Part shown: piece after piece, positions 1 through 64,000 of the stretch
Layout of the letters: the number at the start of each line of letters is the position of its first letter
Position numbering within the stretch: position 1 is the stretch's first letter
NCBI GenBank assembly: GCA_019638115.1
Contig: JAHBUK010000003.1
Location: forward strand, 62,001 to 126,000
DNA length: 64,000 bases
Source: Flavobacteriales bacterium
GTDB lineage: Bacteria > Bacteroidota > Bacteroidia > Flavobacteriales_F > PHOS-HE28
Direction: 5' to 3'
Translations under genes and position numbers: made by a program
Notes under the pieces: generated by a model
Databases searched by the model: none
What the model was told of the DNA's origin: nothing
What the model saw: the letters and a program-made list of their open reading frames with translations, nothing else

Positions 1-633
1 ACCGCCGAGGTCCAGGTCTTGGATGGCGCGGGTGTAGTCGTCCAGCAAACCCTTCACGTGCGGCGATGGAAAGGGGATGCCGTAGCGCGCCACACAGGCC
101 TGGATGTTGGGGTTGAAGAGCAGCGCGATGAGGGCGTCCTGCACGGTGGGCACCACGATGGCGTCGTACACGAAGGGGTCGCGCGGGTCGCGGGCTTCGG
201 CCAGGCGGCGCTTCAGGTCCTGCTCCTCGGCCGCATCCAGTTCGTCCACGAAGAGCACCTCGAAATACTTGGGGCGCGGACGGCCATCCTCTTCCTCGCT
301 GGGGTGGTCGCTGGAGAGGCCCGGTTCACTGCGGAAGGCGCCGCTGGCCAGGGTGCGTGCGTGCTGCGCCACGGTCTGTTCGAGCGTGGCGAATTTGCCC
401 TCGGCGAAGAACGCGCGCAACTCGCGTATGGCCCCACAGCCGGGGAAGGCCCAGTAGCGCTCCAGCACTTCCAGGTCGCTGAGCAGAGACTCAACAGCCT
501 TGGTAGCCTGGCGCTGCTCGGTCTTCTTGGGGGCGGTTGCGAGTTGCTCGGTGGCGAGCTTCAGGCGGTCCCACGTGTAGTTGCGCAGGCGCGAAGCGTT
601 GAAGTGGGCCTGGGCTGTTTCGGTGCTGGACAT
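1..633 (-). CDS. N-terminal part of a large protein, possibly Orn/Lys/Arg decarboxylase-like (truncated by window edge)
   Basis: The minus strand reads open for 211 codons from an ATG at 633 to the left edge without a stop, so only the N-terminal part is present. The translation begins MSSTETAQAHFNASRLRNYT and later contains YFEVLFVDEL, RDPRDPFVYDAIVVPTVQDA and LLFNPNIQACVARYGIPFP. The last stretch resembles the N-terminal region that precedes the PLP-dependent domain in large Bacteroidota Orn/Lys/Arg decarboxylase-like proteins. That family call is from memory, and the catalytic PLP lysine region lies outside the window. Unbroken frame and codon use similar to the neighbours support a real gene. 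The gene is divergent from the DUF4143 ATPase at 851. Confidence 0.55.
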   Translation of the reverse strand, partial: MSSTETAQAHFNASRLRNYTWDRLKLATEQLATAPKKTEQRQATKAVESLLSDLEVLERYWAFPGCGAIRELRAFFAEGKFATLEQTVAQHARTLASGAFRSEPGLSSDHPSEEEDGRPRPKYFEVLFVDELDAAEEQDLKRRLAEARDPRDPFVYDAIVVPTVQDALIALLFNPNIQACVARYGIPFPSPHVKGLLDDYTRAIQDLDLGG

Positions 634-720
634 GCGGAATGCGAGTTGGGTGAAAGGTAGGAAGAGGGCATGCACGGCCGTGCGGGATCCCACCGGCAGC
701 GCCCGCCTGCCGGTAGGTAG

Positions 721-761
721 GTCGACCCATGTCATCCCGGCCTTGAGCCGGGAGGGTCGAC
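721..761. repeat. Nested hairpin (REP-like intergenic palindrome)
   Basis: Between the divergent genes, GTCGACC (721-727) pairs with GGTCGAC (755-761) and an inner stem TCCCGG (735-740) pairs with CCGGGA (748-753). The centre reads TCCCGGCCTTGAGCCGGGA, a form I recognise from dispersed REP-like elements in many genomes. The rest of 634-789 holds no convincing gene. Confidence 0.5.
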
Positions 762-789
762 CGCTCGGTGCTGCCACCACCATGCCCCC

Positions 790-855
790 ATCATGATCGG
801 CGAACGTAATCGCCGATTATTATGATATTTGGTGATTACAATCCCCGATCATGAT
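790..855. promoter_or_regulatory. Palindromic control region of the DUF4143 ATPase gene
   Basis: Three symmetric elements are packed into 66 bases. ATCATGATCGG (790-800) is repeated inverted as CCGATCATGAT (845-855), overlapping the ATG at 851. ATCGGCGA (796-803) is inverted as TCGCCGAT (810-817). TAATCGCCGATTA (807-819) is itself a perfect palindrome. GATATTTG at 824-831 is one base from the Bacteroidota -7 consensus TANNTTTG. The overlap of inverted repeats with promoter and start codon suggests repressor binding or autoregulation, which is inferred. Confidence 0.5.
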
Positions 856-1975
856 ACCCCGCATCCTCTCCGAACAGCTCGCCAAGCGCATGGGCGACCG
901 CAAGGCGCTGGTGCTGCTGGGGCCACGCCAGACCGGCAAGACCACCCTGATGGAGGCCCTTGTGGATAGCCGCGATGACGTGCTGCGGCTGGACTGCGAC
1001 GATCCCGAGGTACGCGGCAGGCTGGATACCATTACCCTGGCCGGATGGCGCGATCTGATCGGCAGCACACGCATTGTGTTCATCGACGAAGCCCAACGCA
1101 TTCCTGACATCGGCGTGAAGCTGAAGCTGGTGACCGATCGGCTGAAGGACGTGAAGCTGCTGGTGACCGGCTCATCCGCCCTGGAGTTGGCCAACGACCT
1201 TAACGAACCGCTCACCGGCCGCAAGTGGGAGTACGTGCTCCACCCCGTGGCGTGGAAGGAGTGGAGCGATCACGTGGGCGCCTTCGAGGCCGAGCGCGAC
1301 ATGGAGCAGCGCCTGGTGCTGGGCATGTATCCCGAGGTGCTCACCCATCCGCAGGATGCGCGCGAGCTGCTGCGCGAACTGGCCGGCAGCTACCTGTACC
1401 GCGACCTGCTCGGCTACAAGGGCATCCGCAAACCGGAGCTGCTGGAACAGCTGCTCCGTGCGCTGGCCCTGCAGCTCGGCAGCGAGGTGTCGCTCAACGA
1501 ACTGGCGCAGTTGCTGCGCGTGGACAAGGCCACCGTGGGCAGCTACATCGATCTGCTGGAGAAGGCCTTCATCATCTTCCGCCTGCCACCGTTGAAGCGC
1601 AACCTGCGCAACGAGGTTGCCACCACGCGCAAGGTGTACTTCGTGGACAACGGCATCCGCAACGCCATCATCGGCAACCTCGATGCCTTCGTGCTGCGCA
1701 CCGACCAGGGTGCGTTGTGGGAGAACTTCCTGATGGCCGAGCGCCGCAAGTGGATGGCCTACAGCAGTCCCTTCACGCGCATGTGGTTCTGGCGCACCGC
1801 TCAGCAGCAGGAGGTGGACCTGGTGGAGGAGGAGGGCAAGCAACTACGTGCCTTCGAGTTCAAGCTGGACCCCAAAGCGAAGGGCCGCATTCCCACCACC
1901 TTCAGCAAGGCTTATCCAACGGCCACTGCGGAAGTGGTACACCGGGGGAACTTTCGCAAGTTCCTCGGCGCCTGA
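851..1975 (+). CDS. AAA-type ATPase of the AAA_14/DUF4143 family
   Basis: This 374-residue protein carries a Walker A motif GPRQTGKT (about residues 24-31) and a Walker B segment RIVFIDEAQ (catalytic D79/E80), followed by LVTGSSALEL, the sensor-like motif of the family. The C-terminal half has a winged-helix-like segment (about 215-250) and a nuclease-fold-like DUF4143 end with VDLVEEEGKQLRAFEFKLD, resembling the D-ExK arrangement of restriction-like folds. Members are widespread in bacteria and archaea, and their role is not well established; they are often treated as stand-alone mobile or regulatory ATPases. Length is normal for the family. The gene is monocistronic, preceded by strong palindromes that overlap its start codon. 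Confidence 0.88.
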   Translation: MIPRILSEQLAKRMGDRKALVLLGPRQTGKTTLMEALVDSRDDVLRLDCDDPEVRGRLDTITLAGWRDLIGSTRIVFIDEAQRIPDIGVKLKLVTDRLKDVKLLVTGSSALELANDLNEPLTGRKWEYVLHPVAWKEWSDHVGAFEAERDMEQRLVLGMYPEVLTHPQDARELLRELAGSYLYRDLLGYKGIRKPELLEQLLRALALQLGSEVSLNELAQLLRVDKATVGSYIDLLEKAFIIFRLPPLKRNLRNEVATTRKVYFVDNGIRNAIIGNLDAFVLRTDQGALWENFLMAERRKWMAYSSPFTRMWFWRTAQQQEVDLVEEEGKQLRAFEFKLDPKAKGRIPTTFSKAYPTATAEVVHRGNFRKFLGA

Positions 1976-2075
1976 TCATGCGGCATGGTCCAATGCCGCG
2001 TGTTCCAACGCGCGTTGAAGTCAGCTGCTGAGCGCATTATTTGCGCCTGCCCCAAGTGCTCCCGCACCCACTCCT

Positions 2076-2711
2076 TCACAACAAACCCAGCCGCCGCACC
2101 AGGCCGATCACATCCTCGCGGTCCAGGTCCAGGTGTTCGGCCTGCATGCCGGCTTGGCGTGCGCCTTCCACGTGCTGCGGCGAATCGTCTATGAAGAGCG
2201 TGTGCGCGGCATCGGCGCCGTGCTGCTGCAACACGTGCCGGAAGATGGCCGTGTGCGGTTTGCGCATGCCCAGCTCGCAGCTGTAGTAGGCCGCAGTGAA
2301 CAGGCTCTTGAAGTCGGTCACGCCGTTCTCCTGGGCAATGATGGCCTCGAAAGCGGGCACGTGGATGGCGTTGGTGTTGCTGAGCAGCAGCACGGGGTAG
2401 CGCTCGCGTAACTCGGCCACCAGCGCCAATCGTTCAGCGGGTATGCTGCCGAGCATGGCGTTCCAGCAGGCATCGATCTCGGCATCGGGCAGCGGGCTGC
2501 TCAGCAGCCCACGCACCGCATTGCGAAAGCCTGCGGGGCTCAATTCGCCGGTCTCGAAACGGTCGAAGATGTCCGTCTGCTTTGCCTTGGAGTAAGCTTG
2601 CTCGAAGTCGGGAATGCCGCGTTCCGCGAAGGCTTTGGCGCTGGCCGTGTAATCCACATCGATCAGCACACCGCCGAGGTCGAGCACCAGGGTACGTATG
2701 GTGGGGCGCAT
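2076..2711 (-). CDS. HAD-superfamily hydrolase (haloacid dehalogenase-like, subfamily IA)
   Basis: From the ATG at 2711 the protein has about 211 residues; an in-frame TTG three codons upstream is a less likely start. HAD motif I is LVLDLGGVLIDVD near the N-terminus (nucleophile and acid-base Asp), motif II is LLLSNTN, the conserved Lys lies in MRKPHTAIF, and motif III is FIDDSPQHVEGA. This is the arrangement of YihX/epoxide-hydrolase-N-like phosphatases acting on small phosphorylated substrates. The substrate cannot be told from sequence. The gene is encoded just downstream of the DUF5715-like gene on the same strand (16-bp gap), so the two may be co-transcribed. Confidence 0.85.
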   Translation of the reverse strand: MRPTIRTLVLDLGGVLIDVDYTASAKAFAERGIPDFEQAYSKAKQTDIFDRFETGELSPAGFRNAVRGLLSSPLPDAEIDACWNAMLGSIPAERLALVAELRERYPVLLLSNTNAIHVPAFEAIIAQENGVTDFKSLFTAAYYSCELGMRKPHTAIFRHVLQQHGADAAHTLFIDDSPQHVEGARQAGMQAEHLDLDREDVIGLVRRLGLL

Positions 2712-2726
2712 GGGCGGCAAAGCTAT

Positions 2727-3557
2727 TCAGCGGCATACGCTGAGGTGGTAGCAGGCTTGCTGGGCCTCGCGCGTGGCGAAGATGCGCTTGTCCACCTGCC
2801 TCATTTCGTGGATCACTTCGGCCAGGGTCTCGGCCAGGAAGACCTGCTGGCAGGCGGCCAGCTCAAGCGTCTCGCCCGTGGCGGAAAGGAAACGCATGTA
2901 GGAGATGTCCAGCGAGGTGCCGTGGGTGTGCGGTGCATCCACATCCTTGGTGGCGTTCACGTTGGATCGGCCCAGGTTGCGCTGGTCCTTGCGGGTGCGC
3001 AACAGGCTGGTCACCTTCAGGCGAGCATGCGCCACATCGCTGTTGGCGATCTTCTGTTTGAAGCGCTTGCCGATGTCCAACAGCACCTGGTGTGCGACCG
3101 GGGTGAGGTAAGGGTGTCCATGGGCCATTTCCTGCACCACCAAGGCTTCGTTGTCGTCCACGCGCTTCAAGCCGGAACGTCCGCTTGCCAGGGCGCGGTC
3201 CAGCGCTTGCTCGTCGGCCAGCGGTGCTATCCCCGATGCCTGCGAGAGCTTCTTGTAGTCGGGCAGGCGGTCCTTCAGGTGTTTGCTGAAGTGTTTGAAC
3301 GGGTAGCGTTTGCAATCCACCGGACCGGGAGCCGGTGTTGCCACTTCGGCGGGAGCTTCCGCGATAGGTGCCCCGCCGCTGCAGGTGCGCATCAACGCTG
3401 CTGTGATGAAGGCGAGCACACCAAGCAGGATAAGGATACGCTTGGGGCTGTACCGTCTGCGCTTGGGTGCTGGCGCGGTGGCCATATGCCGATCGGCCTG
3501 CTGCCCTGTTGCGCGTGGGCTGTTGCTGCGTGGTGCTTGTGTTCCGTTGGCTGCCAT
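2727..3557 (-). CDS. Membrane-anchored DUF5715-like protein (M15-peptidase-like fold)
   Basis: The N-terminus is basic (PKRRRYSPKR) and followed by one transmembrane helix (ILILLGVLAFITAALM), so the bulk is predicted periplasmic. The C-terminal half has SLLRTRKDQRNLGRSN, then a HTHGTSLDIS motif, like the zinc-binding HxxGxxxD of M15/VanY-type peptidases and the DUF5715 family. A cell-wall-related function is inferred. I chose the ATG at 3557 (276 aa). A second ATG at 3485 would still keep the basic segment and the helix. The gene lies head-to-head with the tRNA gene. Confidence 0.7.
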   Translation of the reverse strand: MAANGTQAPRSNSPRATGQQADRHMATAPAPKRRRYSPKRILILLGVLAFITAALMRTCSGGAPIAEAPAEVATPAPGPVDCKRYPFKHFSKHLKDRLPDYKKLSQASGIAPLADEQALDRALASGRSGLKRVDDNEALVVQEMAHGHPYLTPVAHQVLLDIGKRFKQKIANSDVAHARLKVTSLLRTRKDQRNLGRSNVNATKDVDAPHTHGTSLDISYMRFLSATGETLELAACQQVFLAETLAEVIHEMRQVDKRIFATREAQQACYHLSVCR

Positions 3558-3659
3558 GCCGAATGGGCTGGTGAGGGGTGCAAGGGTATGGCGCACGCCC
3601 TCTTCTTCGGGCCGCAAATCTATTGGTGGCGCTCGCTGGCCTATTTTCGCCGCCCGACC

Positions 3660-3732
3660 GGGCCCATAGCTCAGCGGTCAGAGCAGGGGACTCATAATCC
3701 CTTGGTCGTAGGTTCAAATCCTACTGGGCCCA
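3660..3732 (+). tRNA. tRNA with CAU anticodon (Ile2-like, or elongator Met)
   Basis: A full 73-nt cloverleaf can be drawn. Acceptor GGGCCCA (3660-3666) pairs with TGGGCCC (3725-3731), with discriminator A at 3732. The D arm is GCTC/GAGC, the anticodon stem GGGGA/TCCCT carries loop CTCATAA, and the T arm is GTAGG-TTCAAAT-CCTAC. The anticodon is CAU. The anticodon arm and the following TTGGTCG resemble bacterial tRNA-Ile2 (lysidine-modified, ileX type) more than elongator tRNA-Met, but I cannot settle this by eye. CCA is not encoded. Confidence 0.93.
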
Positions 3733-3736
3733 CTTC

Positions 3737-3774
3737 AGCCCGCCATACCAGGCAACTGGGTGGCGGGCTTTTTC
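3737..3774 (+). terminator. Rho-independent terminator after the tRNA
   Basis: GCCCGCCA (3738-3745) pairs perfectly with TGGCGGGC (3761-3768), extended by an A-T pair and followed by TTTTTC. It ends tRNA transcription and could also work for the convergent gene ending at 3782. Confidence 0.85.
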
Positions 3775-3781
3775 TTGCCCG

Positions 3782-5590
3782 TCAATAGGGGTTCACGGCC
3801 TGCACGCGCACGAATAGGTCGTCCATCAGCAGGCGGCTGCGCAGCTCCTGGTTCCACAAGTAGAAGGCCACCTCCTCGTCGGGTTTCAGCGCAGGCAAAG
3901 GCAGGCGGAAGAAGAGGCGGCGCCAGTGCGCATCGCGATCGCCAGGCACCGGGTTTATGCGGAAAGAGTAATAGAAGGTGGCGCTATCGCCCTTTGTTAT
4001 GGTGACCACGCCCAAGGTGTTGAAGGAGTCGCCGGCCTTCTCCTCGTAGCGCATCACGGAGGCTTCCAGGTACAGCTCTTGCCCGCTCGGCAGGCTGCCC
4101 ACTGGTGCGCGGAACATGGTGCCGAACTCGATGGTGTCGTTGAACACGCATACCCGTCGCCCGCTGTATGCGCGGTCGTCCCATACTATGTGGCCGTGCT
4201 GCCAGTAGCGCGAGGGCCGCTCCTCCAGGTCGGTGGCCTCCTGCAGCACGGTGCGCATGCCCTTGGGGTGGAAGGGCGGTCCTTGGTCGATACCGCCCAC
4301 GCGCTCGGCCCGTTCGCTGCCGAAACGCAGGAAGGTGTGCTGGTACTTCTCGCGGTCCATGCTCTCGCGGTCCAGGATGCCTTGGTGGTACTGCGTGAAT
4401 TGCGCCAGATGCAGCGCGATGCAGAGCAGTATGAAGAGGCGCGCGGCGAGCCATGTGCGCACAGAGGCACGGTGCAGTACAAGCGCCATGGGGATGAAGA
4501 GCACGGGGTAGTGATCGATGAACACGCGGCTGCCGAAACCGCTGCCGTAGTACCAGATCCACCAGCTGGAGATCACGTAGAGGTTGATGGCCCAGTAGGC
4601 CAGCACGGCAACACCACGCACCCGGTCGCGGCGCAGGAGCAGGAAGGCGCAGAGGGCGGGCAACAACAACAAGGGTGTCCACAGGAAGAGCCCGCGCCGC
4701 CAGCTGAAGAGCACGTTCATCACTTCCGGGCGGTCCCAATGGAAACCCTCGCTGCGGTAGCCCCACTCGAACCAGTTGCCGGTCTGGGCGTGCCACAGCA
4801 GGGGCTGTAAGAAAACCACAGCGGCACCGGTGATCACGGCCAGCAGCAGCATCCACGGGTGGCGGAAGAGGCGTTGCAGCAGGGGCCAGGTGGCACTGCC
4901 GGCCACCACGGGCAGGGCCAGCAGCACCAGTCCGTTCACGGGGCGGATCAGTACGATGAGGCCCAGCAACGCAGCGGCCGCCACCACCCATGCCGCGCGC
5001 GCACCGGTGGCCAGTTTGTGCATCACCAGCAGCAGTGCGCTGATGGTGCAGAAGGAGTACACGTGCGACCAGCCCGCCTGCACGGCCGCGTATTGCAGCA
5101 GCGTGCTTCCCAGGCCCATGGATACCAAGGTCCAGGCCACCACCCGCTCGCTCACACCCATGCGCAACAGCAGCGCCCGCAAGGCCAGCAGGCCCAGCAG
5201 CAGGTACACCCAGCCGCCGATGCTGATCGCTTTCTGCTCGTAGACGCTGAGGCCATCGTGCGGCACCTTGGGGTCGCCCAACGCCTGGTCATGGCCGATC
5301 AGGAACCAGGGCGCCATCATCACGCTGGTGCCGCAGAAGTACTTGTTGAGCGTGCCGGTGGGCGTGTGGTGGATGTATTCCCAGGCATCGGGTTCGTGGC
5401 CCAGGTCGTTGCGGATGAAAAGGGCCTGCAGGTAGCCGTAGTAGCCCTTGGCATCGCTGCGGATGGTCTGTTTCCAGCCCTCGCCATCGGTGCCCTTCCA
5501 CAGCACCACGGCCGTTACCAATGCGCTGAACAGCGTTACCGCAAGGGCCGCCATAAAGGAGTGGGATCGGAACCGGTTGGTGAGCTGCAT
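3782..5590 (-). CDS. Polytopic membrane protein, GT39/ArnT-like glycosyltransferase with C-terminal beta domain
   Basis: The protein has about 602 residues from the ATG at 5590. The open frame continues upstream to 5962, but that part lies antisense to galE and is not coding. After a first helix (ALAVTLFSALVTAVVLW) there is a periplasmic loop with RSDAKGYYGYLQAL, reminiscent of the acidic first loop of dolichyl-phosphate-mannose or lipid-linked sugar transferases. About ten further hydrophobic helices follow. The last 150 residues (from about RVCVFNDTIEFGTMF) are soluble and beta-rich, like a jelly-roll carbohydrate-binding domain. Transfer of sugars from a lipid carrier is inferred from topology, not from a diagnostic motif. 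The gene is divergent from galE with an 85-bp gap. Confidence 0.7.
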   Translation of the reverse strand: MQLTNRFRSHSFMAALAVTLFSALVTAVVLWKGTDGEGWKQTIRSDAKGYYGYLQALFIRNDLGHEPDAWEYIHHTPTGTLNKYFCGTSVMMAPWFLIGHDQALGDPKVPHDGLSVYEQKAISIGGWVYLLLGLLALRALLLRMGVSERVVAWTLVSMGLGSTLLQYAAVQAGWSHVYSFCTISALLLVMHKLATGARAAWVVAAAALLGLIVLIRPVNGLVLLALPVVAGSATWPLLQRLFRHPWMLLLAVITGAAVVFLQPLLWHAQTGNWFEWGYRSEGFHWDRPEVMNVLFSWRRGLFLWTPLLLLPALCAFLLLRRDRVRGVAVLAYWAINLYVISSWWIWYYGSGFGSRVFIDHYPVLFIPMALVLHRASVRTWLAARLFILLCIALHLAQFTQYHQGILDRESMDREKYQHTFLRFGSERAERVGGIDQGPPFHPKGMRTVLQEATDLEERPSRYWQHGHIVWDDRAYSGRRVCVFNDTIEFGTMFRAPVGSLPSGQELYLEASVMRYEEKAGDSFNTLGVVTITKGDSATFYYSFRINPVPGDRDAHWRRLFFRLPLPALKPDEEVAFYLWNQELRSRLLMDDLFVRVQAVNPY

Positions 5591-5675
5591 GTGGATCGGG
5601 GCCGTGAAGATGGCACGCGGCGGGCATTGTAGCGCTGCGTGGATGCTTTCGGTGCCAAGCCGCATCTTTGACCAC

Positions 5676-6692
5676 ATGAAGAAAGTGTTGGTAACCGGCG
5701 GCGCCGGCTTCATCGGTTCGCATACCGTGGTGGAATTGGTGCTCGCCGGTTTCGAGCCCATCATCGTGGACGATCTGAGGAACAGCGAGGAGCGTGCCTT
5801 GGATGGCATTGCCAAGATCCTGGGCAGGACACCCACCTTCCACCGGTTGGATTGTGCCGACGCTGTGGCCATGGATGCCGTGTTCCGCGCAGAAGGCGCC
5901 GTGCACGGGGTGATCCATTTCGCAGCGGACAAAGCTGTTGGTGAAAGCGTGGCGAACCCCATGAAGTACTACCGGAACAATGTGGGTTCGTTGATGAACC
6001 TCCTGGGCGTGATGGATGCCCACGGGGTGCATCGCATCGTGTTCAGTTCCAGCTGCACCGTGTATGGCCAGCCCGATGCGAACCCGGTTACCGAGGATGC
6101 TCCCGATCGCAAGGCAGCATCGCCCTACGGCTTCACCAAAGTGGCGTGTGAGCAGATGCTCCGCGATCAATGCCACGCCGATCGCCGGTTACGTGCCGTG
6201 CTGCTCCGCTATTTCAACCCGGTGGGCGCACACCCCTCGGGCCACATCGGCGAACTGCCGCTTGGCGTGCCCAACAACCTGGTGCCCTATGTAACACAGA
6301 CGGCTGCCGGGTTGCGCGACCACCTCACCGTGAACGGTTCTGATTATGCCACTTCGGATGGCAGCTGTGTGCGGGACTACATACACGTTGTGGACCTTGC
6401 ACATGCCCACGTGCGCGCATTGCAATGGATGGAAGAGCATGATCCGCCGGTGTGCGAGGTCTTCAACATCGGAACCGGCAATGGCAATTCGGTGCTGGAG
6501 GTGATCGAGGAATTCCGCAAGGTGAACAACGTGGACCTGCCGGTTGTGATGGGCCCGCGTCGCGCCGGTGATGTGGAGAGCGTATATGCCGATACCACCA
6601 AATGCCGAACGGTGCTGGGCTGGCAGGCCGAACGCAGCTTGGGCGATGCCATGCGCGACGCGTGGAATTGGCAGCTTCAATTGAAGCGCTGA
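5676..6692 (+). CDS. galE: UDP-glucose 4-epimerase
   Basis: This 338-residue short-chain dehydrogenase family protein starts at the ATG at 5676 (MKKVLVTGGAGFIGSH), with the NAD-binding GxxGxxG at residues 7-13. Other GalE signatures are HFAADKAVGESV, a VFSSSCTVYG strand carrying the catalytic Ser/Thr, the YxxxK catalytic pair in SPYGFTK, RYFNPVGAHPSG, and a C-terminal GTGNGNSVLEVIEEF with RRAGDV for UDP binding. It interconverts UDP-glucose and UDP-galactose for surface polysaccharide and Leloir metabolism. Length and motif order are standard. Confidence 0.96.
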   Translation: MKKVLVTGGAGFIGSHTVVELVLAGFEPIIVDDLRNSEERALDGIAKILGRTPTFHRLDCADAVAMDAVFRAEGAVHGVIHFAADKAVGESVANPMKYYRNNVGSLMNLLGVMDAHGVHRIVFSSSCTVYGQPDANPVTEDAPDRKAASPYGFTKVACEQMLRDQCHADRRLRAVLLRYFNPVGAHPSGHIGELPLGVPNNLVPYVTQTAAGLRDHLTVNGSDYATSDGSCVRDYIHVVDLAHAHVRALQWMEEHDPPVCEVFNIGTGNGNSVLEVIEEFRKVNNVDLPVVMGPRRAGDVESVYADTTKCRTVLGWQAERSLGDAMRDAWNWQLQLKR

Positions 6693-6708
6693 GGCAGCAG
6701 GCCGGTTG

Positions 6709-7326
6709 CTACAGTGTGATGCCCTGTACCACGGCCGTATAGGTACAAGCGGCACCAAGCAAGCCTCCGCAAAGCACTTGTGCTTCGCTGTGGTCGCTGC
6801 TCATAAGGCGCGCAGTGCCCAGCATTCCGCCTACCACTATGAGCAAGGCCAGCAAGGGCACCAGGGGAAGTGCGTGCTGTTGTGCCAGTCCGGCAAGCGC
6901 CCCAATGGCACCGCCCATGCCCACCATATGCGCACTGATCTTCCACCACAATGTGATGAGCGTGGTTAGTGATAGCGCCGCGAAAGCACCGGTGAACAAT
7001 GCGAGCAATGGATGATGAAGCATGGAGCGGCTCAGCAAATACCAGGTGAGGCCGTAGTAGAAAAGCGTGAGCGTATAGGGAAGGATACGTTCCTGCCTGC
7101 GGGGCATGGTGAGGCTGCTGATGGCGCCGGCCCGAATGAGCAGCAAGGTGCTGGTGAGCGGGAAGGCGATGGTCATCAGGGCCACCAACCCGAGCAGGAT
7201 CAGCCGCCGGTCCTCATCGAGAAAATACCCGATGTGCGGGTCGAAGCGCATGGCAAGCCACAGCGTGATCACCGGCATCAGCAAGGGGTGCAGGAGCACG
7301 GAGAGGGTGTGGGCGAGGGAACGCAA
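6709..7326 (-). CDS. PAP2-like integral membrane protein
   Basis: The protein has about 205 residues with five or six hydrophobic helices and the segment WWKISAHMVGMGGAIGAL, typical of small PAP2-like membrane proteins of Flavobacteria (a KxSxHM..G core, not the full acid phosphatase triad). Phosphatase activity is therefore uncertain. The start is unusual. The family-like N-terminus (LAHTLSVLLHPLLMPV) can only be included by using a TTG at 7326; the first ATG is at 7278 inside it. Directly upstream lies a run of ten G/C bases and then a heptamer repeat array, suggesting that the original 5' end has been overwritten. Confidence 0.7.
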   Translation of the reverse strand: MRSLAHTLSVLLHPLLMPVITLWLAMRFDPHIGYFLDEDRRLILLGLVALMTIAFPLTSTLLLIRAGAISSLTMPRRQERILPYTLTLFYYGLTWYLLSRSMLHHPLLALFTGAFAALSLTTLITLWWKISAHMVGMGGAIGALAGLAQQHALPLVPLLALLIVVGGMLGTARLMSSDHSEAQVLCGGLLGAACTYTAVVQGITL

Positions 7327-7617
7327 GGGGGGGGGGAGTGGCGAGTAGGGGAGTAGCGAGTGTCGAGTGGGTGAGTGGCGAGTGATGAGTGGCGAGTGGT
7401 GAGTGATGAGTAGGGGAGTAGCGAGTGTCGAGTGGGCTAGTGGCGAGTGGCGAGTGGGCGAGTGTCGAGTGGCGAGTGATGAGTGGGCTAGTGGCGAGTG
7501 GCGAGTGATGAGTGGGCGAGTGGGTGAGTGGGTGAGTGGCGAGTAGCGAGTGGGCGAGTGGCGAGTGATGATTAGGGGAGTAGCGAGTGATGGGTAGCGA
7601 TGTGGGTTAGTGGCGAG
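7327..7617. repeat. Deca-G tract plus GAGTGGC-type heptamer array (left of four-helix-bundle gene)
   Basis: After ten Gs (7327-7336) about 280 bases consist of 7-bp units GAGTGGC, GAGTGAT, GAGTGTC, GAGTAGC and GAGTGGG in irregular order. The 7-bp period excludes a conserved reading frame. The array ends at the stop codon of the four-helix-bundle gene. No promoter, RNA gene or CRISPR-like spacer is visible. Confidence 0.9.
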
Positions 7618-7620
7618 CTG

Positions 7621-8037
7621 TCAGGGCATCCAGAGGGTGCTGAGTTTTACCCAGATGCCGAGCAGGACCAGGCCGCCGGGTAGCTTGTCCCATTTGCCGG
7701 ACTTTTTCTTTATGTAGGTGCGGAGCAGGCGTGAAACCTCATCTTGGAGGGAGAGCATTTCCTCTACTGCCTCGGGTGTGAAGTAGGCCCTGCGTTTGGC
7801 CAGGATCAGCATGGAGTGGACTTCGTTGCAAGATCCCTTGGCGATCCACAGATACCTGAGCTGGTTTGCCGGAGTAGGCATCTCGTAGCCTTCTGCCAGG
7901 TTGTTGCAGATGGACAATGCGGCCCTGAAGAGTTGGTCCTTGAAACCGAAGTTCTTGCTGTTCGCAAGTGCAATATCAACGGCCTCGTTCAGGAGCATAC
8001 CGCGCTGCCAGGCCAGGGAGTCCTCAAAGCTTTTCAT
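7621..8037 (-). CDS. Four-helix-bundle protein (S23 / TIGR02436 family)
   Basis: This 138-residue protein shows the family pattern: LAWQRGMLLNEAVDIAL, then FGFKDQLFRAALSICNNLAEGY (the helix 2 FGxxxQLxRAAxSIxxNLAEG signature) and YLWIAKGSCNEVHSMLILA. Relatives are found as ORFs inside 23S rRNA intervening sequences, and the fold is shared with Avd of diversity-generating retroelements. No reverse transcriptase or template/variable repeat pair is seen here. The last 25 residues (LPGGLVLLGIWVKLSTLWMP) are an atypical hydrophobic tail ending at the repeat array. Both sides of the gene are occupied by the same heptamer repeat family. Confidence 0.9.
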   Translation of the reverse strand: MKSFEDSLAWQRGMLLNEAVDIALANSKNFGFKDQLFRAALSICNNLAEGYEMPTPANQLRYLWIAKGSCNEVHSMLILAKRRAYFTPEAVEEMLSLQDEVSRLLRTYIKKKSGKWDKLPGGLVLLGIWVKLSTLWMP

Positions 8038-8090
8038 AGCGTTGGTCGTTAGGGGGTTAACGCAAGGCTACAGGTTTTTGGGGGGTTGGG

Positions 8091-8303
8091 GAGTGGCGAG
8101 TATCGAGTATCGAGTATCGAGTGGCGAGTATCGAGTGGCGAGTGATGAGTGGCGAGTGATGAGTGGCGAGTAAGAGAGTGTCGAGTGGGCGAGTGGCGAG
8201 TGATGAGTGGCGAGTAAGAGAGTGTCGAGTGGGCGAGTGGCGAGTGATGAGTGGCGAGTAAGAGAGTAGTGTGAGTGGGCATTTACTCGCCTACTCGCCA
8301 CTC
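8091..8303. repeat. GAGTGGC-type heptamer array (right of four-helix-bundle gene)
   Basis: The same GAGTGGC/GAGTGAT/GAGTATC units as at 7337-7617 continue here, now with a higher-order period of about 44 bp (GCGAGTAAGAGAGTGTCGAG opens each copy, nearly three copies). The last bases flip orientation (ACTCGCCTACTCGCCACTC) and run up to the rpoN stop codon at 8304. No gene is credible within it. Confidence 0.9.
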
Positions 8304-9773
8304 TTACAGCTCTTTCCTTAGGCGTGCCACCGGCAGGTTCAATTGCTCGCGGTACTTGGCCACGGTGCGGCGTGCGATGTTGTAGCCCTTGCTTTTCAGG
8401 AGCGCGGTGAGCTCATCGTCGGTGAGGGGCTTGCGCTTGTCCTCCGCGTCGATCGCGTCGTTCAGGATCTTCTTCACCTCGCGGGTGCTCACCTCTTCGC
8501 CGCTCTCGGTGCTGAGGCTTTCGCTGAAGAAGAACTTGAGCAGGTAGGTGCCGTGGTTGGTCTGCACGTACTTGCTGTTGGCCACGCGGCTGATGGTGCT
8601 GATGTCCAGGCCCACGCGCTCGGCGATGTCCTTCAGGATCATCGGTTTCATCTTGGTCTCATCGCCGCTCAGGAAGAACTCGCGTTGGTGTTCCATGATG
8701 GCCTCCATCGTCACCAGCAGGGTGTTCTGCCGTTGTTTGATGGCATCGATGAACCACTTGGCGCTGTCCAGCTTCTGCTTGATGAACTGCAGGGCCTCGC
8801 GCTGCTCCTTGTCCTTCTTGTTGCGCTGGTACTCCTTGATCATGTCGCGGTATTGGCGGCTGATCCGGAGCTCTGGCGCGTTGCGGCCGTTGATGGAGAG
8901 TTCCAACTGCCCGTCTATGGAGAGCACCATGAAATCGGGGATGATCTCCTGCACGGGTTTGGACGTATCGCGTGCGGTGTTGCCGGGCTTGGGGTTCAGG
9001 CGCACGATGAGCTCTATGGCGCCCTTCAAGGCCTCCTCATCGATCTCCAGGCGGTCCATGATGCGCTCGTAGTGCTTCTTGCTGAAAGCCTCGAAGTACT
9101 TGTCGAGGATCTCCTCGGCTATGCGCTGTTCCAGGCTGTGCTGCATGTTGCGCACCTGGATCAGCAGGCACTCGCGCAGGTCGCGCGCACCAACGCCGGC
9201 GGGGTCCAGGCTTTGCACTTCGGCCAGCGCCTTCTCCAGCTCGGCACGCTCGCACATCACGTTCTGCGTAAAGGCGAGGTCGTTCACGATCGCATCCAGA
9301 TCGCGGCGCAGGTAACCATCCTCATCGAGGTTGCCGATCAGGTGCTCGGCCAGCAGGGTGGTGCGCTCATCGCAGCTGCGCAAGGACAATTGTGCACGCA
9401 TGGAATCCTGGAACGTGGTGCCGCCGGCCAGCGGTATCTCGCGCTCCTCATCATCCGGCCCGCTGTTGTTCACGCTCAGCTTGTAGTCCGGCGTGTCATC
9501 GTCCTGGAAGTAGTCGCTCAGGTCGAAATCATCGCGCTCGTTCTCTTCGTTCTCGTTGCTGTCCAGCTCGTCGCTGTCGCTCATGGCCTGCTCCTCCGAG
9601 GGCAGTTCCTCGTCCTGCTGGTCGTCGCCTTCCTCCAGGGCGGGGTTCTCTTCGATCTCCTGCTTGATGCGCTGTTCCAGCTCCACGGTGGGCACCTGCA
9701 ACAACTTCATCAGTTGGATCTGCTGGGGCGAGAGCTTCTGTTGAAGCTTGAATGAAAGACCTTGTTTGAGCAT
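8304..9773 (-). CDS. rpoN: RNA polymerase sigma-54 factor
   Basis: The ATG at 9773 gives 489 residues. Region I opens with LKQGLSFKLQQKLSPQQIQL, the activator-interacting glutamine-rich segment, followed by an acidic region II (EEGDDQQDEELPSEE...). The core-binding domain contains LDEDGYLRRDL, the helix-turn-helix DISTISRVANSKYVQT, and the C-terminal RpoN box ARRTVAKYRE that contacts the -24 element. It directs transcription from -24/-12 promoters with AAA+ activators. The open frame extends upstream of 9773, but this would overlap the divergent gene at 9873. Its stop codon abuts the heptamer array. Confidence 0.96.
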   Translation of the reverse strand: MLKQGLSFKLQQKLSPQQIQLMKLLQVPTVELEQRIKQEIEENPALEEGDDQQDEELPSEEQAMSDSDELDSNENEENERDDFDLSDYFQDDDTPDYKLSVNNSGPDDEEREIPLAGGTTFQDSMRAQLSLRSCDERTTLLAEHLIGNLDEDGYLRRDLDAIVNDLAFTQNVMCERAELEKALAEVQSLDPAGVGARDLRECLLIQVRNMQHSLEQRIAEEILDKYFEAFSKKHYERIMDRLEIDEEALKGAIELIVRLNPKPGNTARDTSKPVQEIIPDFMVLSIDGQLELSINGRNAPELRISRQYRDMIKEYQRNKKDKEQREALQFIKQKLDSAKWFIDAIKQRQNTLLVTMEAIMEHQREFFLSGDETKMKPMILKDIAERVGLDISTISRVANSKYVQTNHGTYLLKFFFSESLSTESGEEVSTREVKKILNDAIDAEDKRKPLTDDELTALLKSKGYNIARRTVAKYREQLNLPVARLRKEL

Positions 9774-9872
9774 TGCGGGGGTAAAAATACCGGTGCGCTG
9801 CCGCACGTTGGATGTTGTGTTCGCATGAAGCTGCTGTGAAGCGCTGGTGCGAACTTCGCCCCCCATTCCCCG

Positions 9873-11624
9873 ATGTGCGCCCAACAACGCCCCCGTAAAC
9901 GCCGTACCTGGCTGCGCATTCTGCTGGTGGTGACCGTGGTGTTGCTGCTGGGCGCTGCTGGTGTGGCCTACTGGGCCTGGAAGTACGGAGAGGACTGGCT
10001 GGAGCGCACCGCGCGCGAACGGATCGCAGAGGCCATCGACAAGGCCAGCGTGAACGGCTACCACTTCACCATGCAAGGGCTGGAGACCAATGCCCGCACG
10101 GGCCGCATGTCCCTTACCGGCGTGGACCTCGACTTCGCCCCCGAGCTGTTGGACAGCTTGCGCAGTGGTGCTTTCCGATACCTCTTCGCCGCCAAGGCAC
10201 GGCACATCGAACTGCGTGGCCTATCCTATTGGCGCCTCTTGTGGAAAGGGGAGTTCCGCGTGGATGCCCTGGAGTTGATGGAGCCTTCTTTAAGCTACTT
10301 GTTGGGTGGGCAGCGTGTCGGCCTGGCGGACCCCTTCACACGGTTCGAGGGCAACGCCGGGGCGCTTTCACTGCTTTTTGCGGATACCGTGGTGCTGCGC
10401 GGCGGTGTGGCCACGGTAGAGGATCTTGGTGAACGACTGCCTCGCCTGGAGATGAACGGACTTGATCTGGAAGGGCGTTCCGTGCGCATCACCATGGGCC
10501 AATTGCGCGGTGGCGTACGCCTGGTGCTGGATGGGGCCGAACTGCAACTGGACAGCCTTAGCACACAGCTGCCCGATGGTGATCGGTTCAGCATCGGCGA
10601 AGTGCGGATATCACGCAGTGCGCGGTCCGGAACAGTCCGCAACATCCAACTGCAAGCCCGAGCGGTGGATACACTGGCTGCGGACCTCGAACGCAAAGCG
10701 CTGGTGAACGTGCAGGTGGATAGCATGCTGCTCAGTGGCCTGGACCTCGATGGATTGATAACGGAGCAGGCCTTGCGCATAGAGCACATGACCCTGCATG
10801 GGGCCCAGGTGCAAGTGGAACTCGACAAGACCTGGCCCATGGGCGAGGAGCACGCGCAACCCTTGCCTCCGGCCGCATTGCTGGCGCTGCCCTTCGCGGT
10901 AAGGGTGGATACGCTTTCCGTGGTGGATGGTGGAACCCTTTACCGGGAGCGCGATGGCTCCACCAAGCGATGGGGGACCGTGCCGCTCCAAGGTGTGCAG
11001 GCGCGCTTCTTGAACGTGGCCAACGAGCACGACAAACGGTCCGTGCGCGCACCGTTGACCGCGCACTTCAGCGCAACGCTTTTCCATGATGCGGCACTGG
11101 ATGGCACATACAGCGCAGCCCTTGATGGAAGCGACCATTTCGAACTGAATGCCACGGTGACGGACCTGCCCATGCGCAACTTGAACAACACCACGCGGCC
11201 CTTGCTTCGGGTTCAAGTGCAGGGAGGTATGCTGCACGGTCTGCACTTGCGCATGGAAGGCAACGCGCGGCGCGCCAAGGGCAACATGGCGGTACACTAC
11301 AGCGATCTACGTTTTCGTGTGGAGCCCGGTACCCCGCGCGAATTGCGGCACAGCATGTTCGGCTCGGTGCTGGAGACCATGCTTACGGAAGCCTATGGCG
11401 GTGGGCTCACGGCCGACCGTGAACGCAGCTATTCCGTTGAACACGTGCCGAGTGCTTCGCTGATCACATACATCTGGCATGCGACCCGCGAAGGGCTTGC
11501 GCGCAACCTGGCCCCCGAAGCTTGGGAAAGGATGCGCGGCATGCTCCGTACCGATGGCGAACAACGACGCGAACAGCGCGAGATGCGCAGGCAGCGCAGG
11601 CAGGAGCGGCAGGAGCGGCGGTAA
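9873..11624 (+). CDS. AsmA/DUF748-like membrane-anchored protein
   Basis: This 583-residue protein has an N-terminal basic segment and one transmembrane helix (ILLVVTVVLLLGAAGVAYW). Long amphipathic beta-strand-rich stretches follow, with the AsmA-like opening VNGYHFTMQGLETNARTGRM. It ends in a very basic tail (REQREMRRQRRQERQERR). AsmA-type proteins bridge the periplasm and are linked to outer-membrane lipid homeostasis; that role is assumed from architecture only. The gene is divergent from rpoN with a 99-bp gap, and a shared promoter region is likely. Confidence 0.7.
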   Translation: MCAQQRPRKRRTWLRILLVVTVVLLLGAAGVAYWAWKYGEDWLERTARERIAEAIDKASVNGYHFTMQGLETNARTGRMSLTGVDLDFAPELLDSLRSGAFRYLFAAKARHIELRGLSYWRLLWKGEFRVDALELMEPSLSYLLGGQRVGLADPFTRFEGNAGALSLLFADTVVLRGGVATVEDLGERLPRLEMNGLDLEGRSVRITMGQLRGGVRLVLDGAELQLDSLSTQLPDGDRFSIGEVRISRSARSGTVRNIQLQARAVDTLAADLERKALVNVQVDSMLLSGLDLDGLITEQALRIEHMTLHGAQVQVELDKTWPMGEEHAQPLPPAALLALPFAVRVDTLSVVDGGTLYRERDGSTKRWGTVPLQGVQARFLNVANEHDKRSVRAPLTAHFSATLFHDAALDGTYSAALDGSDHFELNATVTDLPMRNLNNTTRPLLRVQVQGGMLHGLHLRMEGNARRAKGNMAVHYSDLRFRVEPGTPRELRHSMFGSVLETMLTEAYGGGLTADRERSYSVEHVPSASLITYIWHATREGLARNLAPEAWERMRGMLRTDGEQRREQREMRRQRRQERQERR

Positions 11625-11866
11625 GGTTCGGTGCCCTGGCCGCAAGCCGGGATCGGATGGCGCCTTGTAAAGCACAGCACGTGCTGCCGCAGACTGGTTC
11701 TCCGATCGAACGAGAAGGCCCACTGGATCGACAGGACCGAACGGCGGCTCGATCGTAGGGTCGTGTTGGAGAAGAGTGCGCATACTTGTCTTGCCGCTGC
11801 TTCATTCATGGATGCACTCGCATTTCTGATGAAGGCCAGCGTAACGCATCGAGCACCATTCGCAGT

Positions 11867-12109
11867 TGCAGCAACTCGTTCAACACCCTGCGCCTGTATC
11901 CCTATCCCGCCTCGGATCGGGTAACGCTCGCTGGCGACCGCCCGCTGGGTGCGATCACCGTGTTCGACATGAACGGCCGCATGGTGAAGCAGCTGCGCTC
12001 CAACCTGGAAAGCGTGCCACTGCCACTGGATGGGCTGGATGCCGGCGCGTACTTCGTGCGGGTGGAGCATGCGGAAAGCACGGCCACGCTGAAGTTGGTG
12101 GTACAGTGA
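11867..12109 (+). pseudogene. Orphan T9SS type A sorting domain (remnant of a secreted protein gene)
   Basis: About 80 codons read NTLRLYPYPASDRVTLAG, ITVFDMNGRMVKQL, then LDAGAYFVRVEHAESTATLKLVVQ and a TGA. This is a complete T9SS C-terminal sorting domain (YPxP motif, F/LDMNGR turn, GxYFVRV strand, final basic/hydrophobic tail) without any signal peptide or passenger. The upstream 11625-11866 has no matching open frame. A deleted or recombined secreted protein gene is the simplest reading. Confidence 0.65.
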
Positions 12110-12232
12110 GGCGCCTTCACGACCGTCCCGTTCATTTGCCCATTGCCATGCCCATGCTGAACGGATCGCACCGGACTCCGCTCCGGACATCGGACCCCGT
12201 CAATGCTTGAACCACGAACGCCTGTTCCTCAC

Positions 12233-14407
12233 ATGAAGCGCATCATCCCAATACTCTTCGCCTGCATGGCCATCAACGGCCTGTTCGCTCAAGGCCCCTC
12301 CTTCATTACCGCTTGGCAACCGGCCGGACAGCCGCCATTGAGCGAGACCGCTGCTGTCACCACCGATGCAGCGGGCAACATTTACACCGTGGGCCATTTC
12401 GTCGGCACCGGCGATTTCGACCCGGGCCCCGGCGAGGTGCTGCTCACCAGCAACTCCGCGCTCTTCAACGATGTGTTCGTGACCAAGATGGACCCCCAGG
12501 GCAACCTCCTCTGGGCGCGTCGCTTCGGAGGTTCGGGCCACGAGTTCGCCAGCGGTGTGGTGGTGGACAGCGATGGCAAGGTGATCATCTGTGGCCACTA
12601 CACGGGCATTGCCAACATGAACCCCGGTCCGGGCAACTTCAACCTCACCTTCGGCGGCAACACGGACATCTTCATCAACATCCTCGATGCCGATGGCAAC
12701 TTCGTGTTCGCGCGTGGCATCGGCGGCAACAACTTCGATGAGCCCTATTCCATGGTGATCGATGCCGACGACATGATCACCATTGGCGGCCGTTTCGGTG
12801 GCACCGTGAATTTCGGCCCCAATACCCTCACCGCCCCGGGCGCGCAGGAACTTTCGGACGGCTTCATCCTCCGCATGGACAACAGCGGCACTGTGCAATG
12901 GGCCAAACGGATCGGCAATACCGGGGACGACCATGTGGCCGACCTGACGCTGGACCCGGACGGCAACATCATTTTCACGGGCACGTTCGTGAGCTACCAG
13001 GCGGACTTCGACCCCAGCACCCAGTGGGCCACGCTTACGCCGGTGGGGCTGCGCGACGCCTTCGTGTGCAAGTGGACCAACAGCGGAGCGTTCCTGTGGG
13101 TGATCCAGATCGGCGGCCCCGAGAACGACTTCGGCCGGAGCGTGACCACCGATGCGGATGGCAACATCTACACCGGCGGCTCCTTCCGCAGCACCAGCGA
13201 CTTCAACATGGCCGGCATGGGCTACGCGCTCACTTCCGCCGGTGGCGACGATGCCTACATGGCCCGCTACGGCCCGGACGGCACCTTCCATTGGGCACGA
13301 CGGATAGGCGGCACAGGCAACGATGAAGCCCGCAGGATGGAACGATCGGCGGCAGGGCATTTGGTGACGCTCGGCAGTTTCTTCGGCGAGGTGGATATGG
13401 ATCCCGGACCGGGCACACAGCTTCGCAACGCAGGGGCCGGGGTGGGCATGTTCATGGTGGGCCTGAACAACAGCGGCAACTATGTATGGGACTACACCGT
13501 GAACGCGAGCATCGGCAACGGACTGCACAGCGCGGACAATGGAGACCTCTTCGCCGGAGGCAGGCACTCTGGTACCGTTGATTTCGATCCCGGACCGGAT
13601 GAGCTGTTGCTGTCCGCCGGCAATGGCCACCGTGCATGGGCACTGCGCATGGGGGTATGCACGCCGGTGGAAGGCCCCACCACCGAGGCCAGCGCCTGCG
13701 ACAGCTATGCGTGGCAGGGCAACAACTACACGTCAAGCGGCAGCTACCAGGTGGTGTATCCGAGCGTGAGCGGTTGCGACAGCACCCTTACGTTGCAGCT
13801 CACCATTTCACAGTCCAACGCCAGCACCACCAATACCAGTGCCTGCGACAGCTACACGTGGAACGGGAACACCTACACGGCGAGCGGAAGCTATCAAGTG
13901 GTGCTCACCAATGCCGTGGGCTGCGACAGTACGGCCACCCTGCAGCTGAACATCTCCACAGTGAATACAGCGCTTCAACAAACGGGCGCCACCCTCACCG
14001 CCGCACAGAACAACGCGGCATACCAGTGGGTGGATTGCAACAATGGTTTCGCGCCATTCTTCGGGCAGACCGGGCAGAGCTTCACGCCCGCGCAGAACGG
14101 CAACTACGCGGTGGAGATCACCTTCGGCATTTGCACGGTGATGAGTGATTGCGTTGAAGTGCTTACTACAGGGATCGGCGAATCAGAGCAGGCCGCATTC
14201 CGCGTGTACCCCAACCCAGCCGTGCACCAACTCACGCTTGAAGGCGCAGGCCCCTTGGGCGAAGTGTTCGTGTTGGACATGCAGGGACGCTTGGTACACA
14301 GCGAACGCACGGCACAGGAGCGCATCATCGTGGACGTGGCGGCGTGGGCACCCGGTGCGTATGTGCTGCGTGTGGGAAGTGTGGCGTTGCGGGTGGTGAA
14401 GGAGTGA
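12233..14407 (+). CDS. Secreted beta-propeller (SBBP/DPGPG) repeat protein with T9SS sorting domain
   Basis: The protein has 724 residues from the ATG at 12233 (MKRIIPILFACMAINGLFAQ, signal peptide). About seven repeats of roughly 50-60 residues follow the pattern 'D..GN.Y..G.F.GT.DFDPGPG...LTS.G..D.F..K.D..G..LWA..IGG', as in Bacteroidota SBBP-type beta-propellers. Two 'CDSYTWNGNTYTSSGSYQVV' type modules (about 490-590) follow, then a T9SS type A domain with FRVYPNPAVHQLTL and ends ALRVVKE. It is predicted to be an exported surface or secreted protein with unknown ligand. The adjacent gene at 14531 is a paralogue. Confidence 0.88.
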   Translation: MKRIIPILFACMAINGLFAQGPSFITAWQPAGQPPLSETAAVTTDAAGNIYTVGHFVGTGDFDPGPGEVLLTSNSALFNDVFVTKMDPQGNLLWARRFGGSGHEFASGVVVDSDGKVIICGHYTGIANMNPGPGNFNLTFGGNTDIFINILDADGNFVFARGIGGNNFDEPYSMVIDADDMITIGGRFGGTVNFGPNTLTAPGAQELSDGFILRMDNSGTVQWAKRIGNTGDDHVADLTLDPDGNIIFTGTFVSYQADFDPSTQWATLTPVGLRDAFVCKWTNSGAFLWVIQIGGPENDFGRSVTTDADGNIYTGGSFRSTSDFNMAGMGYALTSAGGDDAYMARYGPDGTFHWARRIGGTGNDEARRMERSAAGHLVTLGSFFGEVDMDPGPGTQLRNAGAGVGMFMVGLNNSGNYVWDYTVNASIGNGLHSADNGDLFAGGRHSGTVDFDPGPDELLLSAGNGHRAWALRMGVCTPVEGPTTEASACDSYAWQGNNYTSSGSYQVVYPSVSGCDSTLTLQLTISQSNASTTNTSACDSYTWNGNTYTASGSYQVVLTNAVGCDSTATLQLNISTVNTALQQTGATLTAAQNNAAYQWVDCNNGFAPFFGQTGQSFTPAQNGNYAVEITFGICTVMSDCVEVLTTGIGESEQAAFRVYPNPAVHQLTLEGAGPLGEVFVLDMQGRLVHSERTAQERIIVDVAAWAPGAYVLRVGSVALRVVKE

Positions 14408-14490
14408 TCCGACGCTCGGCCATGCTCGCTGAATGAGCGCGCTTGCTCATCCACAGCACACGCCTGCGTGATCGGCGGTGGTGGTTCCGG
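14405..14490. repeat. Intergenic direct repeat, copy 1 (with hairpin)
   Basis: The 86 bases from the stop codon onward (TGATCCGACGCTCGGCCATG ... GGTGGTGGTTCCGG) recur almost unchanged at 16598-16683 after the paralogous gene. Inside, ATGAGC (14433-14438) pairs with GCTCAT (14445-14450), a weak terminator-like hairpin without a T run. Confidence 0.8.
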
Positions 14491-14530
14491 AACGAACGAC
14501 CATCTTGCACCTGTGATCCATCGCCAAACC

Positions 14531-16600
14531 ATGACGACCACCACGCCCCATTCCTCAAGCACCGAACGCAAATTGCTGCTTGCGCTCTTCGCATGTGGAG
14601 CATTGTTCCATACCCAAGCACAGGACCTCCTATGGGCGGGGTCCATGGGCGGCACCGGTCTTGACCGGGGGCTCTCCATTGCCGTGGACGCTGCCGGGAA
14701 CACCTATACCACGGGCTTCTTCCAAGGCACGGTGGATTTCGATCCCGGCCCCGGCACTTTCGAGATGGTCTCCGCAGGTGGTTACGATGTCTTCATCACC
14801 AAATTGGATGCAGCAGGTGATCTGGTGTGGGCCAAGAAAATGGGTGGAACGGCCAATAGCGACCAGGGGTATGCCATAGCGCTCGATGCCGATGAGAACA
14901 TCTATGTGGCAGGGGTATTCGGAGGCACGGCGGATTTCGATCCCGGACCCGGGGTCTTCAATATGACCTCCACGGGGGCGGGCACCACCGATGTCTTTGT
15001 AAGCAAATTGGGCCCCGACGGTGGTTTCCTGTGGGCCAGGCAATTCGCAGGTCAGGGTTTCCTGCGCGCGCCCGACCTGGCGATAGACCCATGGGGGAAC
15101 GTGCTGGTGAACGGTCACTTCCAGGGCACGGCGGACTTCGATCCCGGGCCCGGTACGTTCAACTTGACCTCGGGCGGCGTAAACGATGCGTTCGTGGTGA
15201 AGTTGGATCCCACGGGCGGTCTGCTGTGGGCGAAACAGTTCACTGGGGAGTCCAGCGTGATCGCGGAGTCCATCACCACGGACAGCCAAGGCAACGTGTA
15301 TTCCGGCGGGCATTTCTTGAATGATACCGACTTCGACCCCGGACCTGACAATTACACCCTGACCGCCACCGTCAAATCCCGCGATATGTTCATCTGCAAG
15401 TTGGATGCTTCCGGCAATTTCGTGTGGGCCAGGCATTTCGCTTCGCCCAGCGACATGTACACAGGCAGTATCGCGTGTGATGACAGCGGCGCGCTGCTTG
15501 TCAGTGGACGCTTCACAATTTCTGCGGTCCTGGATCCGGGCATCGGGTCGTTCGTGTTGACCTCGGCAGGGATGAACGATGCCTTCGTGTGCAAAATGAG
15601 CGATGCGGGTGACATCCTCTGGGGCCGGAGCATCGGAGGTCCCGGCCAGGAACGGGCGCATGGCTTGGCGCTGGACGCCGCAGGCAATGTGTACTGCACC
15701 GGCTTCTTTTCCAATACGGCCGACTTCGATCCCGGGCCGGGCACCTTCAACCTTACATCAGCCGGGGGGACTGACGCCTTCGTGTGCAAGCTGGATGGAT
15801 CCGGCAACTTCGTGTGGGCCGTACCATTCAGTGGCCCCGAGGATGCCGAAGGGAACGCCATTGCGGTGGGGCCTTCGGGCACCATCCATTCCACCGGCAG
15901 CTTCAAAGGCACCATCGACTTCGATCCCGGACCGGGCCAACTGATGCTGGTCTCCCAGGGGCAGGACGACGTGTACATCCACAAACTGGCCCAATGCGGG
16001 GTGTCGGCGGGCACCGATGTGCAGGTGGCCTGCAACAGCTTCACCTGGATCGATGGGCTCACCTACACCAGCAGCACCGACCAGCCCACCTTCACGCTCA
16101 CCGATCAAGCGGGTTGCGACAGCACGGTGACCCTGCAACTCACCATCACCACCGTGGATGATGCCGTGACCTTGGTGGGCGCCACCCTTACCGCGGCACA
16201 GACCGATGCCGCTTACCAGTGGCTGGATTGCGACAACAGTTTCGCACCCATCACCGGTGAAACGGACCAGAGCTACTCACCGGCGCAGAACGGCAACTAC
16301 GCGGTGGCGGTAACGCTTAATGGCTGCACGGTGCAGAGCGCTTGTGTGGAGGTGCTGAACACCAGCGTGCAAGGGCTGGAACAGGGCGCTTTGCGGGTGT
16401 ATCCCAACCCAGCCGCGCACCAACTCACCCTTGATGGCGCCGGCCCATTGGGCGAAGTGTTCGTACTGGACATGCAGGGCCGCCTGGTTCACAGCGTGCG
16501 CACGGCACAGGAGCGCATCATCCTGGACGTGGAGGCGTGGGCACCCGGTGCGTATGTGCTGCGTGTGGGAAGCGTGGCGCTGCGAGTGGTGAAGGAGTGA
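14531..16600 (+). CDS. Secreted beta-propeller (SBBP/DPGPG) repeat protein with T9SS sorting domain (paralogue)
   Basis: The protein has 689 residues from the ATG at 14531. The N-terminal hydrophobic stretch LLLALFACGALFHTQA acts as a signal peptide after a 13-residue polar start. About eight SBBP repeats, each with DFDPGPGTFNLTS or a close variant, precede one SFTWIDGLTYTSS module and the sorting domain (LRVYPNPAAHQLTLDGAGPL ... ALRVVKE). The last 80 codons and the 3' flank are nearly identical in DNA to those of the gene at 12233. This points to a recent tandem duplication or gene conversion limited to the 3' end, since the propeller parts are clearly diverged. Confidence 0.88.
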   Translation: MTTTTPHSSSTERKLLLALFACGALFHTQAQDLLWAGSMGGTGLDRGLSIAVDAAGNTYTTGFFQGTVDFDPGPGTFEMVSAGGYDVFITKLDAAGDLVWAKKMGGTANSDQGYAIALDADENIYVAGVFGGTADFDPGPGVFNMTSTGAGTTDVFVSKLGPDGGFLWARQFAGQGFLRAPDLAIDPWGNVLVNGHFQGTADFDPGPGTFNLTSGGVNDAFVVKLDPTGGLLWAKQFTGESSVIAESITTDSQGNVYSGGHFLNDTDFDPGPDNYTLTATVKSRDMFICKLDASGNFVWARHFASPSDMYTGSIACDDSGALLVSGRFTISAVLDPGIGSFVLTSAGMNDAFVCKMSDAGDILWGRSIGGPGQERAHGLALDAAGNVYCTGFFSNTADFDPGPGTFNLTSAGGTDAFVCKLDGSGNFVWAVPFSGPEDAEGNAIAVGPSGTIHSTGSFKGTIDFDPGPGQLMLVSQGQDDVYIHKLAQCGVSAGTDVQVACNSFTWIDGLTYTSSTDQPTFTLTDQAGCDSTVTLQLTITTVDDAVTLVGATLTAAQTDAAYQWLDCDNSFAPITGETDQSYSPAQNGNYAVAVTLNGCTVQSACVEVLNTSVQGLEQGALRVYPNPAAHQLTLDGAGPLGEVFVLDMQGRLVHSVRTAQERIILDVEAWAPGAYVLRVGSVALRVVKE

Positions 16601-16683
16601 TCCGACGCTCGGCCATGCTCGCTGAATGAGCGCACTTGCTCATCCACAGCATACGCCTACGTGATCGGCGGTGGTGGTTCCGG
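16598..16683. repeat. Intergenic direct repeat, copy 2
   Basis: This is a near-identical copy of 14405-14490, again starting at the stop codon of a DPGPG-repeat gene. The same ATGAGC/GCTCAT hairpin is kept with one base changed in its loop. Confidence 0.8.
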
Positions 16684-16704
16684 TCGAAGGTCCATCTTCG
16701 CAGC

Positions 16705-18351
16705 ATGAGAACTAGTTACCTCCGCTCACTGCTGGCTTTCGTGTTCATCAGCTTCATCGCCCTTGGAGCCAAGGCCCAAGGCACCTATTCAAGCAGCTTG
16801 CCCACCATGCAGGGCTATGGCCTCACGAGTTGGACCGCTTTCACCTTTACGGCCACACCAGCGACCACGGGTGAGGCAGTGCTCTCTTTCCAATGGCTTG
16901 GTTGCTATCAATCCGGCTTCAGCGGTACCGGCATTGCCATGGAGCTGCGCACTGGCGCCAGCACCTATGTTCCGGTGCATACGGAAACCGGGGTGCTGGT
17001 CTCGTGCTCGTTCCAAACGCGTACGGTGACCATTTCCGCCAGCACTTTGGCTGCTGCCATGGCGTATGCAGGGGGCAACAGCGTGCAAGGCCGTGTTCGC
17101 ATCACCGATGCTTGCGCCGCTGGTGTGGGCTGTTCGTTCTACAACGATCCCGTCCTGCAGAACTTCACGATGAACTACACGGTGGTGTCGGCCAACTTCA
17201 CCTCGCCGGACGCCACCATCTGCCCGGGCGGTGTGGTGCAATTCACCGATGCCAGCCTGAACGTGCCCTCGGCTTATGCGTGGTCCTTTCCCGGAGGCAC
17301 CCCGGATACCAGCAACCTGGCCAACCCCGTGGTGCAGTATTCCGCACCGGGCACCTACCCCGTTACGCTGGAGGTGACCACGGCCGATGGACCCAGCACG
17401 ATCACCCGCCCGGCCTTCGTTACCGTGTACAACTTGCCGAACGCTTTTGCCGGTATCGACCAAACGGTCTGCGCCGGAGCCAACGCCCAGCTGCAAGCCA
17501 GCGGCGGCACCAGCTACCAGTGGATCCCCACCACCGGACTTTCCAACGCCACCATCTCCAACCCGGTGGCCACCATCTCCAATTCCACAGCGTACACGGT
17601 GATCGTCACTTCCGCGCAGGGCTGCGAAGCTTCTGATGCCGTGCTGCTCACCGTGACACCGCTGCCGCAGATCGCTATCCAGTCCGCCGGAACCGCGCTG
17701 TGCGGCAACGATACATTGGACGTTACGGTGAGTGGCGCATCGCTCTATACCTGGTCGCCGAACCTCTTCATCAGCAGCAATACCGGGGCCTCCGTACAAG
17801 TGTGGCCGCCAGCGACATTCTCCTGGACGGTGACCGGCACCGACCTGAACGGCTGCATTGGATCGAACACCTTGGATGTGACCGTCTCGCCTGCACCGAC
17901 AACACCGCTCATCACCTGGGCGGACATGGTGCTTTCCTCCAGCGCTGCCGAGGGCTACCAGTGGTACATGGACGGAACCCCGATCCCCGATGCCACCGAA
18001 CAGGAGCACACCCCGCTGGAGAATGGTACATACACGGTGGTGACCACCGATGCGAACGGCTGCTCCGCGAGCAGTGCGCCCTATTTCTTCGGAAGCACCG
18101 GGATCAACGGCAACGATGCCACGCAGATCACCTTGGTGCCACAACCCGCCAGCGATCGGTTGCAGGTGCGCGGCGCCGATGCCGGCACGCACTACCGCTT
18201 GATCGATGCCCAGGGACGCTTGGTCGCGGAAGGCAGCATCAATGGCAACACGCACGACATTGCCGTGCAGCACCTGGCCGTTGGTATGCACACGCTGCTG
18301 CTCACGCACAAGGACCACACTACCCGCTTGCCGGTGCTGATCGGCCGTTGA
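16705..18351 (+). CDS. Secreted PKD-domain protein with T9SS sorting domain (cassette copy 1)
   Basis: The ATG at 16705 gives 548 residues with a signal peptide (LLAFVFISFIALGAKAQ). An N-terminal domain of about 160 residues (GTYSSSLPTMQGYGL ... DPVLQNFTMNYTVVSA) is shared with the protein at 21589 and not recognised by me. Next come a PKD domain (CPGGVVQFTDAS ... YAWSFPGGTPDTS ... YPVTLEVTT), two Ig-like 'IDQTVCAGANAQLQASGG' type modules, and a degenerate T9SS sorting domain (ITLVPQPASDRLQVRG ... LPVLIGR). It heads a cassette with a histidine kinase and LytTR regulator, so it may be a surface sensor partner or target of that pair (inference). Confidence 0.82.
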   Translation: MRTSYLRSLLAFVFISFIALGAKAQGTYSSSLPTMQGYGLTSWTAFTFTATPATTGEAVLSFQWLGCYQSGFSGTGIAMELRTGASTYVPVHTETGVLVSCSFQTRTVTISASTLAAAMAYAGGNSVQGRVRITDACAAGVGCSFYNDPVLQNFTMNYTVVSANFTSPDATICPGGVVQFTDASLNVPSAYAWSFPGGTPDTSNLANPVVQYSAPGTYPVTLEVTTADGPSTITRPAFVTVYNLPNAFAGIDQTVCAGANAQLQASGGTSYQWIPTTGLSNATISNPVATISNSTAYTVIVTSAQGCEASDAVLLTVTPLPQIAIQSAGTALCGNDTLDVTVSGASLYTWSPNLFISSNTGASVQVWPPATFSWTVTGTDLNGCIGSNTLDVTVSPAPTTPLITWADMVLSSSAAEGYQWYMDGTPIPDATEQEHTPLENGTYTVVTTDANGCSASSAPYFFGSTGINGNDATQITLVPQPASDRLQVRGADAGTHYRLIDAQGRLVAEGSINGNTHDIAVQHLAVGMHTLLLTHKDHTTRLPVLIGR

Positions 18352-18354
18352 TCC

Positions 18355-18690
18355 ATGGGCATGCATTGCGACATGGAATGGCGAAGGCCTTCCTCAGGAC
18401 CCCGCAAGCGGTATCTGGTAGCGCTGGTGCTGGGATACGGGTCGGCACTTTGCCTGCTGGCCCAAGCCCCCGGTCACAACAATGCTTGGCAACCTGCCGA
18501 TTGGATGCTGAACGAAAGGTCGGACGCACGTTGCACCGATGGGATGGACAACTGCTTCACCGGGGCATGCTTTGCTGGTAACGACCACGGTACCGTTGGC
18601 CATTTCACGGAGTATCAGGATAGGGTGATCGACAGCGCCGTCGGCATCGCTGCGTTCCATTCAAGCAAGGCGTGCGTAGTTGTACCATGA
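18355..18690 (+). CDS. Small secreted cysteine-containing protein, uncharacterised (coupled to kinase gene)
   Basis: This 111-codon frame (or 109 from the second ATG at 18361) starts 3 bp after the PKD gene. Its TGA overlaps the ATG of the kinase gene (ATGA at 18687-18690), which suggests translational coupling. A basic stretch and hydrophobic segment (RKRYLVALVLGYGSALCLLAQA) look like a signal peptide. The mature part has CTDGMDNCFTGACF and one more Cys near the end. No family is recognised and the second cassette copy lacks it. It could also be the remnant of a longer secreted gene. Confidence 0.45.
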   Translation: MGMHCDMEWRRPSSGPRKRYLVALVLGYGSALCLLAQAPGHNNAWQPADWMLNERSDARCTDGMDNCFTGACFAGNDHGTVGHFTEYQDRVIDSAVGIAAFHSSKACVVVP

Positions 18691-20639
18691 TCGATACGCG
18701 GGGCCTGGGCCGGAACATACTTCTCGTACTGCTTGCAGCGAAATTGCTGGCCTGCGGAGAAGGTCCGTCCGGATATTCGCCGACGGACAAGTTGGCGTTG
18801 GATACGATCACCTTCCGCGCTGAACTGGACAGTGCGAGGATCTTTTTCCGCACCGGCAGGGTCCAAGAGGCCGACAGCTTGCTGAGGCCGATCCTGCGCC
18901 ACACCAACGGGGTGCCGGAATTGCGGAAGCAGCGGATGCATGCGCTTGCCCTCAAAGGGCAGATCCATCAGCGCAGTTCCCAACTGGACAGTGCGATGCT
19001 CTACAACAGGGAGCTGATGGCCGTCGCAGTGGCCGCGAGCGACACCTTCTGGATCGCCGGGGCGCACACCAACATCGGTGTGGTCCATGAGATACGGGGC
19101 GAATACGCCGAAGCGCTCAAAGAGGGACTGGCCTCTTTGCATCTGAAGGAATTGCGAGGGGACAGCATTGCAATGGCCCGCACCCTGCACAACATCAGTC
19201 TGTTGCAATGGCGCCGCGACAGCCTTGTTCAAGCCCTCGATTTCCTGCAGCGCAGCATCGCCATCAAGCGTAAACTGGACCCCGGTTCCGTTCACAGCAG
19301 CCTCAACGGTCTGGGGGTTTTGCTGATCGAAGCGGGTGAACTGGATTCGGCCGTTGTGGTGCTGAAGGAGAGCCTGGCAAAGGAGGACAGCTTGGATGAT
19401 GGTGCTGAACGGGAAATGCAACTCAGCAACCTGGGTCTGGTGTTCGAGCGAAAGGGCATGCTTGACAGTGCCGCCCACTTCTATTCGGAAGCACTCGATT
19501 TTTCGCGGGAGCACGGCAACTACGAGGTGGAGATCCGTTCCCTGTACGGCCTCGGTGATGTGCGACGGGCACAGGGCCGCTACAACGAGGCAAAGGCGCT
19601 GTTGGATAGCAGCCTCGCAATCTCCAAGCGCATCGACTCCATGGAGGACATGAAGGAGGCGCATATCTCACTCGTGTACCTGTACGAGCACCTGAACGAT
19701 CCGGCCAATGCGCTGCGACACTTCCGCAGCTACCATACCCTGCGCGACACGCTGATGAACGCCGAGGTGACCGGTCGCATGGCCGAGCTGGGCCTGCGCT
19801 ATGACAGCGAGAAGAAGGACCGCGAGAACGCCGAGCTGCGTGCGCAACAGGAGCTGGCCGAGCTGCGTGCCGACCGCAACAGCGCCATCGCCATCGGAAC
19901 CGGTATGCTGGCCCTGGCGCTCATCGTGCTGGGCTGGACCATGCTGCAGCGCAACAGGCAGCGCGCACGCCAGCGTGAAGCCGAGTTGGAGCAACAGGCC
20001 CTGCGCTTGCAGATGGACCCGCACTTCCTCTTCAACGCATTGAACACCGTTCCCGGACTCTATGCCAGCGGTGATCCCGCAGCCGCCAACGACCACGTGG
20101 GCCACCTCTCAAAATTCCTGCGCCTGGTGCTGGAGACCAGCCGCCGCCGCACCATTTCGCTGGCGCAGGAACTCGAACTGGTTGAACACTACCTGCAGAT
20201 CTGCGCCAATCGCCGGCCGGACAAATTCACCTGGGAGCTGAAGGTGATGCCCTATGTGCGTCCGGACCGGCTGGCCGTTCCACCGATGCTCATCCAGCCC
20301 GTGGTGGAGAATGCTTTGGAGCACGGTTTCAAAGGCGTACAGAAAGGGCATTTGAGCGTGTTGGTCGACCTGGCCGGAAGTGTGTTGCACCTGGAAGTGC
20401 AGGACAACGGTATCGGTCGCAAAGCCGCAGCACAGCGACCCTCCAGGCACCCTGGTGCATCCATGGGCATCGATCTGGTAAGGCAGCGGATCATGCTCTT
20501 TGACAAACACGCGAACGGAAGCGATGCAGTGCAGGTGAAGGACGGAAGCCCCGTCGATCCATCGCGCCCGGGCACCACCGTTACCTTGCGCTTCAGACCA
20601 CAGATCCAGACCGAACATGCTGAAGCTCGCGATCGTTGA
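18687..20639 (+). CDS. TPR-containing LytS-type histidine kinase, lipoprotein-like N-terminus (cassette copy 1)
   Basis: The ATG at 18687 gives 650 residues; a GTG at 18672 is possible but less likely. The signal sequence ends in KLLACGE, a lipobox-like LxAC. Residues about 45-370 form some eight TPR-like helical pairs (for example GEYAEALKEGLASLHLKE). A transmembrane helix (AIAIGTGMLALALIVLGW) follows, then a coiled linker, then the His_kinase domain with the phospho-acceptor in MDPHFLFNALNTV and an HATPase_c domain (PMLIQPVVENALEHG, QDNGIGRK). It should phosphorylate the LytTR regulator encoded with a 23-bp overlap downstream. The stimulus is unknown; TPRs lie on the extracytoplasmic side if the signal peptide is used. 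Confidence 0.88.
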   Translation: MIDTRGLGRNILLVLLAAKLLACGEGPSGYSPTDKLALDTITFRAELDSARIFFRTGRVQEADSLLRPILRHTNGVPELRKQRMHALALKGQIHQRSSQLDSAMLYNRELMAVAVAASDTFWIAGAHTNIGVVHEIRGEYAEALKEGLASLHLKELRGDSIAMARTLHNISLLQWRRDSLVQALDFLQRSIAIKRKLDPGSVHSSLNGLGVLLIEAGELDSAVVVLKESLAKEDSLDDGAEREMQLSNLGLVFERKGMLDSAAHFYSEALDFSREHGNYEVEIRSLYGLGDVRRAQGRYNEAKALLDSSLAISKRIDSMEDMKEAHISLVYLYEHLNDPANALRHFRSYHTLRDTLMNAEVTGRMAELGLRYDSEKKDRENAELRAQQELAELRADRNSAIAIGTGMLALALIVLGWTMLQRNRQRARQREAELEQQALRLQMDPHFLFNALNTVPGLYASGDPAAANDHVGHLSKFLRLVLETSRRRTISLAQELELVEHYLQICANRRPDKFTWELKVMPYVRPDRLAVPPMLIQPVVENALEHGFKGVQKGHLSVLVDLAGSVLHLEVQDNGIGRKAAAQRPSRHPGASMGIDLVRQRIMLFDKHANGSDAVQVKDGSPVDPSRPGTTVTLRFRPQIQTEHAEARDR

Positions 20640-21354
20640 CGACGAAGCGCCCGCCCGCGCCAGCCTCCGTGCAGCATTGGCCGGTATCCCTCTGGAAATG
20701 GAGGTGGTGGGCGAGGCCCAGAGCGTGGCGGAGGCCGTGGAGCTCATCAACAGCAAACGCCCCGATGTGGTACTGCTCGACATCTGGATGGATGACGGTA
20801 CCGGTTTCGATGTGCTCGATCGTACGGACCACGATGCCACGCGCGTGGTCTTCGTCACCGCCTTCGATCACCATGCGGTGCAAGCCTTCAAGCGCGGTGC
20901 CTTGCACTACCTGCTGAAGCCTGTGGTGCGCGCCGATCTGCAGGATGCGCTGGAACGTGCCGCTGCGGCTCCCGCACCCAATACCGAGCTGGTGGACCAT
21001 GCGCGTCGTGCACTCATCGATCGCATCGTCATCCCCACGGCCGAAGGCTTCCACATTCTAACTCCGGACGAGATCGTGCGCTGCGAGAGCGACGGCAACT
21101 ACACGCGTTTCCACCTCGTGAACGGCGACCGTGTGGTGGCTTCCCGCACCCTGAAGGATTTCGAAGGCCAGCTCCTGCCCTTCGGATACATGCGCGTACA
21201 CCTCTCGCACCTGGTGAACATGGCGCAGGTGAAAATGTACCTGCACCGCGACGGCGGCACGCTGGTGCTGGCCAATGGCCACGAGGTGCCCGTAAGCCAC
21301 CGCCGCCGCAACGAAGTGCTGGAAACGCTTGGGCGGAAGGGGGTGAAGGGCTGA
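20617..21354 (+). CDS. LytTR-family response regulator (cassette copy 1)
   Basis: The 245-residue protein has a receiver domain with acidic pocket VDDEAPAR, the phospho-acceptor Asp in VVLLDIWMDD, Thr in FVTAFD and Lys in LLKPV. The C-terminal LytTR DNA-binding domain has EIVRCESDGNYTRFHLVNGD and YMRVHLSHLVNMAQV. The first codons overlap the kinase gene, so the pair is translationally coupled. Targets are not visible; LytTR sites are paired short repeats that I could not identify nearby. Confidence 0.93.
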   Translation: MLKLAIVDDEAPARASLRAALAGIPLEMEVVGEAQSVAEAVELINSKRPDVVLLDIWMDDGTGFDVLDRTDHDATRVVFVTAFDHHAVQAFKRGALHYLLKPVVRADLQDALERAAAAPAPNTELVDHARRALIDRIVIPTAEGFHILTPDEIVRCESDGNYTRFHLVNGDRVVASRTLKDFEGQLLPFGYMRVHLSHLVNMAQVKMYLHRDGGTLVLANGHEVPVSHRRRNEVLETLGRKGVKG

Positions 21355-21359
21355 TCCAT

Positions 21360-21486
21360 GTCCGATCGCCATCGGACCCATTGCCCTCGTGGTCGAGGGC
21401 TTGGACGAATGGGCAATGAACTAAATGAACGGGCCATGCTCGGATGCGATCGCTTGCCCGAACGTTGATCGGTCAACGGGCGATCG
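21360..21486. promoter_or_regulatory. Cluster of hairpins between the two sensor cassettes
   Basis: The 234-bp gap holds GTCCGAT-CGCC-ATCGGAC (21360-21377), CCCTCG-TGGT-CGAGGG (21384-21399) overlapping a longer alternative CATTGCCC/GGGCAATG (21379-21386 and 21411-21418), and a compound stem CGATCG..GCCCG / CGGGC..CGATCG (21447-21486) that also contains CGTTGA-TCGG-TCAACG. The first could end transcription of cassette 1. The others may be regulator sites for cassette 2; their role is inferred. Confidence 0.45.
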
Positions 21487-21588
21487 GCCGGACCGGACAT
21501 TTACTCGTTCGCAGCACCTTGGTCCGCTAGGGTAACTCAGATTTGCGGCATTGTCACATCTGCACGAGTGATCCATACCCCCAAGACC

Positions 21589-23358
21589 ATGCGCGTTCTG
21601 CTTCCAGCCCTCTGCTTTTTCATCGCCACTGCCGCATACGGCCAAGCAACATATTCCGGCAATGCCTCCGGCATATTGTCGGGTCCCGGCATGAACAGTT
21701 GGTCACCCTTCACCTTCAATAACACACCTGCCACGTTCGGGGATGCTACCATCACCTTCCGCTGGGCGGCATGCACCACCGGCGGCGGCAACAGGATCGA
21801 CATAGAACTGCGCACCGGAACGAACACCTACGTATCGGTCTATGTAGAATCGGGCAACACTCAGAGCTGCACATATCTACATCGATCCGCTACCATTTCC
21901 GAAACGCAGCTCCGCAATGCATTGAACTATGGTGCCGGCACCGTACAAGGACGTGCCCGCATCCTCGATAATTGTTCCCCGGGCATCGGTTGCAGCTTTA
22001 ATGATCCGGTCCTGAGCCAGTTCAACATGAGCTACATCGTGCAATCCGCATACTTCACATCGCCCGGCGCATCCATCTGCCCTGGTTCCACGGTGCAATT
22101 CAACGACCAAAGCATCAACAACCCCACCGGCTACGAATGGAGCTTTCCCGGAGGTACGCCGGCCACCAGCAGCCTGCCCAACCCCGTGGTGCAATACCCC
22201 ACGACCGGCAACTACAACGTCACGCTCACGGTTACCAATAGTGCTGGCACCAGCACCGTTACCCGCAACAACTTCGTTACCGTACATGCCTTGCCCAATG
22301 CATTCGCGGGTATCGATCAGACGGTATGCGCGGGCAACACGGCACAGTTGCAGGCCAGCGGGGGGAGCACTTACCTCTGGATGCCGTCCACCGGGCTGTC
22401 GAACCCCGCCATTGCCAACCCGGTAGCTTCGCCATCCAGTACTTCCACATGGACCGTGATCGTTACTTCCCCACAGGGTTGCCAGGCCAGCGATGCGGTC
22501 ACCATAGCAGTGACGCCACAACCGCAGATCGCACTCACGCCTGCGGACGGCGTGTTATGCCAAGGCGATACGCTCAGTCTGCAAGCCCAAGGCGCGGACC
22601 TCTACACCTGGTCGCCCAACCTGTTCATCAGTTCGGCCAGTGGTAGCAATGTGCAGGTGTGGCCAGTGGGCACCTTCACATGGACCGTCACCGGATCGGA
22701 CCTGAACGGCTGCACCGGACAGGCCACTACAACGGTAACCGTAGGAGCGGCATCGCAGCCTTCCACCACCACGGAGCAAGCGTGCATCAGCTACACCTGG
22801 AACGGGCAGACCTATACCGAGAGCGGTTCGTATTCCCTTGCGCTTTCCAACGCCTTCGGGTGCGATAGCATCGCCAACCTGGAGCTGACCATTACCCCGG
22901 TGGATACCGCTGTGTTCCTTGCCGGTGCCACGCTTACGGTGCATCAAGAAGCAGCCGAATACCAGTGGCTGGATTGCGCCAACGGCAATGCGCTCATCGC
23001 AGGAGCAACGGAACAGTCATTCACGCCGGAACAGAACGGGGTGTATGCCGTGCAGGTATCGGTGAACGGATGCAGCGAAGTAAGCGGATGCCATGTCGTC
23101 CTATCGACTGGTATTTCCGACTCCCGCAACACGAACTACCGGGTGTTCCCGGTGCCGGCCCACGACCACGCCGTTATTGAGTCCGATGGTCCTCTTGGCC
23201 TCGTGCATTTGTGCGATGTAAGCGGTCGTGTGGTTCGGTCCTTCAACGTGCTGGAGCAGCGCATGGTGCTGCCCTTGCAGGGTGTTCCTCAGGGTCCGTA
23301 CTTCCTGCGGATCGAGGGGCCGTCCGGAAACTGGAATGGCCGTATCATCGTGCAGTGA
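21589..23358 (+). CDS. Secreted PKD-domain protein with T9SS sorting domain (cassette copy 2)
   Basis: From the ATG at 21589 the protein has 589 residues and a signal peptide (VLLPALCFFIATAAYG). It repeats the architecture of the protein at 16705: the same N-terminal domain (ATYSGNASGILSGPG ... DPVLSQFNMSYIVQSA), PKD (YEWSFPGGTPATSS), and IDQTVCAGNTAQLQASGG and TWSPNLFISSAS modules. It adds a 'CISYTWNGQTYTESGSY' module before the sorting domain (YRVFPVPAHDHAVIESDG ... GNWNGRIIVQ). Its TGA overlaps the next gene's ATG (TGATG at 23356-23360), so expression with the kinase is coupled. Confidence 0.84.
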   Translation: MRVLLPALCFFIATAAYGQATYSGNASGILSGPGMNSWSPFTFNNTPATFGDATITFRWAACTTGGGNRIDIELRTGTNTYVSVYVESGNTQSCTYLHRSATISETQLRNALNYGAGTVQGRARILDNCSPGIGCSFNDPVLSQFNMSYIVQSAYFTSPGASICPGSTVQFNDQSINNPTGYEWSFPGGTPATSSLPNPVVQYPTTGNYNVTLTVTNSAGTSTVTRNNFVTVHALPNAFAGIDQTVCAGNTAQLQASGGSTYLWMPSTGLSNPAIANPVASPSSTSTWTVIVTSPQGCQASDAVTIAVTPQPQIALTPADGVLCQGDTLSLQAQGADLYTWSPNLFISSASGSNVQVWPVGTFTWTVTGSDLNGCTGQATTTVTVGAASQPSTTTEQACISYTWNGQTYTESGSYSLALSNAFGCDSIANLELTITPVDTAVFLAGATLTVHQEAAEYQWLDCANGNALIAGATEQSFTPEQNGVYAVQVSVNGCSEVSGCHVVLSTGISDSRNTNYRVFPVPAHDHAVIESDGPLGLVHLCDVSGRVVRSFNVLEQRMVLPLQGVPQGPYFLRIEGPSGNWNGRIIVQ

Positions 23359-25304
23359 TGGATCCATGTTCCGGAGCATGCGTTCGTGTGCTTCTGTATT
23401 GCGCACTGGCGCTGTTCACCGCATGCGGTGATGCGGTCCCGCCTTCCCGTGGGGCGGAGCCGGATGACGCGGCATTCGTGACCGAGCTCGCTGAAGCGAA
23501 ATCCATGCTCAGCGAGGGGCGCGTGGATGAAGGTGAAGCGGCGGCACGAGCGGTTCTCAGGGCTGCCCAAAGCAGCGCTGCACTGGTCAAGCAGCAGGTG
23601 CAAGCCTTGTCGTTGCTGGGGCTTGCGCAGCAGCGGCGACATCGGAACGACAGTGCCCTGCACTACTACCGCGAGAGCTTGCGTATGGCCGAAGCGATCG
23701 GCGACACTGCCGGTATTGGTACCGCCTGGCTCAACGTGGGCGTGGCCTTGCAGCGTCTTGGCGATTACGATGCATCGCTGCAAGCCGCTTTGAACGCACT
23801 GCGCATCAAGGAGGCGATGAACGATGAGAGCGGTGCGGCGCGGGTGATGAACAACCTGAGCAACCTCTACTGGCGGCAGAACGATCGGCCAGCGGCCATC
23901 GCCATGCTGCAACGAAGCATCGCCATCAAGCGTGAGCTGCAGGATAGCCTGGGCCTTTCCAACGGCCTCAACGGATTGGCGGTGATGTTGGTGGAGGATG
24001 GCCGCCCCGATACGGCCGTGCTCTTGCTGCGGGAAAGCATCGCCATTCAACGCAGTGTGGCCCCGGATGCGGAACTGCACAGTCAGTTGGTGAACATGGG
24101 CCTGGCATACCACGGTGCGAACAAGCAGGACAGTGCGCTGCATTACTACCACCTCGGCATGGAGGAAGCGCGACAATGGGAGGATCCCTTCGTAGAAGTG
24201 CATGCTTTGTACGGCATGGCCGAGGTGCTTATGGACGCAGGAAAATTCCGTGAGGCCGGACCGTTGCTGGACAGCAGCCTGGCGATCGCGCAGCGCATCG
24301 GATCCGCCGATCTCATCAAGGAAGCCCACGTTTCGCTTGCTCGCCAGCGCGAATCCATGGGCGATCCGATCGCTGCGCTGATGCACGTTCGCAGTTCACA
24401 GCTTCTGAGCGACTCGCTGATGAACGCCGAGAAGGATGCGACCATGAGCGAGCTGCGCGTGCGTTTCGACACGGAGCGGAAGGAACGCGAGAACACTGCA
24501 CTGCGCGCGGCACAGGAGCTTTCCGACCTGCGTGCCGAACGCAACCGCTGGGTGGCCATCGTGGTCGCTGTGCTGGCCATGGCGGGTGGCCTGCTCGCCT
24601 GGGTCATCGTGCAGCGCAACCGTCAACGCGCACGCCAGCGCGAAGCGGACCTGGAGCAGCAAGCCTTGCGTCTCCAGATGGACCCACACTTCCTCTTCAA
24701 CGCATTGAACACGGTGCCCGGCCTCTACGCTGCAGGCGATGCCGCTCTTGCCAATGATCACGTGGCGCACCTGTCGCGCTTCCTGCGCCTGGTGTTGGAA
24801 ACGAGTCGCCGAAGAGCCATCCCCCTGGGGCAGGAGCTGGAGTTGGTGGAGCACTACTTGCGCATCAGTGCCAATCGGCGACCGGACACGTTCACGTGGC
24901 AGGTGAAGGTGATGCCTGATGTGCGCACGGAGCGCGTGGCCATTCCGCCCATGCTGATCCAGCCCTTGGTGGAGAATGCCATCGAACACGGGTTCAACGA
25001 TGAAGAGCCGGGTGAACTGTCCGTGCTAGTAGCCTTGGAAGGCATCCTGCTACGCATCGAAGTGAAGGACAACGGCATGGGCCGATCCGCAGCAGCCGCG
25101 CGACCTTCGCGCCACCAAGGGAATTCCATGGGCATCGATCTGGTACGCAAACGACTGACGCTTTTCGATAAGCGGATGGCACAAAGCGACGCCGTTGAAG
25201 TGCGCGACGAACACGATGCGGACAGGAAGCCGAACGGCACCACCGTGATCCTGCGCCTGCACATCCAGAACCTGAGCGAACATGCTGCGACTGGCGATCA
25301 TTGA
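23358..25304 (+). CDS. TPR-containing LytS-type histidine kinase (cassette copy 2)
   Basis: This 648-residue paralogue of the kinase at 18687 starts at an ATG overlapping the upstream stop codon. The hydrophobic N-terminus ends in ALFTACGD, a weaker lipobox. TPR-like repeats occupy about 50-370, and a membrane helix (WVAIVVAVLAMAGGLLAWVIV) leads to the kinase core with MDPHFLFNALNTV and PMLIQPLVENAIEHG, KDNGMGRS. The kinase and linker parts are close to copy 1, while the TPR part has diverged more. That is expected if each copy senses a different partner. Confidence 0.88.
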   Translation: MDPCSGACVRVLLYCALALFTACGDAVPPSRGAEPDDAAFVTELAEAKSMLSEGRVDEGEAAARAVLRAAQSSAALVKQQVQALSLLGLAQQRRHRNDSALHYYRESLRMAEAIGDTAGIGTAWLNVGVALQRLGDYDASLQAALNALRIKEAMNDESGAARVMNNLSNLYWRQNDRPAAIAMLQRSIAIKRELQDSLGLSNGLNGLAVMLVEDGRPDTAVLLLRESIAIQRSVAPDAELHSQLVNMGLAYHGANKQDSALHYYHLGMEEARQWEDPFVEVHALYGMAEVLMDAGKFREAGPLLDSSLAIAQRIGSADLIKEAHVSLARQRESMGDPIAALMHVRSSQLLSDSLMNAEKDATMSELRVRFDTERKERENTALRAAQELSDLRAERNRWVAIVVAVLAMAGGLLAWVIVQRNRQRARQREADLEQQALRLQMDPHFLFNALNTVPGLYAAGDAALANDHVAHLSRFLRLVLETSRRRAIPLGQELELVEHYLRISANRRPDTFTWQVKVMPDVRTERVAIPPMLIQPLVENAIEHGFNDEEPGELSVLVALEGILLRIEVKDNGMGRSAAAARPSRHQGNSMGIDLVRKRLTLFDKRMAQSDAVEVRDEHDADRKPNGTTVILRLHIQNLSEHAATGDH

Positions 25305-26019
25305 CGACGAAGCGCCGGCCCGGACGAACCTGCGTGCCGCGCTGGGTTCCATTGCCATGGAGGTGGAAGTGGTGGGCGAGGCCAAGAACGTTGCAACGGC
25401 CGTTGAACTGCTGGAGCTCACCCGGCCGGATGTGGTGCTGCTGGACATCTGGTTGGGCGACGGAACCGGCTTCGATGTGATGGAGAAGTTATCGCACCAG
25501 GACACGGCCGTGATCTTCGTTACGGCGTACGATAGCCATGCGGTACGAGCCTTCCAAGCGGGGGCACTGCATTACTTGTTGAAGCCCATTGCGCGCGCTG
25601 AACTGCAAGAGGCTTTGGAGCGTGCTGCCAATGCTCCGCGCCACTCGGAAGGCAGCTTGAAGGAGGTGCGCAAGGTGCTGCTGGACCGCATTACCGTGCC
25701 CACAGCCGAGGGCTTCCATGTGCTTTCGCCGCCCGAGATCGTGCGCTGCGAGAGCGATGGCAACTACACGCGGTTCCACCTGGTGAATGGGGACAAGGTG
25801 CTGGTATCGCGCACCATGAAGGAGTATGATGCGCAGTTGGAGCCACACGGCTTCATGCGGGTACACTTCTCGCACTTGGTGAACATGGCGCAGGTGAGGT
25901 CGTACCTGCACCGCGATGGCGGTTTGCTGGTGCTGGCCAATGGTCACGAAGTACCGGTGAGCCACCGCAGACGTAATGAAGTGCTGGATGTACTTGGGCG
26001 GAAGGGCACAAAGGGTTGA
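25282..26019 (+). CDS. LytTR-family response regulator (cassette copy 2)
   Basis: The 245-residue receiver-LytTR protein (IIDDEAPARTNLR, VVLLDIWLGDGTGFD, FVTAYDSH, LLKPIAR; LytTR part RCESDGNYTRFHLVNGDK) overlaps the kinase gene by 23 bp, exactly as in copy 1. The DNA-binding half is nearly identical to that of copy 1, so the two regulators probably recognise similar sites, which allows cross-talk (inference). Confidence 0.93.
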   Translation: MLRLAIIDDEAPARTNLRAALGSIAMEVEVVGEAKNVATAVELLELTRPDVVLLDIWLGDGTGFDVMEKLSHQDTAVIFVTAYDSHAVRAFQAGALHYLLKPIARAELQEALERAANAPRHSEGSLKEVRKVLLDRITVPTAEGFHVLSPPEIVRCESDGNYTRFHLVNGDKVLVSRTMKEYDAQLEPHGFMRVHFSHLVNMAQVRSYLHRDGGLLVLANGHEVPVSHRRRNEVLDVLGRKGTKG

Positions 26020-26029
26020 TCTTCGGGGC

Positions 26030-27178
26030 ATGCATTCGTTCATTGCGCTGGGCATGCTCATGCTCCTTCCGGTCGTTTCTTTCGCACAACAAGGCGATAC
26101 ACTGCGCTTCCATTCGGAGGCCTTCGGCACGGAACGGTCCGTGGTGGTACACCTGCCCCAATTCCACCGCTATGCCAGCGCCGAGGTGCGCATGCCGGTG
26201 ATCATCCTGCTGGATGGCCAGCATGACTGGTTCATCGATCCGCTGCTGAACGACGTCCGTTTTCTCCAGTACACGCACGAGGTTCCGCAGGCCATCGTGG
26301 TCACGGTGCCGCACGCGAACAGGGTAACGGAGAGCGCCACCGACAGCATCACGCAAGCCAGCATGCCCTTGTTGGAACTGCTCACCAAGGAATTGCCACC
26401 GCTGCTCGCACCCTATCACCCCGGCGACCTCACTGTGCTGGTGGGTCATTCCTTCTCGGCCAGCTTCGCGCTGTACGCCCACCTCGCCGCACCAGCTGCC
26501 TTCGATGCGGTGATCGCACTGTCGCCCTTGCATCAGGTGGAGCATTCGTTGCCCCGCGTGGCGGACCGGTTGGAGAAGCAGCCGAACGAGCGGGTACTTG
26601 TTGCTGTTGGCGGTGCTGCGCGCAACAAAGATGGTGGTCATCACGCTGGGCTTACGGAAGCTATCGCCCTGGCGGATCCGGTACGTACACAAGGGCGGCT
26701 GCTCTTCCGCGAATACCCGTCGGCCGGGCATACATCGCTGCCCATCATCGCCTTTCCGGAGTTGCTCAGCACCTTGTTCATGCCCTACGCGGAGCGCGAT
26801 TCCCTGGCCGCGGTGGATGATGAGTACAAGTTGGTGGAAGTGCCTCCCGCACCGGAGCTCTTCATGGAACAGCTGAAGACGAGTTGGTCGTTCCTGGGCA
26901 CCTCCATCCCATGGGGCTTGGACGAGGCGAACGGCCTGCTTTCACGCTTGGCCAATAGCGAGCAGAACGATCACGTGATCCTGCTGCTGCGCAAGGCCAT
27001 CGCGCTCTACCCCAATTTCTACTACTTCCATGCGTGGTTGGGAGAAGCCTTGCTGGAGCAAGATCCCGTGGCCGCCAAAAAGCACGTGCGCGATGCCCTG
27101 CGCATCATGGACGAATACGACCGCGCCGATCCGGACTACGACGAGATGAAGGCGGAGTTGGAGGGGATGTTGGAATGA
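26030..27178 (+). CDS. Secreted alpha/beta-hydrolase, putative esterase (Fes/IroE-like)
   Basis: The ATG at 26030 gives 382 residues and a signal peptide (FIALGMLMLLPVVSFAQQ). The hydrolase part shows RMPVIILLDGQHDWF, the nucleophile elbow LVGHSFSASFAL (catalytic Ser) and a late SAGHTSLP likely containing the catalytic His. This matches the putative esterase family that includes enterochelin esterases. The last 80 residues are TPR-like (LLLRKAIALYPNFYYFHAWL). The gene begins 10 bp after the regulator stop and may belong to its transcript. The substrate is unknown. Confidence 0.8.
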   Translation: MHSFIALGMLMLLPVVSFAQQGDTLRFHSEAFGTERSVVVHLPQFHRYASAEVRMPVIILLDGQHDWFIDPLLNDVRFLQYTHEVPQAIVVTVPHANRVTESATDSITQASMPLLELLTKELPPLLAPYHPGDLTVLVGHSFSASFALYAHLAAPAAFDAVIALSPLHQVEHSLPRVADRLEKQPNERVLVAVGGAARNKDGGHHAGLTEAIALADPVRTQGRLLFREYPSAGHTSLPIIAFPELLSTLFMPYAERDSLAAVDDEYKLVEVPPAPELFMEQLKTSWSFLGTSIPWGLDEANGLLSRLANSEQNDHVILLLRKAIALYPNFYYFHAWLGEALLEQDPVAAKKHVRDALRIMDEYDRADPDYDEMKAELEGMLE

Positions 27179-27224
27179 AGCCGACGATGCGCCCGAGCTG
27201 GCATACGCCACCGATCTTCGCGAC

Positions 27225-28310
27225 ATGGCCGAACCCTTGAAAGAAATGTTCAACCGGGCGTATTTCGAGCGCCTGGCGAAGGAGTTGGAAGCGGTGCATC
27301 CGTCGTTGAAGCGTGCCGCGTTCCTGAAGGCGGTGCAGCAGGGCAACGAAGCGCGCGAGCTGAACGCCCGCATGCGCCACGCGTCCATCACCCTCCGCAG
27401 CCACCTGCCCGCCGACTACCGCAAGGCCGTACACGTGCTGAAGGACCTGGCACCACGCATGCCCAAGGGCTACACCGCGCTGCTCTACCCCGACTTCGTG
27501 GGCGTGCATGGCCTGCATGAACCGGCCTTCTCCTTGGAAGCGCTTCGCTATTTCACCGGCTTCGGCTCCTCCGAATTTGCGGTGCGTGAGTTCTTCCGCC
27601 GCGATGTGCAAGGCACCTTGAAGGTGATGCGCAACTGGGCCGAGGATGCCGACGAACATGTGCGGCGTCTGGCCTCGGAGGGCAGCCGTCCGCGCTTGCC
27701 GTGGTCGTTCCGTTTGGAGGCCGTGCTGAAGGACCCCACGCTCACCACCCCGATCCTGGAACGCCTCCGCGCCGATGACGCCCTCTACGTGCGCAAGTCG
27801 GTGGCCAACCACCTCAACGACTTCAGCAAGGACCATCCGAAGTACATGGTGCAGCTGCTCGCCCGCTGGGACAGGCAACACCCGCACACCGCGTGGATCG
27901 CCAAGCACGCCAGCCGCACGCTGATCAAAGCCGGCGATCCCGCAGCGCTTGCCATCTTCGCGTTCGATACGAAGGTGAAGGTGCGCGTGGACGATCTTGT
28001 GGTAAGCCCCAAGCGCCTCAAACTCGGCGACCGGTTGGCGTTATCCTTCTCCGTGGTCTCCGAGGCAGCACGCACCCAACAGCTCGCGATCGATTACGCC
28101 ATCCACTACCGCAAGGCGAACGGTGGCACTTCCCGGAAGGTCTTCAAGCTGAAGGAGGTGGAGCTTCCCGCGAAGGGCGCGTTACCGCTGAGCAAGAGCC
28201 AGCGCATCATGGACTTCAGCACGCGCAAGCACTACCCGGGCGAGCATGTGGTGGAGGTGCAGGTGAATGGACGGGTGATGGCGGAGGGGGTGTTCAGGCT
28301 GGAGGTGTGA
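27225..28310 (+). CDS. AlkD-like DNA alkylation repair protein (HEAT repeats)
   Basis: The 361-residue protein has ARMRHASITLRSHLPADYRKAV near the N-terminus, then WAEDADEHVRRLASEGSRPR, the HEAT-like signature of AlkD/AlkC-type glycosylases, and DDALYVRKSVANHLNDFSKD. Such enzymes remove N3/N7-alkylated purines without base flipping. A C-terminal beta domain of about 110 residues (FDTKVKVRVDDLVVSPKRLK ... VMAEGVFRLEV) is typical of the longer DNA-alkylation-repair members. The closest subtype is not certain. Confidence 0.85.
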   Translation: MAEPLKEMFNRAYFERLAKELEAVHPSLKRAAFLKAVQQGNEARELNARMRHASITLRSHLPADYRKAVHVLKDLAPRMPKGYTALLYPDFVGVHGLHEPAFSLEALRYFTGFGSSEFAVREFFRRDVQGTLKVMRNWAEDADEHVRRLASEGSRPRLPWSFRLEAVLKDPTLTTPILERLRADDALYVRKSVANHLNDFSKDHPKYMVQLLARWDRQHPHTAWIAKHASRTLIKAGDPAALAIFAFDTKVKVRVDDLVVSPKRLKLGDRLALSFSVVSEAARTQQLAIDYAIHYRKANGGTSRKVFKLKEVELPAKGALPLSKSQRIMDFSTRKHYPGEHVVEVQVNGRVMAEGVFRLEV

Positions 28311-28314
28311 ACGA

Positions 28315-28689
28315 TCACGGTGTTGCGGTCCGTTCAGCCAAAGGATGCCCCAAGGCAAGAATGACGAATGCGAGCGCCACCACCCAGCTTTCCGCGAGCA
28401 GGCCTTTCCAGTCGTGCAGGTACACGAACTGCACCAGCAGGAACATGATCACGCCCAGGTTCAGCCAGCTGCCCCACACGAAGGTCTTCGGCAGGAACAT
28501 CATCAGGCAGCCCACGAAGCCCATTACGCCGAGCAATTGCCGGAGCAAGGGCGCTGTACCGAAGGGCTCGAAAAACTTCACCATGGCCGGGCTGTTGGTC
28601 ATCATGCCCCAACCTGCGCGCAAGCTCATCCATGCCATGAACAGAATGAGGGCGGCATTCAGGAAACGAAGTGCGGTGTGCATGTCCAT
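28315..28689 (-). CDS. DoxX-like small membrane protein
   Basis: The 124-residue protein has four hydrophobic helices (LRFLNAALILFMAWMSLR, LLRQLLGVMGFVGCLMMFL, WLNLGVIMFLLVQFVYL, WVVALAFVILALG), the layout of DoxX-like/DUF proteins. No catalytic motif is visible. It lies 5 bp after the methyltransferase gene on the same strand and forms a small operon with it and the NTF2-like gene order reversed around it. Confidence 0.6.
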   Translation of the reverse strand: MDMHTALRFLNAALILFMAWMSLRAGWGMMTNSPAMVKFFEPFGTAPLLRQLLGVMGFVGCLMMFLPKTFVWGSWLNLGVIMFLLVQFVYLHDWKGLLAESWVVALAFVILALGHPLAERTATP

Positions 28690-28694
28690 GGGTG

Positions 28695-29216
28695 TCAGGT
28701 GGTGCGTGTAAAGGAGGCAGCGTACAGTTCATCAGGGCCGTAGCTCGAAGGCCGTTCGCCCAGCGGAAGGTAACGTGCGAACCCGGCATGCTTGAACAGC
28801 TCAACGGCCCGCGTTCGCGGCACAGGGTGCGGCACCCAAGGTGGCAAGGGAAGCGCGCGGTCGTATTCCACCAGCACGATGTGCTCCGTGCATGCGGCCA
28901 AGCGCTTCAGCAAGCCTTGCTGATCGGCGATGAAGTGCAACAGGTTGGCCATGAGCACCCCGTGGACGTGTTGTTGCGGAAGGTGTTCCGCCGAGCCCTG
29001 TTGTGCCTCAATGAAAACACCGGCATGCGCGTTCGGTAGTCGTTGCAATGCGGTGACGTCAACATCCACAGCAACGATGCTGCTCCCCTTGGGCAGCAGC
29101 TCCGCCAGTGCACGTGTGAAGATGCCCGTGCCGCACCCCAGGTCCAGCCAGCGCTGTGGGATATCCCTGTCGATGGGCGCCGCGTGGATCAGCTCCCGCG
29201 CATCCGCAACGGTCAT
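28695..29216 (-). CDS. Class I SAM-dependent methyltransferase
   Basis: The 173-residue protein has motif I WLDLGCGTGIFTRAL near residues 23-37, an acidic end of strand 2 (IVAVDVDVTAL) and a motif IV-like VLMANLLHFI. The short, BioC/UbiE-like core lacks substrate-specific parts, so the target is unknown. It starts 2 bp from the stop of the NTF2-like gene; the two are very probably one transcript. Confidence 0.85.
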   Translation of the reverse strand: MTVADARELIHAAPIDRDIPQRWLDLGCGTGIFTRALAELLPKGSSIVAVDVDVTALQRLPNAHAGVFIEAQQGSAEHLPQQHVHGVLMANLLHFIADQQGLLKRLAACTEHIVLVEYDRALPLPPWVPHPVPRTRAVELFKHAGFARYLPLGERPSSYGPDELYAASFTRTT

Positions 29217-29218
29217 GC

Positions 29219-29542
29219 TCAGTGGTTGGACTGCCCCACTTCCAATCGGGTGATATACCCGTCGGCCACGTGGAACTTGAAGTAGACCTTAAAATCGCCC
29301 CAGGAGTCGCTGTGCAGCTGGCCGTACACGTGAAGGCCGTCGTGCTCCACTTTGTCGATGCGCGTGAAGCGCTCGCGCCCCTTGCCGAACGCTCCGTTGG
29401 TGAAATTGCTCAGGCTGCCTTCGTTGCCATCATCGGCGAAGGTGGCATCAGGTGCGAAGAGGGCATCCCAGGCTTTGCGGTCCTGTGCGTTGAGTGCTTC
29501 GATGGCGGCTTTGGCAGTAGGGTTGGTGATGGAGGCGGTCAT
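29219..29542 (-). CDS. NTF2/SnoaL-like protein
   Basis: From the ATG at 29542 (MTASITNPTAKAAIEAL) the protein has 107 residues with the SnoaL-like pattern: an N-terminal helix (AKAAIEALNAQDRKAWDALF), then DATFADDGNEG, KGRERFTRIDKVEHDGLHV and FKVYFKFHVADGYITRLEVGQ. A cone-shaped small-molecule binding fold is expected; activity is unknown. An upstream ATG at 29650 would add a signal-peptide-like stretch. I prefer the shorter form because GGACCTCC precedes 29542 and part of the upstream stretch resembles the untranslated leader at 3558-3585. Confidence 0.7.
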   Translation of the reverse strand: MTASITNPTAKAAIEALNAQDRKAWDALFAPDATFADDGNEGSLSNFTNGAFGKGRERFTRIDKVEHDGLHVYGQLHSDSWGDFKVYFKFHVADGYITRLEVGQSNH

Positions 29543-29766
29543 GGAGGTCCGTTGGTGTTGGGGCTGCCCGAATGAGCTGGTCAGGGGGGCGAGGTGTTCC
29601 GCTGCGATGGTAACGCCGCAGAGACCGATGGTGATCAGGAAGATGCGCATGGGTCCGACGATGCTTCCAAGATAGGTGTGCGATCGTACGTGCACACGCG
29701 TATGGACGGGTGCGCGGTCCATCGGTCACGATCGTGGGTCGCTCTGAAGAGGGTGTTCAAGCGCAT

Positions 29767-32085
29767 TCAGGGGCGCGGTGGTCTGGCCCCCATCTCGAAT
29801 TCCAAGGTGCCGCCTGCCATCAGTTCCGCGTGGGTGATCTGGCGCCGTTCCAGCTCGTTGCCATTCAAGCGGATACGCTGAACGAACACGTTCTTGGTAC
29901 CCTGGCCTTTGGTGGAAATGGTTAAGGACTTCCCATTGGGCATCGGTATCACAGCCTTGTCCACGATCGGCGCACCCAGTTCGTAATGGATGTTGCCGGG
30001 TTCCATGGGATAGAATCCCAGCGCGCTGAAGATGTACCACGCGCTCATCTGGCCACAATCGTCGTTGCCGCTCAGGCCGTCCGGCGTTGGGCGGTACATG
30101 CGGTCCAGCACATCGCGCACGCGCTTTCCGGTCATCCACGGGCGATCGCTGTAGTTGTACAGGTAGGGCACATGATGGCTGGGTTCGTTGCCGTGCACAT
30201 AGTTGCCCATGATGCCGTCGCGTGTAATGTCCTCGGTGTGCGCGAAGTACTTGTCGGGGAGTTCCATGGTGAAGAGGGAATCGAGGTGTTCGCCGGTCCG
30301 TCTTTTTCCTCCCATAAGTCGCACCAGGTCGGCGGGTTCGTGGGGTACATAGAGGCCGTAGTTCCAGGCGTTGCCTTCTATGAATCCCCGTTGGTGCGTA
30401 TCCAGCGGATCGAATTCCTGTAGGAAGGTGCCGTCGGATAGCATCGGGCGCATGTATCCCGATCGCGGGTCGAACACGTTGGTGTAATTCAAGCTGCGGG
30501 CCGTGAACTCCTCCGCAATGGAAGTGTTCCCGAGCCTTTGCGCCAAGGTGGCGATGCAGCGGTCATCATATGCGAACTCCAAGGTTTTCGAAACGCTTGC
30601 ACCGCTCTTGTCCTCGGGCACATAGCCCAGGTCCATGTACATGCCCAGGCCATCGAAGGGGCGGTACTTGGCGGTGGATACGCAGGCGTTCAGCGCGTGT
30701 TGTGCGTCGAATCCCGCGATGCCCTTGGCGTGCGCATCGGTGATCACGCTAACGGCATGGTAACCGATCATGCACCAATTCTCATTGGCATGGTGGCTCC
30801 AGATGGGCAGCATGCCGTGTGCGCTCTGGTCGTAGTGCGCCAGCATGGAGTTGATGAGGTCGCTGCTGCGCTGGCGTTGGATGATGTTGAAGAGCGGATG
30901 TAGTGCCCGGTAGGTGTCCCACAGCGAGAAGGTGCCGTGGTTGGTGAAACGCTCCGCCACATGCACGTTCTGGTCCAGCCCGCGGTACTTGCCGTCCACA
31001 TCCATGTATACCGTGGGCGACAGGCACGCGTGGTACATCGCGGTGTAGAAGTTCTTGAGCACCTCGGGACGTTTGCTTTCGATGTGGATCCGCGAAAGCT
31101 CAGCGCGCCAAGCTTCCTGTGTTTCCTGCACCACGCGATCGAAGTCCCAGTGCGATAGTTCCTTTTCCATGTTCAGGAGCGCTCCCTGTGTGCTCACACT
31201 GCTCAGGGCCACCTTCACCTGCAGTTGGAGTTCCGGTCCCGGCAGAAAGCCGAACCACGCGCGCAACTGTCGGCCGGCCATCTCCGGAAAGTCCTTCGTC
31301 TCCTCGAACTTCCGCCAGAAGCCGCGGTACTCCGTGGGGCGCGTATCCGGCTGCTGGCCGTAGCGCACAATGGGCCGGTCGAAGGCCATGGCGAAGTACA
31401 CCGTGCGGGTGCGCCCCCAGCCGTTGGTCTGCCGGTAGCCCGTTACCAGCGTATCGTTCTCCACCCGCACAAAGGTCCACACGTTCTTGTCCGCATGGTT
31501 GTAGATGCCGTGTACCAGGTCCAGGATCACGCGCAGGGTATCGTCAGCTCCTGCATGCGTCGGCATCGTGTAGCGGTGCATGCCCACACGCGTGGTGGCC
31601 GTCAGCTCGGCGTGTATGCCATGCTCCTCCAACAGCACTTCATACTTGCCGGGCACGGCCTTCTCCGTGTTGTGCCGAAAGACCGAACGATAACCGCTCT
31701 TTGGGTCCGCCGCCGTGCCGGGGTTCATGCGCAACGGCCCCATGGTGGGCATCAGTAGGATGTCGCCCAGGTCGCTGTGGCCAGTGCCGCTGAAGTGCGT
31801 GTGACTGAAGCCCACGATGGTGCTGTCGTCGTATTGGTATCCGGAGCAGGTGGTGTACACCTCGGGATTGTACCGGCCGCCCACCGCATAGGGAATGGTG
31901 TCCGTGTCGGGGCTCAGTTGCACCATGCCGAAGGGTGCCGTGGCACCGGGGTACACGTGCCCCATGCGTTGTGTGCCGATCATGGGGTCCACATGGCGCA
32001 GCAGGTCGTTGGGTGCCTGCTGAGCGGAAACGGCCAGTACGGAAAGGGCGAACGGAAGGCAGATGATCCTTTGATGAGCGAACAT
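29767..32085 (-). CDS. Glycoside hydrolase family 92 alpha-mannosidase (secreted)
   Basis: From the ATG at 32085 the protein has 772 residues with a signal peptide (IICLPFALSVLAVSAQQ). GH92 hallmarks are HVDPMIGTQRMGHVYPGATA, FGMVQLSPDT, GFSHTHFSGTGHSDLGDI, the central MLPIWSHHANENWCMIGYHA and the C-terminal GNDDCGQMSAWYIFSALGFY with the catalytic-base region. These enzymes remove alpha-linked mannose from glycans using Ca2+ by an inverting mechanism. It stands alone rather than in a SusC/SusD locus, so it is not part of an obvious polysaccharide utilisation cluster here. TATCCTTG just upstream on the minus strand is a plausible -7 element. Confidence 0.93.
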   Translation of the reverse strand: MFAHQRIICLPFALSVLAVSAQQAPNDLLRHVDPMIGTQRMGHVYPGATAPFGMVQLSPDTDTIPYAVGGRYNPEVYTTCSGYQYDDSTIVGFSHTHFSGTGHSDLGDILLMPTMGPLRMNPGTAADPKSGYRSVFRHNTEKAVPGKYEVLLEEHGIHAELTATTRVGMHRYTMPTHAGADDTLRVILDLVHGIYNHADKNVWTFVRVENDTLVTGYRQTNGWGRTRTVYFAMAFDRPIVRYGQQPDTRPTEYRGFWRKFEETKDFPEMAGRQLRAWFGFLPGPELQLQVKVALSSVSTQGALLNMEKELSHWDFDRVVQETQEAWRAELSRIHIESKRPEVLKNFYTAMYHACLSPTVYMDVDGKYRGLDQNVHVAERFTNHGTFSLWDTYRALHPLFNIIQRQRSSDLINSMLAHYDQSAHGMLPIWSHHANENWCMIGYHAVSVITDAHAKGIAGFDAQHALNACVSTAKYRPFDGLGMYMDLGYVPEDKSGASVSKTLEFAYDDRCIATLAQRLGNTSIAEEFTARSLNYTNVFDPRSGYMRPMLSDGTFLQEFDPLDTHQRGFIEGNAWNYGLYVPHEPADLVRLMGGKRRTGEHLDSLFTMELPDKYFAHTEDITRDGIMGNYVHGNEPSHHVPYLYNYSDRPWMTGKRVRDVLDRMYRPTPDGLSGNDDCGQMSAWYIFSALGFYPMEPGNIHYELGAPIVDKAVIPMPNGKSLTISTKGQGTKNVFVQRIRLNGNELERRQITHAELMAGGTLEFEMGARPPRP

Positions 32086-32159
32086 GGAACAAGGATAAGG
32101 CTGCCTAGGCCGGATGCGGAGAGGTCTGTGGCTATCGGGACGCACGCAGGGGCGAGCGG

Positions 32160-32270
32160 AAGTCCTCCGACCAGGTGTTCATTTCCACCAGCGATCTTGC
32201 CCGGGGCAGCTATCTCGTACAGGTCTCACTGAAGAGCGGAAGCCGTAGCATGCGGGTCGTGTTGGAGTAG
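32160..32270 (+). pseudogene. Orphan T9SS sorting-domain tail
   Basis: Reading from 32160, 36 codons give SSDQVFISTSDLARGSYLVQ, then VSLKSGSRSMRVVLE and TAG. The GSYLVQVSLKSG strand and the RVVLE end are typical last 35 residues of T9SS type A domains. No YPNP motif, passenger or start codon is found upstream, where the GH92 gene begins on the other strand. I read this as the eroded 3' end of a lost secreted protein gene. Confidence 0.55.
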
Positions 32271-32301
32271 TGCAGGCAGTGGCAGGCTCGGTCCAACGCG
32301 C

Positions 32302-32658
32302 TCACTTCGCTCCAGCACACGCCGCCAACATCGCCTTCACCGTCTTCGGTGCGCTACCGATGAAGATCTGCTCACCGATCACCATCGTTGGCCGCTTCAG
32401 GAAGGTGTATTCCTCCAGGATGTACTTGCGGTAGTCCTTCTCGGTGAGCGTCATTTCGTTCAGGCCCATGCTGCGGTACTTCATGGCCACGCGGCTGAAG
32501 AGCGCTTCGTAGCTGCCTGCGAGCTTCTTCAGCTCATCGATCTCTTTGGCGGTGATGGGTTCGCTCTTGATCTCGCGCAGGGTGAACTTCTTCAGGTTGG
32601 GGATCTCCTTGAGGATGCGCTGGCAGGTGCCGCAGTTGGCGAGGTGGTAGATGGTCAT
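32302..32658 (-). CDS. ArsC/Spx-family thioredoxin-fold protein
   Basis: The ATG at 32658 (MTIYHLANCGTCQRIL) gives 118 residues. A CxxCQ-like CGTCQ sits at the N-terminus where ArsC has its catalytic Cys. The family continues with REIKSEPITAKEIDEL, YRKYILEEYTFLKRPTMVIG and a C-terminal GSAPKTVKAML. It is either a glutaredoxin-coupled arsenate-reductase-like enzyme or a Spx/YffB-like regulator. The conserved Arg triad of ArsC is not fully evident, so a generic call is given. Confidence 0.8.
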   Translation of the reverse strand: MTIYHLANCGTCQRILKEIPNLKKFTLREIKSEPITAKEIDELKKLAGSYEALFSRVAMKYRSMGLNEMTLTEKDYRKYILEEYTFLKRPTMVIGEQIFIGSAPKTVKAMLAACAGAK

Positions 32659-32720
32659 GGGTGGGGAACAATCAAATGAGTCGATCGGTGCGGCCGCAAA
32701 GGTGAATATCTTCACAGACC

Positions 32721-33827
32721 ATGCGACCGCTGCTTTTCATCGCCGGAGTTATTCTCGTGTTGGTCCCTGAGGTCCTTCGTGTCTACTACATCATGCCCTT
32801 CCCGGGCAGTCAGCAGGATGTGCCGGGTGATGCCCGCCATGTGGATATAGCCTACTGGTTGCACAACAACATCTGGTGGTTGCGCTTGATCGGTTCTGCA
32901 TTGATCGTAGGACCAGCTATTCACTACCTGCGACAAGGAGGGTGGGGCAGGCGCATTGCCGTGGTGCTTCCCATCGTGCTCTGTGTGGTGGTGGTGTATG
33001 CATTCAACTTCCGCTTCATGGCGGACAAGATGTTCCTGGTGCAAGAGCAGAAGGTGCTGCGATCGCTCGCTGAAGGCGATGCCTCATCCACCGAATTGGT
33101 GTTAGTGGTTGAACGTGCTGGGGATGCACGGGCCTTTCCCATCAGCATCATCGGGTACCACCACCAAGTGATGGACACCATCGGCCATGAACCCGTGCTG
33201 ATCACCTACTGCACAGTGTGTCGCACTGGTCGGGCCTGGTCCCCCAAGATCAACGATGAAGCAGATCAGTTCCGTTTGGTGGGCATGGACCACTTCAACG
33301 CCATGTTCGAGGACTCCAGGACCAAGAGCTGGTGGCGGCAGGTAAGCGGGGAATGCATCGCGGGTCCCTTGAAAGGAAGGCAATTGGATGAGTTGTTCTC
33401 GTCGCAGATGACCCTGGGTGAATTTGCGCGTCGCCATCCATCCGGAATGGTCCTGCAACCGGATCCGCTCTTTCTTGCGAAGTATGAAGCACTGGATGGT
33501 TTTGATGACGGAACGATCGCTTCGTCGCTTGAACAACGCGACGCCACGAGCTGGCAACGCAAGAGCTGGGTCGTGGGCGTGCTGCACAATGGCGCTGCGC
33601 GCGCATACGATTGGAACGACCTCCTGGCGCTCCGTACCATAAGTGATACGCTCGGTGGCGAGGCCATCCTCGTTCGGCTGCATCCGGACAATGCATCCTT
33701 TGATGTGATCCGCGAAGCGGACCAGCACATGGCCATCAAACCGGTGTCCATACCAGCGTATCAGGAGTTCTGGCATAGCTGGCGGACATTCCAGTCGGGT
33801 ACCACGCGGTATCAGGCGACGCAATGA
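32721..33827 (+). CDS. DUF3179 domain membrane protein
   Basis: The 368-residue protein has three N-terminal hydrophobic helices (LLFIAGVILVLVPEVLRVYY, LIGSALIVGPAIHYL, IAVVLPIVLCVVVVYAF). The DUF3179 domain follows, with EPVLITYCTVCRTGRAW (two Cys), DSRTKSWWRQVSGECIAGPL and LEQRDATSWQRKSWVVGV. The YCxxCRTG motif is diagnostic of the family, which has no known activity. The gene ends 30 bp before the asnS-tail remnant. Confidence 0.85.
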   Translation: MRPLLFIAGVILVLVPEVLRVYYIMPFPGSQQDVPGDARHVDIAYWLHNNIWWLRLIGSALIVGPAIHYLRQGGWGRRIAVVLPIVLCVVVVYAFNFRFMADKMFLVQEQKVLRSLAEGDASSTELVLVVERAGDARAFPISIIGYHHQVMDTIGHEPVLITYCTVCRTGRAWSPKINDEADQFRLVGMDHFNAMFEDSRTKSWWRQVSGECIAGPLKGRQLDELFSSQMTLGEFARRHPSGMVLQPDPLFLAKYEALDGFDDGTIASSLEQRDATSWQRKSWVVGVLHNGAARAYDWNDLLALRTISDTLGGEAILVRLHPDNASFDVIREADQHMAIKPVSIPAYQEFWHSWRTFQSGTTRYQATQ

Positions 33828-33856
33828 GCGACAACGCAACGCCAGCCTAACGCCGA

Positions 33857-33919
33857 CTAGAACTCCGCACTCTTCGGCGTCCGCGGGAACGGGATCACAT
33901 CCCGGATGTTCCCCATCCC
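33857..33919 (-). pseudogene. Detached 3' end of an asparaginyl-tRNA synthetase gene
   Basis: On the minus strand these 63 bases read GMGNIRDVIPFPRTPKSAEF followed by TAG, exactly the last 20 residues of the intact asnS at 38190-39644. The DNA matches that gene at 54 of 63 positions by my count, including a 23-base identical run, and several differences are synonymous. Nothing upstream encodes the rest of the synthetase. The same 13 bases that end this copy (TAGAACTCCGCAC, 33858-33870) recur at 38071-38083. It marks the left edge of the two-gene module. Confidence 0.85.
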
Positions 33920-33984
33920 TGAAAAGCGCCCTCCAAGGGTCATCTTGGGCTCTTGGTAATAATTCCGGCTATTTTCAAGCCCTG

Positions 33985-35538
33985 ATGGCCTCGACCAACG
34001 ACTTCTGGGACAAATCGTCCACCTTGATCTGTGCTACCGGAGGTACGGCCCTGCAGGTCTTGGCCGAGGTATTCAAGGACTCCGGAACTGCGGTATCAAC
34101 GGGTGCCATTGCTGGAGCATGGATGGGGCCTCTTGGTGTTGTGGCTGGAGCCATCGGTGGTTTTGGTGTCAATCGGCTTTCCTCCTGGCTCGATAAGCGC
34201 AAGGAATCGCGCGATGCCCTCAAGGACTTCCTCACCAACCACGACATCGCCTTGTCGCAAGCTCGCTGCGTGCAACAGCGCCTGCGGGAATACACCAAGG
34301 AATGCCGAACCGATCCAACGCGCAGGGAGTATGCGGACATGATCGAGGCGCTGGCGAAGGATGCCGAGCGGTGGTGGTTGAACCTGGTGAACAATCCGGC
34401 TCGGAAGGACCTCGAAGGCCTGCGCGATGCCCATGCAGTGGAGCATTTGACGAGCTACCTCGCCGATGGGGATGCGATCATGTTGGATCCGGCCACCTGG
34501 CGCGCCGTGATCGGTAAGGCGAGTGCAGGGATGAGGGACCCGCGTTTGGAAGGCCCCATCCTGGACAAGATCGCCGCGTATGTGGCCGGGCATTTCAAGC
34601 ACGACTGGGTGGAAGCGCTGAAGGTGGACTTCCAGACCGATGGTAAGGCCTATGCTGCGGTGAGCTTGCGGTATTTCTCGGAGATCCTCGCTGCTGTGAA
34701 ACAGGGTCAGGGTTTCGACGAAGAGACCAAGGCCCTGCTCAAGCGCATGCCGGAGTTCGCGAACGATGCGCAGGCTCTGGTGGACAGGCTCAAGGAAGCC
34801 AAGGCCGCCCTGCTCGCCATCGAAGACCTTCCTGGCCACCTCCGCGATATTGTTGAAGGCACCGAACTGCGCCTGCTCGATGCCATAAGCAAGGAGGGCA
34901 GAGAAACCCGCCGCCAGCTATCTGCCACGGAGAAACGTGTCATCGGTGTTGTGTTGTTGAGCGGGTTGATCACGGTTGCTATAGTTCTTGCCTTAAGCCC
35001 CCCATCAAGCGAAGGGTCCTTCTCAACCCTGGTGCGCATCGATCAAGCACCTGGCGGCAAGATCTTGACCAACTATCCTGGACTACAGCCCGAGGCTCAG
35101 CTTACCCTCAATGGAGGTAATTACAACCGAGTACTTGAAATTGGAAAGGGAGGCGACTTGAAGATGGATGATGTGCCATCAAAAATCTTGGACCACAAGG
35201 TGCAGGCTACGCTGGTCGATCGATACTGGAAGGTGGCACTGGACAGTATCGTGCTGCGCAAAGGTGAAATGGTGGTGGAACTCGTGCCGAACGGTGTTTT
35301 GGAAACGGTCGAGGGTCGTGTGGTGAACGAGAACGGAAAAGGACTTGAGGCCACTGTCGTCTCCATCAGCGGGGATACCACGGTCACGACCGGCATTGAT
35401 GGCACCTTCTCCATCAAATTGGCTTGGAAACACCAAAGAAAGGAACACAAACTGTACTTGCTGAACTTTGGATCTGGGGCGGATCACAGCACCTACCTGC
35501 CCGAAAGCGAACCAGCAACTCTCGTTGCTTCAAACTGA
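33985..35538 (+). CDS. Uncharacterised membrane protein with C-terminal carboxypeptidase-regulatory-like domain
   Basis: The 517-residue protein is not of a family I recognise. Residues about 15-60 contain a Gly/Ala-rich hydrophobic pair (GAIAGAWMGPLGVVAGAIGGF). A long helical, charged segment (65-320) follows, including a coiled-coil-like AQALVDRLKEAKAALLAIED. One transmembrane helix lies near 325-345 (VIGVVLLSGLITVAIVLAL). The last 170 residues are beta-rich with EGRVVNENGKGLEATVVSIS and GIDGTFSIKL, a carboxypeptidase regulatory-like fold. A large cytoplasmic part joined through one helix to an outside beta domain suggests signal transfer across the membrane. The stop codon lies 7 bp before the likely TTG start of the TPR gene, so the two form one unit. 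Confidence 0.75.
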   Translation: MASTNDFWDKSSTLICATGGTALQVLAEVFKDSGTAVSTGAIAGAWMGPLGVVAGAIGGFGVNRLSSWLDKRKESRDALKDFLTNHDIALSQARCVQQRLREYTKECRTDPTRREYADMIEALAKDAERWWLNLVNNPARKDLEGLRDAHAVEHLTSYLADGDAIMLDPATWRAVIGKASAGMRDPRLEGPILDKIAAYVAGHFKHDWVEALKVDFQTDGKAYAAVSLRYFSEILAAVKQGQGFDEETKALLKRMPEFANDAQALVDRLKEAKAALLAIEDLPGHLRDIVEGTELRLLDAISKEGRETRRQLSATEKRVIGVVLLSGLITVAIVLALSPPSSEGSFSTLVRIDQAPGGKILTNYPGLQPEAQLTLNGGNYNRVLEIGKGGDLKMDDVPSKILDHKVQATLVDRYWKVALDSIVLRKGEMVVELVPNGVLETVEGRVVNENGKGLEATVVSISGDTTVTTGIDGTFSIKLAWKHQRKEHKLYLLNFGSGADHSTYLPESEPATLVASN

Positions 35539-35545
35539 TCGACAC

Positions 35546-38062
35546 TTGCGTACCGGCCTTCTCTCCATTGCCCTGCTCGTTGAAGCGATCACCGTCCAGG
35601 CACAGCCAAGTATCGACCTCTTCATCAGCGTGATGATCAACGGGGATCCACCCAAGGTCGTCACTGTGCGTTTGCTGGATGGCGGAGCCAGCGACCAGAG
35701 GATCTTAGCGCCGTTCGATCCGCAACGTATGAGGGTCATTAACCGACAGGCAGGGTCTCGGGTAGAGCTTGAGGTGAGTGCCACCGGCTACGACGTTGCC
35801 CATGGGGAAGGCTATGATGTGGTGAACAACAGGCGGCTGGAATTCCGGCTACCGAACCTGGCACAACACCCGCTCACCATCCGCTTGGAAAAATTCAAGC
35901 GAACGGCAGTAGAAGAAAAGTTGGATCAAAAGCTGAAAGAAGACCAGCACAGGGCAATAGAGCAATGGAATGCATCCGAGCAGGATCGGATCAAAGCGCT
36001 CCCGAGCTGGGAGGCACGCGAGAAGGCCACAGCGGCACTAGCGCTTGAGTATGCGCAAAGACAGGATGCCCTTGAGATCACCATGCTGGAGCTCGCCTGG
36101 TTGCGGGGCGAATCCACCAATACGCCCACTATGAAGGAGTTTCTTCGCATTCGCGAGGAAGAGAGTCCTGAGAAGGCGATCGAGTACGTGGCTTCGCGCA
36201 AAAGCAAGATGGCCGATGATCATCGCAAAACCAAGATCCCGGCAGATGGCCGCCGGCACCTGCTGCCACGGTACGAAGCAGCCCGGTTGCTTGGAGCTAT
36301 AGGCCGGTATGAAGAGGCCGTCACCTGGTATCAGGAACTACTCCAACTCGATCCCCTTTGGAGCGAGGTGTACGACGCACTGTTCTGGCGGTTGACTCTC
36401 GATGGTGACCGAAAAGCGCTGTACGAGGCGTTGCCGGCGGTAAGGCTCATGCGAGAAAAGGCGGACAGCATCGCACACCGGTTTGTAGCGGCTCTTCCAA
36501 ATGATCAGGTCGCGCAGCGCGACCTGTCGGTGAGTTACAACAACCTGGGCGATCTGCTTCTCCAGGAAGGCAAGGGCGTGGAAGCGCGCAGGGCCTACGA
36601 GGATGGGTTGGCGATCAGCCGGAAACTGGCCCAGGGTGACCCGCACAACGCCCAGGCGCAGCGCGACCTGTCGATCAGCTACAACAAACTGGGCGACCTG
36701 CTTCTCCAGGAAGGCAAGGGCGTGGAAGCGCGCAGGGCCTACGAGGATGGGTTGGCGATCAGCCGGAAACTGGCCCAGGATGACCCGCACAACGCCCAGG
36801 CGCAGCGCGACCTGTCGGTGAGTTACAGCAAGCTGGGCGACCTGCTTCGGCAGGAAGGCAAGGGCGTGGAAGCGCGCACCGCCTACGAAGAAGATCTGCG
36901 GATCAGCCGGAAACTGGCCGAGGCCGACCCGCACAACGCCCAGGCGCAGCGCGACCTGTCGGTGAGTTACAGCAAGCTGGGCGACCTGCTTCTCCAGGAA
37001 GGCAAGGGCGTGGAAGCGCGCACCGCCTACGAGGATGGGTTGGCGATCAGCCGGAAACTGGCCGAAGCCGACGCGCACAACGCCCAGGCGCAGCGCGACC
37101 TGTCGGTGAGTTACACCAAGCTGGGCGACCTGCTTCGACAGGAAGGCAAGGGCGTGGAAGCGCGCAAGGCCTACGAGGATGGGTTGGCGATCAGCCGGAA
37201 ACTGGCCGAAGCCGACGCGCACAACGCCCAGGCGCAGCGCGACCTGTCGATCAGCTATGAACGGCTGGGCGACCTGCTTCTCCAGGAGGGGAAGAAAGCC
37301 GAAGCGACCGCTCAATTCTTCTTGTCACGGATGATCGGGCAGCGCTTGGCATTGGCATCGCCGGACATGCCGGAGATGATCGGTGCCTTGGCCTATCCCA
37401 GCATCCGTATCGCGCATATCGAGATGACCAACAAGCGCTACGATGCGGAGCGCCTGCTTGCGATCACGGATGAAGCCCGTCTGGCCTTGGAGCATCTGCG
37501 TTCGACCGGGAGCTTCCCGGATCGCCAAGCTGCCCAGCTCCGCACCATAGAGCGGATCCAGTTCGAGTTGAAGCTCTCGTCCAAGGAGCGCAAAGACCTC
37601 GAATTCCTCCGCGCTATCGATGGACGAAAGGAGGCATTGAGCGATCGACCTGGGAACGCAGGTAAGTCAAGGGAGCAGGCGCGGATCATTGCGGATCTGG
37701 AGAAGGGGTCCAAGAAACTCACCGGAGCGTTCAGAACGGTCGCGGAACAACGCATCGCGGCATACCACGGCAGCCTGTCTTGGTATTGCCTGTTCGATCG
37801 CCGGTTCGCCGAGGCACAGCAGGCGGCCGAGCGGGGCCTGCAACTGGATCCGAGCGAAGTGTGGATCAACACCAATCTGGCCTTGGCGCATTTGTACCAA
37901 GGGCATTACCAAGAGGCCGCCGCGATCTACCAACGCATGAAGGTCCAGCAGTACGGCGAGGGGACCTACCGAGCCACCTTCCTTGAGGATCTGGATGCCT
38001 TGGAGGCGGAAGGCATAACCCACCCGGATGTGGCAAGGGCGAGGGCGTTGCTGGCGGAGTAG
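35546..38062 (+). CDS. Exported TPR-repeat protein with near-identical tandem repeats
   Basis: No ATG precedes the signal peptide. TTG at 35546 gives MRTGLLSIALLVEAITVQAQ and 838 residues; another TTG at 35468 would overlap the upstream gene. The N-terminal 110 residues are beta-rich (IDLFISVMINGDPP ... LTIRLEK), then a coiled coil with VEEKLDQKLKEDQHRAIEQW. Six 48-residue TPR units follow (QRDLSVSYNKLGDLLLQEGK pattern), five of them almost identical in DNA, and further TPR-like helices up to the end (GLQLDPSEVWINTNLALAHL). This TPR type is common in sensors attached to caspase, CHAT or STAND proteins, but no such effector domain is present. A partner-binding or sensing role next to the membrane protein is inferred. 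Confidence 0.75.
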   Translation: MRTGLLSIALLVEAITVQAQPSIDLFISVMINGDPPKVVTVRLLDGGASDQRILAPFDPQRMRVINRQAGSRVELEVSATGYDVAHGEGYDVVNNRRLEFRLPNLAQHPLTIRLEKFKRTAVEEKLDQKLKEDQHRAIEQWNASEQDRIKALPSWEAREKATAALALEYAQRQDALEITMLELAWLRGESTNTPTMKEFLRIREEESPEKAIEYVASRKSKMADDHRKTKIPADGRRHLLPRYEAARLLGAIGRYEEAVTWYQELLQLDPLWSEVYDALFWRLTLDGDRKALYEALPAVRLMREKADSIAHRFVAALPNDQVAQRDLSVSYNNLGDLLLQEGKGVEARRAYEDGLAISRKLAQGDPHNAQAQRDLSISYNKLGDLLLQEGKGVEARRAYEDGLAISRKLAQDDPHNAQAQRDLSVSYSKLGDLLRQEGKGVEARTAYEEDLRISRKLAEADPHNAQAQRDLSVSYSKLGDLLLQEGKGVEARTAYEDGLAISRKLAEADAHNAQAQRDLSVSYTKLGDLLRQEGKGVEARKAYEDGLAISRKLAEADAHNAQAQRDLSISYERLGDLLLQEGKKAEATAQFFLSRMIGQRLALASPDMPEMIGALAYPSIRIAHIEMTNKRYDAERLLAITDEARLALEHLRSTGSFPDRQAAQLRTIERIQFELKLSSKERKDLEFLRAIDGRKEALSDRPGNAGKSREQARIIADLEKGSKKLTGAFRTVAEQRIAAYHGSLSWYCLFDRRFAEAQQAAERGLQLDPSEVWINTNLALAHLYQGHYQEAAAIYQRMKVQQYGEGTYRATFLEDLDALEAEGITHPDVARARALLAE
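36515..37310 (+). repeat. 144-bp tandem repeats encoding TPR units
   Basis: Units begin at 36515, 36659, 36803, 36947 and 37091 (144 bp each, 48 codons), with a sixth, degenerate unit from 37235. Copies differ at only a few positions, some of which are shared between non-adjacent units (GDLLRQ in units 3 and 5, GDLLLQ in the others). This suggests recent unequal recombination or conversion. Confidence 0.93.
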
Positions 38063-38070
38063 ACTACCCT

Positions 38071-38189
38071 TAGAACTCCGCACCTGCCTCCGGCAGGCAG
38101 GCTCTTCGTCCGCCTTCGCCAGGGCGCCACGGCAGAGGCGCGCTTTGGGGGGAAGGGGGTCATCCGCCGTTCGGCGGATCCTCCATGCC
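38071..38189. repeat. Right edge of the module: 13-bp direct repeat and two hairpins
   Basis: TAGAACTCCGCAC (38071-38083), directly after the TPR gene, repeats the end of the detached asnS tail at 33858-33870. It is followed by the palindrome CCTGCCTCCGGCAGG and by ATCCGCC-GTTC-GGCGGAT (38162-38179). The functional asnS stop codon then follows at 38190. The spacer encodes nothing recognisable and is where a lost attachment or recombination site would lie. Confidence 0.6.
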
Positions 38190-39644
<1,455 letters not shown>

Positions 39645-39645
39645 G

Positions 39646-39811
39646 GAGGCGAGGGAAGGGAGGGAGGCGAAGGAGGTAAAGGGGGCGAGGGATGGGAGGG
39701 AAGCGAAGGAGGTAAAGGAGGGGAGGGAAGGGAGGGAAGCGAAGGAGGTAATGGAGGGGAGGGAAGGGAGGGAAGGAGGTAATGGAGGCGAGGGGGAAAG
39801 CAGGGGAGGGC
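39646..39811. repeat. Purine-strand low-complexity array upstream of asnS
   Basis: The top strand is almost only A and G for about 165 bases, built from GAGGGAAGCGAAGGAGGTAA-like units with a loose 40-bp period, up to the asnS start codon. It probably replaces or lengthens the 5' leader. No gene is present in it. The remaining bases to 39915 are also unannotated. Confidence 0.85.
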
Positions 39812-39915
39812 GGTTGGAGGTGATGAGGGTGAGGACGGAGGTGCATCCCTCCATTTCCTCCCTGACCTTCATCACCACCCTTACCGCATTCCGCCGCAAA
39901 GGAACGAAGGCGCGC

Positions 39916-40323
39916 TCACACCAACGCACGCAAGCGCGCCACCTTGCCATGGCGCTCCATGTTGAAGGTGTTGCTGGTGGCGTTGAGGTGTTCCAGAATG
40001 GCGAGGGCTTGGCGCAGGAGCTGTGTTCGGTGGCTTGCTTCGGCTGCGCGATCGGCCATGGCCATGAGCAGTTCGGCCAGCAGGTCCTGGTTGGCTTCGG
40101 TGGCTGCTTGGTGGTGTTCGAGCATGCCCAGCAAGGCTTCCGGATCGGTGCTCCGTAGTCCCGTTGTTTGCAGGTCCAAGGCTTCGTTCAACGCCAGCTC
40201 TACGGCATCCACTTGTGCCATCGGTTCTGCGTGGTCTTCCATGCCCAGGGCGGCGGATAGCAGGCGCCGCAGCACCATGCCGAGTTGCTCTATCTGGCGT
40301 GTAAGGTGGTCTTGGTAGGCCAT
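39916..40323 (-). CDS. Small conserved-looking helical protein, unknown function
   Basis: The ATG at 40323 (MAYQDHLTRQIEQLGMVLRR) gives 135 residues, almost wholly helical. LTRQIEQLGMVLRRLLSAAL and TQLLRQALAILEHLNATSNTF resemble TPR-like or coiled-coil helices. There are no membrane segments or catalytic motifs. It is encoded upstream of asnS on the same strand, with the purine array between them. Small proteins of this kind with a QIEQLG..L opening occur in Bacteroidota; I have no function to offer. Confidence 0.6.
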   Translation of the reverse strand: MAYQDHLTRQIEQLGMVLRRLLSAALGMEDHAEPMAQVDAVELALNEALDLQTTGLRSTDPEALLGMLEHHQAATEANQDLLAELLMAMADRAAEASHRTQLLRQALAILEHLNATSNTFNMERHGKVARLRALV

Positions 40324-40416
40324 GGGGGAGCGTACGAAGGCGCAAGGATGAAAGCGTGCGAGGGTGGACTTTTCTTGCACCCTCGCACCTTCCAACTCTT
40401 CCAGCTAATTGACAGG

Positions 40417-43400
40417 TCAGGGCAACTGCTCCACACGCGATGCTGTGGGCACCACCCCGCCTATGTTGCCCAAGATCGGGTCGCGGTCATTGCCGTCGCC
40501 GGTGTAGCGCACCACGCCGTCCATGTTCACGTCCTCCTGGCGGTACTGGCCGCTAAGCGTATTGGTGGGCGTGGTACCGCCGATGGCTTCCAGGATGGGG
40601 TCGCGGTCGTTGTCGGCACCGGTGTACAGCAGGTTGCGGTTGAAGGTGACATCGCCCGCCCACAGCGCCCGCGCCGAACCCACGGTCTTCTGGGCATTGG
40701 TGCCGAAGGTGGGGGTGGACGGATCGGTGAAGTCCACCAGGATGGCGAACTGATTAAGCAACTGCGGTTCACCGCTCATGGTGCCCAGGTGGTTGCGGTG
40801 CCGCACCGCCACGTGGTAGGACCCCTGCGGAACTTCGAACGTGGGGTTGGTGAGGCCGTCCACTTCGTACACGAAGCCATTGCGTTTCAACAGCGCCGGC
40901 TTGCTGGCCACGATCGTGGCAGGGTTGCTGGTGCTTCGCAACTCCACCACCACCCAATCCACCACGGCGTTGTTGCCGGTGATGGCAAGTACGCTTGGCG
41001 AGGTGCTGTTGGCAGAGCTGCCCACGAAGCTGTAGCCCAAAGCGGTGTAAGGCTCGGTGAGCGGCACCAGGCCGCCGGTGCGCAAGGCATCGCTCATCAA
41101 GGTGCCGGCGCTGTTCAGCGGCCCTTCCAAGAAGACCTTCGGAAGCACCTGTACTTGCGGCACGTTCAGGGTGGGGATCAGGCACCAGTTGTTCAACACG
41201 CCCACGTCCTGGGTGGCCACGTCCTGCACGCTCAGGGTCCAGGTGCCCTCGAAGAGCTGGTCGTTGAAGGCGCTCAGCGCGTTGTCCGGGATCACGAAGA
41301 GGTTGGCCATCGGGCAGGTGTTGCCCACCAGGCCGTTCAGCCCGCTGTCATCGAACTCCACCACGATGTTGTCCGCGCTGCCGCATTTGCCAGAGGCGAT
41401 CAGTTGCACCTGGGTGCCTTGTGGACTGGTGAGGCGCAGGCGCAGATCGGCGGTGTAGGTGTGCGTGATATTCACGAACACGTTGAGGTCGCTGATGGTG
41501 GCACCACCCTGCGCAGGCACCACGATGCTGTTGGTCACCGTGGTGTTGTCCACGATGTTGGTGGGTGCGGTGCTGTTGAAGGTGGTGCAGCCGGCGCCCG
41601 GCACGTTGCACACGGTGGTGATCTCCGGCAGCGTCACGTTGCAGCTGGTGAAGGCATCGTGCAGCAAGCGTACCACGGCGGTGCCTTCGGCGTAGGGGCC
41701 ATAGGGACCATAGCTGCCTGTGCTGGTGGCGCTGGCCATGGTGGTGAAGGGCAGCGGGCCCGCGCCATCGGGGTCCACCTGTATGGTAACGGTGCTCGCA
41801 CTACCCAGCGAGCTCAGGTCCACCGAGAGCGTGTAGTTGCTCAGGTCCTGGCAGGTGGCCGTGGCCGTGGCTTGTGGCGATATGCACTCGGGTACGCCGA
41901 GGGAGAAGCGGAAGATGCGTGTGCTCCAAGCAGTGCTGGTGTTGAACTTGGCGGTGCCCCAGAAATCGCCGGTGGCGGGGTCAACGTCCAGGGAGTTGTA
42001 ATCGCCCCAGCGGTTGCTGCCGTTGCGGCTGGTACCGGCCACGATGCTCGTTTCCGGAATGGTCATCTGCCCCAACGGGTCGCCCGCCAAACGGCCGGTG
42101 TAGCGGATGGAAGGGAATACCGAACTGCTGGAGACGTTGTAGGCCATGGCGATGTCGCCGTTCGCATTGATGGCGATCCCGGCCATCCAGCGGTTGGTGG
42201 CATCGGGTGAGTACGTGCCTTGCTGGTGGATGGCCCAGGGCGAGGCCACCGCCGGACGCCGCAGCTCATACCAACGCACGCCGTGGCGGTCGGTGTTGTT
42301 CACGTCCGTCACATGGTTGCATACAATGGTCTCGTGTGTGCCGAAGTTGCGGTAGATGGCGCGGTTCATGATCACCTCGCGCAGGGGGTCGAGACGCGTG
42401 GTGGTGCCGGGCTGGGGCACGCAGGCGAAGGCGGTGTAGCCGCAGAGCTCGGTGTCGAAGGGCTGCGTGGCCAGCAGCGTGGGGCCGGCCAGCACGGAGT
42501 TGGCGGGCGTGGTGAAGTTCACCGTGAGCGTCCAGAGCTCCAGGCGGTCGTTGGGTATGGCGGCGCTCCAGGCATCATCGGCCATGCGCATGAACATGGC
42601 GGGGGCGTTGCTGGGCGGCGCGGGGCCACCATCGTGGGTGATGGGCGTGGTGGCCTGGAAACCGATGGTGGGGTAGCTGGGCACCGTGAAGCGTTGTGCC
42701 GTGGCGCTGAGCCCCTGCAGCATGCGGGTGCGGTCGAGCGCGTAGGTGGCCGGCGCGTTCTCGTTGGTGGTGATCAGGTACATGTTGTGCCACACACCGT
42801 ACTTGGGGTAGTCCGGAAAGCTGGGCGCCGTGAAGCTGTAGGCGTACCAGGTGCCGGTGGGGTCGGGCGTGGTGCTTACCGCCACGATCATGCGGTTGCC
42901 ACTGCTGGAGAACTCGCTCATCAGCCAGCGGTCCGCGATGGCATCATACAGCACGATCGGGTCGCCGGCGCCGTTGTAGGTGGTGATGCCGCCGATCGCA
43001 TTCACGAAGTTGTCCAGGTAGGTCTGTGCCCCCAGCGGGTTGCCGTTCTTGTCGTAGATGCGGAAGTATGATCCGGACGAACCGTTGATCATCTGGATCA
43101 CGTGGTTCGGTCCCACGTCCAGGCAAGGGTCGGCAGGGTTCACACCGGTGTTGCCCTGGCCGTTGATGGAGAGGTCCAGCGCACGGTCGCCGCCGTTGTT
43201 GCGCTCGCCCATCAGGCGCTGCCATGCAGGGTCATCGCCCAGCGGCTCGGCCTTGGGATTCACACGCTGGTGCAGGCGGGCGGCCTTGTAGCCTTCGGGC
43301 CGACCCTTGTCCACCAACAGCTTGTTGGCGTCACGGATCACGGGGTCCTCAAATACCTTGGTGCTGTCCCAATCGCGGTAGGCAACGGTCTCGCCGAAGA

Positions 43401-43503
43401 ACACCATCTGTTGCACTTCGGCATTGCGCAGTTCAACGTATTCCTGGGCATGCAGAGCGCCGGTGGAAAGAACGAGCAGGAAGGAAAGGGAACGAAGAAG
43501 CAT
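40417..43503 (-). CDS. Large secreted protein with proprotein-convertase P domain and dockerin-like end
   Basis: The 1,028-residue protein has a signal peptide (LLRSLSFLLVLSTGALHAQ). The first 540 residues form a propeller-like extracellular region (GVNPADPCLDVGPNHVIQMI, WMAGIAINANGDIAMAYNVS). A P/Homo B domain lies at about 640-780 (TISDLNVFVNITHTYTADLR, FEGTWTLSVQDVATQDVGVL). The C-terminus has two repeats of YTGxxNDRDPILxxIGG with DVNMDGVVRYTG, a calcium-binding dockerin/EF-hand-like motif, and no YPNP sorting domain. P domains often accompany subtilisin-like proteases, but no protease triad is seen. An adhesin or matrix-bound role is inferred. Confidence 0.8.
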   Translation of the reverse strand: MLLRSLSFLLVLSTGALHAQEYVELRNAEVQQMVFFGETVAYRDWDSTKVFEDPVIRDANKLLVDKGRPEGYKAARLHQRVNPKAEPLGDDPAWQRLMGERNNGGDRALDLSINGQGNTGVNPADPCLDVGPNHVIQMINGSSGSYFRIYDKNGNPLGAQTYLDNFVNAIGGITTYNGAGDPIVLYDAIADRWLMSEFSSSGNRMIVAVSTTPDPTGTWYAYSFTAPSFPDYPKYGVWHNMYLITTNENAPATYALDRTRMLQGLSATAQRFTVPSYPTIGFQATTPITHDGGPAPPSNAPAMFMRMADDAWSAAIPNDRLELWTLTVNFTTPANSVLAGPTLLATQPFDTELCGYTAFACVPQPGTTTRLDPLREVIMNRAIYRNFGTHETIVCNHVTDVNNTDRHGVRWYELRRPAVASPWAIHQQGTYSPDATNRWMAGIAINANGDIAMAYNVSSSSVFPSIRYTGRLAGDPLGQMTIPETSIVAGTSRNGSNRWGDYNSLDVDPATGDFWGTAKFNTSTAWSTRIFRFSLGVPECISPQATATATCQDLSNYTLSVDLSSLGSASTVTIQVDPDGAGPLPFTTMASATSTGSYGPYGPYAEGTAVVRLLHDAFTSCNVTLPEITTVCNVPGAGCTTFNSTAPTNIVDNTTVTNSIVVPAQGGATISDLNVFVNITHTYTADLRLRLTSPQGTQVQLIASGKCGSADNIVVEFDDSGLNGLVGNTCPMANLFVIPDNALSAFNDQLFEGTWTLSVQDVATQDVGVLNNWCLIPTLNVPQVQVLPKVFLEGPLNSAGTLMSDALRTGGLVPLTEPYTALGYSFVGSSANSTSPSVLAITGNNAVVDWVVVELRSTSNPATIVASKPALLKRNGFVYEVDGLTNPTFEVPQGSYHVAVRHRNHLGTMSGEPQLLNQFAILVDFTDPSTPTFGTNAQKTVGSARALWAGDVTFNRNLLYTGADNDRDPILEAIGGTTPTNTLSGQYRQEDVNMDGVVRYTGDGNDRDPILGNIGGVVPTASRVEQLP

Positions 43504-43668
43504 GGACTACGGGTTTGGGGCGAAGGGGCGGGGACACCCACTTGCGGAGCGTGCAAAGGTTAAGGAACAGCTCCTTAGCATGCCAGTTCAACCTTGGCCC
43601 AAGCATGGGATCCAAGCGGCAAGGCGGCGCGGTGCGGTGACCGACGGCCGGGAATTGTGATAAACGGC

Positions 43669-43722
43669 GGAAACAAAATGATGTGCGGAATGTTTCCAAC
43701 GTATTCCATTCCTCTACCTTTG
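43669..43722 (+). promoter_or_regulatory. Promoter and candidate TetR operator of the efflux operon
   Basis: TACCTTTG (43715-43722) fits the Bacteroidota -7 consensus TANNTTTG, and TTTC (43693-43696) lies 18 bp upstream as a -33 element. GGAAACA (43669-43675) is inverted as TGTTTCC (43691-43697), and GGAATG (43687-43692) as CATTCC (43707-43712). The inverted repeats cover the -33 region and spacer, so repression by the TetR-like protein encoded 20 bp downstream is likely (inference). Confidence 0.55.
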
Positions 43723-43741
43723 CGCCCGCTTGCCGGCAGGC

Positions 43742-45721
43742 ATGGACCCCATGGAAACGGAGAACCGCGAACAACACATCCTGGCCGAGGCCGGCAAGGT
43801 CTTCATGCGCCTCGGCATCCGCAGTGTGAACATGGACGATGTCGCCCAGCACCTGCGCATCAGCAAGAAGACGCTGTACCAGTATGTAAAGGACAAGAAC
43901 GAGCTGGTGCTGAAGGCCGTGCGGGGCATCACGGACCACCACCGCACCTGCATCCTGGGCATCTGCGCCAAGGGGCACAACGCCATCGACGAGAGCTTCG
44001 AGATCACGCGCTTCGTGGCTTCGCAAGTGGGCCAGATACACCCAAGCGTACACTTCGACCTGCAGAAGTACCACCCCGAGGCCTGGGACCTGCTGCAAAG
44101 CACCGAGCGGCAGGACATCTACCAGTGCATCTCCAACAACCTGAAGAAAGGCATCAAGGAAGGCCTCTACCGCGAGGACCTCAACATCGATGTCATCGCC
44201 CGCATCTACATCTCCCGCTTCGACGTCACTTTCGATGGGAAGCTTTTCCCCGGTGACAACTACCGTTTCGAGGAGGTGATCTGGGAGATGTTCCGCTATC
44301 ACACCCGCGGTATCGCCAGCGACAAGGGCGTCAAATACCTGATCAAGAAAGTGAAAAAGGAGCGCGATGGAGGCCAGGCACGCAGTGCCCTGAAGGCCGG
44401 TATGGTGGTGCTGGCCCTGCTGGCCGGAGCACTCGGTATGCGGGCACAGGGCCCCATGCGGCTAACGCTGCAACAAAGCCTGGACCTGGCCGCCAAGCAG
44501 AGCTACCAAGTGCAGGCCAGCGTGCTGGAGGCCGAGAAAGCCCGCCACAAGGTGAAGGAGATCACCGCCATAGGACTGCCACAAGTGAACGGTGAAGTGC
44601 AGCTGCAGAACTTCATAGATGTGCCCACGCAGCTGGTGCCCAACTTCTTCACCCCGGGGCAAGGACCGGATTTCGTGGCCGCACAGTTCAGCCTGCCCTG
44701 GAACTTGAGCGCCGGTCTAACCCTCTCGCAGCTCATCTTCGATGGTAGCTACATCGTTGGCCTGCAAGCCACCAAAGCACTGGCCCAGCAAAGCCGCGAA
44801 GACCTGGAGAAGACGCGTGCCGATGCACGCAACCAGGCCGCCAAAGCATACTTCGGTGTGCTTGCCGCTGAAGAGGGTGCACGGCTTGCAGCACAAGGCA
44901 TCCCGCTGCTGGAGCAGAGCTTGCGCGAAGCCCAGGCCATGCTCGATGCCGGTTTCATGGAAAGCACCGATGTGGACCGCCTGAGCATACAGCTGGACCA
45001 GACCATGGCCCAGCAGCGCAGCTTTCAGCAGCAGGCCGATGTGGCCCGCATGATGCTTGCCCTCACACTGGGCATACCGCAAGGCACCCCGCTGGACCTG
45101 GCCGACGAACTCCGCACCATCGTCAACGATCCGGCAGAGACCGCCCTCAGCGAGCAACCCTTCACAAGCGATCAGCACATCGAGCTGCAAGCGGCGGAGA
45201 CCCTCGTGCGCCTGCAAACGCTCAACATGCGGAACGAGCGGGCCAAAGCGCTTCCAAGCCTCGGGGGCTTCTTCAGCCACCAGCAAGTGTGGAACGGTCC
45301 CGACTTCGATCCCGGCGGCGACTACCCCTTCTTCCCCACCACCCTGTGGGGCGTTAAGCTCTCCGTGCCCATCATTTCCAGCGGCAACCGTTACCACAAG
45401 GTGAGGCAGGCACAGGTTGCCTTGCAGCAGGTTGAAGTGAACCGGACCGCCACCGAGCAACGCCTACTGGCGGAGGTGGCGCGCAGCCGCAGTCAGGCGC
45501 GTACCGCGTTCGACAACTACCGCTCCGAGGAGCGTAGCCTCCTGCTCTCGCAGAACATCCTGGACCGCACCAGCCTGAAGTTCGCCAACGGTGCAGCCAC
45601 CAGTTTCGAGCTCACCCAGGAGCGCGCCAACAACCTGCTGGCACAGCAGCAATACGTGCAGCGCCTGGTGGAACTGCTCAGCGCCCGCGCCGATCTGCGC
45701 AAAGCATTGGACCTGTACTGA
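43742..45721 (+). CDS. TetR-type regulator joined in frame to TolC-family outer membrane efflux protein
   Basis: One uninterrupted frame of 659 codons runs from ATG 43742. Residues 1-210 are a TetR regulator (HILAEAGKVFMRLGIRSVNM, HTH in VAQHLRISKKTLYQYVKDKN, ligand domain to about GIASDKGVKYLIKKVKK). From residue about 221, ATG 44402 opens a signal peptide (MVVLALLAGALGMRAQ) and a 439-residue TolC protein (LTLQQSLDLAAKQSYQVQAS ... TSFELTQERANNLLAQQQYV). A cytoplasmic repressor and an outer-membrane channel cannot work as one chain, so internal initiation at 44402 or a missing stop from mutation or sequencing error is likely. It heads the RND operon. Confidence 0.85.
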   Translation: MDPMETENREQHILAEAGKVFMRLGIRSVNMDDVAQHLRISKKTLYQYVKDKNELVLKAVRGITDHHRTCILGICAKGHNAIDESFEITRFVASQVGQIHPSVHFDLQKYHPEAWDLLQSTERQDIYQCISNNLKKGIKEGLYREDLNIDVIARIYISRFDVTFDGKLFPGDNYRFEEVIWEMFRYHTRGIASDKGVKYLIKKVKKERDGGQARSALKAGMVVLALLAGALGMRAQGPMRLTLQQSLDLAAKQSYQVQASVLEAEKARHKVKEITAIGLPQVNGEVQLQNFIDVPTQLVPNFFTPGQGPDFVAAQFSLPWNLSAGLTLSQLIFDGSYIVGLQATKALAQQSREDLEKTRADARNQAAKAYFGVLAAEEGARLAAQGIPLLEQSLREAQAMLDAGFMESTDVDRLSIQLDQTMAQQRSFQQQADVARMMLALTLGIPQGTPLDLADELRTIVNDPAETALSEQPFTSDQHIELQAAETLVRLQTLNMRNERAKALPSLGGFFSHQQVWNGPDFDPGGDYPFFPTTLWGVKLSVPIISSGNRYHKVRQAQVALQQVEVNRTATEQRLLAEVARSRSQARTAFDNYRSEERSLLLSQNILDRTSLKFANGAATSFELTQERANNLLAQQQYVQRLVELLSARADLRKALDLY

Positions 45722-45748
45722 AAACAAAGAATCGCATACCCCCGCACC

Positions 45749-46903
45749 ATGCGCCACTCGATCCTCTATCTCCCTATGCTGCTGCTCTTCGTTGCATGCG
45801 GCGGAAACACCTCCGTGGATGAACAGCTTGTTGCCAAACGAGCCACCCGCGACTCGTTGAAGACCGAGCGCGAGAAACTCAATACGGCCATTGCCGAAGT
45901 GGAGGAGTGGATCGTGCGCCACGATCCCGAGCAGAAGCGCACCCTGCCCATGGTCACCACCTTCGCCCTGCAGCCACAAGAGTTCGTGCACTGGACCGAG
46001 GCCCACGGCAGTGTGCGTGCGGACCAGAACGCACTGGTGTTCTCCGCCACCGGCGGAACGGTGCGCCGGATCCTGGTGCAACAGGGCCAGCGCGTTACCC
46101 GCGGCCAAGCCATTGTGGACATCGATGTGGATGCGCTGCGCCAACAAGTGCAGCAAGCCGAAGCCAGTGCCGAACTGGCCGGCACCGTGTTCGAGCGCCA
46201 GGCAAAACTCTGGGAGCAGAAGGTGGGCAGCGAAGTGCAATACCTGCAAGCCAAGACCAACCGCGATGCCGCCAACGCACAACTGGCCGCCCTGAAGGAC
46301 CAACTGAGGAACGCACAAGCCATTGCGCCGTTCGATGGCGTGGTGGACGAGATCTTCCCCAACCTGGGCGACATGGCCACCCCCATGCAGCCTGTGGCGC
46401 GCGTGGTGGCACTGGGCAACGCCAGCATAGAAGTGGACCTTTCCGAAGACCTGTTGACCAAGGTGAAGCTGGGCGACCCCGTGGAAGTGGTGCTGCCCGA
46501 GACCGGTGAACGCGTCTCTGCCACCATCGACCAGATCGGCCAGTACATCAATCCCAACAACCGCAGCTTCAAGGTGAGCCTGCGCATGACCAACGGCAGC
46601 AAGCTGCGCCCCAACCAGCTGGCCAACGTGCGCATCCGCGATCTGGATGTGAAGGACGCCCTGGTGGTGCCCAGCCGCTTGGTGATGGAGAACAGCAGCG
46701 GCCAGAGCTACGTGTACGTGCTGGAACAGCAGGAAGGCACCGCCCGCAGCCGCAAGGTGATGGTGAAGGTGTTGAGCGCACAAGGCGGCGAACTGCTGAT
46801 CGAGACCACCGAAGGCGGCCTGAAAGGCGGCGAGCTGCTGATCGATCAGGGATCACGCCTGGTGGTGGACAAGCAGGAAGTACAGGTAATGAAGGGAGCG
46901 TGA
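45749..46903 (+). CDS. RND efflux periplasmic adaptor (HlyD/AcrA family lipoprotein)
   Basis: The 384-residue protein has a lipoprotein signal (LPMLLLFVACGG, lipobox VAC). It has a short coiled coil at the N-terminus (ATRDSLKTEREKLNTAIAEV), a lipoyl half (TGGTVRRILVQQGQRVTRGQ), a hairpin (VFERQAKLWEQKVGSEVQYL), the second lipoyl half (AIAPFDGVVDEIFPNLGDM) and a beta-barrel domain (VDLSEDLLTKVKLGDPVEVV). It links the inner-membrane pump encoded at 47845 with the TolC protein encoded 27 bp upstream. Export substrates are unknown. Confidence 0.93.
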   Translation: MRHSILYLPMLLLFVACGGNTSVDEQLVAKRATRDSLKTEREKLNTAIAEVEEWIVRHDPEQKRTLPMVTTFALQPQEFVHWTEAHGSVRADQNALVFSATGGTVRRILVQQGQRVTRGQAIVDIDVDALRQQVQQAEASAELAGTVFERQAKLWEQKVGSEVQYLQAKTNRDAANAQLAALKDQLRNAQAIAPFDGVVDEIFPNLGDMATPMQPVARVVALGNASIEVDLSEDLLTKVKLGDPVEVVLPETGERVSATIDQIGQYINPNNRSFKVSLRMTNGSKLRPNQLANVRIRDLDVKDALVVPSRLVMENSSGQSYVYVLEQQEGTARSRKVMVKVLSAQGGELLIETTEGGLKGGELLIDQGSRLVVDKQEVQVMKGA

Positions 46904-47035
46904 GGGAATGCAGGGGAGGGAGGTGAAGGAGGTGAAGGAGGAGAAGTAAGCGAGGGAGGAGAGGGAGGTGTGGGAGGTGAAGGGGGTGAGGGAGGTGAAG
47001 GAAGGGAGTGAGGTGAGGGATGGGAGAAGTTGATA
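46904..47035. repeat. GGAGGTGAAG-type purine array (left of second four-helix-bundle gene)
   Basis: Right after the adaptor stop codon, about 130 bases of purine-rich units (GGGAGGTGAAGGAGGTGAAG and variants) fill the gap. The four-helix-bundle gene starts 32 bp further on. No regulatory motif or gene is recognisable. Confidence 0.88.
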
Positions 47036-47067
47036 CATGATCAAGGCACTCACAAAACAGAAAAGCC

Positions 47068-47535
47068 ATGAACACGACGAACGACCCATTGCATAGGGAC
47101 TGGAATATCGAGGGCTATTTCCTGCCGGGGGATACGATCTCCGTGGTGTCGGAGCCTGAGGGACGGACCGTATCGGGGTTCAAGGAACTGTGGGTTTGGA
47201 AACAGGGGATGACCCTGACCAGCACGATATACCGGCTCACGCGGAAGTTCCCTAAGGACGAGATGTTCGGGCTGACATCACAGCTTCGCAGGGCCGCCGT
47301 ATCCGTGCCGTCCAATGTCGCGGAGGGTTGGGCACGCAACCGGATAGGCTTCTTCCAGATGGGGCTCACCTATGCACGTGGGTCGGTGGCCGAGATCGAA
47401 ACCCAATTGCTGATCGCCGTAGACCAGGAGTACATCACCATGGAGGAGGCCAAACCGGTCATCGATCTATTGAACGGGCTTAGCTCTGCGCTGCTGAAGT
47501 TCTTGGGGAAACTGGAGGAGAGGAAGGGAAGGTGA
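47068..47535 (+). CDS. Four-helix-bundle protein (S23 / TIGR02436 family)
   Basis: The 155-residue protein carries an unusual N-terminal extension of about 38 residues (NTTNDPLHRDWNIEGYFLPG), then the family core FKELWVWKQGMTLTSTIYRL, FGLTSQLRRAAVSVPSNVAEGW and LTYARGSVAEIETQLLIAVD. Relatives occur in 23S rRNA intervening sequences and as stand-alone genes of unknown role. It interrupts the expected adaptor-pump gene order of the RND operon and is wrapped in low-complexity arrays, like the family member at 7621. The C-terminal end LEERKGR runs into the repeat, which encodes its last codons. Confidence 0.92.
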   Translation: MNTTNDPLHRDWNIEGYFLPGDTISVVSEPEGRTVSGFKELWVWKQGMTLTSTIYRLTRKFPKDEMFGLTSQLRRAAVSVPSNVAEGWARNRIGFFQMGLTYARGSVAEIETQLLIAVDQEYITMEEAKPVIDLLNGLSSALLKFLGKLEERKGR

Positions 47536-47817
47536 AGGAGGAGAAGAAGGTAAGGGAGGAGAGGGAATAAAAGGAGGTGAAGGAGGATAGGAAAGAAAAG
47601 GAGGTAAGGGAGGTGAAGGAAGAGAGGGAAGAGAGGGAAGAGAGGGAAGAGAGGGAGGTGACCACCATGATGAACAGCAAGAGCGCTTGATGCACCGCAC
47701 GATCAACTGATACCAACGGCGTCTGTCCATTACCTCCCTCTCCTCCCTCTCCTCCCTGACCTCCCTTACCCTCCTTCCCTCCCTCTCCTCCCGCACCCCC
47801 CTTCCCTCCCTCCCCGC
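47519..47817. repeat. Opposed purine and pyrimidine arrays (right of second four-helix-bundle gene)
   Basis: 47519-47661 is purine-rich on the top strand (GGAGGTGAAGG, then four GGAAGAGAGGGAAGAGAGG units). After about 70 bases of ordinary sequence, 47731-47817 is the mirror type (CCTCCCTCTCCTCCCTCTCC). The two parts are imperfect inverted repeats and could fold into a long hairpin. The array ends 27 bp before the RND pump gene. Confidence 0.88.
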
Positions 47818-47844
47818 ATTTAGACGCTACAACGAACGCACACC

Positions 47845-50800
47845 ATGTCACAAGACAACGGCAAAACCTACCAGGACAAACGCTTCGGGATATCCTCCTG
47901 GGCCGTGGACAACCGCGCCACCGTGATGGTGCTGTCCATCCTCATCGCATTCATCGGCTTCAGCGCATACAACACCATGCCGCGCGAAGCCTTCCCCGAA
48001 GTGGTGACGCCCGAGATCTACGTCAGCACCATCTATCCCGGCAACGCGCCGGACGATATGGAGAAGCTCGTGACCCGGCCGCTGGAGAAGGAGATCAAGA
48101 CCATCACCGGCATCGATGAGATCATCTCCACCAGCGTGCAGGGCTTCAGCACCATCCACATCAAGTTCGATTTCAACGTTACGCCCAGCGAGGCCCTGCG
48201 CAAGGTGAAGGACGCCGTGGACAAGGCCAAGGCCGATCCCGACTTCCCCACCGACCTGCCCGCAGAACCCAATGTCTTCGAGATGAACTTCTCGGAGATC
48301 ATGCCCATCCTCAACATCAACCTCAGTGGCGACTACAGCATCGATCAGCTGAACAAGTGGGCCGAAATGCTTGAGGACAAGATCGAGGACCTGCCCGAAG
48401 TGAACAAGGTGGAGATCCGCGGTGTGCCCAAGAAGGAGGTGCGCATCAGCCTCGACCTCCGCAAGATGGAAGCCCGCGAACTCGCCTTCAGCGATGTGGC
48501 ACAGGCCATCCAGAGCGAGAACGTGAGCATCAGCGGGGGCGAAGTGCTGGTGGACGGCCTGCGGCGCACCGTGAGCGTCAACGGCGAGTTCACCGACATG
48601 GACCAGGTGCGCGGCATCATCGTGAAGCAGGAGAACCTGGACATCGTACGCTTGGGCGAGATCGCGGATGTGGCCTTCACCTACGTGGAGCCAACCAGCT
48701 TCGCCCGCGAATACGGGCAGCCCGTGGTGATGGTGGACGTAATGAAACGCAGCGGCCGCAACCTGCTCGTGGCTGCGGACAGCATCAAGGCCCTGCTCGG
48801 CCGTTTCGAGCGCGACGTGTTCCCTGCGGACCTGCACGTTACGCTCACCGGCGATATGAGCGACCAGACCCGCACGCAAGTGGACGAGCTGGAGAACTCC
48901 ATCATCTTCGGCATCCTCCTCGTGGTGGGCGTGCTCATGTTCTTCCTCGGTCTGCGCAATGCCATCTTCGTAGGTGTCGCCATCCCCATGAGCATGCTGC
49001 TGAGCTTCATCGTGCTCAGCGCCATGGGCTACACCCTCAACATGATGGTGCTCTTCAGCCTGGTGCTCGCACTGGGCATGTTGGTGGACAACGGCATCGT
49101 GGTGATCGAGAACACGCACCGCCTGATGAGCGAAGGGCAATCGCCTTTGCGTGCCGCCAAGAACGGCATCGGTGAAGTGGCCATGCCCATCATCGCCAGC
49201 ACCGCCACCACCGTGGCCGTGTTCATCCCGCTCATCTTCTGGCCCGGCATCATGGGCGAGTTCATGAAGTTCCTGCCCATCACCCTCATGGTGGTGCTCG
49301 GCTCATCGCTCTTCGTGGGCCTCATCATCAACCCCATGCTGGCCTCGCGCTACATGAAGGTGACGCAGGACGGCCCTACGCGCTTCCTCACCTTCACCGT
49401 GGGCAGCATCATGACGGGCCTTGGTCTGGTGTTCAGCCTCGCCGGCCATTTCGGGGCCATGCGTTTCCTCTTCACGCTGGGCAACCTCATGCTCGCCTTC
49501 GGCCTGTTCGGCTACCTCAACCACTACGTGCTCTACCCGGCCAGCATTCGTTTCCAAACGGTCACCATGCCGCGCTTGGAGGAACGCTACCGCAACTTCC
49601 TCGTGTGGGCGCTGAATGGGTATCGGCCGCTCTTGATGTTCTTCGGTACAATTTTCTTGCTCATCATGTCTGGCGTGCTGGTATGGCTTTTCCCGCCCAA
49701 GACCCTCTTCTTCCCGATCAACGAGCCGCTCTACGTGAACGTGTTCATAGAAAAACCCATCGGCACAGACATCAGCGAAACGGACATCACCACACGCATC
49801 GTGGAGGAACGCATCATGGCCGTGCTGGCCGACCCGCGCTACAACGATGAGGTGAACGACACCCTGCCCGATGGCACCGTGCAGAAGGGACTGCACAACT
49901 TCATGGTAAGCTCGCTCATTGCGCAAGTGGGCGAGGGCACCAGCGACCCCATGGCCGGCCCCAGCTTCGATGCCACGCCGCACAAGGGCCGCGTGCAGGT
50001 AAGCTTCGTGAAGTCGGCCGAGCGCCGCGGCTTCAACACCCTGGACATCATGGAAGAGATCCGCGATGCTGTGCGCGGTGTGCCCGGTGTTACCGTGGTG
50101 GTGGACAAGGATGCTGCTGGTCCGCCGGCCGGCAAACCCATCAACATCGAGATCAAGGGCGATGATGTGAACGGCCTTATCGCCGAAGGTGAGCGCCTGC
50201 GCCAATTCCTGGTGGCGCAACACATTGCCGGTGTGGAGGAGCTGAAGCTCGACATCGAACTCGGCAAGCCCGAAATGCCCGTGGAGATCGACCGCGCCAA
50301 AGCACGGCGTTATAACGTGAGCACCTACGCCATCGGCGATGCCATACGCACCGCGCTCTACGGCCGCGAGGTAAGCACCTACAAGGAGGGCGAGGACGAC
50401 TACCCCATCAACCTGCGCCTGAAGGACGAGTACCGTTACGACCCCGAGGTGCTCACCAGCATGCGCATCACCTTCCGCGACCAGACCAACGGCCAGATCC
50501 GCCAAGTGCCCATCAGCGCGCTGGCCACCACACGCTACACCAGCACCTACAGCGCCGTGCGCCGCCTGGACCTGAAACGCATGGTGCAGGTACAGAGCAA
50601 CGTGCCCAGCGACTTCAACCCCACCGAGGTGGTGGGCAAGGTGCAGCAGGCCATGGAGGGCTACCAGAAAGACCCCGCCTACACCTATGAATTCACCGGT
50701 GAAATGAAGGAGCAGGAAAAGCAGATGGCCTTCCTCAGCACCGCCCTCATGATCGCCGTGTTCCTGGTGTTCCTCATCATCGTGGCGCAGTTCAACAGCG

Positions 50801-51393
50801 CGGCCATCCCGGCCATCATCGTCAGCTCGGTGGTCTTCAGCCTCATCGGCGTGTTCCTTGGCCTGGTCATCTTCCGCATGGAGTTCGTGGTGATGATGAC
50901 CATGGTGGGCATCATCTCGCTGGCCGGCATTGTGGTCAACAACAGCATCGTGCTCATCGACTTCATGATGCTGATGCAGCAGCGTCGCAAGGCCGAGCTG
51001 GGCCTGCGCGATGATCAGCGCCTGCCCATGCCCGAAGTGCTGGTGGCCATCGAAGAGGCCGGTGCGCGCCGCCTGCGTCCCGTGCTGCTTACCGCCATCA
51101 CCACCGTGCTCGGCCTCATGCCACTGGCCATCGGTCTCAACATCAACTTCTTCACGCTCTTCTCACACCTCGACCCGCAGATCTTCATCGGTGGCGACAA
51201 CGTGGTGTTCTGGGGCCCCATGAGTTGGACCGTGATCTTCGGCCTCGTCTTCGCCACCTTCCTCACCCTGGTGATCGTCCCCATCATGTACCTGCTGCTG
51301 GTGAAACTCATGTACCGCTTCATACCGGTGCCGGACCTGAAGACACCGCAGGTGGAGGGGCATGCTGGCGACGGCGTGGTGGAGGCGGTGTAG
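47845..51393 (+). CDS. RND-superfamily efflux pump (HAE1/AcrB-like inner membrane transporter)
   Basis: The 1,182-residue protein opens with a helix (TVMVLSILIAFIGFSAYNTM) and YPGNAPDDMEKLVTRPLEKE, typical of HAE1 pumps. Motif D/A region GILLVVGVLMFFLGLRNAIF, VDNGIVVIENTHRLMSEG and the repeat half LIIVAQFNSAAIPAIIVSSV with VVNNSIVLIDFMMLMQQRRK are clear. Twelve helices with two large periplasmic loops are expected. It is longer than the usual 1,040 residues because of extra hydrophobic sequence near 510-580 (TVGSIMTGLGLVFSLAGHFG). It is predicted to expel drugs, lipids or metabolites together with the adaptor and TolC proteins upstream. Confidence 0.95.
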   Translation: MSQDNGKTYQDKRFGISSWAVDNRATVMVLSILIAFIGFSAYNTMPREAFPEVVTPEIYVSTIYPGNAPDDMEKLVTRPLEKEIKTITGIDEIISTSVQGFSTIHIKFDFNVTPSEALRKVKDAVDKAKADPDFPTDLPAEPNVFEMNFSEIMPILNINLSGDYSIDQLNKWAEMLEDKIEDLPEVNKVEIRGVPKKEVRISLDLRKMEARELAFSDVAQAIQSENVSISGGEVLVDGLRRTVSVNGEFTDMDQVRGIIVKQENLDIVRLGEIADVAFTYVEPTSFAREYGQPVVMVDVMKRSGRNLLVAADSIKALLGRFERDVFPADLHVTLTGDMSDQTRTQVDELENSIIFGILLVVGVLMFFLGLRNAIFVGVAIPMSMLLSFIVLSAMGYTLNMMVLFSLVLALGMLVDNGIVVIENTHRLMSEGQSPLRAAKNGIGEVAMPIIASTATTVAVFIPLIFWPGIMGEFMKFLPITLMVVLGSSLFVGLIINPMLASRYMKVTQDGPTRFLTFTVGSIMTGLGLVFSLAGHFGAMRFLFTLGNLMLAFGLFGYLNHYVLYPASIRFQTVTMPRLEERYRNFLVWALNGYRPLLMFFGTIFLLIMSGVLVWLFPPKTLFFPINEPLYVNVFIEKPIGTDISETDITTRIVEERIMAVLADPRYNDEVNDTLPDGTVQKGLHNFMVSSLIAQVGEGTSDPMAGPSFDATPHKGRVQVSFVKSAERRGFNTLDIMEEIRDAVRGVPGVTVVVDKDAAGPPAGKPINIEIKGDDVNGLIAEGERLRQFLVAQHIAGVEELKLDIELGKPEMPVEIDRAKARRYNVSTYAIGDAIRTALYGREVSTYKEGEDDYPINLRLKDEYRYDPEVLTSMRITFRDQTNGQIRQVPISALATTRYTSTYSAVRRLDLKRMVQVQSNVPSDFNPTEVVGKVQQAMEGYQKDPAYTYEFTGEMKEQEKQMAFLSTALMIAVFLVFLIIVAQFNSAAIPAIIVSSVVFSLIGVFLGLVIFRMEFVVMMTMVGIISLAGIVVNNSIVLIDFMMLMQQRRKAELGLRDDQRLPMPEVLVAIEEAGARRLRPVLLTAITTVLGLMPLAIGLNINFFTLFSHLDPQIFIGGDNVVFWGPMSWTVIFGLVFATFLTLVIVPIMYLLLVKLMYRFIPVPDLKTPQVEGHAGDGVVEAV

Positions 51394-51939
51394 GCCCAAC
51401 TTCACACCTCACACCTCCGCACTCACACCTCACACCTCTCTAAAGGGTGATGTGTGAAGTGTTGTTTGTGAGGTGTGAGGGAGCGCCCAACTTCACCCCT
51501 CACACCTCCGCACTCACACCTCACACCTCACTATAGGGTGATGTGTGAAGGGTTATTTGTGAGGTGTGAGGGAGCGCCCAACTTCACACCTCACACCTCC
51601 GCACTCACACCTCACACCTCTCTAAAGGGTGATGTGTGAAGTGTTATTTGTGAGGTGTGAAGTGCCACCCAACTTCACACCTCACACCTCCGCACTCACA
51701 CTTCACACCTCTCTAATGGGTGATGTGTGAAGTGTTATTTGTGAGGTGTGAAGTGGCACCCAACTTCACACCTCACACCTGCGCACTCACCCCTCACACC
51801 TCTCTAAAGGGTGAAGTGTGAAGGGTTATTTGTGAGGTGTGAGGGAGCGCCCAACTTCACACCTCACACCTCCGCACTCACCCCTCACACCTCTCTAAAG
51901 GGTGATGTGTGAAGGGTTGTTTGTGAGGTGTGAGGGAGC
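51394..51939. repeat. Six tandem 91-bp repeats, each an imperfect hairpin
   Basis: Units start at 51394, 51485, 51576, 51667, 51758 and 51849, all exactly 91 bp with a few substitutions. Each begins GCCCAACTTCACACCTCACA and ends GAGGTGTGAGGGAGC or similar. The C/A-rich first half is complementary to the G/T-rich second half, so every unit can fold on itself around CTCTAAAGGGTGATG. The array begins on the base after the pump stop codon. There are no spacers, so it is not CRISPR. The 33-bp stretch to the next gene is plain. Confidence 0.95.
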
Positions 51940-51972
51940 GCTTCCACCATTGCGAGCGAAGCAGATCATTCC

Positions 51973-52653
51973 TCAATGCCCATTCCCGGGCAGCAGTCCC
52001 CAGCGCATGGCGAACAGCACCAGGCCGGTCTTGCTCCTCACGCCGAACTTCGAGAACAGCGATTCGCGGTACGAATCAACCGTGCGGCGGTGAACGCTCA
52101 GCATGTCGCTTATCTGCGCGTACGTGAACTCTTGCGGGTCGCACACCAGGCGCAGGAATTCCAGTTCGCGGGGCGTAACGCTCTGGTGCAGGCGCTCGCG
52201 TTCGCGGCCCTCCTCGTTGTGCAGCAGGGCCATGCGCAAGCCTTCCTCCTGGGCTTCCTCGCTGTAATAGTAGCCGTTCATCAGCAAGGTGTTCAGCGCA
52301 TCCTTCAGCGCAGTGGGGCGGGCGGACTTCAGCAGGAACCCACGCGCTCCTGCATGCACGGCGCGCATCATGGCCTCATCGCTCGCATCGAAGGTGAGCG
52401 CCAGCGGCATGATGGCCGGTGCGTGTTTGCGCAGCCACGCGATCGTTTCGTAGCCGTCCATCACCGGCATGTTCAGGTCCACGATGGCGATGGCCCGTTC
52501 GCCGCTCTGCGCCAGCCCGTCCAGTTGCTCCACGGCCTCGCGCCCATGGGCCGCTTCAAGCACCACCTCGAAATGCTCCATGCCGTTCACCGTGTTGGCC
52601 AGTGCGGCACGCACCAGGTTGTGGTCGTCCACCAGGATCACCTTGCACTTCAT
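51973..52653 (-). CDS. NarL/LuxR-type response regulator
   Basis: The ATG at 52653 (MKCKVILVDDHNLVRAAL) gives 226 residues. The receiver domain has the acidic pair DD, phospho-Asp in IAIVDLNMPVMDGYE, and Lys in GFLLKSARP. The LuxR HTH is VTPRELEFLRLVCDPQEFTY AQISDMLSVHRRTVDSYRES. The ATG overlaps the kinase stop codon (52650-52653), so expression is coupled. It most likely regulates envelope genes nearby, but no site is evident. Confidence 0.93.
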   Translation of the reverse strand: MKCKVILVDDHNLVRAALANTVNGMEHFEVVLEAAHGREAVEQLDGLAQSGERAIAIVDLNMPVMDGYETIAWLRKHAPAIMPLALTFDASDEAMMRAVHAGARGFLLKSARPTALKDALNTLLMNGYYYSEEAQEEGLRMALLHNEEGRERERLHQSVTPRELEFLRLVCDPQEFTYAQISDMLSVHRRTVDSYRESLFSKFGVRSKTGLVLFAMRWGLLPGNGH

Positions 52654-53423
52654 GCTTTGTGGGTTTTCCGCAGGTGCCAGGTGCAGCCCGCTCCGGGTGC
52701 CGTGGTGCACTGCGCCGTGTAGCCGATAAGGGCGGAGCGCGTGTGTATGTTCTTCAGGCCGGCATGGGCCTCCACACGAGCCGGATCGAAGCCTTTTCCA
52801 TTGTCGCTGATCAACAGTGCCAGGCCGTGCTCGTTGCGCAGTTCCACGGTGATGTGATCGGCAGCGCTATGCCGCAGCGCATTGTTGAGGATCACCTGGA
52901 ACAGGCGGAACAGCATCACCTTGGTGTCGGCATCCAAGGCCGGCAGTTCGTCGCTGCTCAGCACCTGAACCTGCACGCGGGCCACGCGCACAAGGCGTTC
53001 CGCTTCCGAGCGGATGGCCTCCTCCAGACTGCGTTCCTGCCACAGTTCATTGTTCAGGTCACGGCCCAGGCGGCGCACCTCCTCCAGGCCCCGGTCCAGT
53101 GCATCCAGCGTTACGTTGAGGCGTTCCGAGCCGCCCTGCTCCTCCATGTGTTCGCTCAGCGCATACTGCCCCAGGAAGAGCAGCTGGCCGATGTTGTCGT
53201 GCAGTTCGCGACCCATCACCCGCAAGGTGTGTTGCATGGCCTCCCGTTCGGCCTCCATCAGCACCTGCGCCTGCTGCTCCTTCAGTTCGGCCAGTTCGGC
53301 CCGGTGGCGCACCCGCCGTGTGTTGTTCAGCACCAGCAGCAGCACCACGAAACCCAGCAGCAGGGACACCACCACGGTGCCCGCAAGCACCGTCCAGAGC
53401 AGGTCCAGGTTATCGCTCTTCAT
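52650..53423 (-). CDS. NarX/DegS-type sensor histidine kinase
   Basis: The 257-residue protein has one transmembrane helix (VLAGTVVVSLLLGFVVLLLVL), a coiled linker (AELAELKEQQAQVLMEAERE), the HisKA_3 motif MGRELHDNIGQLLFLGQYAL with the phospho-acceptor His, and a HATPase_c domain (FRLFQVILNNALRHS, LISDNGKGFD). No extracellular sensing domain exists. The 7-helix protein encoded just upstream (14-bp overlap) may provide the input. Confidence 0.92.
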   Translation of the reverse strand: MKSDNLDLLWTVLAGTVVVSLLLGFVVLLLVLNNTRRVRHRAELAELKEQQAQVLMEAEREAMQHTLRVMGRELHDNIGQLLFLGQYALSEHMEEQGGSERLNVTLDALDRGLEEVRRLGRDLNNELWQERSLEEAIRSEAERLVRVARVQVQVLSSDELPALDADTKVMLFRLFQVILNNALRHSAADHITVELRNEHGLALLISDNGKGFDPARVEAHAGLKNIHTRSALIGYTAQCTTAPGAGCTWHLRKTHKA

Positions 53424-54123
53424 CCGCCGTGTGGTGCTTCAGCATCAGGCCGGCCACCAAGGCACAGCCATAGCGTACAAAGAACAGCACATGCAGGATA
53501 ATGTACAAGCTTCCCGCCAACTCCGGGTCGCGCTTGTAAAGGAGGTCCATGAGACCGATGTAGGGGATGGCCGGCGCCAAAAAGAGGAAGATGGAAAGGT
53601 AGACCCAGAAGCGCTGTTCGTGCCAGAGTTTTCGCCTGCTGTTGTTCGCCAGGTCCAGCAGCAGTTTGGCAAAGAGCAAGGTGATGGCCGCCCAGCCCAC
53701 CAGCATGCTCTTCGTGTGCAGGATGTGGAAACCCGTGGCACTGCGGACCTCGCTGTAAAGCAGTATGCCGCAAAGGATGCTGGTGCCGATCACGAAGAGC
53801 AGGCTCCAACGTTTGCGGAGCACTCCATGGGCGAACATGAGAAGCAGCAGCACCTCAGCAAGGAGATAGGCTTGGTAGTACACCACGTTCGGCTTCTCTT
53901 GCGTCAAAAGCACGAAGGCGATGCTTTCCGTCACAAGGGCGATCGGTAACAGGAAGTAATATGGTCGTTGCTCCCGCAGTACGTAAGCATAGCGGCTGGT
54001 CCACAGCAGTACCACCGCAGTGAGCAGCAGCAATTTGATGATCGCTATCGGGTCGATGGTGATCCGGGTTGGAGTGGTACAGCGAAGCTCAGCGGCGATA
54101 CGGCGGGTATACGTGGCCAACAT
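53410..54123 (-). CDS. Seven-helix membrane protein, possible sensory partner of the kinase
   Basis: The 237-residue protein has seven hydrophobic segments (IIKLLLLTAVVLLWTSRYAY, YFLLPIALVTESIAFVLL, AYLLAEVLLLLMFAHGVL, LLFVIGTSILCGILL, SMLVGWAAITLLFAKLLLDL, VYLSIFLFLAPAIPYIGL, LYIILHVLFFVRYGCALVAG). No catalytic residues are seen. Overlaps with the kinase gene (14 bp) and lipoprotein gene (35 bp) show tight coupling. Similar multi-helix proteins sit in front of soluble-type NarX kinases in Bacteroidota, so a sensory role is inferred. Confidence 0.75.
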   Translation of the reverse strand: MLATYTRRIAAELRCTTPTRITIDPIAIIKLLLLTAVVLLWTSRYAYVLREQRPYYFLLPIALVTESIAFVLLTQEKPNVVYYQAYLLAEVLLLLMFAHGVLRKRWSLLFVIGTSILCGILLYSEVRSATGFHILHTKSMLVGWAAITLLFAKLLLDLANNSRRKLWHEQRFWVYLSIFLFLAPAIPYIGLMDLLYKRDPELAGSLYIILHVLFFVRYGCALVAGLMLKHHTADEER

Positions 54124-54970
54124 CCAGCGCCCGCTGCTGTAGTGCTGAATCCGCCGGGTTGGTGCGTGTGTTCAGTAGGTCGGTGTCGCCGTTCTTTCCG
54201 TTGGCCAGGTGGAAGCTCAGCAGGTGCTGGTATTCCTCCACCGTGGCAGGCAGTGCCAGCATGTTGCCATGGCAGAATTGCTCGCTGATGCAGGAGATCA
54301 CCAGGTGCGTGGGTTCCAGGTGCAGGTTATCGCGGAACAACATGTTCAGCCGGTCCGCGTAGGGCATCCACAGCCCTTGGGCATCGGGCTCCGGCTGGCC
54401 TGCTACATCCGGACGCAGGGGCGTGAACACTCCATCGCCCAGGCGGTCCACCAGTACACTGTCCAGGTAGTTCCGCTGCAGCACCTCCTGCTGTGCAACG
54501 CTCACCGTGTCCAACTTGCCCGTAGTGGTGTTCAGCGCGTAGCGTCGCTTCTTGAAGCGCCGCAGGTCACCACGCAGCGTACTGTCCGCATACATGAACT
54601 CGATCACCGGCTTGAAGACCGTGCCCGAAACGCCATAGCTCACGTAGATGCCGCGCACCGGCTTGCCCGGCTTGGCCACCGAGTCCTCCGCGGCCTTCAG
54701 CGCACTGAGCGGGATGCGCAGGTCGATGTTGTCGAAAGATAGCGTATCGCCGTTGTGCTTCACGCGGAAACGGTTGCGGAAGTTGTTCTGTGCCACCAGG
54801 TAGGTGCTGGCCGAATACACCTGCTTGAGGTCGCCCAAACGTCCATCGCCACAGGGTAGCACTACGCTATTTGCGGACTTCAGTGAGGCTGCGATGCCCA
54901 AGGGAGCATCGCCACCATCGCCACAGCTGAACAGAAGAGGTAACGCCACCAAGTACAAGGTCTTAGGCAT
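54089..54970 (-). CDS. Uncharacterised lipoprotein at the head of a signalling operon
   Basis: The ATG at 54970 (MPKTLYLVALPLLFSCGDGG) gives 293 residues with a lipobox-like LFSC; an ATG at 55000 is the alternative. The mature part contains YSASTYLVAQNNFRNRFRVK, GIYVSYGVSGTVFKPVIEFM and THLVISCISEQFCHGNMLAL, with no recognised domain. It is the first gene of the minus-strand group lipoprotein, 7-helix protein, kinase, LuxR regulator, and overlaps the next gene by 35 bp. It could be the periplasmic input of that system (inference). Confidence 0.7.
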   Translation of the reverse strand: MPKTLYLVALPLLFSCGDGGDAPLGIAASLKSANSVVLPCGDGRLGDLKQVYSASTYLVAQNNFRNRFRVKHNGDTLSFDNIDLRIPLSALKAAEDSVAKPGKPVRGIYVSYGVSGTVFKPVIEFMYADSTLRGDLRRFKKRRYALNTTTGKLDTVSVAQQEVLQRNYLDSVLVDRLGDGVFTPLRPDVAGQPEPDAQGLWMPYADRLNMLFRDNLHLEPTHLVISCISEQFCHGNMLALPATVEEYQHLLSFHLANGKNGDTDLLNTRTNPADSALQQRALDVGHVYPPYRR

Positions 54971-55492
54971 ACGCCAAAGAGAGGGAGAGTGGGTTCTCAT
55001 GTGGGAGGTTGGATATGATCCACAAATCAAACACCCGACAAGCACTCGCCGACCCGTGTAAAACACCCGATCCCTACCTGTGAGTTTTCACAGGTGCCCG
55101 ATGTGAAAAGTACTGATGCGAAGGCCTTGCAATCCAGTTTGCTTTGGCGGAACGAACGCAGCTCCCTACGCTTATGCACCACTCACCCCACTCCCAAGCA
55201 TCCCTGCTCCAACTCCATCCCGCGGTCGCCATCGAACTGGAGGAAGGCCGCTATACCGGCTGCCTGCATGCGCTGGCGGAGGCGCTGGGGGGGAGGGACG
55301 CTTCGCCCCTTGAACAAGGTGCGGGAAGGCTTAGCGTGGAGGGTGGGGCTGGTGTTGGGCGGGGGGGGCATGTGGAGGGTATGCATACAGGCATTGAAGC
55401 GGGTTGCTCGGCACAATAAGATCTCGGGACATATACAAGCATAAGGTGGCCTCTTCAGCGCCAACGGTTCATCGAACGAATCCCCAACCAAC
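54971..55492. other. Intergenic stretch without a supportable gene
   Basis: Between the divergent lipoprotein and protease-nuclease genes, short open frames exist on both strands (for example 55144-55419, plus) but show no family pattern, no signal and biased composition. A G-rich run (GGCGGGGGGGGC near 55358) is the only notable feature. Promoters for both flanking genes must lie here; I could not place them. Confidence 0.5.
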
Positions 55493-58237
55493 ATGAAAGA
55501 GTTCAGTTTAGGAAAAAAGGCATCGCTTGTTGTCCGCAACAAGGCCAATGACCTCGATCCACGGCTTTATCGCCGGATCACCTTGTCGCGTAATCAAGTG
55601 GTTACTGGCAATAAGGTGAACACGAACAAGTGGTTCTCCAACGAGGCATACCGGGAGAAGGGCAAGAGCGAGATAGCCGACTTCTATGAAAAGATCAGTG
55701 GAGAGAGCGACTTGGTGCCGGTCGAGTTCCTCTACAAAGGGAGCGAACGTGCCGCTGCGGTCTGCCGCATCGTTGTTGTTGGCCCAAGGGGTGGTGGCTA
55801 TGGGTCGGGCTTCTTGGTCAGTGGGGGGTATATCATGACCAACAACCATGTGCTCCAATCCCCTGAACTGGCGGCCTCCAGTTATGCGGAGTTCCATTTC
55901 GAAGCCAAGCGCGATGCGGTGAAGGTGAGTTTCCGACCGGAAAAACTGTTCATCACGGATGCCGAGCTCGATTTCACCATTGTGGCTTGTGATCTTGATG
56001 AGCTGAGCGACATCACCCCCATTCCCCTTAGCGAAGAGCCTGCTGTGGTTGCGCAGAAGGAACGGGTCAGCATCATTCAACATCCCCGTGGACGGCATAA
56101 GGAGGTGGCGTTGCAGGAGAACCGGGTGAAACACGTGTACGATACGGTCGTATGGTACAACACCGACACGGAGCCAGGCTCTTCGGGTTCGCCCACCTTC
56201 AATCAACAATGGGACCTCGTTGCCCTGCACCATGCGGGGTGGTACGAAGACCAGAAGACCGGGGAGGCCACCAACGAAGGGGTCCTTATACCGGCCATCA
56301 TCCGCCGACTTAAGCAGATGGCTTTCTCATCCAGTCCGTTCCGGGTGCATGCCAAGAAGTTGCTCGGCGAAATGGAGAGCACCGGTTCGGTGCTTGGTTT
56401 CTTCGATGTGCATGGTCTTGTCCGCTATGAGGAGTCCAGCCTGGAAGTGGAGATCCCCACTTATCAGGGGGATCGTCGTTTCGCGGACATCTGCTTCTGG
56501 AACGTTGAACACTTCAACAATACGGTGACCGATGCACGGGTGGAAGCGGTTGCCCGTGTGGTGGCGGAACTGAGCATGGACGTGTTCGGTCTGGTGGAGG
56601 TGGAGCACGGTGCACTGGATCGGCTCAAGAGCGCTTTGACCCGACGTGGGCTCACCTATGACCACGTGCTCCTGGACGCGCGAGGAAGCCAGGACCTGGC
56701 CGTGCTTTTTGACGATGAGACCACGAAGGTGAAGGTGCGCGCGGATATCAACGAGCGGTATCGTGAGTTGCTTTCTCAGCGGACAGCACGGGGAAACACG
56801 GCTTTCCCCAGTGGGCGCGAGCCCTTTTTCGTGGAATGCACGGTGGATGAAGGCGACAACGCCGTCACCTTCCTTATGGTGGTGGTCCATCTGAAAGCCT
56901 TCGGCGATGTGGAAAGCCGGGCACGACGAACGCTTGCCAGCAATATCCTCGCAGCCATCATCAGCGACCTGCGGGAGCGGGAGAACATACCTATCGTGCT
57001 GGGCGGGGACCTCAACCAGACCTTGCGCGATGACAGTGTATTGAACGCTTTGTTGAACGCGCCGGACCTGTTCACCCTTACGCTTGACGATGACGCCAAT
57101 GATGCCATCAGCTATGTGGGGGCGAGGAACAAGAGCCTAATCGACCACATCATAGTCAGTAAGGATGTGCAACTCGGCGACATCAGTGGTGACGATGCGG
57201 GGATCGTGCGATTGGACCGCAGTGTGAAGGACTTCGTGTCCGATGTATCGGACCACGTCCCTCTGGTCTGCAGGCTCATCTACAAGAAGGCGGATGGGGC
57301 CAAGGTGGATGGGGCGCTGGACGACAAGCATCTCAGCGATCATGCTTCCGCTGCCCTGAACAACGACTACCAAACGGCCATGCTCACCGCCACCCTGGTG
57401 CGAACCACCGGGTTGCCTTACTACGACGAGCAAGCGGATGTGCAGGCGGTACGGGAGTACTATAGGGGGATAAGGGCGAACGAGCCAGCTAAAGCGCTCT
57501 TTTTGAAGTTGAGCGATCTGTTGGAGCGTACTCACCACACCACGCCGAATTACAACTCGGTACGCAACAGACATCTGTATCCCGTGGTCGATCTACACCC
57601 CGACGGCAAACTGCGCAGCATCTATCGAGGAGACACCTCCGTGGGATATGACCCGGAGGTTTTCATCGAACACGACTATGGCGTGGAACGCGAGATCGAG
57701 CGCAAGTTCGAGCTGTGGAGGAATTCCGAATCCTTCAGCCTGGAGAGCGAGGCCGATGTGCTGGACCGTTTGGAAGCGGCCGCACCGTACAATTGCGAGC
57801 ACGTGGTCTGCCAGAGCTGGTTCGGCAAGGTGGAGCCCATGCGCGGCGATATGCACCACCTGTTCGCCTGTGAAAGCGGGTGTAACTCGAGCCGTGGTAA
57901 CAAGCCCTACATCGATTTTGAGGACTACAACCCGGATGGGCTCGAGGCCATTCGTTTGGCTTGTGGGAAAGGGGAGGGCAACCGTTTTGAACCCGAAGCG
58001 GGGAAAGGACCCGTGGCACGCGCCACACTCTATTACCTGCTCCGCTATCCGGAGAGTATTGGGGCCTACTCCCAAGAGGACCTGAAGATGCTGCTGGACT
58101 GGCACGAGCGCTACAAGGTGGGGCTCTACGAACTGCATCGCAACCAGTGCATCCACCGCGTACAAGGCAACCGCAATCCGCTTATCGATAAACCAGAGAT
58201 CGCACGACGCATTGCTTTCGAACTCGGCTTGAGGTGA
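55493..58237 (+). CDS. Trypsin-like protease fused to EEP nuclease and endonuclease I domain
   Basis: The 914-residue protein has three catalytic parts. Residues about 85-280 form a trypsin-like protease with His119 (MTNNHVLQ), Asp160 (ELDFTIV) and Ser231 (GSSGSP). Residues about 328-595 form an endonuclease/exonuclease/phosphatase domain with Asn337 (FWNVEHF), Glu369 (LVEVEHG), His466, Asp506/Asn508 (LGGDLNQT) and Asp587/His588 (VSDHVPLV). Residues about 640-914 form an EndA/NucM-like endonuclease I with H770 (CEHVVCQSWF), DMHHLF (786-791) and QGNRNPLID (891-899). There is no signal peptide or membrane segment, so it is cytoplasmic. A protease joined to two DNA/RNA-cutting domains suggests a proteolytically activated self-targeting or anti-invader nuclease (inference). 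It stands alone with no visible partner. Confidence 0.9.
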   Translation: MKEFSLGKKASLVVRNKANDLDPRLYRRITLSRNQVVTGNKVNTNKWFSNEAYREKGKSEIADFYEKISGESDLVPVEFLYKGSERAAAVCRIVVVGPRGGGYGSGFLVSGGYIMTNNHVLQSPELAASSYAEFHFEAKRDAVKVSFRPEKLFITDAELDFTIVACDLDELSDITPIPLSEEPAVVAQKERVSIIQHPRGRHKEVALQENRVKHVYDTVVWYNTDTEPGSSGSPTFNQQWDLVALHHAGWYEDQKTGEATNEGVLIPAIIRRLKQMAFSSSPFRVHAKKLLGEMESTGSVLGFFDVHGLVRYEESSLEVEIPTYQGDRRFADICFWNVEHFNNTVTDARVEAVARVVAELSMDVFGLVEVEHGALDRLKSALTRRGLTYDHVLLDARGSQDLAVLFDDETTKVKVRADINERYRELLSQRTARGNTAFPSGREPFFVECTVDEGDNAVTFLMVVVHLKAFGDVESRARRTLASNILAAIISDLRERENIPIVLGGDLNQTLRDDSVLNALLNAPDLFTLTLDDDANDAISYVGARNKSLIDHIIVSKDVQLGDISGDDAGIVRLDRSVKDFVSDVSDHVPLVCRLIYKKADGAKVDGALDDKHLSDHASAALNNDYQTAMLTATLVRTTGLPYYDEQADVQAVREYYRGIRANEPAKALFLKLSDLLERTHHTTPNYNSVRNRHLYPVVDLHPDGKLRSIYRGDTSVGYDPEVFIEHDYGVEREIERKFELWRNSESFSLESEADVLDRLEAAAPYNCEHVVCQSWFGKVEPMRGDMHHLFACESGCNSSRGNKPYIDFEDYNPDGLEAIRLACGKGEGNRFEPEAGKGPVARATLYYLLRYPESIGAYSQEDLKMLLDWHERYKVGLYELHRNQCIHRVQGNRNPLIDKPEIARRIAFELGLR

Positions 58238-58481
58238 TGTGCCAATGCGTCCAGAGATAACCCGGAACCGAAACCCCTTGGTTCGATGACCAACCTCAGT
58301 TCCCTAAAGCTAGGGGCGCAAAAGGCCCGACATTGCGTGAGGCTGAAACATGTGTGGAGGTCGAACGGGAGGCATAACACTAGGTCGCTATGGCGAAACG
58401 AAGCTTACGGGAGGGCATGGTCCTGCATGTTGACGATGGACAAAATTGAGAAGCCTGTAGCCATAGCCTTACATTCGCTCT

Positions 58482-60233
58482 ATGCCAAAGCTCTTCACCC
58501 ATGTTCTTCATGTTTGTTTGCTTTTGACATGCAGCACCTTGGTTGCGCAACAACTCCAATGGGGTTGGGGAATTGGAGGGCCGAGTCAGCAAGACTTTGG
58601 TTGCACCCGTTTCGACCCCTGGGGAAACATTGTGAGCATTGGTGACCTTGGAAATGCTATGGACATGGACCCCGGGCCAAATGAATACGTTCTTTCAGGG
58701 CCCCCGTTGGCTCGAAAGTTCATACAAAAGGTGGACCCCAATGGCGCTCTGATATGGGCATATCCGATCGGGAATTTCAGCATGGAATTCACCAATCGCT
58801 CAATGGCCATAGATGGTAATGGAGACGTGATCATAGCTGGTAGATACAGCTATGCCATGGATGTAGACCCAGGTGCGGATACTTGGTCCTTAGTACCCTA
58901 TTCAGAAGGGGTACGGGATATCTTTATCTTGAAGCTGAACAATGATGGCCAATTGCTATGGGCTGGTCGCATTGGCGGCGACGGTGAAGACCGGTTCTCC
59001 GGCGTATTTGTCGATGACTTTCATCACGTGATCATTGCTGGTCATATTGCTGGAGCTGGAGACCTTGATCCAAGCGCAGGCACTTGGCCTTATACCTCCG
59101 TGGGGGATGATGACGCATTCATTACCAAGTTATCACCCAGCGGCGATCTTATCTGGGCAAGGGCGTATAGCACCGAAGAACAGTTCTTTCTACATGCGTG
59201 CGCTGTGGATGGGTTGGGCAATGTGATCACATCTGGTGCATTCAGTGGTACGGTGGATATGGACCCCGGTCCAGGTACCGCGAACCACACGTCGGATACG
59301 TTGGCGGAGTTTGGAAGTGCCACACGCTACTTAAGCAAGCTCGATGCGAACGGAACCCTGGTCTGGATCCGGTTCATTGGTGGGGGTTGGTATGGTAGCA
59401 ACTCCAGGAACATATTGTCAGCCAATGCTACAGGTGATATCTTTTGGTCGCATCAACTAGGGCATTCCACCGATATCGATCCCGGACCAGGGGTGGTCAT
59501 GGCACCATCCGTCATTCAACCACTTTTTGTGGCCCGTTACCGTAGTAATGGCACACTGCTTTCGTGGATCTTCCTGAATGGGCCTGGGTGGATATATCAG
59601 GATATGAAAGGTCTTCCCAATGGATCATTGCTTGTCTCAGGAGCTACTCAAGGGTCCATTTATAGTACGACTGACCAAACCATCATCGTCCCTTCCATAG
59701 GTCCTTCCAGCTCGTGGCACGGCTTCATGGTGAAGTTGGATCTGGGGATGAATGTGTTATGGGGCATGAGCATCGGAGGAGCCGCCCAACAGCATGGCAA
59801 GTCCATCGACTATCACGAGGATGGTTCCATCATTTTCGGGGGATCACATAACGCCGCTTTCGACGCGGATCCATCGGACGATGTTTGTTGGATAGAGCAT
59901 TACACACAAAGGGATATCTGGTTGACGAAATACTTGGACCTGGGGATCAGCGTGTCCGCAGCTTCAGAGGTCAGACCTATGGCAGGCGCGGCATTCCCCA
60001 ATCCATTCGTGGACCGCTTAAGCATCCCGATCACCTCTCCGCTTGCTACAAGCAGTTCCCTTACCGTCATGGATGCCCTTGGGAACACGATCGAGGTCCA
60101 TGATCTCGATACCTACTTGCCGGATCGGAACATCGTCGATCTTCACTTGGCTCATCTTTCCTCAGGAGTTTATCTCATCCGGCTCGCTCAAGAGGGCACC
60201 ATCACCTACTACAAGATCATCAAGGAGCTATGA
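58482..60233 (+). CDS. Secreted DPGPG-repeat protein with T9SS sorting domain (A+T-richer)
   Basis: The 583-residue protein has a signal peptide (FTHVLHVCLLLTCSTLVAQQ) and about seven diverged SBBP-type repeats (GNAMDMDPGPNEYVLSG, GTVDMDPGPGTANHTSD, STDIDPGPGVVMAPS). It ends with a T9SS domain (GAAFPNPFVDRLSIPITSPL, LTVMDALGNTIEV, GVYLIRLAQEGTITYYKIIK). It is distantly related to the tandem pair at 12233 and 14531. Its G+C content and codon use (many TTG, TTT, ATA, AGG) are visibly lower and different from its neighbours, so it may have been acquired separately. The 244-bp gap before it holds no gene, only a weak CCCTA/TAGGG hairpin near 58303. Confidence 0.85.
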   Translation: MPKLFTHVLHVCLLLTCSTLVAQQLQWGWGIGGPSQQDFGCTRFDPWGNIVSIGDLGNAMDMDPGPNEYVLSGPPLARKFIQKVDPNGALIWAYPIGNFSMEFTNRSMAIDGNGDVIIAGRYSYAMDVDPGADTWSLVPYSEGVRDIFILKLNNDGQLLWAGRIGGDGEDRFSGVFVDDFHHVIIAGHIAGAGDLDPSAGTWPYTSVGDDDAFITKLSPSGDLIWARAYSTEEQFFLHACAVDGLGNVITSGAFSGTVDMDPGPGTANHTSDTLAEFGSATRYLSKLDANGTLVWIRFIGGGWYGSNSRNILSANATGDIFWSHQLGHSTDIDPGPGVVMAPSVIQPLFVARYRSNGTLLSWIFLNGPGWIYQDMKGLPNGSLLVSGATQGSIYSTTDQTIIVPSIGPSSSWHGFMVKLDLGMNVLWGMSIGGAAQQHGKSIDYHEDGSIIFGGSHNAAFDADPSDDVCWIEHYTQRDIWLTKYLDLGISVSAASEVRPMAGAAFPNPFVDRLSIPITSPLATSSSLTVMDALGNTIEVHDLDTYLPDRNIVDLHLAHLSSGVYLIRLAQEGTITYYKIIKEL

Positions 60234-60248
60234 GGGTTACACCAATAG

Positions 60249-60640
60249 GGCGAAAAGGCCTCTGAAGCTTTTGCTACGCGCTTCGCAATTACTGGCGTAT
60301 TGGCTTAAGGCCTGTTGCCGGACCTGTCTGCCGGAAGGAGAGGCAAGATCAACTTTCAGCCACCACAGGTAACCTTAGGGGCAAACAGGCTCGTTTGGTT
60401 CTTTTTAGAAAAAGGCTGCCATCATTGTGGTATGAAGCAAGGGCTTAATGGCCTATGGCCACTTGTTACCCTCACAAGTACTGTTCAGTATTGACGGGTT
60501 CATCGGTCCGTGCCATATGCAGGAAGGTGCTTCTGCAAAGAGGCCTCTGAAGCTGTGCTTCGAGCCTCGCATTGACAAGGCTTATTGGCCTACGGCCACT
60601 TTTTGCCCACCTCGGCAATCGCTCTGTGTTGATGGGTTCA
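60249..60640. repeat. Diverged intergenic repeat units around AGGCCTCTGAAGCT
   Basis: AGGCCTCTGAAGCT occurs at 60256-60269 and 60541-60554, each followed by related sequence (GCTTCG.., TATTGGC). A third copy of the second half starts near 60440 (AATGGCCTATGGCCACTTGT against TTGGCCTACGGCCACTTTTT at about 60584). The units are about 100-140 bp and clearly diverged. Nothing in 60234-60942 looks like a gene. Confidence 0.65.
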
Positions 60641-60761
60641 AAAAGTAGCGGAACGGAAAGACCGCTAAGCCATGGTCAGCTGATGCATGGCGGATTGCCG
60701 CATTCAACCACGAGCAACACCACAGGGAGCAGTAAGCAACTGGTGGCAAGCAGATGACAGC

Positions 60762-60860
60762 GCCCAGCTCACAATTCACACCTCCGCCCCTGTTGAGTAC
60801 CGGGGCACAGCTGACACCTCGGATCATGGAGCTGCTGAAAGGTCAGGTGTGAAGGACGCG
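60762..60860. repeat. Diverged single copy of the 91-bp hairpin repeat
   Basis: The stretch starts GCCCAGCTCACAATTCACAC, continues CTCCGCCCC and ends AGGTGTGAAGGACGCG, matching both ends of the 91-bp unit at 51394 while its centre differs. It keeps a C/A-rich first and G/T-rich second half. It lies 82 bp from the IS element. Confidence 0.5.
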
Positions 60861-60942
60861 TCAACGCATTTCGACCCCACCGGCCGCAACGCTTTTCCGA
60901 CAGGCGGTTTATCGGAGGGGCGCAAAAGAGTTGATGCGCGGG

Positions 60943-62268
60943 CACTGCTGTCCGGTTAAGAATCGAACAAAATCAACTGGTTCAGAGGGTTGGGGGGTGA
61001 TTCCTCCTCCACGACCTTCTGAAAGGCTTGCTGGATGGGCATTTTCTCGAAGGGCATGACCGAGCAGATCTGTAGAATGGAATGGAGCGAAGCATCCAAC
61101 TTCAGCCGCTTGCGCACGATGGCCACCAGCAGGTACACGGACACCGCGATCCAGATCTGGCACTTGACGGCGTTCTCCGAGATACCGTAGAACTTCTTGA
61201 TACGCAGATGCTGCTTGATCCACTTGAAGAACAGTTCGACCTGCCATCGGTTGCGATAGAGCTCGGCGATGGTAGTGGCGGGCAGCGCGAAGTTGTTGGT
61301 GATGAAAACCAGAAGACGCCCACTCTCCAGGTCCTTGAGCTTGATGCGCCGGAGCTTGTGGGGGTAGTCCGAAGCCGACTTAATGCCTGCGAAGACAACG
61401 GTCTGGTCGCAGATGATGCCGGTGGTACGATCGGTGGGCGCAGAGTACAGACGCCGCAGATCCGTGTTGGACTTGGCCCGAGTAATGAAGAACGCCCCGC
61501 AAACGTGCAGTGTGCAAAGGCGCTCCAGAGCCAGGTAGGCGCGGTCCATGACGTAGAAACTGCCCGCCTCCGGGATGAGCAGATCCAAGGCGTTCACGTC
61601 GTGCATCTTTCCATCGCTCACGTGGATGAAGCTGGGGGTAGAGCCACGCAGGTCCATGAGCGTATGCATCTTCACGGCCGCCTTGGTCTTGCGGAACACC
61701 GCCCAGGGGAAAGAGGACAGGCACAGGTCGATGGTGGTGGAATCCAGCGCATAAACCGTCTCCTTGAGATCCAGAACGCCGGGTTCGCTTGCATGCAGCT
61801 TGCGTGCTTGGGCGATCAATACTTGGGCAAAGTCCGAGTAGATGCGCCAGTCGCGCAGTTCGTTCGCATCGGCCAGGGTGCTGCGCTTCACCGGGCTGCT
61901 CAAGCCCATGCGATACAGCTTGCCCGGCTGCGCTCCAAGGCAGGTCTCTATGTCCCGCAGGCTCTCCCGATAGGTGAGCTGCGCGAAGGCCATTGCTCTG
62001 AAATGTTCCCGACAGGTAAGCGTTCGGACCCGATAGTCCCCGTTGTAGCGTTCCACGATGCGATCGAACGTTGTCCAGGGAAGATGCGCCATCAACTGGC
62101 CGAAGACCGTGCTGCCCACATTCATGCAGAGTTCCTTGAGTTGCCCTCAAGGAAATCCAACTCAGTGAGCGCCGCCAGTTCAAATCCGCCCCACGCATTT
62201 TCGTTCGTTATGCCGCGTCCATATTGGGCTCATCCTATGTTTGATCAAGGCTTAACCGGACACCAGTG
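60943..62268 (-). mobile_element. Intact IS4-family insertion sequence with 9-bp target duplication
   Basis: The element is 1,326 bp. Its 18-bp ends CACTGCTGTCCGGTTAAG (60943-60960) and, reversed, CACTGGTGTCCGGTTAAG (62251-62268) differ at one position. It is flanked by perfect direct repeats ATGCGCGGG at 60934-60942 and 62269-62277. One full transposase gene is inside, whose stop codon lies in the left end. All parts needed for movement are present. The insertion is in intergenic DNA upstream of the gene at 62343 and may affect that gene's promoter. Confidence 0.93.
60956..62125 (-). CDS. IS4-family transposase (DDE)
   Basis: The 389-residue protein has the N-terminal DUF4372-like domain (FGQLMAHLPWTTFDRIVERY, LTYRESLRDIETCLG). 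The DDE core has the first Asp in YALDSTTIDLCLS, the second Asp in FYVMDRAYLALERL and the Y-(2)-R-(3)-E-(6)-K signature in YRNRWQVELFFKWIK with the catalytic Glu. The length is normal and the frame is intact, so activity is plausible. It cuts and reinserts the 1.3-kb element. Confidence 0.95.
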   Translation of the reverse strand: MNVGSTVFGQLMAHLPWTTFDRIVERYNGDYRVRTLTCREHFRAMAFAQLTYRESLRDIETCLGAQPGKLYRMGLSSPVKRSTLADANELRDWRIYSDFAQVLIAQARKLHASEPGVLDLKETVYALDSTTIDLCLSSFPWAVFRKTKAAVKMHTLMDLRGSTPSFIHVSDGKMHDVNALDLLIPEAGSFYVMDRAYLALERLCTLHVCGAFFITRAKSNTDLRRLYSAPTDRTTGIICDQTVVFAGIKSASDYPHKLRRIKLKDLESGRLLVFITNNFALPATTIAELYRNRWQVELFFKWIKQHLRIKKFYGISENAVKCQIWIAVSVYLLVAIVRKRLKLDASLHSILQICSVMPFEKMPIQQAFQKVVEEESPPNPLNQLILFDS

Positions 62269-62342
62269 ATGCGCGGGCGCTTTCGAACGATGTTGACGGC
62301 ACGGAACGAAACGTATATTCGATGGACCAATACCCCACGGCC

Positions 62343-63509
62343 ATGAAGCACATCAGGGAGCCACTTTGTAGGACAGTGGCCGTATTCATGGCGCTATCAC
62401 TTGCTGCAAGCGTCTGGTCTCAATGGGATTGTGCATACAACTTGAAGTTGCTGGACAGTGCTGGTGATGGATGGGGCGGCAGCACGGTCATGGTGATCAA
62501 GGGCACACCGGGTGCCGTGGATACGACCTATTTCACGCTGGAGGCCGGGTTCGAGCAGGAGTTCATGGTCGAGGTGAACGTGGGTGATATCCTGGCGCTG
62601 GTCTACAATGCAACGGGTCCGGACAATGAGCAGAACGGGATGCAGCTCTTGCTTTTCGGAGTACCCGTGTTCTACTCGTTCGATCTGACACCTGATGCGC
62701 TCATCTATGCTGTTTTGTGCGATTGTACGCCGCCACCGTTCGACCAAAGCGAGTGCGTAGGCGGTTATTGGCTCTGTGATCCTCTTGGACCAAGCCAAAG
62801 TTTCCCACTATCCGGACCGAACTGGATCGACGACCTCGATGCCACTAATGGTGGCTGTCTGGTACAGGAGAACCGAGGGGCCTGGTTCTGGATCAGCCTT
62901 GAGGATGTCGGGGAGTTGGAGTTCACCATCAACCCTATCGCAGGTACCTTCGGGGACATGCGCGTGGACTTTGCGCTATGGTCCATGCCCCCCGGACCAT
63001 GGTGCCCAATGAGCGAGCCACCCATTCGCTGTTCGGCTGCGGATGTGACCGGCCCCAAGGGTTTGGTGAACGGTGCCACCGATGTTACGCAGGGTGCTGT
63101 TGGGGATTGCTGGCTGGCCCCGGTATCCGTGAATGGATCCTGGTATGGGGCGGATGTCTACGTTCTTTATGTGGACAATCCCACCCCGTACAACTTCAAC
63201 ATCACGTTGGAGTTCACAGGAGGGGTGGGGCCGGCTTGCACCGTCACAGCTTTGGATGGGTTGACCGCCACCGACCCAGCACCAATGCTCTGGCCGAACC
63301 CGGCCAACGGGTTGTTGCACATGGGTTGGCTGGACGGAGTGAGCAGGCCCATGAACTGGCGCGTTTTGGATGCCACGGGCCGCCTGCTTTTGGAAGGCCA
63401 TGACCAAGGGGAAGGGAGGACCGGCATCGAGCCATTGGGGCCGGGGTCTTATATCCTCCACTGGCAGTTTGTGGGCACCGGAGCGATCGGTGCGGCGCAT
63501 TTCGTGTAG
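62343..63509 (+). CDS. Secreted protein with T9SS-like C-terminal domain
   Basis: The ATG at 62343 gives 388 residues with a signal peptide (VAVFMALSLAASVWSQWDC). The first 110 residues (YNLKLLDSAGDGWGGSTVMV) match the 'LxDSxGDGWNG' type extracellular module common in Bacteroidota. The middle part (NRGAWFWISLEDVGELEFTI, VDFALWSMPPGPWC) resembles a lectin-like or PPC-type beta domain. The end, MLWPNPANGLLHMGWLDG ... WRVLDATGRLLLEG ... GSYILHWQF, is a T9SS sorting domain with a WPNP motif. The function is unknown; an exported adhesin or enzyme-associated protein is likely. Confidence 0.82.
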   Translation: MKHIREPLCRTVAVFMALSLAASVWSQWDCAYNLKLLDSAGDGWGGSTVMVIKGTPGAVDTTYFTLEAGFEQEFMVEVNVGDILALVYNATGPDNEQNGMQLLLFGVPVFYSFDLTPDALIYAVLCDCTPPPFDQSECVGGYWLCDPLGPSQSFPLSGPNWIDDLDATNGGCLVQENRGAWFWISLEDVGELEFTINPIAGTFGDMRVDFALWSMPPGPWCPMSEPPIRCSAADVTGPKGLVNGATDVTQGAVGDCWLAPVSVNGSWYGADVYVLYVDNPTPYNFNITLEFTGGVGPACTVTALDGLTATDPAPMLWPNPANGLLHMGWLDGVSRPMNWRVLDATGRLLLEGHDQGEGRTGIEPLGPGSYILHWQFVGTGAIGAAHFV

Positions 63510-63549
63510 CAGTAGATCGGTCGGTGCGGTCACGTGATCGTGCAACCAA

Positions 63550-63650
63550 GGCCACACCTGATGCCTCGTGTCTCGGGGTTGCTGAAAGCTGAGGTGTGAA
63601 AGGTCATTTGTGAGGTGTGAAGGAGCGCCCACCTGACACCCCACCCCGCA
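63550..63650. repeat. Diverged partial copies of the 91-bp hairpin repeat
   Basis: GAGGTGTGAAAGGTCATTTG (from 63591) and TGAGGTGTGAAGGAGCGCCC (from 63611) repeat the 3' half of the 51.4-kb unit and the start of the next one, followed by a changed CACCTGACACCCCACCCC. The upstream part shares GCTGAAAG..AGGTGTGAA with the copy at 60762. It directly precedes the bestrophin gene and may form part of its leader. Confidence 0.55.
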
Positions 63651-63678
63651 CATCCCCGCCCACCCCTACCTTTCCCCC

Positions 63679-64000
63679 ATGCACACCGGCCACCGTTACT
63701 CCGTGAAGCAGGTCTTCTTCTGGACCCGTCGCGAGCTTTACATATTCCTGCTCATTGCGGCGCTGCCCACCGCCGCATACGAGTTGCTGGACCTGAAGCA
63801 GCTCGTGTTGCCCTGGCTGCCCATCGCCTTGATCGGTACGGCCGTGGCCTTCATCGTGGGCTTCAAGAACAATGCGACCTACGACCGTTTGTGGGAGGCG
63901 CGGAAGATCTGGGGTGCCATCGTGAACGTGAGCCGCACCTGGGCCATCCAAGCGCGCGACCTGCCGATGTGTTCGCGCAGCGATGAGGCGGCACTGCGCG
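63679..64000 (+). CDS. Bestrophin-family channel (N-terminal part, cut by window edge)
   Basis: The ATG at 63679 (MHTGHRYSVKQVFFWTRREL) opens a frame of 107 codons that reaches the right edge. A hydrophobic helix (YIFLLIAALPTAAYELLDL), a second helix (LPWLPIALIGTAVAFIVGFK) and the strongly conserved NNATYDRLWEARKIWGAIVN are typical of prokaryotic bestrophin/YneE proteins, which form pentameric ion channels. The rest of the protein is outside the window. Confidence 0.9.
   Translation, partial: MHTGHRYSVKQVFFWTRRELYIFLLIAALPTAAYELLDLKQLVLPWLPIALIGTAVAFIVGFKNNATYDRLWEARKIWGAIVNVSRTWAIQARDLPMCSRSDEAALR

Follow-up and report, generated by a model that had tools for sequence, protein, structure and literature searches.

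Inverted short-unit arrays around PF05635 genes and dispersed gene-less hairpins in a Flavobacteriales genus: a possible repeat-spreading partnership

The PF05635 element between the RND adaptor and pump genes

The window, a 64,000-nt stretch of a Flavobacteriales contig, contains an RND efflux operon in which a periplasmic adaptor gene (45749-46903, plus strand; TIGR01730, E 2.2e-51) and the RND permease gene (47845-51393, plus strand; PF00873, E 3.6e-168) are separated by a small gene with repeat arrays. The small gene (47068-47535, plus strand, 155 amino acids) matched PF05635 (E 4.8e-31) and TIGR02436 (E 7.6e-29), and its product, referred to as IVP, is a predicted four-helix bundle with an Avd-like fold. 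The stop codon of the adaptor gene ends at 46903 and abuts a purine array (46904-47035, plus strand; TRF 46912-47020) with units of approximately 9 nt (AGGTGAGGG / GGAGGTGAA). On the other side, the 3' codons of the IVP gene run into an inner purine array (47515-47661, plus strand, TRF) that is a direct copy of the left unit; it is followed by an outer pyrimidine array (47726-47817, plus strand; TRF 47726-47814), and the pump start codon lies 27 nt past the end of the latter. The outermost left and right arrays are mutually inverted, and RNA folding predicts that they pair around the gene, which occupies the loop (z = -3.0, none of 20 shuffles being as good). Profile matches and TRF confirmed the original prediction that a PF05635/TIGR02436 gene, flanked left and right by short-unit arrays, separates an RND adaptor gene from its pump gene. 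Upstream of the adaptor gene, an outer membrane efflux protein domain follows a TetR N-terminal domain in a single open frame (43730-45721), possibly a fusion.

The second locus of the same gene type, predicted at 7.3-8.3 kb, was also found to be real. It consists of a GAGTGGC heptad array (7336-7589, plus strand, TRF), a PF05635 gene on the minus strand identified by profile match (7621-8037, 138 amino acids, L008) and a further GAGTGGC heptad array (8087-8306, plus strand; TRF 8087-8267) that closes with an inverted copy (TTACTCGCCTACTCGCCACTC). Two tandem arrays identified by TRF contain no gene: a purine array of the GAGGGAAGG type (39643-39794), the unit of which is similar to that of the 47 kb element, and a cluster of six 91-nt units (51394-51941), each combining TCACACC heptads with GGTGTGA heptads in inverted orientation. 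A PF05635 gene was not seen next to this cluster, and its TCACACC/GGTGTGA unit was seen at none of the IVP elements of the same genome. In 627 control slides along the window, scores above 50 were confined to four places: the two IVP loci, the array at 51.5 kb and a repeat located near 36.7 kb. Chance repeats were rejected on the basis of these slides, of mismatched arm pairs and of Rrf2 control loci (see below). The repeat at 36512-37294 (144 nt, 5.4 copies) appears to be coding, and from its translation we take it to resemble a TPR-type coding repeat.

Of 45 genomes of the genus, 42 yielded an adaptor homologue, and 30 loci were fetched. An IVP gene was present in the adaptor-pump gap of only one of the 30, that of the window genome; therefore it is not a conserved operon member. 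IVP is codirectional with its neighbors and lies inside the operon, as expected if it regularly belonged to the efflux operon or regulated it; with no gene in the gap at 29 of 30 fetched loci, this reading was rejected and retains next to no probability. The gap measured about 8-24 nt at seven of the 30 loci. Among the eight nearest relatives (64-77% identity) it was 8-10 nt in three and 57 nt in one; in the other four, gaps of about 130-140 nt (the length for L085 being taken from its near-identity to L084) contained inverted CACAGAGG-type repeats, which resemble the period-9 arrays of PF13366 genes rather than IVP heptads. Among more distant homologues (41-47% identity, perhaps another operon), the gap measured 16-24 nt in four cases, and several hairpins were present; lengths were extrapolated from the start of the pump match. 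Uninterrupted junctions of 8-10 nt exist in relatives, as had been proposed for defining the insertion, but the gaps are too divergent to set borders to the base, as would be needed to recognize a target-site duplication of the classical MITE kind.

A duplicate of the element is present on another contig (C4) of the window genome. It aligns with window positions 46885-47646, sharing the left array, the gene and part of the right array, whereas the flanks of the two copies do not align. The two proteins are 87% identical with a dN/dS of 0.055, and in ten other gene pairs pN was well below pS or there was no change; the IVP protein is under strong purifying selection, as judged from dN/dS between the two copies. 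At a separate site, the sdh-site IVP gene is identical in genomes G010 and G008 over 114 codons (L222/L223), but past about 2.8 kb of the locus the two have nothing in common. The proposed repeat-associated mobile or selfish cassette is partly supported: the single occupied junction among 30, the second copy with non-aligning flanks and the dispersed gene-less repeats described below speak for a repeat-associated cassette. It may be mobile or selfish, but neither movement nor excision was observed, nor a target-site duplication.

Arrays around PF05635 genes in other loci and genomes

The genome of the window (4.06 Mb, nine contigs) contains 11 PF05635 genes, which corrects the earlier count of two cases in 64 kb. 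All 11 are flanked on both sides by tandem arrays of 7-9 nt units, as judged by eye, with one unit common to left and right and different units at different loci. The claim that the two window loci bear different repeats holds between loci, but within each locus left and right are matched, and across the genome this is so with exceptions. For quantification, flanks of 260 nt were scored for inverted left-right matches by local alignment, which replaced an initial, blunt k-mer score that placed 22 of the 63 genus loci beyond the 99th centile for mismatched pairs. The fixed cut-off of at least 16 was chosen after the 99th centile of the mismatched pairs was known. It was reached by 9 of the 11 own loci and by 47 of 63 genus loci (own included). 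Among Rrf2 control loci, 1 of 29 reached it, and that one has no heptads, only a plain inverted repeat. Left out were five named loci because of short flanks, short-flank loci of the other sets and, in the arm-swap test below, near-identical sdh copies.

In a wider sample, the pattern recurred in part. Loci retrieved by the motif [VI]S..SNIAE (the named set), a non-random sample of the family, reached 16 in 27 of 75 usable cases (80 in total) and missed it in 48; of 11 loci from other families, three reached and eight missed it. Relative to 3000 mismatched pairs, the inverted score exceeded the 95th centile at 38 and the 99th centile at 25 of the 75 named loci. Those above the 97th centile include loci from Bacteroidota, Acidobacteria, Planctomycetes and Geobacter, as well as from an ignavibacterial MAG, a Limnohabitans MAG and one Methanophagales MAG (archaeon). 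Cyanobacterial plasmids gave matches in 36 records, and three of eight fetched loci reached 16; phage records gave no match. On a Nostoc plasmid (L416), a PF05635 gene with GGGAGTA heptad arms lies between the ribonucleotide reductase beta and alpha genes, antisense to both.

The arms have a common anatomy. Among loci scoring at least 16, the best period was 7 in 35 of 48 genus loci and in 25 of 30 other and named loci, and the median matched arm was 30 nt in the genus and 31.5 nt in the others and named loci. The left arm is G-rich (G 0.34-0.36 versus C 0.11-0.16), and the right arm is its C-rich mirror. The window element and its paralogue L001, with units of approximately 9 nt, are exceptions to the heptads. 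The sdh-site IVP element (L222-L226) has a left arm of the ABCA and a right arm of the ACAB type, a pair that is common to the clearest gene-less hairpins; X/Y arm types were named after the arms had been read. Neighboring genes, which we take to be sdhA/sdhB, sufB/sufC, metK/rplU, gltD and sucC, were named by reading their translated ends. In an arm-swap comparison of 20 elements from six shared sites, the average score was 17.1 with own arms and 14.7 with swapped arms (Wilcoxon p = 0.007), with own arms outscoring every swap in just 7 of the 20.

PF13366 (GxxExxY) genes of the relatives were found in comparable surroundings, with inverted matches above the 95th centile at 20 and above the 99th at 9 of 29 loci, and with period-9 units by eye. 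Examples of these period-9 inverted arrays (L191-L220) are ACCGCAGAGGCGCAGAG and TCCACAGATGACACAGATG. Because this family sits in similar arrays, such arrays are not exclusive to IVP. The PF13366 arrays suggest a broader class of array-bounded elements, yet they also favor the explanation that heptad hairpins spread by other means (replication slippage, template switching or another enzyme) and that IVP genes are passengers caught between arms, all the more as 15 of the 29 PF13366 loci reach 16. Against a passenger role, the unit length is 7 at IVP loci and 9 at PF13366 loci, and arrays rarely bound ordinary genes, as the Rrf2 control indicates.

Gene-less hairpins and the resident gene

IVP-type repeats without a gene form hairpins of roughly 70-130 nt. 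Arrays without a gene were found in 20 stretches of 20 kb (approximately 10% of the genome), and several of them use the units of the genome's own IVP elements, namely GAGTGGC (L289), the GGCGAAT type (L299), purine (L286) and GGGATGTG (L285). With 14-mers derived from the element arms, 40 loci in three genomes were found to have no PF05635 match within about 0.8 kb. At GGCGAAT-type gene-less loci, a parser assigned arms to both strands in 31 of 34; a strict pair of ABxA and AxAB was present in only 9 of the 34, and L361 contradicts it in having ABxA on each strand. Folding of five heptad hairpins and of two adaptor-pump gaps with 9-mers gave z values of -4.4 to -9.0. Because some sites are common to several species, not all hairpin copies are recent. 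In one hairpin of purine and pyrimidine repeats (L345:680-1010), a lone GGCGAAT-type arm was observed, as if one repeat type had entered another.

The dispersed repeat type tends to follow the unit of the resident IVP gene, with exceptions. This was evaluated in 45 genus genomes, many of those with exceptions being incomplete, and the statistics are optimistic because related genomes were counted as independent. Outside the element, TGAATGGCGAATGG occurred in 21, 10, 10, 5, 4, 4 and 2 copies in the seven genomes whose sdh-site IVP bears this unit, versus 0-2 copies in 36 of the other 38 genomes and 8 each in G052 and G053 (Mann-Whitney p = 1e-5). The pattern TGATTGGTGATTGG was picked because the arms of L228/L229 use it; the highest counts were found in G006 (59) and G013 (8), whose sdh-site IVP bears the unit, followed by 5, 5 and 4 (p = 9e-4 after removal of element hits), and both G006 and G013 contained no copy of TGAATGGCGAATGG. 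For CGAGTGGCGAGTGG, genomes with an L008-like gene had 17, 21, 18, 11, 5, 4 and 0 copies outside the element (p = 8e-5), the zero being G022, where the arms read GAGTCGT. In control counts with reversed patterns, there were no copies in any genome for TGAATGGCGAATGG, and the maximum per genome was three for the GGTGATT and one for the GAGTGGC pattern.

The exceptions bear on whether IVP genes are only passengers. Copies without a matching gene were found in G045, G046, G052 and G053, where GAGTGGC occurs 6-10 times although no gene passes the cut-off as L008-like; G052 and G053, with their eight TGAATGGCGAATGG copies each, also lack an sdh-type gene, and G059 has four copies though its gene bears another unit. 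An aminotransferase-like gene (by reading) between two GGCGAAT hairpins (L379:4773-6134), at a site that in G008 and G010 contains a single hairpin and lacks the gene, also fits passengers. On the other hand, the rule that type follows gene was upheld for the pattern taken from element arms (G006, G013). On balance, a passenger role appears rather improbable, but it is the alternative to be taken most seriously.

A counterpart of the 23S rRNA intervening sequence placed between cistrons was also considered. The arms would pair in the transcript and RNase III would cleave the resulting stem; the gene would ride along, and the neighboring genes would be uncoupled post-transcriptionally. The gene family is the same, the window element folds with its ends paired, several elements lie between the stop codon of one gene and the start codon of the next, and the stem of 28 bp given for Coxiella in the available part of PMC4990558 compares with 30-31.5 nt here. 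These elements are, however, not in rRNA, an Rfam scan of 20 named loci gave no match, and some genes are antisense to their neighbors (e.g. L416). The genome-wide gene-less copies of matching type are not explained by transcript processing alone, so that we regard it as unlikely.

Two explanations relying on a known enzyme are far less probable still. If the arrays were REPs of a RAYT (Y1 transposase), Y1 genes would be expected, and Y1_Tnp genes were indeed found in 11 of 12 genus genomes searched; 12 of 26 usable Y1 loci also scored at least 16. Those inspected, however, had palindromic REP-type or unrelated inverted repeats and none had heptads, and G022 has no Y1 match, yet six copies of TGAATGGCGAATGG. 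A RAYT/REP origin was thus disfavored, as the flanks of Y1 loci differ. The Avd-like fold of IVP would fit a retro-mobilization in which IVP acts like Avd in a diversity-generating retroelement. No RVT_1 match was found in the window genome (G000), in G008 or in G010 (one contig), these being among 9 of 12 genomes with none, and a reverse-transcriptase route is very doubtful in the genomes searched.

Proposed explanation and comparison with known systems

PF05635/TIGR02436 proteins are widespread, and we know of no job for them, their home in 23S rRNA intervening sequences being puzzling; nor is a catalytic site known to us. Avd forms pentamers and binds nucleic acid. An AlphaFold2 model of the window IVP (mean pLDDT 84.8) matched the structures 2gsc (TM 0.93), 2rld and Avd (4dwl, TM 0.87 by target, E 0.055; 8ube; 8ub7). 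The Avd matches had TM scores of 0.75-0.87 by target length with weak E values of 0.055-0.25 and about 10% identity.

In our best reading, to which we assign a probability of roughly 0.55 as a whole, a logic like that of RAYT and REPINs would operate with a binding protein in place of the transposase. The segment 46904-47844 would be one copy of an element bounded by arrays, in which inverted short-unit arms enclose a small gene for the non-enzymatic IVP, inserted into a gap between adaptor stop and pump start that was probably about 10 nt long. Each IVP gene would be paired, as a resident, with a repeat type of its own, the arms of which would be scattered over the genome as hairpins without the gene. 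IVP oligomers may bind their cognate unit as single-stranded DNA or RNA, and host enzymes may cut and copy it; acting in trans, IVP would in this way spread the hairpins or keep them up. What the sequences show is the arm anatomy, the left-right match, the gene-less copies, the tendency of repeat type to follow the gene with its exceptions, the in-genome duplicate and the purifying selection; the binding, the action in trans and the copying route are inferred.

A wider statement is put forward tentatively, at somewhat less than even odds: PF05635 proteins would be sequence-specific, trans-acting partners of dispersed heptad-arm hairpins in several phyla. Each paralogue would read its own 7-nt unit, present four to five times per arm, and drive its spread or upkeep without a transposase of its own; a switch of the IVP unit would switch the hairpin set, and 23S rRNA intervening sequences would be members that landed in rRNA. 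If true, the cognate link to the arrays would give PF05635/TIGR02436 a role, tie scattered heptamer repeats to a gene and define a repeat-spreading system without a transposase; it raises the concrete question of whether an IVP protein binds its own unit. The data suggest an undescribed partnership of a small protein with spreading DNA repeats, and the abstracts and passages of the open-access literature searched contained no paper tying PF05635 to dispersed repeats.

Heptamer repeats are known from Beggiatoaceae, with TAACTGA in intergenic tandem units (PMC4679880), and from Geobacter, with paired sites of 4-5 x 7-8 nt (PMC2700814). As here, these are intergenic tandem units of 7-8 nt, some paired on opposite strands, but the available passages of both papers state no tie to a gene family or resident partner. 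With diversity-generating retroelements, IVP shares the fold of Avd, by structure alone (E 0.055-0.25), at about 10% identity and with no reverse transcriptase match in the window genome. The 23S rRNA intervening sequences carry a PF05635 (S23) ORF within a loop whose terminal stem measures about 28-30 bp, as far as described in the accessible part of PMC4990558, which resembles the elements studied here; in contrast, the window element lies between RND protein genes and not in a 23S rRNA gene, its arms are tandem units varying per element, and gene-less copies are dispersed. REPINs, according to the passages available from PMC3116915, are dispersed inverted doublets that form hairpins, are linked by type to a resident gene, occur in tandem clusters and derive from the ends of a gene-bearing element. 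The present system differs from REPIN/RAYT in that the partner is a PF05635 four-helix bundle without a Y1/HUH domain, that the arms are tandem heptads of ABxA and AxAB types rather than palindromic REPs, and that RAYT/REP-type loci occur separately within the same genus. With REPINs as described there, it has in common that inverted doublets capable of forming hairpins are dispersed, that tandem clusters occur, that the doublets correspond to the ends of an element with a gene, and that their type follows the resident gene, except in G045, G046, G052, G053 and G059.

Follow-up and report, generated by a model that had tools for sequence, protein, structure and literature searches.

A leaderless trypsin-EEP-EndA protein of a Flavobacteriales bacterium as a candidate protease-gated nuclease effector

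A protease and two nuclease domains in one chain

Within the window (the whole 64,000-nucleotide stretch of DNA that was analysed), an open reading frame on the forward strand starts with ATG and encodes, without interruption, a protein of 914 amino acids composed as follows:

55493..58237, + strand: whole gene, 914 aa, trypsin-EEP-EndA (open reading frame and Pfam)
55493..55672, + strand: aa 1-60, N-terminal leaderless region without a Pfam domain, low-confidence in the structure model
55802..56227, + strand: aa 104-245, Trypsin_2 protease with H119, D160 and S231 (Pfam, alignment, Foldseek)
56318..56494, + strand: aa 276-334, protease-EEP linker, with an LGFFD... motif common to L055, L130 and L042
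56495..57256, + strand: aa 335-588, EEP (Exo_endo_phos) nuclease/phosphatase domain with N337, E369, H466, D506, N508, D587 and H588 (Pfam, alignment)
57257..57412, + strand: aa 589-640, EEP-EndA linker, variable
57413..58234, + strand: aa 641-914, EndA-clade nuclease, with a Pfam core at 761-902 (E769, H770, N798, QGNRNP at 891-896)

A preliminary description of this DNA had named the three domains in this order, and all of them exceed their Pfam cut-offs: Trypsin_2 at aa 104-245 (2.4e-23, over the curated cut-off), Exo_endo_phos (PF03372) at aa 335-588 (1.1e-9; 38.8 bits against a cut-off of 24.5) and Endonuclease_1 (PF04231) at aa 761-902 (2.4e-26; 93.4 bits against 25). A NucA-type identity for the C-terminal domain was rejected on the grounds that Pfam assigns it to Endonuclease_1 and not to Endonuclease_NS, and the latter is absent from both the protein and the Pfam-scanned neighbour genes. 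Pfam detected no EAD1 within the protein, a genome search for EAD1 gave no match but its controls stayed silent, and neither Pfam nor NCBIfam matched a reverse transcriptase domain in it. A search of solved structures relates the protease part to the staphylococcal Spl and V8 proteases and the C-terminal domain to Endonuclease I / Vvn (PDB 1oup, 2g7e, 2vnd); the EEP domain has only a weak match to a solved chain (0.0065), but its catalytic set is nonetheless complete.

The catalytic residues named at first reading lie at the positions then given and are conserved in relatives. Alignment recovers the protease triad almost without exception (H119 in 74/75, D160 and S231 in 75/75), and D225-T226 and H246 are invariant or nearly so among the protease relatives; D225-T226 appear to be the counterparts of chymotrypsin 189-190, accompanied by the conserved His at 246. 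Each of the seven EEP residues is found in 7/7 relatives, and the EndA residues E769, H770 and N798 in 84/84, with N893 in 83/84. Two cysteines of the EndA clade, C768 and C797, are likewise present in 84/84, and another EndA-clade alignment has three invariant cysteines. Judged by these residues, all three domains look active. An AlphaFold2 model built on an alignment of 29 rows (mean pLDDT 73.5, pTM 0.42) is confident for the protease (about 80-290), much of the EEP domain and most of EndA; the linkers and the domain arrangement are unreliable in it, and therefore no claim made here rests on interdomain contacts. Foldseek with the protease placed FAM111A, an intracellular autocleaving protease, at the top, followed by Esp and V8. 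Helices resembling the region of aa 1-60 are visible by eye in the relatives L055, L130 and L003.

Cellular location and genomic setting

The lack of a signal peptide, also noted in the preliminary description, was confirmed by a hydrophobicity measure for the 914-aa protein and for 84 members of its EndA clade. Over the first 70 aa of the protein, no 17-residue stretch has a Kyte-Doolittle mean above -0.31, and a mean of at least 1.8 in the N-terminal 70 aa is reached by 0/84 clade members versus 16/28 generic EndA homologues, on a measure that is crude and misses some leaders, for example that of the second EndA of the same genome. Read by eye, this second enzyme has a signal peptide starting from an internal Met and a C-terminus like a secretion-sorting tail; with a leaderless and a signal-peptide EndA in one genome, the organism therefore has an exported EndA too. 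We rejected a secreted digestive enzyme as the function of the 914-aa protein because it has no leader and its chain ends in the EndA domain.

The neighbours are two-component genes (histidine kinase and response regulator), transport genes, genes for a bestrophin and a DDE transposase, one whose product has a secretion-sorting tail, and others coding for unannotated proteins; some of these names were assigned by eye. The transposase, which carries DUF4372, lies at 60956-62125 on the reverse strand of the window, ~2.7 kb downstream of the gene. Placement in a defence island, which the preliminary description had raised, was not upheld: none of four neighbours has a PADLOC match, and two-component, transport and secreted-protein genes are nearby. 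No sensor, NLR/STAND or immunity gene was found among the scanned neighbours, and the surroundings of the relatives were not consistently defence-related. The most defence-like context seen is that of the Mesorhizobium relative (L041), which is adjoined by a UvrD-type helicase gene (10685-13378, reverse strand; GajB-like match, 1e-40) and has an AbiEii-family gene ~7 kb upstream. At 57.0%, the GC content of the gene is below the 60.6% of the window and lies inside about 1.5 SD of equal-size windows; composition is therefore no strong sign of recent transfer. Owing to the many paralogues of the adjacent kinase, flank synteny with congeners was unusable. Besides this gene, the genome has seven other Trypsin_2 matches, four of them over the cut-off.

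Relatives and exchange of modules

Whole-protein scans of genome contigs and viral sequences returned no relatives, and none of 44 congeners (same genus) has a full-length homologue; two of them have protease homologues alone, which by eye are trypsin-NucA-type fusions. By sequence, the EndA part belongs to a distinct leaderless clade with its own ~120-residue N-terminal extension. A profile of this clade found 321 loci in 84,980 species genomes, the best 80 of which were kept, and detected nothing in viral sequences. Phage origin is unlikely, because phage records give only two weak EndA matches.

The preliminary description knew of no system with this domain order, and this stands for the literature searched, in which neither the EndA clade nor its EEP/SGNH partners nor trypsin-EEP-EndA is described, many subscription papers lying outside its reach. 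The order is rare but not unique, as it recurs in four other genomes among the best 80 loci and plasmids. The protein of a Mesorhizobium L-2-11 plasmid (L041) has the identical domain order over 93% of the length at 36% identity, and those of an unplaced MAG (L055), a Myxococcus (L088) and a Roseivirga MAG (L130) were recognised by domain mapping and Pfam-confirmed. Other plasmid relatives have the arrangements SGNH-trypsin-EEP (Pseudorhodobacter), trypsin-EEP followed by an SGNH-like region (M. onobrychidis, by eye) and trypsin-EndA (Streptomyces). The remaining kept loci are mostly trypsin-EndA, from Streptomyces, Nitrospira, cyanobacteria, Planctomycetes and Proteobacteria, or a separate EndA, chiefly in Bacillales.

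A maximum-likelihood tree of the protease domain groups the 914-aa protein with L055, L130, L042 (SGNH-trypsin-EEP) and L003 (SGNH-trypsin) at a support of 100/96, and a second clade (100/97) comprises L041, L088, L044 (trypsin-EEP-SGNH-like) and three rhizobial/Paracoccus proteins. Architectures are mixed in each clade; therefore EndA and SGNH appear exchangeable around a protease-EEP core. Across the relatives, the swapped effector modules are SGNH, PLD, NucA and DUF1353. On a Rhizobium etli plasmid (L049, 3040-13665), genes for an SGNH-amidase-M15 protein, a trypsin with an unassigned C-terminus, a trypsin-PLD protein and a patatin form a cluster that looks like a multi-hydrolase arsenal. 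SGNH-trypsin is also encoded upstream of contractile-injection genes, namely gp19 tube, Phage_base_V and CIS_TMP (L003, 481-2460; L032, 2222-4201 and 5047-8232), an arrangement that may connect this family of proteases with injection systems.

In trypsin-EndA proteins that lack EEP, the linker is ~100-190 residues long and often contains the strand WTIPLxISVxLG, which occurs in 34/50 such linkers (for example in L060, L064 and L084) against 0.45 expected from shuffled linkers, and is absent from the EEP-containing proteins. The same strand is found at the N-terminus of the separate EndA in L096 and L105, and inspection by eye shows it in two proteins of trypsin-NucA type, L039 and L040. Five trypsin-EndA proteins carry an added C-terminal domain (L064, L066, L067, L086, L111): a confirmed DUF1353 in L064, a similar one by eye in L086, and a region with a weak M10/M12B-like metallopeptidase match in L111. 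In a cyanobacterial MAG (L102, 2971-4690) separate frames encode the trypsin and EndA parts, and the upstream trypsin fragment stops mid-protease.

Pairing of the EndA clade with proteases of unrelated fold

In the 76 loci with a resolved EndA gene, EndA is fused to trypsin in 47. An S8 subtilase is encoded at most four genes away from 19/29 unfused EndA genes versus 4/47 fused ones (Fisher p = 2e-7, relatedness ignored), nearly all of these cases being Bacillales. The S8 protein examined is an intracellular subtilisin (1e-125 to PDB 6f9m, 1e-122 to 2x8j). A gene of this type lies directly upstream of the leaderless EndA-clade gene in L057, L072, L076, L113, L114, L134 and other Bacillales, a gene pair that is apparently undescribed. 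Elsewhere, the gene adjoining the separate EndA encodes an M4 metallopeptidase in L058 and a trypsin in L096 and L105, and L103 has a divergent EAD1-trypsin gene; no protease gene was seen next door to the EndA of L063, L069, L073 and L083. Unrelated protease folds thus occur beside one nuclease, and therefore proteolysis is probably functionally coupled to EndA. We regard this fold-independent pairing as the strongest evidence for joint action of proteolysis and the EndA-clade nuclease, and the coupling to different folds supports a putative control of the nuclease by the protease.

A proposed effector and its alternatives

We propose, at roughly even odds (probability about 0.5), that the 914-aa protein is a single-gene, cytoplasmic, latent and protease-gated effector of suicide or conflict, that is, of programmed death. 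Its intact domains and active sites, the missing leader, the coupling to varied proteases, the swapping of modules and the sporadic distribution all speak for this reading, and the scatter of relatives over many phyla suggests a self-destruct or defence enzyme that would be restrained by its protease part. The protein would be made without an export signal and kept inactive until a trigger, such as phage infection or a lysis programme, switches on the trypsin-like domain. The active protease would then cut the interdomain linkers, in cis or in trans, and probably cell proteins too, thereby freeing or unmasking the EEP and EndA nucleases, which would degrade the nucleic acids of the dying or infected cell. 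Latency, trigger, self-cleavage, the order of events and a DNA target are what we infer for this protein; the linkers vary in length and sequence and contain no recognisable autocleavage site. Vvn and other enzymes of the EndA family contain disulfides, and the nuclease might therefore be inactive in the cytoplasm.

The cytoplasmic setting is shared by an explanation that we regard as unlikely but still worth weighing, in which the protein is a cytoplasmic stock that comes into play chiefly once the cell has lysed. Metal ions and an oxidising environment would then activate EndA, and the enzyme would clear away proteins and DNA in the service of recycling, biofilms or gene transfer. The invariant clade cysteines would suit such an enzyme, as would the amidase, PLD and patatin genes accompanying the Rhizobium etli relatives and the amidase, M28 and M43 genes near Priestia relatives; passive release, however, would make the fusion to a protease unnecessary. 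A point in its favour also comes from LypC of LypABC, a CARD-NLR-like system of Caulobacter crescentus (Banks et al. 2026, PMC13236601). The peptidase activity of LypC is required for programmed lysis, which the S296A substitution blocked, while the nuclease point mutants H471A/N505A still lysed and truncated LypC without its nuclease was unstable (PMC13236601). The notion that a protease releases a killer nuclease may therefore be too simple, and by this warning the protease itself may be the key activity. The same experiments favour a somewhat less probable alternative, that proteolysis is the true effector activity, for which the nuclease domains mainly provide a substrate, a scaffold or a means of sensing DNA, but both nuclease active sites, unrelated to each other, are preserved in this protein and its relatives, and the EndA clade also exists without a fused protease.

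It is improbable that the protein is loaded into a contractile injection system, or sent out by some other one-step exporter, to hit neighbouring cells. The SGNH-trypsin gene of L003 does precede genes for tube, spike and tape-measure proteins by ~0.85 kb, and the Streptomyces plasmid relative has, ~2.2 kb upstream, a gene for DUF4157, which we take to be eCIS-linked. Against this, the genome gave no match to the phage-sheath gene PF04984 (controls positive in 3), no tube, spike or tape-measure homologue was found near any other fetched relative, and the partner protease in Bacillales is an intracellular subtilisin. That same pairing, with a protease class linked to stationary phase, is what recommends a cytoplasmic housekeeping or stress-phase enzyme digesting protein and nucleic acid in starvation, but we consider this very improbable given the sporadic occurrence among congeners and the shuffled modules, which suit conflict systems better.

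Returning to the gated effector, protease and nucleases stand in one chain with clear active sites, so proteolytic gating is directly testable by point mutants. More tentatively, and with the balance tilted against it, the leaderless EndA clade as a whole could be a widespread, undescribed class of protease-gated nucleases in conflict, in which trypsin, an intracellular subtilisin or M4 would unleash the same nuclease, and of which the 914-aa protein would be the most elaborate member, carrying out an apoptosis-like execution from a single gene that supplies two nucleases together with the protease that activates them. If this is true, a nuclease family known mainly as secreted has an intracellular, protease-paired branch in many phyla, and bacteria possess a parallel to the protease-activated DNases of animal cell death.

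Relation to described protease-nuclease systems

Trypsin-like domains were initially pointed out as modules of bacterial conflict systems, and for those coupled to nucleases this agrees with published descriptions (PMC7159879, PMC13236601). Proteolytic deployment of a nuclease has been proposed for the NucA-trypsin systems (‘System 3’ of Kaur et al. 2020, eLife, PMC7159879). Like the 914-aa protein, these systems combine a trypsin-like peptidase with a nuclease, in one chain or as proteins encoded together, and some of them also have subtilisin-type peptidases or EAD1. Their nuclease is NucA/Endonuclease_NS, whereas the 914-aa protein has EEP and EndA, no EAD1 and no multi-gene operon, and the text of that paper contains no EEP or Endonuclease I terms. 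LypC is similar in having an N-terminal trypsin-like peptidase, a flexible linker and a C-terminal endonuclease, and the LypABC operon is outside defence islands (PMC13236601), as is the present gene. However, LypC has one nuclease domain, aligned with NucA and streptococcal EndA (PMC13236601), rather than two, and neither of its partners, LypA (CARD-trypsin-ATPase) and LypB (NLR-like), was seen near this gene. Without a NucA domain, and with no NLR partner seen among the scanned neighbours, the 914-aa protein is a strict member of neither system.

Further likenesses concern single domains. The EndA of the intracellular subtilisin-EndA pairs of Bacillales is of the same clade and 46-50% identical to that of the 914-aa protein in the members aligned, but these pairs are separate genes with a subtilisin and not a trypsin fold, and without EEP. 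The secreted Endonuclease I / Vvn enzymes have a catalytic core in common with the C-terminal domain and are exported. RT-Protease_XI of PADLOC has a related protease region (3e-10, profile positions 312-502 of 506 matched) and a reverse transcriptase, which the 914-aa protein is without. Protease-nuclease conflict proteins are a known class, of which trypsin-EEP-EndA would be a branch not described in the literature searched.
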